This document shows positions 1 to 36,245 of a stretch of DNA of 36,245 nt, piece after piece; positions within the stretch are counted from its first letter, which is position 1; every line of letters begins with the position of its first letter. A model generated the notes under the pieces. It did not search any database. It was given only the letters and a program-made list of their open reading frames with translations, and was not told the DNA's origin. A program made the position numbers and the translations under genes. Origin of the DNA: an uncultured Pseudomonadota bacterium (GTDB taxonomy: Bacteria > Pseudomonadota > Gammaproteobacteria > Enterobacterales > Succinivibrionaceae); assembly GCA_900315145.1 (NCBI GenBank), contig OMYE01000011.1:1-36245 (forward strand), written 5' to 3'.

Positions 1-1
1 A

Positions 2-2931
2 CCAAGACCAAATCTGTTGAATTCAACAGATATTAATCCGCCAATCAGACTGGAGGTTGAACAGCCTATACTCAGCGAACTTCATATGGAACAGATTCGC
101 AGTATAGCCAAGTACACTGATAGTAAGTTCCGTTCTCATGAACTGGATATCACTTATCCGTTATCATGGGGTAAGGAAGGTATCGAAGCAAGACTCGCAA
201 GTCTTGCCTGTGAAGCTGAAGATGCCGTAAGAGAAGGCGCCAATATCCTGATTGTTACCGACCGTAAGGTAAGCAAGGACAGAGTTGCTATTCCGGCACT
301 TCTCGCAACATCTGCTGTACATTTACGTTTAGTAAACGCCGGTTTGAGAACAAGTACCGGTCTCGTAGTTGAAACCGGCAGTGCAAGAGAAGTTCATCAT
401 TTCGCTCTGCTCGCCGGTTACGGCGCAGAAGCGGTTCATCCTTACCTTGCTATTGAAACATTGCGTGATTTGGCAAAGGGTGACAAGCAGCTTGAAGAAG
501 AATATATCCATCACTACGTGAAGGCTGTATGCAAAGGTCTCTGCAAGACCATGTCAAAGATGGGTATTTCAACCTACAGATCAATCAGTATTTTACCAAT
601 ACAGCAAGTAATGTTGAGGGTATCGGTCTGTTTGAAGTTGCTCAAGAGGCTATTAATCTTCATACTGCTGCATTCAGCAGTGATCCTGTGCTGGCAAACA
701 GCCTTGATGTTGGCGGTGAATACAGTGTCAGGGTTCGCGGTGAAGACCATCTGTGGACTCCGGATGCTATAGCCAATTTGCAGCACGCTGTTCGTCAGGA
801 TAGTGCCGATACCTATAAGAAATACGCTGAAATAATCAATGATCAGACAAAGAGACATCTTACTCTGCGCGGTTTCTTTGAAATTAAATCTCCGTTCAGC
901 CCAATCAGTATTGACGAGGTTGAACCAGCCAAGGAGATTGTTAAGCGTTTTGCTACAGGTGCGATGTCTTTAGGATCTATTTCAACAGAAGCTCACACCA
1001 ATCTGGCAATCGCCATGAACCGCATCGGTGGTAAGTCAAATACCGGTGAAGGCGGTGAAGACGCTAGACGTTTCACTCCTGTTGATAAGAAAACCAAACT
1101 TTCAGAAATCATCGGTGAGGGCCGTGTAGCCAGAGATATTGAACTTGAACCTGGTGACAGTCTCCGTTCAGCCATCAAACAGGTTGCTTCAGGCCGTTTC
1201 GGTGTTACCACAGAGTACTGCGTCAATGCAGATCAGTTGCAGATTAAGATGGCTCAGGGGGCAAAACCAGGTGAAGGCGGTCAGCTTCCTGGTCACAAGG
1301 TTTCTGAGTATATCGGTTTCCTCCGTCATTCAGTTCCAGGTGTAGGTCTTATTTCTCCTCCACCTCATCACGATATCTACTCTATCGAGGATTTGGCTCA
1401 GCTGATTCATGACTTAAAGAATGTAAATCCTAAGGCTTCTGTTTCAGTTAAGCTGGTATCTGAGGTGGGTGTCGGTACCGTAGCTGCCGGTGTTGCCAAA
1501 GCCAAGGCTGATCATATTGTAATCGCAGGTCACGACGGCGGTACAGGTGCATCTCCTGCATCATCCATCAAACACGCCGGTTCTGCATGGGAACTCGGTC
1601 TTTCTGAAACTCAGCAGACTCTCGTATTGAACAGACTTCGTGGCAGAGTTCGTGTACAGGTTGACGGTCAGTTAAAGACCGGTCGAGACGTCGTTATCGG
1701 TGCTTTGCTCGGTGCTGATGAATTCGGCTTTGCGACTGCTCCGCTGGTTGCCTCAGGCTGTATTATGATGCGTAAGTGTCAGCTTAATACCTGCCCGGTG
1801 GGCGTGGCTACTCAGGATCCTGAATTGCGTAAGCGTTTTGCTGGCCGTCCTGAACATGTTGTAAGATACTTCTTCTACGTTGCAGAAGAAGTTCGTGAAA
1901 TCATGGCTTCTATGGGTATCAGAAAGTTTGATGACCTGATTGGTCATTCAGAGTACCTCGACAAGCGAGCCGGTATTGATCACTGGAAGGCTAAAGGTCT
2001 TGATTTCTCAAGAATATTCTACCAGCCTGAACGCGCAGAAAGTACAGCAATCAGACATGTTGAATTACAGGATCATGGTCTGGACAAGGCTTTGGACAAT
2101 CAGTTTATTGCCAGTGCTCTTGATTCTCTTGAAAAGGGGAAGAAGACTGAATATGTCGGAACTATTACCAATGTGAACAGAACCGCATGTACCATGCTTT
2201 CAGGTGAGGTCGCTGCCAAGTACGGTGATCATGGTCTTGCTGATGATACCATTACTATCAGATTGAACGGTACTGCAGGTCAGTCTTTTGCGGCATTCCT
2301 TTGCGGCGGTGTTACTGTTGAACTTACCGGTGAGGCAAATGACTACGTCGGTAAGAGTATGTCCGGAGGCAAGCTGATTATTCATCCAAGACCAATCTTT
2401 ACCGGTCACACTGATGAAAACATCATTTGCGGTAATACCTGCTTCTATGGTGCTACAAGCGGTGAAGCATACATCAGCGGTGTAGCCGGAGAACGTTTCG
2501 GGGTAAGAAACTCCGGTGCTACTGCTGTAGTTGAAGGTCTTGGTGACCATGGTTGTGAATATATGACCGGCGGTACCGTAATTGTTCTCGGTAAGACCGG
2601 CAGAAACTTTGCTGCTGGTATGTCAGGCGGTATAGCTTATGTTTATGACCCAGAAGGTGAGTTTGCTTCATCATGCAATATGACGTCAGTGGATCTGGAA
2701 AAGGTATATCCAGCCAAGCAGCAACCACTTACTGAGCCTCGTCATTTTGACATGACCGATGAAGAACTTCTGAAGAAGTTTATTAAGAATCATGCAAAGT
2801 ATACTGGAAGTAAGGTTGCTGAGGATATCCTCGCAAATTGGTCTGACAGTCTGAATAAGTTTGTTAAGGTATTTCCTCGTGAATACCGCAGTGCTCTTTT
2901 ATCACATTCTAACCAGAAGGAGGCGGTATAA
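2..2931 (+). CDS. gltB: Glutamate synthase (NADPH) large subunit, 5'-partial and frameshifted
   Basis: Makes glutamate from 2-oxoglutarate using ammonia channelled from glutamine. The 5' end, with the amidotransferase domain, lies before the window; reading starts at the conserved central-domain segment RPNLL...[11 protein letters not shown]. The FMN synthase domain follows, with a 3Fe-4S cysteine set C-x5-C-x4-C at 1759-1794, then the C-terminal GXGXG beta-helix ([22 protein letters not shown]). The frame changes near 588-596. Frame 2 reads [11 protein letters not shown], then frame 1 resumes with [15 protein letters not shown]. Family members carry about 16-18 more residues here (a YxGAQIFEAxGL-like stretch), so roughly 50 bases are missing. 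Apart from this the gene is well conserved, so this is either a recent lesion or an assembly error. gltD follows with no gap. Confidence 0.93.
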
Positions 2932-4434
2932 ATGGGTAAGCCAACAGGTTTTATGGAATATGCTCGTATTAACGACAAGCATCTGAGTGTAGCTGAACGA
3001 GTAAAGAACTTTAATGAATTCACTCCATGCCTTACTGACAGTGAAGCAAATATCCAGTCAGCAAGATGTATGGATTGCGGTGTGCCGTTCTGTAATAACG
3101 CCTGTCCTGTTCACAACAATATTCCGGATTTCAATGATCTGGTTTATCGCGGTGATTATAAAACAGCTATTGAGGTTCTTCACAGTACCAGCAGTTTCCC
3201 TGAATTTACCGGCAGAGTATGCCCGGCATTATGTGAAGCTGCGTGCAGCGTGGGAATCAGTGGCAGGACAATAGGAACAGCTGAAGATACAACTTCCGTA
3301 GGTATCCGTTCAATCGAACGCAAGATTATTGATTATGCCTGGGAGCATGGTTATGTAAAACCTCTGATCCCTGCAGTAAAAACTGGTAAGACAGTTGCCG
3401 TAGTCGGTTCAGGTCCTAGTGGTATGGCATGTGCCCAGCAGCTTGCTAGAGCAGGTCACAGTGTTACTGTTTTTGAAAAGAATGACCATATCGGAGGTCT
3501 TCTGAGATTCGGTATACCTGATTTTAAGCTGCCTAAATCTTTAATCGATCGCCGTATGGATCAGATGGAAGCTGAAGGTATTATATTCAAAACCAAAACT
3601 CTGATTGCTGATACTAAGGATCTGCCTCAAGGGGTTCGTTCTGATGCTGTTGAAGTGATATCACCAAAGACTCTTATGGATGAATTCGATGCAGTTGTTT
3701 TATGCGGCGGTTCAGAAACTCCTAGAGATCTTAAGATTCCAGGGAGAGATCTTAAGAATATTCATTTCGCTCTTGAATATCTCATCGGTCAGAACAAGGA
3801 AGTTAATGGTGGTAAAAAGAACCCTATTAATGTTAAGGGCAAGCATGTAGTTGTTATCGGTGGCGGTGATACCGGTGCTGACTGCGTGGGTACTGCTAAC
3901 AGACAGGGGGCGGCTTCAGTTACTCAGATTGAAGTTATGCCTAAACCTCCTGTTGAGTACAATGTTCTTGAGACCTGGCCTGAATGGCCTAGAATATTCC
4001 GTACCTATACTTCTCATGAAGAGGGTTGTGAAAGACTATACAGCCTTAATACCAATGAGTTTGTAGGTAAGGATGGTAAGCTCTGTGCTCTTAAGGTAAG
4101 TGAATGTGCTTTCAAATCAGGTAAACTTGTTAATATTGAAGGTACTGAGCATGAACTTAAGGCTGACTATGTATTCCTGGCAATGGGGTTCGTTCATCCT
4201 CTGGATGCCGTTCTTGACGGTTTTGGAGTAAAGAGGGATCAACGCGGTAATGCAGCTGCGGTTCCGGATCCTGATGCTGAATCAGGTTTTATGACCAGTG
4301 TGCCAAAGGTATTCGCTGCAGGTGATATGAGAAGCGGTCAGTCTCTGGTTGTTCGCGCTATGAGTGAAGGTCGCAGATGTGCGAGAGCTGTGGATAAGTA
4401 TCTGATGGGTGTAAGTCTTCTTCCTGCATGCTAG
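2932..4434 (+). CDS. gltD: Glutamate synthase small (beta) subunit
   Basis: A 500-residue FAD- and NADPH-binding subunit that feeds electrons to GltB. The N-terminal cysteine-rich domain shows C46-x2-C49-x4-C54-x3-C58 and C97-x3-C101-x3-C105, which bind two [4Fe-4S] clusters. A GSGPSG dinucleotide fold at about 159-164 binds FAD, and GGGDTGADC further on binds NADPH. The C-terminal AAGDMRSGQSLVVRA segment is typical of the family. The ATG directly abuts the gltB stop codon and is preceded by a very strong ribosome site AGAAGGAGG inside the end of gltB, so translation is likely coupled. A strong terminator closes the operon. The length is slightly above the usual 470-490 residues but nothing looks abnormal. 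Confidence 0.97.
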   Translation: MGKPTGFMEYARINDKHLSVAERVKNFNEFTPCLTDSEANIQSARCMDCGVPFCNNACPVHNNIPDFNDLVYRGDYKTAIEVLHSTSSFPEFTGRVCPALCEAACSVGISGRTIGTAEDTTSVGIRSIERKIIDYAWEHGYVKPLIPAVKTGKTVAVVGSGPSGMACAQQLARAGHSVTVFEKNDHIGGLLRFGIPDFKLPKSLIDRRMDQMEAEGIIFKTKTLIADTKDLPQGVRSDAVEVISPKTLMDEFDAVVLCGGSETPRDLKIPGRDLKNIHFALEYLIGQNKEVNGGKKNPINVKGKHVVVIGGGDTGADCVGTANRQGAASVTQIEVMPKPPVEYNVLETWPEWPRIFRTYTSHEEGCERLYSLNTNEFVGKDGKLCALKVSECAFKSGKLVNIEGTEHELKADYVFLAMGFVHPLDAVLDGFGVKRDQRGNAAAVPDPDAESGFMTSVPKVFAAGDMRSGQSLVVRAMSEGRRCARAVDKYLMGVSLLPAC

Positions 4435-4472
4435 TCTGACAATGCTGTAAGAGTTATTCTCTGATAATACAC

Positions 4473-4507
4473 AACCCCTTTTCCGGATATAGGAAGAGGG
4501 GTTTTTT
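4473..4507 (+). terminator. Rho-independent terminator of gltBD
   Basis: A 12-bp stem, AACCCCTTTTCC pairing with GGAAGAGGGGTT with one G-U wobble, a 7-nt loop and a T6 run. It lies 39 nt after the gltD stop. Confidence 0.9.
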
Positions 4508-5059
4508 ATGGCTGTTACTATTGTACTAATCTTTTATTATTCAATCTGTCGGAGATTTTTTTAATAAATGAAATACGTTTCAATTGAGTAAGGAATCTGA
4601 GAAATTTTATTAGATATTCAAACTGATAGTTGACAAATCATAGTAATTTAGTATACTTTAAACAATTATTACATAGTAATAAGATATGAATTCTATAGAA
4701 TAATTTCCTGAACAGTATACGACCATGATAAGAAACGCGATTAATCTGTCTCTTCTATGAGCTTGCTCAGAAGACAGTGCGTAGAAACAGTAAAACGGTA
4801 ACTTATAAAACTGAGTTAACCATAGACGAATACTGTACTGGAGATAATTCTGATAATTTATATAACTTATTAATGATAATAAAAGAAAAAATAATATAAA
4901 AAAACAAACATAGAAACTAAACAATAAAAAAAACAAAAAAACTAAACATAGGAGAATGCGGAGCCATGAATTGAATTTCATTACAGTGAATAGAATTCAT
5001 GTTCCGCAAGTTTAAAATAAGTCTAAAAATCAAGATGGCTGATATAGAGGGGAAGACAG
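4508..5059. other. Gene-less AT-rich intergenic region
   Basis: No convincing gene. The 4860-4950 stretch is extremely A-rich on the plus strand (runs of A with few pyrimidines). It opens a 107-codon reverse frame that is only a string of Leu/Phe/Tyr codons with no recognisable domain. The region probably holds the promoter of the JAMM gene at 5060, but I cannot pick out a convincing -35/-10 pair. A GAGGGGAAG ribosome site immediately precedes 5060. Confidence 0.6.
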
Positions 5060-5473
5060 ATGATTGAACTTACTAAAAGTGATTATGAAGCAATACTGGT
5101 TCATGCAAGGTCAAATTTGCCTGAAGAAGCCTGCGGACTTATCGGTGGAATTGTGGTTAACGGCAATAAGATTATAAAGAAGGTTTATCTGCTGACAAAT
5201 ACTGATCATTCTAATGAACATTTTTCACTTGATCCACGGGAACATCTGAATGCAATAAAAGACATGAGAAGTCATGGTCTTGATCCTTTGGGAAACTGGC
5301 ATTCACATCCTGAATCTCCGTCCAGACCATCAGAAGAGGATAAAAGATTAGCTTACGATTCCAAAGCATCATATTTAATTCTTTCCCTTCAAGATAACGA
5401 TAGTCCCGTCCTTAACTCATTTCATATAGAAAAAAATGAGGTAACTAAAGAAGAGCTGATTATAAAGCAGTAA
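5060..5473 (+). CDS. JAMM (Mov34/MPN/PAD-1, M67) zinc metallopeptidase, stand-alone
   Basis: A 137-residue single-domain protein. The JAMM zinc site is complete: E23 in PEEACGLIGG, H81-S-H83, S91 and D94 in GNWHSHPESPSRPSEED. Family members are zinc isopeptidases or amidases that cut after the C-terminal Gly of ubiquitin-like proteins. Small bacterial ones such as Mec+ or HcyD release an amino acid from a sulfur-carrier protein. Start: ATG with GAGGGGAAG 5-12 nt upstream. No carrier, E1 or sulfur gene lies next to it, so the substrate is unknown. A second JAMM protein with only family-level similarity is at 31672. This one could act on the carrier of that operon, on ThiS or MoaD elsewhere, or on something else. 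Confidence 0.88.
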   Translation: MIELTKSDYEAILVHARSNLPEEACGLIGGIVVNGNKIIKKVYLLTNTDHSNEHFSLDPREHLNAIKDMRSHGLDPLGNWHSHPESPSRPSEEDKRLAYDSKASYLILSLQDNDSPVLNSFHIEKNEVTKEELIIKQ

Positions 5474-6153
5474 ATATCCTGAATGCTATTTATAGCGTGG
5501 TGTGGTGTAGTATCGTATTCTGAGCATATGAATCAGGTATATTCCTGGTTTGACGATATAAAGCATCCTTATCTTTTGAGACTGTACTGTACGTGGTTGT
5601 AAGACTTAAAAGTACCTGATACATACGTTCACTGACAGAAAAAACAGTCTGTCATCTCCTTCTTAAGGCCCCTTTCATGATTTATGTTATTCTTTATCTC
5701 CGGGACCTGATGTCCGGCTGAATTAATTGAAATAAATGCACTTGATAAGCACATGGAAAAAGAATAAACTATCACTTTTATATAAGACAGAAGGTCATTT
5801 TCTGATGACACAGATTATTCCGCCGTCCGATATTCAGGCAGAGTTCATCATATGAATATCAGTTGCAGCTGCTATATACTGAGACAGCTGTTTTTTTGTT
5901 CATAAGGTTTTAGGTGTTTATCTGATGAGATGGAAATAATCAGTCATAATAAACTCTTCTGCTTTGAAATAAAGTCTAAAGTGTTTTTATTGCTTCCGGG
6001 GGCCGGACGCGTGTACTTTATAAAATCTCTGATGTGTGCATCAGTAGACATATAGCGTAAAGTCTCTTTTTCACGTGCTGTCATTTATCAGTTTGTTGTG
6101 GATAATAAACAGTAATTTGATGCGTTTTTTAATTAGATAGGTAGTTATATATT
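5474..6153. other. Gene-less region upstream of purC
   Basis: About 680 bases without a supportable gene. Visible structures are a perfect 7-bp hairpin TGACAGA/TCTGTCA at 5633-5654 with an 8-nt loop and no T run, and a terminator-like hairpin at 5865-5897. I see no PurR-type ACGCAAACG operator before purC. It may be a decayed gene remnant. Confidence 0.5.
5865..5897 (+). terminator. Probable rho-independent terminator
   Basis: CAGCTG at 5866 pairs with CAGCTG at 5885 across a 13-nt loop and is followed by T7. It lies nearly 400 nt after the JAMM gene, so it either ends that transcript or an unrecognised short RNA. Confidence 0.5.
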
Positions 6154-7101
6154 ATGACTTCAGCATTAACTAATACCGAATTTGCTTTTCCTTCACAAAA
6201 GAGTGTGTATCACGGCAAGGTTCGTGATGTTTATAATATCAACGATGAAAAGTTGGTAATGGTAGCTACAGATAGAATTTCCGCTTTTGACGTAATTCTT
6301 CCTGAAGGTATTCCTTTTAAAGGTCAGGTTCTGAACCAGATTGCCGCCAAGTTCCTCGATGCGACTGCTGATATCTGCCCTAACTGGAAACTGGCAACAC
6401 CGGATCCAATGGTAACAGTAGGTGTTATGTGCAAGGGATTCCCTATTGAAATGATTGTTCGTGGATACTTATGCGGCAGTTCATGGAGAGCTTATAAGAG
6501 CGGTGTTCGTGAAATCTGCGGTGTTAAGCTTCCTGAAGGAATGAAGGAAAACCAAAAGTTCCCTGAACCAATTATAACTCCTACCACCAAGGCTGAACTC
6601 GGTCTTCACGATGAAGACATCTCCAAGGAGGAAATTCTGGCTAAGGGACTTGCAACTCCTGAAGAATATGCTGTTCTTGAAAAGTACGCACTGGCTCTGT
6701 TTAAGCGCGGAACTGAAATTGCTGAAAAGAGAGGACTGATTCTTGTTGATACAAAATATGAATTCGGTACGCACAACGGTGAAATCTACCTCATGGACGA
6801 AATCCATACTCCGGATTCAAGTCGCTATTTCTATAAGGACGGTTATGAAGAAAGATTTGCCAAAGGTGAACCTCAGAAGCAGCTTTCCAAGGAATTTGTA
6901 CGTGAATGGCTGATGAGCAACGGTTTCCAAGGTAAAGAAGGTCAGAAGGTTCCTGAAATGACCCCAGAAATCGTTAACTCCATTTCAGAACGTTATCTGG
7001 AACTTTATGAAAATATTATTGGTGAAAAGTTTGAAAAGTCTTCTGACAATGATTTATCAGCAAGAATTGAAAAGAATGTAAAGGATTACCTTGCAAAGTA
7101 A
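6154..7101 (+). CDS. purC: Phosphoribosylaminoimidazole-succinocarboxamide synthase (SAICAR synthetase)
   Basis: Catalyses the ATP-dependent condensation of CAIR with aspartate in purine biosynthesis. At 315 residues it is the longer form, as in Bacteroides and yeast, rather than the ~237-residue E. coli form. Recognisable blocks are YHGKVRDVY (phosphate-binding loop), [40 protein letters not shown] and [13 protein letters not shown]. Start: ATG with an AGGTAG-like ribosome site about 10 nt upstream. It appears monocistronic: a long gene-free region precedes it and a terminator follows within 30 nt. Confidence 0.97.
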
Positions 7102-7131
7102 TTGATTACAGTCTCTTTTGAGTAAAAATGA

Positions 7132-7166
7132 ATGCCGCTGATCTTTTAAGATGGCGGTATTTTTTA
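7132..7166 (+). terminator. Rho-independent terminator of purC
   Basis: ATGCCGC-TG-ATCTT pairs with AAGAT-G-GCGGTAT (one G-U pair, small bulge), followed by a T6 run. Confidence 0.85.
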
Positions 7167-7333
7167 TTTATAAGGATGGCAGAATATATGTTCTATACTG
7201 ATATTCAGTTTTCTGCAGGTGGAAAGACAAAGAGTAGTTTCAGATTCAGAATTCAGGGAATGGTTGTTTGATTTTTTTAGCGAAAAACATAAAATAAGCA
7301 TCTCATAATATTTTACGGAGTATCGGTATAAGC

Positions 7334-8263
7334 ATGCATATAAACAAATATGTAAATACATATGGTGATTATTTAAAGAGGAGGTTCGGACAGAGGGTGC
7401 AGAAACTTTCCCTAAGCGGAAATTTCACCTGTCCGAATCGTGACGGTACTCTTGGCAGAGGAGGCTGCACATTTTGCAATATATCATCATTCTCTGGCAG
7501 AGATAATCAGAGTCTTTCCATTTCTGAGCAGCTTTGTAATGCTAATAAAAAACGCTCCAGTATCTTTCTGGCGTACTTTCAGGCTTATACAAGTACATAT
7601 GCGGAATTTCAGCTTCTGAAGAAACTGTATGATGAGGCTCTTGGTTATCCTGACATTGTGGGACTCTGTGTCGGTACACGGCCTGACTGTGTACCTGACG
7701 AGGTTCTGGATTTGCTTGAAGGGTACATGCATGAAGGCCGGGAGGTATGGCTGGAACTGGGGTTGCAGACTGCCATAGATGAGACTCTGGATTTTATTAA
7801 CCGGCACCATCATTTTTTTCAGTACGCTGATACTGTCAGAAGAGCCAGGGATAGGGGGATTAAAGTATGTACTCATCTTATTATAGGGCTTCCAGGTGAG
7901 GAACTTATACACAATCTGACAACCCTGCAGATGGTTCTTGATGAAGGTATTGATGCTTTGAAGCTACATCAGTTGCATATAGTTAAGGGCAGTGTTATGG
8001 CGAACCAGTACAGACAGGGGTTGATACCGGTGCTTGATATGGAGAGTTATGCCGGAATAGCAGCGAGAATTATTCAGAATACTCCTCCGGATATTCTGTT
8101 CGAAAGAGTCAGTGCTTCGGTACAGGATGATTCTCTCATAGCTCCTATGTGGTCCACACAGCGCTGGCCATGTCTTGACAGAATAGGTGAGATTCTTGCG
8201 GAATCCGGACCCCAGGGTTTTGAAATAGGTAAACCTTACGTGTATGACGGTATAAGTCTTTAA
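7334..8263 (+). CDS. yhcC: Radical SAM protein of the YhcC family (TIGR01212)
   Basis: A 309-residue radical SAM/Elp3-like protein. The cluster cysteines are C33, C45 and C48 in CPNRDGTLGRGGCTFC; this wide first spacing with CPNRDG is diagnostic of YhcC. Further family blocks are GTRPDCVPDEVLDLL, WLELGLQTA and THLIIGLPGE. The precise reaction of YhcC is not established. In E. coli yhcC sits between gltB and arcB; here gltBD lies upstream and arcB downstream, with the JAMM gene, purC and glgC inserted. The ATG matches the family N-terminus (INKYVNTYGDYLKRRFG), but its ribosome site (ACGGAG) is spaced rather far. Confidence 0.93.
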   Translation: MHINKYVNTYGDYLKRRFGQRVQKLSLSGNFTCPNRDGTLGRGGCTFCNISSFSGRDNQSLSISEQLCNANKKRSSIFLAYFQAYTSTYAEFQLLKKLYDEALGYPDIVGLCVGTRPDCVPDEVLDLLEGYMHEGREVWLELGLQTAIDETLDFINRHHHFFQYADTVRRARDRGIKVCTHLIIGLPGEELIHNLTTLQMVLDEGIDALKLHQLHIVKGSVMANQYRQGLIPVLDMESYAGIAARIIQNTPPDILFERVSASVQDDSLIAPMWSTQRWPCLDRIGEILAESGPQGFEIGKPYVYDGISL

Positions 8264-8590
8264 TCTGAACCGGCAGTTTATAAGTGGATTTATTCTGAAT
8301 TCCATTGGCAAAAAACTGTTTGCCGGGGCATTTTCCACCAGCTGAAGAACTGAGAGCTTTTATTCGTTCTTAGCGGATATTTTACGTTATTTATAATATT
8401 TTTTAGCAAACTTGTGTGTTGATACTCAAAGTAAATTCTATATGTACTGTATAATCATCATATTAAACTTTGTGTATGTAAACTATGGTTATTTGTATCA
8501 TCAGAACACAGGGGTGAAGCTGTTCTGGGATGCTTCATAATCTTTCCTGTTTTATAGTTTAGTGGAATACTTTTTGGAAAATATAAGAAT
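8264..8590. other. Intergenic region between yhcC and glgC
   Basis: No gene. A perfect TATAAT at 8450-8455 could be a -10 element for glgC, but no good -35 lies at the right distance. GGCA/TGCC pairing near 8310-8325 could be a weak terminator for yhcC. Confidence 0.45.
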
Positions 8591-9904
8591 ATGTCTGAAT
8601 CATTAAGCGCACGTCAAGCCAGTAAGAAAACCATGGCGATTATATTAGCAGGAGGCCGTGGAAGCAGACTACATCAACTGACTGATTCAAGAGCAAAACC
8701 GGCGGTATATTTCGGTGGAAAATTCAGAATTATTGATTTCGCTCTTTCAAACTGTATCAATTCTGGTATTCGCAAGATAGGTGTTGTAACCCAGTATAAG
8801 TCACACAGCCTGCTCAGACATCTTCAGGCCGGCTGGTCTTTCCTTCGTAACCAGTTTAATGAATTTCTAGATTTGCTTCCGGCACAGCAACGCATTGATG
8901 AGGTGCACTGGTATCGCGGTACAGCGGACGCTGTTTTCCAAAACATAGATATCATTAAGGATCACCGGCCGCAGTTTATTCTTATTCTAGCCGGAGACCA
9001 TGTGTATAAGATGGATTATGCCAAACTTATTCTTGATCATCTGCAGCACGGCGGACCTTTAACCATTGCCTGTGTGCCTACTCCAAGGGCGGACGCCAGT
9101 GCATACGGCATAATGACAGTGGATGATTCCGGGCTCATTACAAGTTTTAGCGAAAAGCCTAAAAATCCTACTCCGATGCCGAATAATTCAGAAATGTGTC
9201 TGGCTTCGATGGGAATTTATGTTTTTGATGCCAAGTACCTGTACGATGTGCTTTATGAGGATGAACAGCTTGAAGATTCCAGCCATGATTTCGGGATGGA
9301 CATTATTCCCCGTCTGGTGAGTCTCGGTAAGGCACATGCTCATGACTTCAGTAAGTCGTGTGTATGTAACCGGGCAAAAAATCAGATATACTGGCGCGAT
9401 GTCGGAACTGTGGATTCTTTCTGGGCGGCGAATATGGACCTGGCATCTGTAACTCCTGATTTGGATATATATGATCAGGAATGGCCTATCTGGACCTATC
9501 AGACCCAGCTTCCAAGTGCCAAGTACGTGCAGGATTTAAACGGCGCATCAACCATTGTACGTAACAGCGTGATTGCCGCAGGGGTGATAGTCAGCGGTTC
9601 ATCAATCTGTTCCAGTGTGTTGTTTTATAATGTCCGCGTACATTCATTCACCTTTATTAATGAAGTTGTAGCCTTTCCTTCATGTACTATTCATCGTGGA
9701 TGCCGTATTACCAGAGTTATACTTGATCGAGGTTGTGAATTGCCGAGAAATCTGGTTGTCGGGGAAAGCAAGGAGGACGATGAACGCAGATTTTACCGTT
9801 CAGAGGGCGGGGTGACGCTGATTACCAGAAAGATGCTGGCTGATCTCCGGAAGAAGGAACCGTGGCTCTTTGAGAATTTTGATGAATACTGCCATCAGTC
9901 CTAG
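8591..9904 (+). CDS. glgC: Glucose-1-phosphate adenylyltransferase (ADP-glucose pyrophosphorylase)
   Basis: Makes ADP-glucose for glycogen synthesis. At 437 residues it is close to the E. coli enzyme (431). The N-terminal nucleotidyltransferase signature IILAGGRGSRLHQLTDSRAKPA is intact, as are GTADAVFQN, ILAGDHVYKMDY, the glucose-1-phosphate-binding FSEKP, and WRDVGTVDSFW. The C-terminal left-handed beta-helix of the regulatory part follows (STIVRNSVIAAG, VILDRGCELP). No other glycogen gene is adjacent. It lies between yhcC and arcB, which are neighbours in E. coli, and only 51 nt before arcB, so read-through into arcB is possible. Confidence 0.97.
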   Translation: MSESLSARQASKKTMAIILAGGRGSRLHQLTDSRAKPAVYFGGKFRIIDFALSNCINSGIRKIGVVTQYKSHSLLRHLQAGWSFLRNQFNEFLDLLPAQQRIDEVHWYRGTADAVFQNIDIIKDHRPQFILILAGDHVYKMDYAKLILDHLQHGGPLTIACVPTPRADASAYGIMTVDDSGLITSFSEKPKNPTPMPNNSEMCLASMGIYVFDAKYLYDVLYEDEQLEDSSHDFGMDIIPRLVSLGKAHAHDFSKSCVCNRAKNQIYWRDVGTVDSFWAANMDLASVTPDLDIYDQEWPIWTYQTQLPSAKYVQDLNGASTIVRNSVIAAGVIVSGSSICSSVLFYNVRVHSFTFINEVVAFPSCTIHRGCRITRVILDRGCELPRNLVVGESKEDDERRFYRSEGGVTLITRKMLADLRKKEPWLFENFDEYCHQS

Positions 9905-9955
9905 TATGTATGACTGAACGTTTTTAAATTTAAAAGAGAGATTTGATTACACATT

Positions 9956-11797
9956 ATGTGCTTTTGGGGAACTATAGAACAGCGTGTGAAGCTTTTTATG
10001 AACTGGCTGTATCAGCGGTCAATAGTGTGTTTGGCCGCAATTCTAGGCGTGTTTCTGACTCTCTTTATAACAGTAGTTCACTGTATTGTGACCTTTTGGT
10101 TCAGTGGTGGTATTTCTATTTTTGATGTTATTCAGCCGCTTTGTTACGGGGCTCTGCTTACCCCGTTTGTGGTTTTCTTTTTTTCCCAGATTTTTTCAGA
10201 TGTGGAAAAAGCAAGAGTGCAGATAAAGGATATGAAGAAATCTCTTGCCAAAACCTATGTGGCTATGATTAATCAGCGAGATCGCAATTTAACGCTGACC
10301 AAGGATCATGAAGTTCTAAGAGGGCAGAAGCAGAAGGTTGAAAAAGAACTAGAGGAGCAGGCGACATTTTTTTCCGCTATTGTTGATTTGACTCCGGATA
10401 TTATTTTGTATCGTGATGCAGCTGGAAGAATAAAAGGCTGTAATGATAATCTGTTACGACTGCTCGGGACAAAAAGTGCTGCTCAGCTGGTTGATGTTCT
10501 GAAGGATGATCATGATCTTGATGATATTTTTGCAAAATTCGATGATATTCTGAAGCAGAACAACAGTGATGTTACCTATGAAGGCACCATAAACGGGGTA
10601 GTGTATCAGATGCGTAAACGTCCTGCCGTAAATGCTGAAGGTGAACTTATAGGTATTATGCTTTACGGCCATGATATTACCAAACTTAAGTATGAGCAGG
10701 ATTTGCTGGAAAAGACATCGAGAGATAAAAGTAATTTCATTTCAACCCTGAGTCATGAATTGAGAACACCATTAAATGGAATTGTAGGGCTGAGTGACAT
10801 ATTGATGCAGACCGGACATTTTTCCGGAAATGATATGCGTAATCTGAAGGCTATAAACGTCAGTGCCGTAACTCTCGGTAATATATTTAATGATGTAATT
10901 GACTTGAATAAGTTTGAGCGCCAGACCTTTACCGTTATATACAGTCCGGTGAACTGGCAGGATTTTATAGATGATTTTGAAACTCTGTCCCACCTGATGA
11001 CAGAGCAGAAAAATCTTGATTTCAGTTTCAGTGTAGAAGGAAAAGTGGAGAAATATCTGCTTCTGGATCCGACACGACTACGCCAGATTTTGTGGAATCT
11101 TACAGCCAATGCCATAAAGTTTACCAAAGAGGGCGGTATAACCATCACAGTTAAACAGCAGATGGTAGGGGATGAAGCTGATGTGTCCTTTACTATTACT
11201 GATACAGGCATAGGTATAGCCAAAGAAGAACAGGATAAGATATTCGGACTTTACTATCAGGTTGAAGGAACCAAGCAGGCTACAGGAACAGGTATAGGTC
11301 TGCATGTCACTAAGAATTACTGTGAGGCTATGAACGGTTCTATCGGTATTGACAGCGATCTGGGCAGGGGGAGTTCATTTACTGTTTCTTTCAAGTTTAA
11401 AAAGTGTGAATACAAAGAAGAGACTCAGCAGATTAAAAAAAGGTTGAATGTGCTTCTTGTGGAGGATGTTGAGCTGAATATTCTGGTTGCCAAAACTATG
11501 CTGGAGAAACTGGGGAACAGGGTTTTTGTAGCTAAGACAGGCCGTGAGGCAATAGATATTTTTGCTAAAGAAAAGCTGGATGTGGCTCTTCTTGATATGC
11601 AACTTCCTGACATGACCGGGTTTGACGTGGCGGATACCTATGTGGAAAAAATGCAGGGGAAGGTTCCTCTCATTGCCCTTACGGCAAATGTTATCAATGA
11701 CCCGAAGGAATATGAACGTCACCACATCAATGGTGTGATGAATAAACCATTATCACTAAGTAAATTAGTAGAAAATTTACAAAAATATCAAGGATGA
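9956..11797 (+). CDS. arcB: ArcB-type anaerobic sensor kinase lacking its HPt domain
   Basis: Inner-membrane sensor of the quinone pool. Two membrane segments (about 22-50 and 58-80) are followed by a coiled-coil linker (83-137), a PAS domain (about 138-250), a HisKA domain with H267 (STLSHELRTPLNGIVGLS), an ATPase with N box (LWNLTANAIKF), G1 (DTGIGI) and G2 (GTGIGL), and a receiver domain with D547 (ALLDMQLPDMTG). It ends at 613 residues, where E. coli ArcB continues into its HPt domain; that domain is the next gene. Of the two redox cysteines of E. coli ArcB, the first (in GCN) is C162, while the second appears absent. The start is uncertain: an in-frame ATG about 45 nt downstream is possible. 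Confidence 0.92.
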   Translation: MCFWGTIEQRVKLFMNWLYQRSIVCLAAILGVFLTLFITVVHCIVTFWFSGGISIFDVIQPLCYGALLTPFVVFFFSQIFSDVEKARVQIKDMKKSLAKTYVAMINQRDRNLTLTKDHEVLRGQKQKVEKELEEQATFFSAIVDLTPDIILYRDAAGRIKGCNDNLLRLLGTKSAAQLVDVLKDDHDLDDIFAKFDDILKQNNSDVTYEGTINGVVYQMRKRPAVNAEGELIGIMLYGHDITKLKYEQDLLEKTSRDKSNFISTLSHELRTPLNGIVGLSDILMQTGHFSGNDMRNLKAINVSAVTLGNIFNDVIDLNKFERQTFTVIYSPVNWQDFIDDFETLSHLMTEQKNLDFSFSVEGKVEKYLLLDPTRLRQILWNLTANAIKFTKEGGITITVKQQMVGDEADVSFTITDTGIGIAKEEQDKIFGLYYQVEGTKQATGTGIGLHVTKNYCEAMNGSIGIDSDLGRGSSFTVSFKFKKCEYKEETQQIKKRLNVLLVEDVELNILVAKTMLEKLGNRVFVAKTGREAIDIFAKEKLDVALLDMQLPDMTGFDVADTYVEKMQGKVPLIALTANVINDPKEYERHHINGVMNKPLSLSKLVENLQKYQG

Positions 11798-11801
11798 TTT
11801 A

Positions 11802-12164
11802 ATGATAACAGATATTGTAAATATTAAATATATTAATGAATTCGTTAGTATAGCCGGCAAAGCTCCGGTTTGTGAGGGCATTGATATGTTCATAAGCAGT
11901 GTCGGTGATTACCTCGGGGAATGTCTGGATTATTTTCAGAAAAGAGGATTCGAGGAAGCCGGGAAGGAATTGCACAAAGTAAAAGGTGCAGCTAGTTCCA
12001 TAGGTCTCACCAGAGTTGCCGCACTGGCTAAGGAAATAGAGCTTGATTTACTGAAGGAGCGTGACAATTATCCTTTGGACAGTAAAATTTCCGAGCTGAA
12101 GGAGGTTATCATGATGGATACCAAGGATCTGCGAAATTTTGTGATGACTTTGTCCGGTATGTAA
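11802..12164 (+). CDS. Separate histidine phosphotransfer (HPt) protein, ArcB C-terminal module
   Basis: A 120-residue all-helical HPt protein with phospho-accepting H58 in ELHKVKGAASSIGL, closely matching the ArcB HPt motif (GHKIKGAAGSVGL in E. coli). It would carry phosphate from the ArcB receiver to ArcA. It begins 4 nt after the arcB stop in a different frame. AGGA at 11791-11794 gives a normal 7-nt spacing to its ATG, so it looks independently translated and coupled rather than the remnant of a random frameshift. The linker that joins receiver and HPt in E. coli is missing. A terminator follows 73 nt later. Confidence 0.88.
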   Translation: MITDIVNIKYINEFVSIAGKAPVCEGIDMFISSVGDYLGECLDYFQKRGFEEAGKELHKVKGAASSIGLTRVAALAKEIELDLLKERDNYPLDSKISELKEVIMMDTKDLRNFVMTLSGM

Positions 12165-12236
12165 GATAGGACGGTTTATAGATTCGAATTCGGCTACAGT
12201 GTTATGTTAACAGCGCTTGAGCCTGCTTTATAAAGA

Positions 12237-12275
12237 AAAGCCTTGTGTCGAAACATAAGGCTTTCCTCTTTTTTT
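12237..12275. terminator. Shared terminator between arcB-HPt and arcA
   Basis: AAAGCCTT(GTG) pairs with (CAT)AAGGCTTT around a short TCGAAA loop. A T-rich tract follows on the plus strand (12268-12275) and A-rich bases precede it, so it can serve both convergent transcripts. Confidence 0.8.
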
Positions 12276-12299
12276 AAATTGGGTCTATTTGTCTTTTTA

Positions 12300-13022
12300 T
12301 CAGTATACTTTAACATCAGCTCCAAACCTGTAGCCTTCACCGAAGATGGTCTCGATAAGGCCTTGAGCTTCTTCGCTATCTAGATGCTTACGCAGTTTTC
12401 TAATGGTTACGTCAACGGTTCTGTCATGTTCCTTTAATTCTCTTCCCATCATAAAGAACATTAAATCAGATCTTGTTACTATAACTTTCGGATGTTCACA
12501 GAAGTATTGAAGCATTCTGAATTCAGCTCGCGGAAGTCTTGTTTCTTTTCCTTCCGGACTGATTAGATCGTGACTGTTGGTTTCAAGAATCCAGCCGTCA
12601 AATTCATATTTTTCTGTTGCAGTAGGGACAAACTGCTGAATAGGATCCTTTTTGACTCTAGTACGGTTGATAAGATTTCTGGCTCTGATTGTGAGCTCTC
12701 TTGGATTGAAAGGCTTGGTAATGTAGTCATCAGCGCCGATTTCCAGTCCTAGAATACGGTCAATGTCATTATCTCTGCCGGTAACAAACATCAGAGCAAT
12801 ATCACCTTTTTCTCTGATTTCACGAGCTAGAATCAATCCGTTCTTTCCTGGCAGGTTAATGTCAAGCAGGATGAGATCTATCTGATGATTCCTCAGTATT
12901 TCATGCATTTCATCGCCGTTGCCGGCAATTAAAGTTTCATACCCTTCGGCGTTGAAAATCGAAGTAGCCATTTTACAGGCAACCGGTTCGTCATCAACAA
13001 TCAAAACAGTAGCAGCAGACAT
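12300..13022 (-). CDS. arcA: Two-component response regulator ArcA (OmpR family)
   Basis: DNA-binding regulator of redox and fermentation genes, 240 residues. The receiver domain has D10/D11 in the acidic pocket, phospho-acceptor D54 (LLDINLPGKNG) and K at the TKPFNPRELTIRARNL junction. The winged-helix domain ends with RELKEHDRTVDVTIRKLRKHL and IFGEGYRF. The RELxxHDRTVDVTIR segment and the EIGADDYITKPFNPRELTIRARNL block are close to identical to E. coli ArcA. It is convergent with arcB-HPt. The start ATG is preceded by an AGGA ribosome site on the minus strand. A perfect palindrome lies in its leader. Confidence 0.97.
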   Translation of the reverse strand: MSAATVLIVDDEPVACKMATSIFNAEGYETLIAGNGDEMHEILRNHQIDLILLDINLPGKNGLILAREIREKGDIALMFVTGRDNDIDRILGLEIGADDYITKPFNPRELTIRARNLINRTRVKKDPIQQFVPTATEKYEFDGWILETNSHDLISPEGKETRLPRAEFRMLQYFCEHPKVIVTRSDLMFFMMGRELKEHDRTVDVTIRKLRKHLDSEEAQGLIETIFGEGYRFGADVKVY

Positions 13023-13068
13023 GATGTTGGTCCTAGATTAAAAAGTTTATTGTGGATAGATTGCCGGA

Positions 13069-13088
13069 ATACAGTCTGCTGACTGTAT
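13069..13088. promoter_or_regulatory. Perfect 20-bp palindrome upstream of arcA
   Basis: ATACAGTC-TGCT-GACTGTAT: 8-bp arms with a 4-nt centre, about 47 nt upstream of the arcA start. It could be a dimeric repressor or activator operator or a leader hairpin. It does not match the FNR consensus. Confidence 0.5.
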
Positions 13089-13513
13089 GTTTATGTATCG
13101 TAAAAATGCAATCTAGACACAGCTAAACAACAGAAGAATTTGGTAAACATAACAAAATATATTTGTACTATTTAAAATTTTAACAATTTACTAAATTTTA
13201 GTACAGAAATTTAGAATAGATGTTTCTATTTTTGTGGTATTACATGTAATTTTAGTTAACAAGTGGTTAATTACAGGATAAAAATATGTAAATTTAACAG
13301 TGAAACTGTCTATAAAATGACTGCAATAGAGTATGTGCATGCATTGAATAATAAAGAAAAATATGCTTTGCGGTTCTACGTAAAGATAATTGTTAATAGA
13401 ATGTCCATATTAAAGATTTTTTTTACAAGTGATAATTTTTTCTTTGAATGTTTGTTTCACTATATGGAAAAAACATATCAGGAATTTTTGTATCAGGATA
13501 AAATATTATTTGT
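13089..13513. other. AT-rich spacer upstream of arcA
   Basis: Very AT-rich and probably holding the arcA promoter. A plus-strand open frame at 13263-13751 overlaps the 3' end of pyrC and runs straight through the pyrC terminator; it shows no domain and I do not call it. Confidence 0.5.
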
Positions 13514-13565
13514 AAAAAACAGACCTGAAATGATTACTTATGCAGTTAACACATCAGATCTGTTT
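13514..13565 (-). terminator. Rho-independent terminator of pyrC
   Basis: On the minus strand AAACAGATCTGA pairs with TCAGGTCTGTTT (12 bp, one G-U) across a loop of about 25 nt, followed by a T6 run. It starts 15 nt after the pyrC stop. Confidence 0.8.
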
Positions 13566-13579
13566 TATTGTCTTAATTG

Positions 13580-14929
13580 TCAGCGGTTGAATCTGAGATC
13601 ACGTCCATATATGCCGTTAGGAACGAATACCCCGTTATTAACAATATGGTTTCCGTTAACAAAAGTATGCATCACTTTGTGGCTGAATGTGTGTCCCACA
13701 AAAGGAGACCATCCGCACTTTGACGCTATGTCGCAAGGTTTAACTGTGTAGCCTGCATCGGGTTTTACGATGACAATATCGGCAAAGCAGCCTTCCCTGA
13801 TAAACCCCCTGTCGGCAATATTGAATCTGACTGCCGGATTGTGGCTCATGGCGTACACGGCTGCCTCAATGGAAAGCTCCCCGCGGTGAACGAGTTCAAG
13901 AACAGCTAATAAAGAGAACTGGATAAGAGGGATACCTGATGGAGCCTTGAAGTACGGTTGGGATTTCTCTTCTACAGTATGTGGCGCATGGTCGGTGGCA
14001 ATAAGAGAAATTATTCCTGTTTCAACTGCTCTAATCAGAGCCTTACGGTCGTCTTCTGTTTTTACTGCAGGATTGCATTTCAGTCTGTTACCGAGTCTGG
14101 TGTACTGGCTATTATTGAAAAACATATGATGTGCGCAGACTTCTGCTGTAATTTTTCTATCCTCGAGTCTAGTACAGGCAAAAGGTTTGAAGAGTTCCAC
14201 TTCATCTGCGGTTGAAAGATGCAGTACGTGCAGGTTGGCACCGGTGCTGGAGGCTATTTCAATTGCCTTTTTTGTGGATTTGTAGCAGGCCTTGTGACTT
14301 CTGATTAATGGATGCATATCCGGTGTTAAATTTTCTTCACCATATCTGTCAATAAACTCCTTCATGTTTTTATTGATGATGTCATTGTCTTCACAGTGAG
14401 TGGCTATCAGAATGCGGCTGTTTTTGAAAATGTCATAAAGAGCCTCGTCGCGATCAACTAGCAGACTGCCAGTTGATGACCCCATAAATACCTTGACTCC
14501 GCATATCTCTTTAGGATTAAGAGTCTTGATTACTTCGGTGTTGCTTCCGGTTGCTCCAAGGTAGAAGGAATAGTTAGCATAGGAATTATGTGAGGCAATT
14601 GCTTTTTTGGCAGTAATATCTTCAAGAGTGATAGCCGGAGGATTATTATTCGGCATGTCCATGAATGATGTAGTACCGCCGAGTACTGCAGCTATCGATT
14701 CAGAGGCAATGGTGGCTTTGTGTGTGCCACCAGGTTCCCTGAAATGAACCTGGTCGTCGATAACACCAGGAAGCACCAGCATATTGTCACAATCAATAAT
14801 TTCATCAGCAGTATCTGCAGATATGACATTGTCTATTTTTTCAATGATGCCGTTTTTAATGAGAATGTCACGGCGGCTTGTACAGCCTTCGTTAATATAT
14901 TTGGCATTTTTAAGTAAAGTGACGGTCAT
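13580..14929 (-). CDS. pyrC: Dihydroorotase, class I
   Basis: Amidohydrolase of pyrimidine biosynthesis (carbamoyl-aspartate to dihydroorotate), 449 residues. The metal-site region reads PGVIDDQVHFREPG, with Gln in place of the first His of the common HxH; this variant is familiar from the Bacteroides-type class I dihydroorotases. Other blocks are MPNNNPP, KVFMGSSTG (in place of the carboxylated-lysine region), THCED, LHVLHLSTADE and the catalytic ATDHAPH. It is distinct from the shorter class II PyrC of E. coli. Monocistronic, with its own terminator. Allantoinase and hydantoinase share the fold, but DDQVHFREPG and ATDHAPH favour dihydroorotase. Confidence 0.9.
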   Translation of the reverse strand: MTVTLLKNAKYINEGCTSRRDILIKNGIIEKIDNVISADTADEIIDCDNMLVLPGVIDDQVHFREPGGTHKATIASESIAAVLGGTTSFMDMPNNNPPAITLEDITAKKAIASHNSYANYSFYLGATGSNTEVIKTLNPKEICGVKVFMGSSTGSLLVDRDEALYDIFKNSRILIATHCEDNDIINKNMKEFIDRYGEENLTPDMHPLIRSHKACYKSTKKAIEIASSTGANLHVLHLSTADEVELFKPFACTRLEDRKITAEVCAHHMFFNNSQYTRLGNRLKCNPAVKTEDDRKALIRAVETGIISLIATDHAPHTVEEKSQPYFKAPSGIPLIQFSLLAVLELVHRGELSIEAAVYAMSHNPAVRFNIADRGFIREGCFADIVIVKPDAGYTVKPCDIASKCGWSPFVGHTFSHKVMHTFVNGNHIVNNGVFVPNGIYGRDLRFNR

Positions 14930-15496
14930 GACAGTTGTTCCTTAGTTTCAGGATAAATGGTAAACGAAATTCATGTATGATTTTTTTTTCAAATTATAGA
15001 GATATTATCACTTAATTGCATCAGATGGTTATTTTATTGAGACAGTAGGAATATCCTGATGGACACGGCGGAAAACAGTTAACCTTGGGATTATCAGTAA
15101 GTTTCAATTTATTTTCTCTCTAAGTTTACGGAATAAAAATTCTGTAAACTTAAAATGATCTAGGTTGATCACCGGTCAAATTCAAATGGTGTATGATGCC
15201 AGTCGTACACTAGCTGAATGAAAAAAAACTTATGTTTTATGAAGATGTCGATAAAAACATTTTCTTTCACAATTTTTTTGTTCGTTTGCATATAAAATCA
15301 CCGTATAACCTTTAAATTATTTCTATTGTTTGATGTTAACCAATATATTGGGCTTTTTTGGGGAGAAATTTTTGGTATTTGCATCTGCTTTTGATAATAT
15401 TCTCATCTGTTTTTAAGATGGTTTTATTCCGAATTTTTATTTATTTTTTTCTTGAATAATAAATGAAACCGGATATTGAAAAAAGGCAGTAGTAAA
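14930..15496. other. Divergent intergenic region between pyrC and nudF
   Basis: No gene. It holds the promoters of the divergent pyrC and nudF genes and a strong inverted repeat at 15122-15151. I could not assign a -35/-10 pair with normal spacing. Confidence 0.5.
15122..15151. repeat. 13-bp inverted repeat with AAAA loop
   Basis: AAGTTTACGGAAT and ATTCTGTAAACTT are complementary except one G-U pair. No T run follows on either strand, so it is not a standard terminator. It may be an operator or a structured RNA element. Confidence 0.55.
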
Positions 15497-16111
15497 ATGC
15501 ATAAGTCACCATTGAAATATGAAATACATAATAAAAAAACCTTATATAAAGGTTTTTTCGGCATGGATATGTATACTCTGAGCTATGAGGGGTACGACGG
15601 AACGACCATCGGTCCTATGTCACGGGAGATTTTTGAACGCGGAGATGCCGCTGCTCTGGTACCGTTTGATCCTGTCAGGGATGAGGTTGTTTTTATTGAA
15701 CAGTTCAGACCGGGGGCTGTGAGAGAAGGGCAGAATCCGTGGCTTACAGAGGTGGTGGCAGGTATCGTGGATAAGAATGAGTTAGGCAATACTCTTAACA
15801 CTGTACTGAGAGAAACGACAGAAGAAACAGGCATGATTTGCGAAAAGGCACGTTTTGCCACCCGTTTCTTTACTTCTCCCGGCGGATGTACAGAGTTAAT
15901 AGATCTATATGTCGGCAAGGTGGATGCCTCTAAGGCGACAGGTGTGCACGGACTTCTTTCTGAAAATGAGAATATCAGAGTGTTCTCCGTAAAATTTGCT
16001 GAAGCTCTGCGTATGCTTGAAAGTGGCAGACTGTGCAACGCAATTGTAATTGTCGGGATACAGTATCTTGCTCTGCATCATGATGAAATAAGGGCGGAAT
16101 TTTTAAAATAA
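15497..16111 (+). CDS. nudF: ADP-ribose pyrophosphatase (Nudix hydrolase)
   Basis: Hydrolyses ADP-ribose to AMP and ribose 5-phosphate. 204 residues from ATG 15497, chosen because AAGG lies 10 nt upstream; a TTG at 15476 would add seven residues. The conserved EQFRPGA and the upstream PWLTEVVAG are typical of NudF. The Nudix box has an intact catalytic RETTEETG, but there are 9 instead of 7 residues between the first Glu and Arg-Glu (GIVDKNELGNTLNTVLRE), a small departure from GX5EX7REUXEEXGU. FFTSPGGCTELIDLYV is the usual ADP-ribose-specific follow-on. It heads the nudF-cpdA-yqiA-parE neighbourhood also found in E. coli, where yqiB stands between nudF and cpdA; yqiB is absent here. Confidence 0.92.
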   Translation: MHKSPLKYEIHNKKTLYKGFFGMDMYTLSYEGYDGTTIGPMSREIFERGDAAALVPFDPVRDEVVFIEQFRPGAVREGQNPWLTEVVAGIVDKNELGNTLNTVLRETTEETGMICEKARFATRFFTSPGGCTELIDLYVGKVDASKATGVHGLLSENENIRVFSVKFAEALRMLESGRLCNAIVIVGIQYLALHHDEIRAEFLK

Positions 16112-16490
16112 AGTCGGATGTATCGCATGAATATTATATGTTTTTAATATTGTGTTATTCATCAAAAATATATAAAACAAATTATTTTGTTCTGTAATAT
16201 TTGACTAAATACAGACATTTATAATAATAAAATATATATAATCAGTTAATGAAACTGACTAAAAAAGATTTTTTTAATTGGACAAATGGATTTTCAAACA
16301 AATGCTAGTGACCCCGGGATGAAGGTGTTTTTTGTAGAGCCCGGTGTACCGTTGCTCTGTTCCGGCTGATGGAAGGTTTAAGGACTGATACGTGTAGATT
16401 TCTGTCTTATAGCCTGAGTACGTTATTAGTGAACGGAGTTGTTTATCTCATTGATGTATTTGTTTGGTAGCAATAATAGTGGTTTAGATT
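16112..16490. other. Intergenic region nudF-cpdA
   Basis: 379 bases with no gene, in the position where E. coli has yqiB. AT-rich. A weak TCAGTT/AACTGA hairpin near 16242-16258 followed by an A6/T7 tract could end nudF. Confidence 0.45.
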
Positions 16491-17327
16491 GTGAGAGATT
16501 TAGATTTAGAGTTTGTAAAGCCAAAAAGGGCTGACGGGGCATTTAGGGTCCTTCAGCTCACGGATACTCATTTATTTGCAGATTCCAAAACTGGATTTTT
16601 AGGAATCAATACCGCTTTAAGTCTTAAGGAAGTTATTAATTCCGTATTAAGACAGAAAATAGATTTTGATTTGATTCTAGCTACCGGAGACATAGCCCAG
16701 GATTATTCCGAGCAATCGTACATCAATTTCGCCAATATGATGCATGATTCTTTTGACCAGCCGGTCTTTTGGGTTCCGGGAAATCACGATGACGGTCCTA
16801 AAATGACTATAGTATTTCCGTCTGTCGGAATAAGTGCTGCTAAGAATGTCATTGTCGGTGACTGGCAGTTTATTCTTCTTAATACACAGGTATACAATGC
16901 TCCGTTCGGCTGGATCACTCCAGAAGAACTTAACTATCTCAGACACTGTTTGGATAATCATCCGGAACTTTATTCCGTTGTGTGTCTGCATCATAATGCC
17001 TTTAAGGTGAACAGTGCCTGGCTTGATCAGCATGAATTGAGAAACAAGGAAGAACTGATTGAGCTTATCTCTCATTATCAGAAAGTAAAACTGGTGCTCT
17101 GCGGTCATGTTCATCAGGAGGCTGATTTCGTTATGAACGGTATTCGCTACATATCAAGTCCGTCTACAAGCATTCAGTTTGAGCCTTTGAGTTATAATTT
17201 CGGGCTTGACTGCCGTGGTCCAGGCTGGCGATATATAACATTTACCCCAGACGGAGGTATATCCACTGAGGTATACAGACTGCCGCCGGAAATGTTTAGA
17301 CCTGATTTTGCTGTCGGCGGTTATTAG
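16491..17327 (+). CDS. cpdA: 3',5'-cyclic-AMP phosphodiesterase CpdA
   Basis: Class III calcineurin-like phosphodiesterase that degrades cAMP; 278 residues. Metal ligands appear in order: D25 and H27 (LQLTDTHLFA), D67 (ATGDIAQDYS), N98-H99 (VPGNHD), H167/H168 (CLHHN) and H206/H208 (CGHVH). The N-terminal LTDTHLFA...FLGINT and the GWITPEEL segment fit CpdA better than other metallophosphatases. GTG start; no closer ATG fits the family N-terminus. Neighbouring nudF and yqiA support the assignment by synteny with E. coli. Confidence 0.95.
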   Translation: MRDLDLEFVKPKRADGAFRVLQLTDTHLFADSKTGFLGINTALSLKEVINSVLRQKIDFDLILATGDIAQDYSEQSYINFANMMHDSFDQPVFWVPGNHDDGPKMTIVFPSVGISAAKNVIVGDWQFILLNTQVYNAPFGWITPEELNYLRHCLDNHPELYSVVCLHHNAFKVNSAWLDQHELRNKEELIELISHYQKVKLVLCGHVHQEADFVMNGIRYISSPSTSIQFEPLSYNFGLDCRGPGWRYITFTPDGGISTEVYRLPPEMFRPDFAVGGY

Positions 17328-17506
17328 TCTGAGACTGTTTCAAAAAAATAGTGTCCTGTATACCTTTTTTCTTACTTGTATTCCCCAACAAAAATTAGAT
17401 AATGGTGGAATATACGTATATGTACGCCCAGTTTTTTGTGTTGCTTTAAATATATGTATGTTATATTAAACTAATCTGCTTATTCATTAGTCACCTGGAG
17501 TTTTTT

Positions 17507-18094
17507 ATGAATAGTACGATTGTTCTGTATGTTCATGGATTTAAATCTTCATCCAGAGCCAATAAGTCGGAACTTACCAAACAGTATATTCGCGACTATG
17601 AGGTTGATTTGGCTTTTGATGCCATGGATCTTCCCAATACCGTAAAAGCCGCCTTCGAAGAAATGAGTGACATGATAGAAAAATATAAGAACAGCGGTAT
17701 GAAGGTCACTTTAATCGGCAGTTCCATGGGCGGTTTTTTGTCAATGTACCTCTCTGCAAAATATGATATTAAAGCGGCCCTTATAAATCCATGCGTTTAC
17801 CCGTGGATGTTTTTTAACAGAGTAATGGGAAAACAGGTTAATCCATATACCGGAGATGAGTTTGAGGTGACGGAGAATCATGTTGCTGAAGCACGAAAGA
17901 TTGCCGACAGCTATGAGTTAAAAATGAGTAATCTTGCTTTGTATCTGCAGAGAGGGGACAAGGTACTGGATTTTTCCGATTCTCTGGCGCTTTTAGGTCG
18001 CAGTGCTCTGGTACATGTCGAAGACGGAGGTTCGCATACCTTTGATAATTATGATTCCTGTCTTCCTGAAATAATCCGTTTTTTAAGGTCATAG
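17507..18094 (+). CDS. yqiA: Alpha/beta-fold esterase YqiA
   Basis: 195-residue hydrolase with an N-terminal YVHGFKSS oxyanion segment, nucleophile elbow G-S-S73-M-G-G, probable acid D151 (QRGDKVLD) and H177 (GGSHTFDNY). Size and order match E. coli YqiA, an esterase with activity on short acyl esters whose cellular substrate is unknown. CTGGAG lies 7 nt before the ATG. It lies between cpdA and parE as in E. coli, but a terminator separates it from parE here. Confidence 0.93.
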   Translation: MNSTIVLYVHGFKSSSRANKSELTKQYIRDYEVDLAFDAMDLPNTVKAAFEEMSDMIEKYKNSGMKVTLIGSSMGGFLSMYLSAKYDIKAALINPCVYPWMFFNRVMGKQVNPYTGDEFEVTENHVAEARKIADSYELKMSNLALYLQRGDKVLDFSDSLALLGRSALVHVEDGGSHTFDNYDSCLPEIIRFLRS

Positions 18095-18185
18095 AAAACA
18101 ATTTTTGAGACTCTGCCTATCCTTAAACCGATGTATGTGTCGGGTTTCAGTGAAGATTAAAAAAAATATGCCGCGCAGGCTGAAT

Positions 18186-18232
18186 AAACCACGTTCCCTG
18201 ACATAATCTGTATATGGGGCGTGGTTTTTTTT
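18186..18232 (+). terminator. Rho-independent terminator after yqiA
   Basis: AAACCACG (then CCC) pairs with (GGG then) CGTGGTTT, followed by T8. It separates yqiA from parE. Confidence 0.8.
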
Positions 18233-18237
18233 ATCTG

Positions 18238-18246
18238 TGTTATAAT
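18238..18246 (+). promoter_or_regulatory. parE: Extended -10 promoter candidate for parE
   Basis: TGTTATAAT is a perfect TGn-extended -10 immediately after the terminator and 140 nt before parE. No good -35 is visible. Confidence 0.5.
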
Positions 18247-18386
18247 GCTTTTTATTTGTTGAAAACATTAGTTGTATCCGCCGGTGATGCCGGTAAGTTT
18301 TATCGAGCAGTTTGCCGGTTAAATATTTACTGAAATTACTCTGAATGCTTACAGCTTTTTTTATCTCATAAATACTTGGTGATGTT

Positions 18387-20303
18387 ATGTCAGTTGAAGA
18401 TGTGAATGAATATAATGGTGATTCCATAGAAGTACTCGAAGGACTGGACCCGGTCCGTACCCGCCCTGGAATGTATACTGATACTTCTTCTCCTAATCAT
18501 CTTGGAATGGAAGTTATTGACAACAGTGTTGATGAGGCACTGGCAGGCTTTGCTGATAGAATTGATGTGACTCTGTATGAAGATCAGTCCCTTGAAGTGG
18601 CGGATAACGGGAGAGGCATGCCTGTGGATATTCATTCTAAGGAAAAGGTTCCTGCTGTGGAGCTTATTTTCGGCAGACTGCACGCCGGTGGTAAGTTTTC
18701 TAATCGCAATTATGCTTTTTCCGGCGGTCTGCATGGTGTTGGTGTAAGTGTGGTAAATGCTTTATCCTCAAAACTTGAAGCTGAAATCAAACGTGACGGT
18801 CAGGTATACAAAATAGGTTATTCAGACGGTAACAAGACTGAGGATCTGCACGTTATCGGGGAAGTAGGCAGGAGAAATACCGGAACAAAAATCAGATTCT
18901 GGCCAAATCCGAAGTATTTTGACAGGTCAACCTTCAGGGTGAGTTCGATGATTTCCCTGTTAAAGGCCAAGGCGGTACTGTGCCCGGGATTAACCATTAA
19001 CTTTTACAATGCTCTTACAAAGGAAAAATACAGCTGGTGCTTCAAGGGGGACTTAAAGGAATATCTGGTAAATACCCTTGGTGATATGAAATATGTCCCG
19101 AGTCCTGAACCTTATTACGGACATATGGAGCTGGAGAATTCTGTAGTGGACTGGGCTATTGTCTGGATGAATGAAGGTGCGTCAACCATCAGTGAATCAT
19201 ATGTTAATCTGATTCCGACACCTCTTGGCGGTACTCATGTTAACGGTCTGCGTCAGGCGGTAAACGGAGCCCTGAAGGAATTCTGCGATATTCATAATCT
19301 TCTTCCAAAAAATATGTCGCTTACTATTGATGACACATGGGATGATGCCTCTTTTGTTCTTTCTGTAAAGATTCCTGAGCCTCAGTTTTCCGGTCAGACC
19401 AAGGAGAAATTATCAAGCAGGGAATGTGCTTCGCTGGTAGCCGGGGCTGTCAAGGATGCTTTTACTCTTTGGCTGAATGCCAATATAGAGGCAGCCAATG
19501 CCATTGTGGAAATATGTGTGGCACGTGCCAATGCCAGAACCAAAAGTTCTAAAACAGTTAACCGTAAAAAGGCTGTAGGTGGACCTACACTGCCTGGTAA
19601 ACTAAGAGATTGTACCAGTACTGATCCCTCACGAGGGGAGCTTTTTCTTGTGGAGGGGGAATCAGCAGGAGGTTCAGCCAATACAGCGAGAGACCGTGAA
19701 TATCAGGCGGTACTTCCACTGAGAGGAAAAATCCTGAACACCTGGGATAAAGAGGCTACCAGAATATTCGAATCGAACTGTATTCAGGATATTTCTGTGG
19801 CTATAGGTCTTGATCCGGAGTCTGATGATTTGAGCGGTTTAAGATATGACAAAATATGCATACTTGCGGATGCCGATTCAGACGGTCTGCATATCGGCAC
19901 ACTGATTTGTGCTCTGTTTGTTAAGCATTTTCCAAGACTGATAGAGGAAGGCCATCTGTATGTTGCCATGCCTCCTCTTTACCGTGTGGTCTGTGGTACG
20001 GAGAGCCATTATGTGCTTGATGATGAAGAACGGGATGATTTAATCCGGAAGTTAAATGCTAAAAAGCGTGGAAATGCTAAAATAGAAGTTACCCGATTCA
20101 AGGGACTGGGTGAAATGAATCCTCCTCAGTTGAAGGAAACCACCATGGATCCCGCAACCAGAAGACTGGTACAGCTGACACTAACTGAAGATAATGAGGA
20201 AAAAGTGTTCAGTCTGATGGACATGCTTCTGGCAAACAAGCGTGCTGCGGACAGAAGGGACTGGCTGGCTGAGAATGGTTATCTTGCAGATATTGAGGAC
20301 TGA
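18387..20303 (+). CDS. parE: DNA topoisomerase IV subunit B
   Basis: ATPase subunit of the chromosome-decatenating type IIA topoisomerase; 638 residues, about the E. coli length. The GHKL ATPase motifs are IDNSVDEALAG, DNGRGMPVDIH and FSGGLHGVGVSVVNALS. The transducer region is followed by the TOPRIM motifs LVEGESAGGSA and ADADSDGLHI, with PLRGKILN and RFKGLGEMN between and after them. The QTKEKLSSRE segment and the overall length identify ParE rather than GyrB, which carries a ~165-residue insertion in Gram-negative bacteria. parC is not in the window. xerD follows 53 nt downstream. Confidence 0.97.
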   Translation: MSVEDVNEYNGDSIEVLEGLDPVRTRPGMYTDTSSPNHLGMEVIDNSVDEALAGFADRIDVTLYEDQSLEVADNGRGMPVDIHSKEKVPAVELIFGRLHAGGKFSNRNYAFSGGLHGVGVSVVNALSSKLEAEIKRDGQVYKIGYSDGNKTEDLHVIGEVGRRNTGTKIRFWPNPKYFDRSTFRVSSMISLLKAKAVLCPGLTINFYNALTKEKYSWCFKGDLKEYLVNTLGDMKYVPSPEPYYGHMELENSVVDWAIVWMNEGASTISESYVNLIPTPLGGTHVNGLRQAVNGALKEFCDIHNLLPKNMSLTIDDTWDDASFVLSVKIPEPQFSGQTKEKLSSRECASLVAGAVKDAFTLWLNANIEAANAIVEICVARANARTKSSKTVNRKKAVGGPTLPGKLRDCTSTDPSRGELFLVEGESAGGSANTARDREYQAVLPLRGKILNTWDKEATRIFESNCIQDISVAIGLDPESDDLSGLRYDKICILADADSDGLHIGTLICALFVKHFPRLIEEGHLYVAMPPLYRVVCGTESHYVLDDEERDDLIRKLNAKKRGNAKIEVTRFKGLGEMNPPQLKETTMDPATRRLVQLTLTEDNEEKVFSLMDMLLANKRAADRRDWLAENGYLADIED

Positions 20304-20356
20304 TGTACTGAAGCGCGGATATCCGTTATATAGACTGTTCATGAGGCTTGTGTGCT

Positions 20357-21262
20357 ATGGATGAGCAACTGTTAAAAGGTTATCAGGCATATATCAGAGG
20401 TGAACTGGGGCTTTCCGGTGCTACTTTGGATACTTATGTCTACCAGCTGAAAAAATTCTTAAACTTTCTGGCTGAAAGAAATACCGACTATATGACATTC
20501 AGTGTGGATGACGTGGAGGTTTTTCTTGCCTACATGACGGACGGGCTGGGGCAAAAGGCTTCAACATCTGTGATAACCATAAATGCGGTCAGATCATTTA
20601 TGAAGTTTCTCAGGGCAGATGCCATCAGAAAAGATAATCCTTTAGAAAATTTATCCACACCCAAGCTGGGAATCCGTATTCCCAAAGTGCTGTCACATCA
20701 GGAAGTGATGAAAATGCTGCATGCTTTGGGGGAAAATACACTGGAGGAGCTTCGGGATAAATGCCTTCTTCTTTTCATATACGGCTCCGGCCTGCGTTCA
20801 AGTGAGGTTATGAATTTATCGTATGACATGATAAATTTTGAGGAACAGTTCTTAAAAATAAAAGGGAAGGGGAACAAGGAGCGTCAGATACCGGTTTCAG
20901 ATGAACAAATACGGGTTCTTGGACTTTATTCGTCAAAAATCAAAGAGCTTAAACAGTCGGGAAAAATTCCAAAGACGGAAAGTCTGCATGTGTTCGTAAA
21001 TCCTAAAACCGGAAAGGTTTTTACCAGACAGTACCTTTTTCTGCATATCAAATCACTGATAAAAAAGGTTGGTATTACTAAAAATGTCTCCGCTCATACT
21101 CTGAGACATGCTTTTGCAACAGAGCTTCTGAATAACGGGGCAGATTTGAAGTCTATTCAGGAGCTTCTAGGACATTCATCCATGGCTACAACGGAGATAT
21201 ACACTCATGTGGCTAAAAGCCGGATGCATAAAATTTATGAAAAAACTCATCCTAGATCATAA
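20357..21262 (+). CDS. xerD: Tyrosine recombinase XerD-like
   Basis: 301-residue site-specific recombinase with an N-terminal SAM-like core-binding domain and a C-terminal catalytic domain. The catalytic residues are R147 (GSGLRSSE), K171 (KGKGNKER), H247-x2-R250 (HTLRH), H273 (LLGHSS) and Y282 (EIYTH), with spacing almost identical to E. coli XerD (R148, K172, H244, R247, H270, Y279). ATG 20357 is chosen because GAGG lies 10 nt upstream; a TTG at 20348 is the alternative. Most likely the chromosome-dimer resolvase. XerC or a resident integrase is less likely because no att or mobile genes are near. Confidence 0.88.
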   Translation: MDEQLLKGYQAYIRGELGLSGATLDTYVYQLKKFLNFLAERNTDYMTFSVDDVEVFLAYMTDGLGQKASTSVITINAVRSFMKFLRADAIRKDNPLENLSTPKLGIRIPKVLSHQEVMKMLHALGENTLEELRDKCLLLFIYGSGLRSSEVMNLSYDMINFEEQFLKIKGKGNKERQIPVSDEQIRVLGLYSSKIKELKQSGKIPKTESLHVFVNPKTGKVFTRQYLFLHIKSLIKKVGITKNVSAHTLRHAFATELLNNGADLKSIQELLGHSSMATTEIYTHVAKSRMHKIYEKTHPRS

Positions 21263-21372
21263 GTATTCAGTTCGGAAGTGTTTAATATTTTTAATGTTCT
21301 GAATATTTAACTAATATATATAAGAATATGATCATATAGGTTGCATCAGCAGTTTTAAATATTCAGATATGT

Positions 21373-21447
21373 GCCGGTTCTTTAGTGAGACCATAAAGTG
21401 TTTTTCATTAAAAGTACGCCATCCTGTGGAACCGGCTGATGTTTTTT
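21373..21447 (+). terminator. Long-loop terminator candidate after xerD
   Basis: GCCGGTTC at 21373 and GAACCGGC at 21429 form a perfect 8-bp stem with a 48-nt loop. A T7 run follows a few bases later. Confidence 0.5.
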
Positions 21448-21527
21448 TAGGATTTTAATTTCTTTGAGTACTGCTGTGCAGATTATTGTTTTACAAACAA
21501 AAATCGTTAAAGTGATACTATAAATCA

Positions 21528-21557
21528 TTACTTTTAGGTATTTGATTTTAGTATAAT
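21528..21557 (+). promoter_or_regulatory. tolC: Promoter candidate for tolC
   Basis: TATAAT at 21552 with a weak TTACTT -35 at 21528, spacing 18. Confidence 0.45.
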
Positions 21558-21599
21558 AAACCTCAGAGTAATATTGGTAAGTTGAAAATGAGGGACGTT

Positions 21600-22913
21600 A
21601 TGCGTTTTTCTGCTGTTATATCAGTGGCTATAGCATCGTTGATGTCAGGTGCGGTCTACGCTGATAATCTTTATGATATTTATAGTTTGGCTCAGACAAA
21701 GGATCCGGTAATTCTTCAGATTAAGGCTAACAGAGATATAGCCAGAGAAGCAGTAAATGAGGTAAATGCCGCCAAACTACCGCAAATCAGTATTCAGGGT
21801 GATACCCATTATATTAAAACAAATAAACATGATTCCGGCACAGCATATGTTGCCGGTGGCAATATTTCTTTACGTCAGGCTATCTGGCACCATGAAAACT
21901 TTATTAACAGTTCTATTGCAGAAAAACAGGCCACAGTTATGGATCTAAACTATAACTATAATCTGCAGAACCTTATTCTTAGAACATGTACCGCTTATTT
22001 CAATGTTCTTGAGGCTCAGGATATTCTGGAGTTCAAGAAAGCCAATCGCGATGCTTTGAAGCGCCGTTATGACGAATCAAATCAGAAGTTTGCTGTCGGC
22101 CTGATTGCCAATACCGATGTTCAGGAAGCTAAAGCTGCATTCGATCTAGCAACAGCTCAGGTGATTATAGCAGAGAATAATCTTGCCAACAGATATGAAA
22201 ATCTCCGTCAAATCACCGGTATGGATCATAAGAATCTGGCAGCTCTAGATATCAGTAGATTTTCCACCCCAGGTGTGAAAAATGATGCCAAGTACTGGAT
22301 GAATACTGCTGAAGAGAACAATATTGATCTTCAGGCAAAAATGCTCGAGAAAGAGATTGCCAAGGATCAGATCAGCCTCGCTCAGACAGGTCATGAACCG
22401 ACTCTTGATTTGTATGGTCAGTTAGGTTCTCAGTACACAGACTATAAGGAAAACAACTTGGCCAAGGAGGATGGTACAATCAATTCAGGAGTTATCGGTC
22501 TTGAACTTAATCTTCCTCTTTATACAGGCGGTGCAGTATCAAGTAAAGTTGAACAGGCAAAGTTAAATTATGTAGCAGCCGGCGAAGCTCTTGAAAATGC
22601 TCATAGAACCGTTCAGACTGCACTGTACAGTCAGTATAACAACATTAATGCATCTATCGGTACAGTAGCAGCGTATGCTCAGACTGTTACATCAGCCCAA
22701 AGTGCTCTGGATGCTACTGAATCCGGCTATGATGTTGGTACCAGAACAATTGTTGATGTGCTTGATGCTACAGATAAGCTGTATAACGCCAAGAGTAATC
22801 TTGCAAGTGCCCGTTATAACTATATTCTCAGCTGGCTTAACCTGAGATTTACATCAGGTCTTCTTTCAGAGGAGGATGTAAAAATCATCAATTCAGGACT
22901 GGTTAAACAGTAA
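21600..22913 (+). CDS. tolC: TolC-family outer membrane efflux channel protein
   Basis: A trimeric channel-tunnel protein for drug efflux and type I secretion. The signal peptide is MRFSAVISVAIASLMSGAVYA, cut before DNLYDIY. The mature protein shows the two-repeat TolC pattern: DPVILQ...A-rich helices, KFAVGLIANTDVQEAKAAFDLA in repeat one and GYDVGTRTIVDVLDATDKLYNA in repeat two; these N/D-V-x-x-A signatures mark the helix turns. The start is placed at ATG 21600 because GAGGG lies 5 nt before it; ATG 21588 is a possible alternative. In E. coli tolC is divergent from nudF; here it is codirectional and sits after parE-xerD. Confidence 0.92.
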   Translation: MRFSAVISVAIASLMSGAVYADNLYDIYSLAQTKDPVILQIKANRDIAREAVNEVNAAKLPQISIQGDTHYIKTNKHDSGTAYVAGGNISLRQAIWHHENFINSSIAEKQATVMDLNYNYNLQNLILRTCTAYFNVLEAQDILEFKKANRDALKRRYDESNQKFAVGLIANTDVQEAKAAFDLATAQVIIAENNLANRYENLRQITGMDHKNLAALDISRFSTPGVKNDAKYWMNTAEENNIDLQAKMLEKEIAKDQISLAQTGHEPTLDLYGQLGSQYTDYKENNLAKEDGTINSGVIGLELNLPLYTGGAVSSKVEQAKLNYVAAGEALENAHRTVQTALYSQYNNINASIGTVAAYAQTVTSAQSALDATESGYDVGTRTIVDVLDATDKLYNAKSNLASARYNYILSWLNLRFTSGLLSEEDVKIINSGLVKQ

Positions 22914-22937
22914 TAATATTTCATATAAGTTTGTTTT

Positions 22938-22994
22938 TACCTTGGAGTAAAATATTATTTAGTTAGCAAAATGATGCCGCCAAGGTATATTTTT
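22938..22994 (+). terminator. Terminator candidate for tolC
   Basis: TACCTTGG at 22938 and CCAAGGTA at 22980 are perfectly complementary and are followed by TATTTTTAA. The loop is 34 nt and AT-rich. Confidence 0.5.
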
Positions 22995-23082
22995 AAACAA
23001 TCTGTACGGAAAAAGTGTTATATTATCTGAAGAAATAACTATTAAAAAATTTAAATAAATAATCATTAGAGGGTAAAGAGTA

Positions 23083-23126
23083 CTCTGCATTTATAGTTTG
23101 AGACATCCTAGATGATGTTTGCAGAG
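23083..23126 (+). promoter_or_regulatory. Nested inverted repeat in the leader of the 23161 gene
   Basis: The outer arms CTCTGCA and TGCAGAG enclose an inner CATC-CTA-GATG hairpin. It ends 35 nt before the ATG, so it may be a structured 5' leader. Confidence 0.45.
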
Positions 23127-23160
23127 GGGAATACTTAAACCATCTGTCAGGGAGGTTAAT

Positions 23161-23595
23161 ATGGGTTTTTTTGATTTGTTCTCTAAGGGACAGACTGAAT
23201 CTGGAAATAGTGCCGGGCTGGCTAAGGTTACTGAAGAAGATCATAAGAATGCTATAATTAAAGAACGTCCTGATTTGTGTAAGAAACTTTCTGATCTGCC
23301 TGCCGATGAAGTTGTAAAGCGTGACGGTAAGATAGATATTACTTTCAAGGGGTGGCAGATTTGTAATGTCGAAGAAAGACATAACAAAGATGATCGCAGA
23401 TTAGGATATTTGAAGCTTTTTAAGACAAGAAACGATAAGTTTGTATGTCAGAGAATGACTCTGATTGATAACGAAGAAAAGCGTTATATTGCAGCAACGG
23501 TAGAGGATTTTCCTGCTATAAGAAACTTCTTTGGAGAGGATTCCCTTGCTCAGGCTCTTTATGTAATGCTTGATCGTGTTTCCAAGGAATGGTAG
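23161..23595 (+). CDS. Small protein of unknown function
   Basis: A 144-residue soluble protein with no signal peptide or membrane segment; I do not recognise the family. It starts MGFFDLFSKGQT, followed by a Gly/Ser-rich linker to about residue 22 and then a charged mixed alpha/beta domain with KIDITFKGWQICNV, RLGYLKLFKTRNDKFVCQRMTLIDNEEKRYIAATVEDFPAIRNFFG. An MGFFDLF start followed by a flexible linker is common in small bacterial cytoplasmic proteins. The ATG is chosen over an upstream TTG because AGGGAGG lies 5-6 nt before it. Monocistronic, with its own terminator; codon use resembles its neighbours. Confidence 0.75.
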   Translation: MGFFDLFSKGQTESGNSAGLAKVTEEDHKNAIIKERPDLCKKLSDLPADEVVKRDGKIDITFKGWQICNVEERHNKDDRRLGYLKLFKTRNDKFVCQRMTLIDNEEKRYIAATVEDFPAIRNFFGEDSLAQALYVMLDRVSKEW

Positions 23596-23641
23596 CACTA
23601 ATACTATAACGATTCCGCCGGTTTTATACCGGTATGAGAAA

Positions 23642-23669
23642 CCGGATTACGTTAATCCGGCTTTTTTTT
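23642..23669 (+). terminator. Rho-independent terminator of the 23161 gene
   Basis: CCGGATTA-CGT-TAATCCGG (8 bp, 3-nt loop), then C and T8. Confidence 0.9.
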
Positions 23670-23712
23670 ATGTGTCCTTTCTGATAATTACCGGTGCAAA
23701 ATACAGGATAAT

Positions 23713-23748
23713 AAAACAGGGGGAGAATTTATTAAAATTCTCCCCCTG
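23713..23748 (-). terminator. Terminator of the LprI-like gene
   Basis: A perfect 14-bp stem, CAGGGGGAGAATTT with AAATTCTCCCCCTG and a 4-nt loop. On the minus strand it is followed by TTTTATT, and it lies about 20 nt after the gene's stop. Confidence 0.8.
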
Positions 23749-23769
23749 ACTGTTGAAAAAATGTAGATT

Positions 23770-24186
23770 TTACCAGCTAGGAGATGCAATTAAATGACGA
23801 TCACAGTCACCGACTTTGCATTCTCTGAATCTGTCTTTAAGATAGTTGGTTCTCTTGACGTTTACATCATAGCTGCAACGGACATTGATTGTTCCAGGTG
23901 ATGTTTCGCACTGGCTGTTTCTGTATTTAATCCATTTACGCTGTACCATTTTCAGTTCTTTTGAGGATTCCTGGTCCAGTACCCCCTGAAGCTCCTTGTA
24001 GGCTACATTCAGTTCAGCATCAGATTCAACAAACAGTTTGGATAAACAGTATGTTGTATCGTATGATGTTGAGTATTTGTCGCAGTTTTCCGCATGTGCA
24101 CCGGCAGAGAATAGGCAGAATACCATTGAACTGCAGGTTGCAAGTCCGTATTTTACGGCCTGTCTGTAGATTTTGGCTTTATTCAT
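23770..24186 (-). CDS. Secreted LprI/DUF1311-family protein
   Basis: 138 residues with a Sec signal peptide ending SAGAHA before ENCDKYS. The mature part holds the DUF1311 (LprI) helical motif: YCLSKLFVESDAELNVAYKE, then a QRKWIKYRNSQCE segment and further cysteines in RCSYD, ECKVGDCD. In Mycobacterium, LprI inhibits lysozyme; for most Gram-negative members the function is unknown. At least eight cysteines in the mature protein suggest disulfide bonding in the periplasm. No lipobox is seen. Monocistronic. Confidence 0.82.
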   Translation of the reverse strand: MNKAKIYRQAVKYGLATCSSMVFCLFSAGAHAENCDKYSTSYDTTYCLSKLFVESDAELNVAYKELQGVLDQESSKELKMVQRKWIKYRNSQCETSPGTINVRCSYDVNVKRTNYLKDRFRECKVGDCDRHLIASPSW

Positions 24187-24250
24187 AAATTCATTTCCTA
24201 TTATAGTTGAGACTAATTCATCTTACATATTTTGTTAGTATAACGGTTTT

Positions 24251-24748
24251 TTAGCAGACCTCTTTTATCTTTTTTATAACATTTGTGGTGGAGCACCCGT
24301 TCTTAAAACAGAGTATTTTTACCTCTCCGCCATTTTCTGTGACTTCCTTATATCCCGCAATATCCTCTGGTTTATAATCTCCACCTTTTACCAGAATATC
24401 AGGAAGAACTCTGGAAATGAGTTCGCGTGGGGTATCTTCAGCAAAAGGAACAACCCAAGTAACGCAGTGTAGCGCGGCGAGGATGGTCATTCTTTCCTCT
24501 GTGTTGTTAATAGGTCTTGTCGGCCCCTTAAGTCTAGATACTGATTCGTCAGTATTTACAGCGACAATAAGAATATCACCCAGGGATTTTGCTTCCTTCA
24601 GATAGCTTACATGACCTGAATGAAGAATATCGAAACAACCATTGGTCATTACTACCTTTAAGCCTTTGGCACCGGCTTCCTGACGAAGCTTGATTAATTC
24701 TTCCTGAGTTAAAACTTCATGGTCTTTAGTTATGGAATCTGCTGTCAT
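24251..24748 (-). CDS. rfaE2: D-glycero-beta-D-manno-heptose 1-phosphate adenylyltransferase, stand-alone
   Basis: Makes ADP-heptose for the LPS inner core. At 165 residues it corresponds only to the C-terminal nucleotidyltransferase half of E. coli HldE. The signature is [16 protein letters not shown], with H43-x-G-H46 binding ATP phosphates; [17 protein letters not shown] and the late [26 protein letters not shown] are typical. The kinase half (RfaE1/HldE-N) is not in the window and must be encoded elsewhere. An N-terminal extension of about 28 residues precedes the Rossmann core. Confidence 0.93.
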
Positions 24749-24988
24749 GTTTATTTTGGTAACCTTATTAAATATTAATTACTGCCTGTTATATGCTGAG
24801 GCCATTCTGTTTCAGGCCTGAAAATCAGTGGTGATTATATCATTCATAAGCATAAGGTAAAAAAATATTGGGGTATTATTATAGGGAAGTTGTGACTGAC
24901 AAATGATAATGTCACGTTTATAAAATGGTGATATTGGAAATGTCGATAAATGTAGAAATTTAGAAAAAAGGAGAATATGACTGACGTA

Positions 24989-25062
24989 TGGAGCGGGTGA
25001 CGGGAATCGAACCCGCGTGTAAAGCTTGGGAAGCTTTCATTCTGCCATTGAATTACACCCGC
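24989..25062 (-). tRNA. tRNA-Gly (anticodon CCC)
   Basis: 74 bases including an encoded CCA. The acceptor stem is GCGGGTG/CACCCGC, the anticodon stem AAAGC/GCTTT with loop TTCCCAA, and the T arm GCGGG-TTCGATT-CCCGT. It closely resembles E. coli glyU. Confidence 0.96.
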
Positions 25063-25081
25063 ATCTCAATGTACGCATGAT

Positions 25082-25110
25082 ATTGTAATCAGTTTGCCGG
25101 TATTTTTCAA
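25082..25110 (-). promoter_or_regulatory. Promoter of tRNA-Gly
   Basis: On the minus strand, TTGAAA - 17 nt - TACAAT, ending 19 nt before the mature tRNA. Confidence 0.75.
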
Positions 25111-25334
25111 TTACCATATGCGTTGATTTTGGCTATATTTTGTGCATAAAAACGACAAAGGCTGTATAATTGTGATTTTTACACATTTTTTGTGGCTGAT
25201 ATGCTACTGGTACCTGTAAGGAAATGATCCTGTATGCTTAAACAAGCCATGATTTAACGGAGACTGTTATTTATACAGAATTCTACTGTTTTGATTAAAT
25301 AATAGACGAAATACGTTTTTTTATGATGATCATG

Positions 25335-25363
25335 TTGACAGTATGAAAATTGAAATATAAAAT
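25335..25363 (+). promoter_or_regulatory. Promoter of tRNA-Ala
   Basis: TTGACA - 17 nt - TAAAAT, 13 nt before the mature tRNA. Near-perfect sigma-70 promoter. Confidence 0.85.
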
Positions 25364-25376
25364 AGCATTCGTTTTC

Positions 25377-25452
<76 letters not shown>

Positions 25453-25515
25453 AAATCTCCTAGAGATTTCCAAGAATTTCAAAACTTTTCTTTTAAATCA
25501 ATCTTTTCTCTGTTT

Positions 25516-25893
25516 ATGTTAAAGAACAAATTAGCTTATTTGTGCTTCTGTCCGGTGCTTTCAGGTTGTTCAATGTTTGCGTTTGAAAGTAACGTTGATC
25601 CTGATAATTTTATTTCTTACTTTGAACTTTCAAAAGTAAAAATATACAGTAACAAGGAATTGTCTGAATTGAATTATGAGGATGTCGGTACTGTGGAGGG
25701 GATATCCTGTCAGTTTACTGAAGAGGATCCTGAACCGACAGAGAAGGATGCAAAGGCTGAAGCAAGAAGAGAGGCTGTTAAAAAGGGAGGTAACGGTATG
25801 GTTTATTCAACATGCATTACACTTGAAGACACTCCCGTCTGCACCAGAAGCATTTCATGCTACGCCAGAGTTGTTATCGTGAAGGAAGATTAG
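25516..25893 (+). CDS. rcsF: RcsF-like outer membrane stress-sensor lipoprotein
   Basis: 125 residues from ATG 25516. The lipoprotein signal peptide has lipobox L-S-G-C18 with Ser at +2, which favours outer membrane sorting. The domain VKIYSNKELSELNYEDVGTVEG resembles RcsF. Its cysteines C65, C100, C109 and C115 have spacings 35, 9 and 6, exactly those of E. coli RcsF (C74, C109, C118, C124), which form two disulfides. The linker before the domain is short. The downstream trmO (tsaA) is the E. coli rcsF neighbour as well. The ORF remains open upstream into the tRNA, but that part is not coding. No rcsB, rcsC or rcsD is in the window. Confidence 0.85.
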   Translation: MLKNKLAYLCFCPVLSGCSMFAFESNVDPDNFISYFELSKVKIYSNKELSELNYEDVGTVEGISCQFTEEDPEPTEKDAKAEARREAVKKGGNGMVYSTCITLEDTPVCTRSISCYARVVIVKED

Positions 25894-25904
25894 TTTTTTC
25901 TACT

Positions 25905-26633
25905 ATGAAAGACACAGAAGATACCGGTAGGGTTACTATCAGTCCTGTAGGTTTTATCAGAACCCCTTTTGATGAAAAATTTGCGGTACCTAGACAGAGT
26001 TCTCTGGTGCATCATGGTCATTTTGAAATTTTTTTCTATCCTCCTTATGATTGTGAGGAGGCTTTTAACGGTATTGATGAGTTTTCTCATCTGTGGATAA
26101 CCTTCTTATTTGACAGAATCCCCGAGGATCCGGTTTTCAGACCGATGGTTCGTCCTCCTAGGCTCGGCGGTAATACATTCAAAGGTGTTTTCGCTACTCG
26201 TTCCCCCTTCAGACCAAACCGTACAGGTCTTTCTGTCGTAAGGCTTGTTGAGGTAAAACGCTATAACGGCAGGGTGTCTCTTATTATCGATGGCGCTGAT
26301 ATGGTTAATAACACTCCTGTGATTGATGTTAAGCCCTACATAAAATTTGTTGATTCCGTCCCGGATGCCGTCAGCGGTTTTGCTCTGGAGGCTCCTAAAA
26401 TGCATAAGGTTGTTTTTTCTGAAAAGGCGATGCTTCAGATAAAGGATTCCGGTGTTTCCGATTTTAAGGAACTGATAGAAGAGGTTTTATCTCAGGATCC
26501 CCGTCCGGCCTACCGTACTCAGCAGACAGATGAAAGAGTCTACGGGGTTGGATTGTGCGGATTTGACGTCAAATGGCAGGCTAGAGCTGAAGTGATCCAT
26601 GTTCTTTATCTTGAGGAAGGAATGCCTGGTTAA
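25905..26633 (+). CDS. trmO: tRNA (N6-threonylcarbamoyladenosine-N6)-methyltransferase TrmO
   Basis: SAM-dependent methylation of t6A37 in tRNA-Thr. 242 residues with the TsaA beta-barrel: ISPVGFIRTPFDEKFAVPRQ, FSHLWITFLF, RPPRLGGN, GVFATRSPFRPNRTGLS and DVKPYI, plus the C-terminal domain with SQDPRPAYR and YGVGLCGFDVKW. It follows rcsF by 11 nt, as in E. coli (yaeB/tsaA). Start: ATG 25905 matches the family N-terminus; the GAAGGAAG ribosome site is somewhat far upstream, inside the end of rcsF. Confidence 0.94.
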   Translation: MKDTEDTGRVTISPVGFIRTPFDEKFAVPRQSSLVHHGHFEIFFYPPYDCEEAFNGIDEFSHLWITFLFDRIPEDPVFRPMVRPPRLGGNTFKGVFATRSPFRPNRTGLSVVRLVEVKRYNGRVSLIIDGADMVNNTPVIDVKPYIKFVDSVPDAVSGFALEAPKMHKVVFSEKAMLQIKDSGVSDFKELIEEVLSQDPRPAYRTQQTDERVYGVGLCGFDVKWQARAEVIHVLYLEEGMPG

Positions 26634-26694
26634 CCCCGGTTAAACTTGCATAAGAAGTGAGAGTGCGAGCTGTATTTAAAAAGGATGCATGATG

Positions 26695-26755
26695 TTCTCT
26701 TCAGTTTCTATTTTATGACCGGATTTTTTCAGTCAGAAGAGAATATACGGGTTTT
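26695..26755. terminator. Possible terminator between trmO and yfbV
   Basis: TTCTCTTC at 26695 and GAAGAGAA at 26736 are perfectly complementary across a 33-nt loop. A T5 run follows about 8 nt later on the plus strand. It lies between convergent genes. Confidence 0.4.
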
Positions 26756-27201
26756 TACATAATGTCTGTTATTTTCTTGAATAACGTTCTGTCCGCAGAG
26801 GCTTTACGCAGAACTTTGGCAAGACTGATTCCTGTAGGTTGGAGTTCCGCCTCGGTGTGTAATTCCATACAGATGGTTTTATACCATGAGAGAAGTTTAC
26901 CGGTAAGCTTGGATGTGGCTTTTATTCCTAACAGTATATATAAGGACACCGGCAGAAATACGCAGTGCATGGCGATTATGACTACTGTAACCCATGGCAG
27001 GAACTGCATTTGCTCCGGAAGATATCCTGTACCGTAATACGCCCATACTAGACTAAGACACAGCAAAGGTGGTAGTACTTTAGGCGCTTTTTCAATGGTA
27101 TCTATGATAAAACCCTCTTTAAAGGTGTTTTTTAATATATTCTCCCGGGGCCATATTCGGCTCATGCTGATCCCGGCTCTAAATAATTCCACAATTGACA
27201 T
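26755..27201 (-). CDS. yfbV: UPF0208 membrane protein YfbV
   Basis: 148-residue inner-membrane protein with two membrane segments (about 41-56 and 67-91). The N-terminal FRAGISMSRIWPRENILKNTFKE pattern and the C-terminal helix-rich LAKVLRKASADRTLFKKI match UPF0208/YfbV. The E. coli protein is linked to Ter macrodomain organisation or treated as unknown; I would not assign a biochemical role. In E. coli yfbV is beside ackA-pta; here it is divergent from pta across 621 bases and ackA is missing. Confidence 0.82.
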   Translation of the reverse strand: MSIVELFRAGISMSRIWPRENILKNTFKEGFIIDTIEKAPKVLPPLLCLSLVWAYYGTGYLPEQMQFLPWVTVVIIAMHCVFLPVSLYILLGIKATSKLTGKLLSWYKTICMELHTEAELQPTGISLAKVLRKASADRTLFKKITDIM

Positions 27202-27822
27202 GGCAGTCTCTGTTTGTTTGATTTGAGATAATACGAATTTTAGCTTTTCTGTTTTAGAAGCCTGTTTTTTTCAGAAGCGTTATATTTAGGATAGACTTAG
27301 TATAAATCAAATTACATTTTATAAAACAGAAAAATCATTGCGGTGCAGTTAACATGACCTATATTGGAAGGTATTCAGGAACATCAGGCTGATAAACGGG
27401 ATCTGTTGCAGATGCCTGATACCGGCGGAATACATAAAATTCTGAATTCATGTATTAACGCTTCATGGTAAATATTAATGTCATAATAAAAAAATTGTCT
27501 CTAACAGTTGATCTTCTTGTAATGGTGTTTGCCTGATTGTCATTCAGAGAGTAAAATAATCTTCCGTGAGCCCATATGCTGACAGAAGATTTTTTTCAGC
27601 ATTCACAAAGAATATGCTCCTGTTCAGGCAGATTGGAGACAGTTTTTGTCCGGACAGGGAAAACATGAATAATTTGACATGTTTCTGATTATAAGCGAAT
27701 CGGAAAACAGCAAAGATAATCTCACTGATAAAATAATGGCGGGATTATATTTAGGATAATCGTTAAACAGAACGATGTTTTTTAACTGAAAATCTACTAC
27801 AAGTAGAAAGGGGAGTCCTCAA
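27202..27822. other. Long divergent intergenic region between yfbV and pta
   Basis: No coding region is recognised. The region contains a terminator-like hairpin at 27558-27596, so a short RNA may end there. Sites for ArcA control of pta could be present (TTAA-rich stretches near 27765-27785), but I see no convincing box. Confidence 0.5.
27558..27596 (+). terminator. Terminator-like hairpin in the pta upstream region
   Basis: AATCTTC and GAAGATT form a 7-bp stem across a 20-nt loop that includes AGC/GCT pairing. It is followed by T7. No gene lies upstream on this strand. Confidence 0.4.
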
Positions 27823-29943
27823 GTGGCACATACTATAATGCTTATACCTATCGGAACCGGAGTAGGTGTAACATCAATCAGTTTAGGTTTAGTAAGAGCC
27901 TTCGCAAGAGAAGGCGTAAAAGTAAGCTTCTTCAAGCCTGTTGCACAGCCAAAGCCTTCATATGTAGGTCCGGAAGCCAGCACATCTGTAATCAAGGTAG
28001 GTTCAGGTCTTGATCTTCCTGAACCAATTGAAGCTTCACGCATGGAATCTTTATTAAGTTCCGGAGATGAATCAACTTTATTGGAAGAGGTTATTGCCAA
28101 TTTTGAAGCTCACGTTGCGTCAAGTCAGGCGGATGTTGTTATTGTTGAAGGTCTAGTTCCTGTTGAAAAACATCCTTTTGCCAATAAACTTAATAAGCAG
28201 ATTGCCAGCGGTATTGATGCCGACATCGTGTTTGTAACTCAGCCTGGTAACGGCGGAATTCAGGAAATCCGCGAAAGAATCGAACTTGCTGTTAATACTT
28301 ATGCTGACAGCACTCAGAAGAGAATTCTTGGCTGCATTATCAACAAGGTAGGGGCTAATGTTGACAGTCAGGGTATCCCTACTCAGCTTGAAGTAGGCAA
28401 GCCATCAGGAGATCTGAAGGAGCTTAATCTTGACGGTATCGCACAGATTCTGGCAACCATTCCTTGGAATGCAGACCTTAATGCTGCCCGTGCCAGTGAT
28501 TTGGCTTCATACCTCCAGTGTCAGGTGCTGAATGAGGGAGAACTGGCCACCCGCCGTCTCTCAGAAGTTGTGTTCTGTGCCCGTGATGTTCAGAACATGG
28601 TTGATTATATCAAGCCAGGTTCACTGCTGGTTACCTCCGGTGACAGATCAGACATTATTATTTCCATTGCTCTTGCAGCTATGAACGGAACCAAGATCGG
28701 TGCTTTACTTCTGACCGGTGGATACAATCTTGATGAAAGAGTGAAGAAACTGTGTGAACAGGCATTTGCTACAGGCTTACCTATTCTTCAGACAGAAGAA
28801 CATACCTGGCAGACAGCTATTGATTTACAGCATTTCAATACTGAAATTCCTGCTGATGATGAGGAAAGAATTAATTTAATTGCGGATTACGTTGCCGGCT
28901 TTATTGACAAGAACTGGCTGGAAACCCAGTCTGCTCAGAATGCCCATGTAAGACTGTTAAGTCCAGCAGCATTCCGCTTCAAGTTAACTGAACGTGCAAG
29001 ATCAGAAAGAAAGAGAATTGTTCTTCCGGAAGGTAATGAACCACGTACTGTAAAGGCTGCCGCCATCTGTGCTAGCCGCGGTATAGCCACTCCTGTACTT
29101 CTGGGTAATCCTGAAGAAATTCAGCGTGTAGCTGAACAGCAGGGGGTTGTTCTCGGTGAAGGGGTGGAAATCATTGATCCGGTTGCTTCACGTGAGAAGT
29201 ATGTTGATCGTCTTGTTGAACTCCGTAAGAGTAAGGGTCTTACCCCTGAAGCTGCTCGCGAACAGCTTGAAGACAATGTTGTTCTCGGTACCATGATGAT
29301 TGAAAGAAATGAGGTTGACGGTCTGGTTTCAGGTGCAGTACATACAACTGCCAACACCATCAGACCTCCGTTACAGATTATCAAGACTGCTCCAGGATCA
29401 TCTCTGGTATCTTCTGTATTCTTCATGCTTTTACCTGATCAGGTTCTTGTATATGGTGACTGCGCAATTAATCCTGACCCTAATGCTGAACAGCTGGCTG
29501 AAATCGCTATTCAGTCTTCAGATACAGCCAAGGCCTTCGGAATTGAACCTCGTGTAGCAATGCTTTCATACTCTACCGGTACTTCAGGCAAGGGTGAGGA
29601 TGTTGAAAAGGTTCGTCAGGCTACTGCCATAGCCAAGGAAAAGCGTCCTGATCTAGTTATCGACGGTCCGTTACAGTACGATGCTGCCATTATGGCTGAT
29701 GTTGCCGCTTCAAAGGCTCCTGGTTCACCTGTAGCAGGTAAGGCAACAGTATTCATTTTCCCTGATTTGAATACCGGTAATATTGCATATAAGGCAGTTC
29801 AGCGTTCAGCCAAGCTTGTTTCCATCGGTCCTATGCTTCAGGGTATGAAGAAGCCTGTAAACGACCTGTCACGTGGCGCTCTGGTTGACGATATTGTATA
29901 TACCATCGCTATAACAGCAATTCAGGCTCAACAGAACAAGTAA
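27823..29943 (+). CDS. pta: Phosphate acetyltransferase
   Basis: Interconverts acetyl-CoA and acetyl phosphate in mixed-acid fermentation. 706 residues, the long three-domain form of Enterobacteria: an N-terminal P-loop-like domain ([22 protein letters not shown]), a central DRTGG domain ([18 protein letters not shown]), and the C-terminal catalytic PTA_PTB domain ([78 protein letters not shown]). GTG start with AAAGGGGAG 8 nt upstream. ackA, usually immediately upstream, is not in the window. A terminator follows 25 nt downstream. Confidence 0.97.
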
Positions 29944-29967
29944 TACAATTTTTTTCTGAACAAAGTT

Positions 29968-30003
29968 AAGGCTCTTGATCCAGGTGATTGAGGGCCTTTT
30001 TTG
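29968..30003 (+). terminator. Rho-independent terminator of pta
   Basis: AAGGCTCT pairs with AGGGCCTT (one G-U) around a loop that can pair further, followed by T6. Confidence 0.85.
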
Positions 30004-30160
30004 TATCCTATTTGCGGGCGGATAACTGTGTCATTACTGATTATGTTTCTGATGACAGTTTTTCCGCTGAAAAGAAAAACACAATAATCCGGTTGTGGTT
30101 ATTATTCCGGAAGTCCTGATTAAATACAGAAAAAATCCTTAAAACAATGTTAAATTATTG

Positions 30161-30189
30161 TTGACTAATATACTAGGAAATGATTTAAT
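30161..30189 (+). promoter_or_regulatory. Distal promoter candidate of the metY operon
   Basis: TTGACT - 17 nt - TTTAAT, about 240 nt upstream of metY. Confidence 0.5.
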
Positions 30190-30293
30190 GTCACACCAAT
30201 TCACTATGAAATAATTTTGATTATTTTCTGACATTATCAATAATACTTTTTTAAGTAACAAAAACATTTTTAAAATAAATCATACTAAACCTA

Positions 30294-30322
30294 TTTACAT
30301 ACTATGATATTAATTCTATAAT
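30294..30322 (+). promoter_or_regulatory. Proximal promoter of the metY operon
   Basis: TTTACA - 17 nt - TATAAT. It would give a leader of about 100 nt before the metY ATG. Confidence 0.75.
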
Positions 30323-30431
30323 CCGAAACATGAAGTTGCTTAAGGATTACAGATCGGAAGATACCGCTGATTCTCCAAGTCCTGACAGTGATAATTTTGA
30401 CGTGCAATATATTTAGAAATAAAGGTTTTAT

Positions 30432-31682
30432 ATGACACGAAACTGCGGGTTTAATACTTTACTGCTACATGGAAAAGGAACCGGGGGTTTTGCTGAGAGA
30501 GAAATTCTTCCACCGGTTTCTCAGGGGACTGCTTTTCAGTATGAAAGTATGGAAGACCTTGAAAGCGTGTTTGCCCATAGAAAAACAGGTTTTGCATACA
30601 CCCGTATCGGTAACCCTACCATTGCAGCATTTGAGCAGAAAATCAACGCCTTAGAAGGTGGTTTCGGGGCTATATGTACGGGCAGCGGTATGGCTGCAGT
30701 AAGCGGAGCTCTTCTGACAGTGTGTCAGAGCGGAGATGAAATTATTGCCGGCTCCGGAATGTACGGCGGAACTATCAGACTTCTCCGTAATTTTGAGCGT
30801 CTGGGAATACGCACAGTATTTACCCCAAAACTCAATGCTGAGAATGTCAGTGCGCTGATCAACGAGAGAACAAGAGTCGTGTTCGGGGAACTTATCGGTA
30901 ATCCTTCTCTGAATGTTCTGGATGTTCCCGCAGTGTCAGCAGTGGCACACGAACACGGTGTTCCGTTATTCGTGGATTCCACTACTGCGACTCCCTATAT
31001 AGCAAGACCTCTGGAATTGGGAGCAGACGTGGTTATTCATTCTACTTCAAAGTACATAAACGGAACAGGAAGTGCTATCGGCGGAATGATTATTGACGGC
31101 GGCAGATTCAACTGGAAAGCAGAAAAGCATGGAGCTTTAGCTGATTTTGTCCAGTACGGCAGAATGGCTTTTTCTGTTAGAGCCAGAACTGAGATATGCA
31201 GTAATCTTGGCGGTTGTATTTCACCGTTTAATGCTTTTATTTCCCATGTGGGGGTAGATACGCTGGGACTCAGAATGGAGCGTATCTGTGAAAATGCCGC
31301 TGCTCTCGCGGAGCGGCTTGATAAGGAAAAGGATATATCGGTTAACTATCTTACCCTTAAGCATCATCCCGATCATGAGTATGTGACCGGTGAACTGAAC
31401 GGATACGGTGGTGGAATTCTGACTATCAGAGCCGGTTCGAAAGAGAGAGCATTTGAGATTATAAATTCACTTAAATATGTGAAAATCGCGAGCAATCTCG
31501 GTGATGTCAGAACGCTGGTAATTCATCCGGCCTCAACACTTTATCGTCATAACAGCAGGCATGAGGCGGAAGCTGCCGGAGTATATGAGGATACCATCCG
31601 CATAAGTGTGGGTATTGAAAATAAAGAAGATTTAATAGAGGACTTTTTAGAAGCCATCGCAAAGAGCAGACATGAACAGTAA
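30432..31682 (+). CDS. metY: O-acetylhomoserine sulfhydrylase, MetY type
   Basis: PLP enzyme of the Cys/Met-metabolism family that replaces the acetoxy group of O-acetylhomoserine with sulfur to give homocysteine; 416 residues. The PLP lysine is K207 in VIHSTSKYINGTGSAIGG. Other blocks are the N-terminal GFNTLLLHG, AYTRIGNPT, TGSGMAAVSGALL, VDSTTATPYI and LGDVRTLVIHPASTLYRH. The long region after the PLP lysine, including DFVQYGRMAFSVRARTEICSNLGG, is typical of MetY rather than MetB or MetC. In Wolinella a MetY uses a protein thiocarboxylate (HcyS-COSH) as sulfur donor; the next genes suggest the same here. AAAGG lies 6 nt before the ATG. The last 11 bases overlap the next gene. Confidence 0.93.
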   Translation: MTRNCGFNTLLLHGKGTGGFAEREILPPVSQGTAFQYESMEDLESVFAHRKTGFAYTRIGNPTIAAFEQKINALEGGFGAICTGSGMAAVSGALLTVCQSGDEIIAGSGMYGGTIRLLRNFERLGIRTVFTPKLNAENVSALINERTRVVFGELIGNPSLNVLDVPAVSAVAHEHGVPLFVDSTTATPYIARPLELGADVVIHSTSKYINGTGSAIGGMIIDGGRFNWKAEKHGALADFVQYGRMAFSVRARTEICSNLGGCISPFNAFISHVGVDTLGLRMERICENAAALAERLDKEKDISVNYLTLKHHPDHEYVTGELNGYGGGILTIRAGSKERAFEIINSLKYVKIASNLGDVRTLVIHPASTLYRHNSRHEAEAAGVYEDTIRISVGIENKEDLIEDFLEAIAKSRHEQ

Positions 31683-32139
31683 TCTGCATGCCACTGTTCC
31701 CGTGAATGTGGCAGTTTCTGAAGATGTATTGAAGAAAATCCGGGAGCATGTGTTATGCGGGTATCCCGGAGAGGTATGCGGAATACTGCTCGGAAACATT
31801 GAGGTGATAACAGCCGGAACGGTTGATATCTCCGATTATGTTCCTTTGGATAACACTGTCAGAGGTGATGCTACGCATAAATCATTTCTGGTAGATTCTC
31901 TCGAATTCTATCAAATGGAGCGACAGTGGCTTGATAAAAAGAGGTTGGTAGCCGGATTCTGTCATTCACATCCGGACTGCAGGGCTGTACCGTCACAGGC
32001 AGACGTGACAGCAATGATACCGGGGCTTGTTTATCTCATAGTTTCGGTAACTGACGGTCATGTTATGCAGCCAAGAGGCTGGCATAAAAAAAATACTGGT
32101 AACTATATTCAGGAGTTGACGGTAACCGTAAACAGATAA
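31672..32139 (+). CDS. JAMM metalloprotease of the sulfur-carrier pathway (HcyD/Mec+-like)
   Basis: 155-residue single JAMM domain with the complete zinc motif: E34 (YPGEVCGILLG), H98-S-H100, S108 and D111 (CHSHPDCRAVPSQADVTAM). Family members next to a sulfur carrier and MetY (HcyD in Wolinella) or CysM (Mec+ in Mycobacterium) hydrolyse the amide between the carrier C-terminal Gly and the new amino acid. Here it should release homocysteine. It might also cut the fused carrier encoded by the next gene after its Gly-Gly. The start overlaps the metY stop by 11 nt, so translation is coupled. It has an N-terminal extension relative to the orphan JAMM at 5060. Confidence 0.88.
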   Translation: MNSNLHATVPVNVAVSEDVLKKIREHVLCGYPGEVCGILLGNIEVITAGTVDISDYVPLDNTVRGDATHKSFLVDSLEFYQMERQWLDKKRLVAGFCHSHPDCRAVPSQADVTAMIPGLVYLIVSVTDGHVMQPRGWHKKNTGNYIQELTVTVNR

Positions 32140-32165
32140 TAACAGAGCACACAGGACAATTGTTT

Positions 32166-33626
32166 ATGAAAGTTTATATATCATCTACGCTACGTTTTTT
32201 CTTTGAACGAAGTTATGAAGTTGAAGTACAGGTTCAGAAAAACACATTAAAGGACATTCTGGAACAGCTTATAAAAATGTTTCCGGACGCTGAGAAGGGA
32301 CTTTTTGAAAATAATGAATTGAGATCATTTATCAGAATTTTCGTGGCTGGAGAAGACTGGACAGACAAAAGCTTTCATGAACGTGAATTCAGCGATGATA
32401 AGCAGGTTCTGATATTGCCTCTGATAGCCGGCGGTTCTTCGAATGAAAGTATTATTTCCGAGGAGAGACGCAAGTCAGTAACCCTTGATTCCGATGAAAT
32501 TGAGCGTTACAGCAACCACCTGCTTCTTCGGGATATCGGTGTTGCCGGCCAGAAAAGAATAAAGGCCTCTAAAGTGGCTGTTGCCGGAATAGGAGCTCTA
32601 GGAAGTCAGGTGGTTCAGTGTCTTGCTGCAGCAGGAGTAGGCACCATTAAAATTATCGATTTTGATCTGGTGGCTCTTCGTAATCTGCAGAATCAGGTGC
32701 TTTACGGATTAAGAGATGTTAAGCGTCCCAAGGTGGCTTCAGCCAAAGACCGAATAAAGGCGGTAAACCGCGGTATCGAAGTACTGGTTGAGAAGGAGAA
32801 TATTACTGCCGACAATGCAGTGGGACTTATAGAAGACTGCGATCTGGTTATCGATTGTACCGATAACTACAAGACGAGATATCTCTTAAGTGATGCCTGT
32901 GTCATTGCAAGAATTCCGCTGGTCTTCGGGGCGATATATCAGTTTGAAGGTCTGGTGAGCGTGTTTAACTATAAAGACGGGCCATGCCTCAGATGTCTTT
33001 TCCCGGAACCGCCTCAGCCCGGTCTGATGCCGACCTGTGCGGAAAACGGTGTCGTAAGTTCTCTCCCGGGGATTATCGGAGGAATACAGGCTAACGAGGC
33101 TCTGAAACTTATTATCGGCACCGGGGAAGTTCTTTCCGGAAAGCTTTTCAGAATGGATATTCTGAATCTTCAAACTGAAATTCTTAATGTGACCAGAAAT
33201 GAAGAGTGCCGGATCTGTGGCAAGAATTCATCAGTTATCAGGGTCGAGGATTTTGATTATGACGAATTCTGTGGTTTGAAGCAGGATGATACCGAGATAC
33301 CGGTTGAGACCATAAGTCCTGAGGATCTGCTGCGAAGAATAGAGAACCACGATCCTATTACGATTGTTGATGTCAGAGAACCTCATGAAAGAACAATACT
33401 GAGATTCTCCGGAGCTGTGGTTATTCCGATTGGTCAGCTTGCCAGAAGACAGAAGGAGCTCTGTGCGGAACACGATACCGTAATTATCTGTAAGGAAGGG
33501 AAACGAAGCATACTTGCAGTGAGAACACTGAAGGAAGCTGGTTACCTTGGGCCTTTATACAGTCTCAAAGGCGGGCTTGACTCAATGAAAGATATTATTT
33601 TATCCGGTGAAGGAGGATGGATTTAG
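32166..33626 (+). CDS. Ubiquitin-like sulfur carrier - E1-like adenylyltransferase - rhodanese fusion
   Basis: 486 residues, three domains. Residues 1-90 are a MoaD/ThiS-like beta-grasp domain ending LPLIAGG, with the diglycine at 89-90 followed by a Ser/Glu-rich linker. Residues 110-345 are a ThiF/MoeB-type E1: ATP loop GIGALG (141-146), DFDLVALRNLQNQ, DCTDNYKTR, C291 (PTCAENGVVSSLPGIIGG), and zinc pairs C274/C277 and C348/C351. Residues 378-486 are a rhodanese with active-site C442 in CKEGKRS. The E1 would adenylate the carrier Gly and the rhodanese would deliver persulfide sulfur to make a thiocarboxylate. No internal start separates the domains, so free carrier would need cleavage after GG. 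ATG 32166 (AGGA 9 nt upstream) is preferred to TTG 32160. Confidence 0.9.
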   Translation: MKVYISSTLRFFFERSYEVEVQVQKNTLKDILEQLIKMFPDAEKGLFENNELRSFIRIFVAGEDWTDKSFHEREFSDDKQVLILPLIAGGSSNESIISEERRKSVTLDSDEIERYSNHLLLRDIGVAGQKRIKASKVAVAGIGALGSQVVQCLAAAGVGTIKIIDFDLVALRNLQNQVLYGLRDVKRPKVASAKDRIKAVNRGIEVLVEKENITADNAVGLIEDCDLVIDCTDNYKTRYLLSDACVIARIPLVFGAIYQFEGLVSVFNYKDGPCLRCLFPEPPQPGLMPTCAENGVVSSLPGIIGGIQANEALKLIIGTGEVLSGKLFRMDILNLQTEILNVTRNEECRICGKNSSVIRVEDFDYDEFCGLKQDDTEIPVETISPEDLLRRIENHDPITIVDVREPHERTILRFSGAVVIPIGQLARRQKELCAEHDTVIICKEGKRSILAVRTLKEAGYLGPLYSLKGGLDSMKDIILSGEGGWI

Positions 33627-33677
33627 TAACCGGATGTTGTGAGAAGTTATATTCTTTTTTTTATAGGAGTTTTTTTA

Positions 33678-34634
33678 ATGTCAACAAATACAAGTGATGC
33701 ATCTCAGATTAATGCTTTAGGAAAGGCGGCAGCCTATAATCTTGCGAATGTTACCAAGACCAGACCTCAGTTTGGTTCAATTACCCCTAAGTGGCTCACC
33801 AGATTCCTCGAGTTCAAGGGACTTGAAACAGGTATCTTCAGAGTAAACAAGGTGGTTGAAGGTGAAACCCCGCTGGATGTTTTATGCAGTCAGACAAAGA
33901 AGTCTGATATTATCCCTGAAGGCTATGTTGAATACGAAACCGAACCTCGTGAATATCAGCTGAACTCAATTTCCACCATCATCAATGTTAACACTGCGGT
34001 TGAAGATGTATACAGTTCACCATATGATCAGGTTCAGGAACAGCTTTCTCTTGCCATTGAATCACTGAGAGAACGTCAGGAAAGCCAGCTTATTAATAAC
34101 GATGATTACGGTCTGTTGAAGAATATTGCTGATTCTCAGAGAATCCAGACCAGAAACGGTGCTCCTACACCTGATGACCTTGATGAACTTATCACCAAGG
34201 TATGGAAGGAACCTTCATTCTTCCTGGCTCATCCTAGAGCAATTGCTGCATTTGAAAGAGAATGCACCAAGAGAGGTGTTCCTCCAGTAGTGGTAAATCT
34301 TGCCGGCGGTAATTTCCTTACCTGGAGAGGTATTCCTATTATTCCTACCGACAAACTCCTTGTAGACGGTCTCAAGAATCCGACCTCCCAGAGCGGTAAG
34401 ACCAATATTCTTCTTGTAAGAACAGGTGAGGCCAAGCGCGGTGTAATCGGTCTGTTCCAGGCTGGTCTTAAGAATGAGCACTCCAGAGGTCTCTCAGTCC
34501 GCTTCCGCGGAATTGATAACAAGGGTGTTGCCTCATATCTGCTGTCATTATACTGCTCTGCAGCAATTTTAGCTGATGATGCTATTGCTGTTCTTGAAGA
34601 TGTAGAGGTTGGTGAATACTATGACTACGACTAA
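33678..34634 (+). CDS. Family 2A encapsulin shell protein
   Basis: 318 residues with an HK97-type phage-capsid fold that self-assembles into a protein nanocompartment. Recognised from the N-terminal arm LGKAAAYNLANVTKTRPQ, ITPKWLTRFLEFKGLETGIFRVNK, the helix-rich ASPYDQVQEQLSLAIESLRERQE-like segment, FFLAHPRAIAAFERECTKRG and GVIGLFQAGL. There is no cyclic-nucleotide-binding insertion, so family 2A (SrpI-like) rather than 2B. Family 2A shells enclose a cysteine desulfurase and have been linked to sulfur storage; the next gene is that desulfurase. ATG 33678 has TAGGAG 8 nt upstream; an in-frame GTG at 33639 would add a spurious hydrophobic leader. The gene overlaps its cargo gene by 14 nt. Confidence 0.9.
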   Translation: MSTNTSDASQINALGKAAAYNLANVTKTRPQFGSITPKWLTRFLEFKGLETGIFRVNKVVEGETPLDVLCSQTKKSDIIPEGYVEYETEPREYQLNSISTIINVNTAVEDVYSSPYDQVQEQLSLAIESLRERQESQLINNDDYGLLKNIADSQRIQTRNGAPTPDDLDELITKVWKEPSFFLAHPRAIAAFERECTKRGVPPVVVNLAGGNFLTWRGIPIIPTDKLLVDGLKNPTSQSGKTNILLVRTGEAKRGVIGLFQAGLKNEHSRGLSVRFRGIDNKGVASYLLSLYCSAAILADDAIAVLEDVEVGEYYDYD

Positions 34635-36245
34635 TCAGGACGGAAGTTTTGAGCAGCTTGCCGGCGTGCCGTCGGCAGCGCAGCTGACTCTTCTGGCGAA
34701 TCAGCTTTTTCCGGATCTGACCGAAGGTGTTGACATATACGGAACAGGTGCTGAGGCAGCTGATGTCCGTGAGAACGAGCAGGCGGCGTACGCTGCTGCG
34801 GCAGAAGCCGACGGCTTTGCCCCTCCTGCCGGAGCCCCTTCCTTTAACTGGGAGGATCCGTTTGCCTACGGCGGCAGTGCTGCCGGTGCCGAGGGTGTTT
34901 TTGAAACAGCAGGTGTTACCGGAGATAACGGAAGTACCGGTGGAACAGCTTATGCTCCGAAGGTGCTTTCCGCCGAACAGGCGAAAGCTCTGGAAGCACA
35001 GCAGAATCAGACTGATGCTCCGGAGAAGGCAGTTGTATCAGGCAGTCAGACCGGAAGTGAAGGCTCTATAAGGATCGGCACTAAAACTCTGGCACAGATA
35101 CGTGATGATTTTCCTATTCTGGCAGAAGAGATTAATGGTCATCCACTGGTATGGCTTGATAATGGTGCAACCACTCAGCGTCCGCAGCAGGTGATTGACA
35201 GAATTGCTCATTACTACCGCTATGAAAATTCCAATGTACACCGCGGTGCCCATACCTTAGCAGCTAGATCAACAGATGCATATGAAAATGCCAGACGCAT
35301 TGTTAAGGACTTTATCGGGGCATCATCAGCACAGGAAATCGTCTTTGTGCGCGGTACTACCGAAGGTATTAATCTGGTGGCTAATTCATACGTGCTGCCC
35401 CAGTTAAAACCTGGTGATGAAATTATTGTCTCTATTCTTGAGCATCATGCCAACATTGTTCCATGGCAGCTGATTGCCCAGAAAACCGGTGCAGTAATCA
35501 AGGTTATTCCGTGTGATGCGACAGGACAGCTGATTCTCAGTGAATATGAAAAACTGTTCACCAGAAAAACCAGATTTGTTTCTGTAACCCATGTTTCCAA
35601 TGTACTCGGAACCGTTACTCCTGTGGAGGAGTTGATTGCTATTGCCCACCGTCATGGTGTAAGAATCATGATTGACGGAGCCCAGTCTGTTGCCCATATC
35701 CCTGTTAATGTAACTGCATTGGATGCCGATTTCTTCGTGTTCTCAGGACACAAGATTTATGCTCCTACCGGTATCGGGGTTGTGTACGGCAAGAAGGAGC
35801 TGCTTCAGGCTGCAGAACCTTATCATGGTGGTGGAAACATGATTGCTGATGTTACATTCGAGCGCAGGTACCGGCAGTATTGCTGATGCTGTCGGACTCG
35901 GAGCTGCTCTAGAGTATCTTTCAGGTATAGGTATGCCTTGTGTATACCGCCGTGAACATGAGCTTATACAGTACGGCCTTAAGGAACTCAGAACTGTGCC
36001 CGGGCTTACTCTTGTAGGTACTGCCGCCAACAAGTCATCTGCGCTGGCATTTAAGCTTGCCGGTCATTCTGATGATGAGGTTGGCAAGGTGCTTGATTCA
36101 TACGGCATTGCTGTGAGAACGGGACATCACTGTGCTCAGCCTGTGTTGAGACATTTCGGTTATGAGAGTGCTGTAAGACCGACACTGGGTATTTATAACT
36201 CTGAAAGCGATATTGACAGACTGGTAAGAGCTTTGAGAACTCTGT
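34621..36245 (+). CDS. Encapsulated SufS-like cysteine desulfurase, frameshifted and 3'-partial
   Basis: PLP enzyme that takes sulfur from cysteine and leaves alanine. Residues 1-150 are a disordered Ala/Gly/Pro/Glu-rich extension with two hydrophobic islands (about 16-33, AAQLTLLANQLFPDL; 74-83, SFNWEDPFAYG), the layout of family 2A encapsulin cargo-loading domains. The SufS fold follows: WLDNGATTQRP, SNVHRGAH, H275 in LEHHANIVPW, DGAQSVAH and PLP lysine K378 in SGHKIYAPTG. The frame breaks at about 35858-35864. Frame 1 reads VTFER and stops at 35886, while frame 2 resumes with SAGTGSIADAVGLGAALEYL and carries the active-site Cys in RTGHHCAQPV. About 10 codons typical of the family are missing. 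It runs off the window a few residues before the expected end. Confidence 0.9.

Follow-up and report, generated by a model that had tools for sequence, protein, structure and literature searches.

A conserved operon joining a family 2A encapsulin and desulfurase to a carrier-E1-rhodanese fusion, a JAMM protease and MetY

The window, by which we mean the whole stretch of 36,245 nucleotides that was analyzed, ends in the first five genes of a conserved, longer operon. We tentatively propose, with a confidence somewhat short of even, that this operon moves cysteine sulfur via a rhodanese to a thiocarboxylate on the ubiquitin-like carrier of a fusion protein and then through MetY to homocysteine, with release by a JAMM protease. 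The features of the window are:

5060..5473, + strand: JAMM2, the JAMM type of the second carrier module, alone in this genome (PF14464, 83.5 bits)
29968..29998, + strand: terminator-like hairpin between pta and the operon, 13-pair stem and T-run, a consensus match only
30294..30322, + strand: sigma-70-like site TTTACA-17-TATAAT, 11/12 consensus matches
30432..31682, + strand: metY, O-acetylhomoserine (OAH) sulfhydrylase-like PLP enzyme of a distinct clade (PF01053, Cys_Met_Meta_PP, 347.6 bits)
31672..32139, + strand: JAMM1 protease (Prok-JAB; PF14464, 57.5 bits), 11-nt overlap with metY
32166..33626, + strand: E1R, fusion of ubiquitin-like carrier, E1 (MoeB/ThiF) and rhodanese, with ThiF and Rhodanese domains
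32427..32435, + strand: carrier end Ala-Gly-Gly within E1R, followed by a linker of variable length
33678..34634, + strand: predicted family 2A encapsulin shell protein (NF041162, 496 bits; Pfam SrpI-like)
34621..35886, + strand: SufS-type cysteine desulfurase, N-terminal part with cargo-like extension (PF00266, Aminotran_5), frame broken near 35864
35864..36245, + strand: C-terminal part of the desulfurase including the catalytic Cys region, in a different frame, to the contig end (PF00266 positions 249-371 of 371)
36147..36245, + strand: 99 nt identical to the end of contig C167 (L120), an exact end overlap

The five genes run in one direction with gaps of -11, +26, +51, and -14 nt, exactly as the first-pass annotation had described, the last value being the overlap of the encapsulin and desulfurase genes. 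The same annotation spoke of clear promoters, which are unsupported, since between 28000 and 36245 the 20 promoter-like sites (shuffles 15.0, sd 3.9) and the 5 terminator-like sites (shuffles 6.5, sd 2.3) are both near chance level, and 2 of those 5 terminator-like sites lie inside metY. Riboswitch control was rejected, as no riboswitch or T-box scored above gathering in the window and 16 relatives searched whole; the only RNA-family matches within the operon were GA-cis RNAs, in 2 of the 16 relatives.

On profile matches the shell protein is assigned to the family 2A encapsulins: it passes NF041162 (cut-off 380), Pfam gives only the SrpI-like match without a cNMP domain, and the closest solved chains are 8t6r and 6x8m (SrpI). 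An apparent insertion in the G027 encapsulin was dismissed because the central part of that gene consists of N. The desulfurase frame stops at 35886 (421 aa), ahead of the catalytic Cys, because 35 nt that are present in the three relatives aligned (L009, L010, and L011) are missing. Since a full-length protein of 554 aa and 99% identity exists (cluster P0121, 44 member sequences), the break is likely confined to this assembly. The pieces of this broken gene score 517 and 196 bits against the cargo profile NF041166 (cut-off 800), with the N-terminal piece aligning to profile positions 207-486 of 623. Its residues 22-31 read LTLLANQLFP, and the published encapsulin loading motif is LARLANEFFS (PMC8049743, accessible part); a strict pattern for the motif, with start codons picked by script, is present in 37 of the 53 desulfurases longer than 480 aa.

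The exact 99-nt overlap with C167 indicates that the operon is longer than the window. C167, from the same genome, carries the desulfurase end, a serine acetyltransferase, a ThiS-like standalone carrier, a second E1, and TusA. The Wolinella-type gene set of MetY, standalone carrier, E1, and JAMM forms one run in relatives. In this genome it is split over the window and C167, with JAMM2, which is 64% identical to the JAMM2 of a relative, far upstream in the window at 5060..5473.

Residues 19-92 of E1R match the carrier models SAMP1 and moaD_arch, both below cut-off. The predicted structure has a pLDDT of 84.4, falling below 50 at the carrier end, and its best PDB fold is Uba4 (6yub). Ala90-Gly91-Gly92, numbered from an in-frame TTG at 32160 that lies 6 nt ahead of the 32166 start, is invariant in 68/68 aligned fusions, as are the rhodanese Cys444 and Cys293, which we take to be the E1 loop Cys. 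Catalytic motifs are intact in the relatives: all 61 JAMM1 proteins scanned, including that of the window, have an HSHP..S..D-type motif, a further count for the JAMM motif is 42/42, and carrier tails are present in 43/43. Both carriers are encoded blocked past Gly-Gly, the fused one by its linker and the standalone one by 1-13 extra residues, and each would be expected to need a JAMM cut before loading.

Gene order is kept in 60 relatives, many of them from the rumen, across three phyla as labelled in record titles. The Fibrobacter and Ruminobacter records are metagenome-assembled, several Lachnospiraceae have isolate or strain names, and the complete set is present in a named strain, Pseudobutyrivibrio xylanivorans DSM 14809. 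Since it was the fusion that led to these relatives (L009-L071), the counts below are conditional on it, and they were read from tblastn match ends without gene annotation: the encapsulin is next to the fusion in 53/53 readable loci, a JAMM gene is ahead of the fusion in 58/58, and the desulfurase is next in 47/47. The first-pass annotation had named an unconserved neighborhood as evidence against its reading, and the neighborhood proved to be conserved. MetY is directly ahead of JAMM1 in 39 of the 60 loci. Of the 38 fully readable loci, 29 have a MetY within the stretch, and 4 of the other 9 have one elsewhere in the genome. Serine acetyltransferase, found within 5.6 kb in 43/44, is a more constant neighbor of the fusion than MetY is. 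One candidate duplicate, L020 and contig C62 of G051, which are equal in length, was rejected since gene positions and identities differ, and these are separate contigs.

Encapsulin-first searches provided an independent check. Encapsulin, full-length fusion, and a JAMM over cut-off occur in the same 12 of 56 Succinivibrionaceae genomes. Of those 12 genomes, 11 have a MetY of the operon type (at least 420 bits), and the remaining 44 all lack it, their best match reaching 315 bits; related genomes do not count as independent events here. Order conservation together with this co-occurrence rejects a chance neighborhood. Recent spread of a single copy as the sole cause is unsupported because fourfold sites are near saturation, with 22-37% identity in six cross-phylum pairs (fusion, encapsulin, and MetY) whose encapsulins are 89-93% identical. 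Even between the window and L010 the fourfold sites of MetY are near saturation, at 29% identity over 163 sites, and those of the encapsulin are 61% identical over 145 sites. These results support one conserved genetic unit. The fusion, JAMM, ThiS, second E1, and TusA were found in 0/14 other proteobacterial loci (14 of 16 further genomes with a match, leaving out G083 and G206) by tblastn, which can miss short proteins such as ThiS and TusA, so within Pseudomonadota the set is not a general feature of family 2A loci. In this comparison L218 and L219 have longer shell frames with a family 2B-like look. The first-pass annotation had suggested a survey of family 2A loci for such co-occurrence; fusion and JAMM accompany the encapsulin in the 12 Succinivibrionaceae genomes and are absent from these 14 loci, and the locus type is a variant of which we could not find a description. 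The statement that no described system unites these parts also stands for the literature searched, which joins encapsulin with neither thiocarboxylate nor sulfhydrylase; that search did not extend to the neighborhood tables supplementing PMC8346489 and PMC8049743, in which some of these Pfams may appear.

The window MetY scores 405 bits against TIGR01326, the standard OAH sulfhydrylase model, below its cut-off of 495.1, and two other MetYs of the genome pass with 626 and 588 bits. In the tree, the locus MetYs group in a single 54-row clade (support 100/99), separate from the ordinary ones. A score comparison gave no special closeness to Wolinella MetY (chain 3ri6, 266 bits; best chain, 317 bits). 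A search for metB and metC had been suggested; the genome has 8 PF01053 matches, and among the 4 that are full length one resembles CGS/CGL and three resemble MetY. The carrier route would not be the sole route, since the genome also encodes two OAH sulfhydrylases of the ordinary kind, along with several genes of cysteine synthase type.

In Wolinella, a thiocarboxylate pathway to homocysteine was reportedly described by Krishnamoorthy and Begley in 2011, with a carrier blocked past Gly-Gly. The loci studied here share with that pathway and with the row 4e operons of PMC1779556 (accessible part) MetY, a ThiS-like carrier blocked in this way, an E1, a JAMM, and a TusA/SirA-like protein, and they differ in the encapsulin, the desulfurase, and an additional carrier that is part of a fusion with E1 and rhodanese; in the accessible part of that paper the row 4e E1s are without rhodanese. 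The first-pass annotation equated the fusion with the HcyS/HcyF pair, but by gene content the nearer match to HcyS, HcyF, and HcyD is the standalone ThiS, E1, and JAMM2, the first two lying past the contig end, and MetY stays with them in the split cluster of G457. Mycobacterial CysO-CysM-Mec-MoeZR (PMC3227635, accessible part) likewise combines a JAMM, an E1-rhodanese, and a carrier; here the carrier is fused to the E1 and the window has no CysM, the nearest case being L069, which lacks an encapsulin. Urm1-Uba4/MOCS3 has the same E1-rhodanese architecture and fold, active Cys, and carrier ending in Gly-Gly, with a desulfurase as donor in the human case, while our fusion has the carrier in front of the E1, with a JAMM, in a bacterial sulfur-metabolism operon. 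In common with the family 2A desulfurase encapsulins (SrpI, S. elongatus; survey in PMC8346489, accessible part) these loci have the shell over NF041162, the adjacent SufS-type desulfurase with N-terminal extension and LARLANEFFS-like motif, and the nearby serine acetyltransferase, and to them they add the JAMM, fusion, MetY, and second carrier module.

In the mechanism that we propose, the predicted encapsulated desulfurase would free sulfur from cysteine, and the sulfur would leave the shell as a small sulfane species, since a SrpI-like pore would be too narrow for a protein. The rhodanese domain would take up this sulfur, the fusion carrier would be loaded as a thiocarboxylate, and MetY, which may accept this carrier, would pass the sulfur to activated homoserine. 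Homocysteine would then be freed by the JAMM protease, as we predict. Transfer from a desulfurase through an E1-rhodanese to a carrier thiocarboxylate has a precedent in NFS1-MOCS3-URM1/MOCS2A (PMC3625234, accessible part). Cargo loading, sulfur storage, every transfer step, and the overall flow of sulfur from cysteine to homocysteine are what we infer from the gene set. The same MetY would have another, Wolinella-type source of sulfur in the standalone ThiS-E1-JAMM2-TusA module, and the acceptor needed to rebuild cysteine would come from serine acetyltransferase. Taken further, and with more reserve, the encapsulin may be a sulfur bank filled from cysteine, from which the self-loading carrier fusion would withdraw sulfur to MetY, and perhaps to a cysteine synthase, without cystathionine. 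The main points against the mechanism are the MetY beside the ThiS module in G457 and the greater constancy of serine acetyltransferase; others are the placement of MetY in further Pseudobutyrivibrio and Fibrobacter loci, the 9/38 loci without MetY, the CysK-like and CysM-like genes of L040 and L069, the lack of special closeness of the window MetY to that of Wolinella, the other sulfhydrylases and cysteine synthase-type genes of the genome, and the broken desulfurase.

Almost as good a fit as the flow to homocysteine is a store from which sulfur is withdrawn to rebuild cysteine. In such a division of labor, which we consider less likely than our proposal, the standalone ThiS, E1, JAMM2, and TusA, in some hosts together with sulfite reductase, would feed MetY as in Wolinella, and JAMM1, the fusion, shell, desulfurase, and serine acetyltransferase would store sulfur and rebuild cysteine via cysteine synthase and O-acetylserine. 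In Pseudobutyrivibrio, as well as in several loci of Succinivibrionaceae and Fibrobacter, MetY has TusA-ThiS-E1-JAMM2 close by. In G457 it stays with the ThiS module, and the encapsulin core is ~0.9 Mb away. Four more Pseudobutyrivibrio genomes have it 0.9-1.3 kb ahead of TusA-ThiS-E1, with several kb between it and the desulfurase and serine acetyltransferase that precede it, and in three Fibrobacter loci it adjoins TusA. Along with the constancy of serine acetyltransferase, this division is favored by L040, where a CysK-like gene (name by reading) takes the place of MetY before JAMM1 and the fusion, and by L069, where a CysM-like gene (name by reading) accompanies a JAMM and a similar fusion. 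It is also consistent with the row 4e operons and the cysteine synthase operons of row 4c (PMC1779556, accessible part) and with the loading of CysO by MoeZR for cysteine synthesis (PMC3227635, accessible part). Against it, MetY and JAMM1 adjoin in 39/60 loci, returning cysteine sulfur to cysteine would be futile if no storage phase kept the two steps apart in time, and the operon ORFs of the window and of C167 include no dedicated cysteine synthase gene.

The genes might instead share an operon simply as a response to sulfur shortage, with MetY using free sulfide and the desulfurase and fusion serving tRNA thiolation, cofactors, or Fe-S clusters. The S. elongatus shell increases on sulfate starvation (PMC8049743, accessible part), a CysN-like gene lies directly ahead of JAMM1 in four loci, and in other systems proteins of the E1-rhodanese type function in tRNA thiolation and for Moco (PMC3625234, accessible part). 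Housekeeping thiolation would not follow the encapsulin, however, and the full-length fusion, JAMM over cut-off, and this MetY type are all absent from the 44 encapsulin-less family genomes; we consider co-regulation alone improbable. Still more improbable is protein tagging, in which the carrier would be placed on lysines, for example of shell or cargo, as in Urm1-Uba4/SAMP, and removed by the JAMM: the Uba4 fold match and the matches of both JAMMs to a haloarchaeal desampylase model, below its cut-off, agree with it, but the constant company is of sulfur enzymes (MetY, serine acetyltransferase, TusA, and CysN- or CysK-like proteins).

The sulfur acceptor of desulfurase encapsulins is unsettled, and a specific rhodanese has been proposed (PMC8346489, accessible part). 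In the present group of loci, all readable cases link the shell gene to a rhodanese, inside a carrier-loading machine next to homocysteine- and O-acetylserine-type enzymes. If the flow of cysteine sulfur through the fusion is true, it would name the missing acceptor of encapsulated desulfurases and would join nanocompartments to ubiquitin-like sulfur carriers, a connection absent from the papers that were searched. The acceptor question becomes testable with a handful of purified proteins.

The operon in the window is, within the open-licence literature, a previously undescribed variant of the family 2A desulfurase encapsulin operons, and its gene set is real and conserved. Genome context joins this family 2A operon to thiocarboxylate carrier systems, through which a sulfur flux is proposed. 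The first-pass annotation had claimed five genes running in one direction, and all five were recovered at their positions and with the gaps it had reported. Profile searches matched MetY to Cys_Met_Meta_PP, the second gene to Prok-JAB, the third to ThiF and Rhodanese, the fourth to SrpI-like proteins and the fifth to Aminotran_5. These genes and three further features of the window are as follows.

30432-31682, + strand, MetY
31672-32139, + strand, JAMM1, the JAMM gene beside the fusion
32166-33626, + strand, carrier-E1-rhodanese fusion
33678-34634, + strand, encapsulin
from 34621, + strand, desulfurase
35864-35866, gap in the desulfurase gene, with 35 nt missing relative to the related loci L009, L010 and L011 and the frame lost 3' of the gap
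5060-5473, solitary gene of the JAMM2 type, lying 25 kb away from the operon
2-2931, glutamate synthase large-subunit gene split over two frames that overlap, close to the opposite contig end

The carrier part of the fusion (residues 19-92) matches two models of ubiquitin-like carriers, SAMP1 and moaD_arch, scoring below the cut-off of each. For many close relatives, such as P0002, a precomputed assignment to ThiS (PF02597) exists. An AlphaFold2 model of the fusion has three parts, with a mean pLDDT of 84.4 and a pTM of 0.67, and falls below a pLDDT of 50 at the Ala-Gly-Gly junction. The top PDB match of this model in Foldseek is Uba4, the E1-rhodanese enzyme that serves Urm1, and MoeB and ThiF come next; the rmsd to Uba4 of 17.6 over 430 columns indicates that the domains are differently placed in the fusion.

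Several parts show signs of being functional. All 68 aligned fusions carry the Ala-Gly-Gly carrier end, followed by a stretch of variable length, together with the rhodanese Cys444 and with Cys293, and the JAMM motif is intact in JAMM1 (61/61) and in JAMM2, the JAMM of the standalone ThiS/E1 module (42/42). The standalone carriers likewise have 1-13 residues past the last Gly-Gly (43/43). Since residues follow Gly-Gly in both, both carriers are encoded in a blocked form and would need to be cut before adenylation. Residues 22-31 of the window desulfurase (LTLLANQLFP) resemble LARLANEFFS, given in PMC8049743 as the loading motif of SrpI-associated desulfurases.

Conservation of the neighborhood, on which the first-pass annotation had staked its reading, was found in relatives. 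Searching named genomes with the fusion as query yielded 63 loci, 60 of which (L009-L068) have at least 55% identity across most of the query; the fusion of L069 is 38% identical, and L070 and L071 match in the E1 part alone. Encapsulin is the next gene, 44-278 nt after the fusion, in all 53 loci with at least 300 nt downstream, the contigs of the other 7 of the 60 ending 2-243 nt past the fusion, and the desulfurase comes next in 47/47. Serine acetyltransferase lies no more than 5.6 kb away in 43 of 44 loci, the exception being L030, where it is 6.3 kb on. Upstream, a JAMM gene occurs within 2.5 kb of the fusion in all 58 loci with at least 1.4 kb of sequence; of the two with less, L017 has one and L046 has none in its 1,382 nt. 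Among the 38 fetched stretches with at least 2.5 kb upstream and 7.5 kb downstream, 28 hold all ten gene types of the longer operon described below, and 29 hold MetY somewhere.

The record titles of these loci name Ruminobacter, Lachnospiraceae including Butyrivibrio and Pseudobutyrivibrio, Eubacterium, Clostridia, Fibrobacter, and an uncultured proteobacterium. The window contig itself encodes gammaproteobacterial families such as RcsF, UPF0227, DUF412, and an ArcB-type kinase. Between the Ruminobacter locus L010 and the Lachnospiraceae locus L023, identity is 92% for the encapsulin and 62% for the fusion, which places the constraint on the shell far above that on most of its neighbors, the second E1 (91%) almost matching it. 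Fourfold-site identity between these loci is 34% for the encapsulin and 22% for the fusion, so the gene order has persisted through the near-saturation of silent sites.

Several local features of the operon vary. JAMM1 of L010 (7374-7739), L009 (5644-6135) and the window (31672-32139) share only 39-43% identity with the catalytic motif retained, and the genes neighboring it share 76-97%. A gap of about 0.6 kb separates JAMM1 from the fusion in L009 (6136-6725), making a second promoter possible there and a single transcript uncertain in some loci. GA-cis RNA matches fall within the operon at L037 9454-9535 and L025 13380-13460; one of these loci has the match between fusion and encapsulin, the other ahead of the second E1.

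The window stops at a contig end within the desulfurase gene. A second contig of the same genome, C167, has the final 99 nt of the window at its start when read in reverse. It goes on to encode serine acetyltransferase, a ThiS-like carrier, a second E1 that lacks a rhodanese, and TusA, the last called by similarity to the TusA of L009, itself a Pfam TusA match. L010 and L011 have ten genes on one strand, in the order MetY, JAMM1, fusion, encapsulin, desulfurase, serine acetyltransferase, ThiS, E1, JAMM2, and TusA. JAMM2 is an operon gene, placed between E1 and TusA, in G024, G025 and G050, whereas in the genome of the window it stands alone. A full-length desulfurase of 554 aa exists in a protein cluster (99% identity over 99% of the query), and the splitting of both the glutamate synthase and the desulfurase frames near contig ends suggests assembly trouble there.

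Starting from the encapsulin gave the same association. Encapsulin matches occur in 12 of 56 genomes of the family, 10 above the cut-off and 2 as pieces, and in all 12 the fusion adjoins it. Full-length fusions (at least 462 bits) and JAMM above the cut-off occur in the same 12 genomes, G046 adding a weak JAMM piece. MetY reaches at least 420 bits in 11 of the 12, with broken pieces in G055, versus a top score of 315 bits among the 44 genomes without encapsulin. Were the genomes independent, which they are not, sets of 12 in 56 would coincide with a probability of 1.8e-12. The 12 genomes span genera g1, g10, g11, g12 and g14, with g11 and g12 also including members without the set.

Across the phylum, 17 of 398 sampled proteobacterial genomes, that of the window included, have a shell-family match. 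Fourteen of the other 16 loci were fetched, 2 of which look like family 2B from their longer shell frames; they contain desulfurase (14/14) and serine acetyltransferase (13/14), but none has the fusion, JAMM, ThiS, second E1, TusA, or the operon MetY as best match (tblastn, 1e-4), an ordinary MetY2 being matched in two. The published family 2A operon contains serine acetyltransferase, rhodanese, and desulfurase, according to PMC8346489. Together these make the published layout the base plan, and the window's type an extension of it. No encapsulin together with a thiocarboxylate or sulfhydrylase was found in the open-licence literature, to which the term undescribed applies; encapsulin papers mentioning homocysteine or the rumen appear unrelated from their titles and the start of their abstracts.

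An important question is which carrier feeds MetY. Operon MetYs form a single clade (54 rows, support 100/99) separate from ordinary MetYs, and the window MetY falls short of the standard model, which the two other MetYs of its genome pass. At 39 of 60 loci MetY is the gene immediately ahead of JAMM1 and the fusion, the same place being held elsewhere by CysN-like genes (4), JAMM2 (4), a CysK-like gene (1, in L040), a sulfite reductase-like gene (1), serine acetyltransferase (1), no query match within 1.2 kb (9), or a contig end (1). MetY adjoins TusA-ThiS-E1-JAMM2 in Fibrobacter (L053, L059, L060) and in Succinivibrionaceae (G023, G027, G028, G037, G048). It lies 0.9-1.3 kb ahead of that module in Pseudobutyrivibrio G453-G456; in L220 (G453) and L224 (G457) the intervening stretch holds a sulfite reductase-like gene and the module itself includes a thioredoxin-like gene, both named by reading the frames. 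In G457 the two blocks are about 0.9 Mb apart, with MetY on the ThiS side, an arrangement resembling the row 4e operons of PMC1779556, Wolinella among them. L069, which has no encapsulin, has a CysM-like gene in the place of MetY (this and the CysK-like gene of L040 named by reading). The variable position of MetY, the split in G457, and these replacements indicate that the ThiS module is probably its older partner, and in the derived order MetY may use both carriers.

The L069 set (6666-9434, a gammaproteobacterial record), a CysM-like gene with JAMM and a carrier-E1-rhodanese fusion, is a compact CysO/Mec/MoeZ-like set. In Pseudobutyrivibrio the core is part of a large island of sulfur genes (L220 1438-19591; L034 2815-7401), preceded by sulfate adenylyltransferase-like genes and followed by MetY, sulfite reductase-like, TusA, thioredoxin-like, ThiS, E1, JAMM2, and siroheme-type genes, all named by reading.

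As a mechanism we favor a sulfur bank, of which every step is inferred. Elemental sulfur is reportedly stored in the Acinetobacter shell (Benisch and others, 2024). Here the encapsulated desulfurase would draw sulfur from cysteine, sulfane sulfur would exit the shell as a small species, and the rhodanese would collect it and load the carrier of the fusion, whose thiocarboxylate would be used by MetY, with JAMM releasing homocysteine. Transfer from desulfurase through E1-rhodanese to carrier is reported for NFS1, MOCS3, and URM1 or MOCS2A (PMC3625234), as is transfer from E1-rhodanese to CysO in mycobacteria (PMC3227635). The weak point of this scheme is how sulfur would leave the shell: with the SrpI pore given as 3.7 A in PMC8049743, the rhodanese could not reach the desulfurase unless it docked outside.

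The genome of the window, 94% complete, has other sulfur routes. It encodes a MetA-family homoserine acyltransferase, two ordinary OAH sulfhydrylases, and several cysteine synthase-type (PALP) genes. The first-pass annotation had proposed looking for metB and metC: one CGS/CGL-like enzyme is present, adjoining cysteine-synthase-like genes, and with no further full-length PF01053 protein a separate MetC of that family is not evident. Given these other routes, the operon would be an additional rather than the sole sulfur route of this organism.
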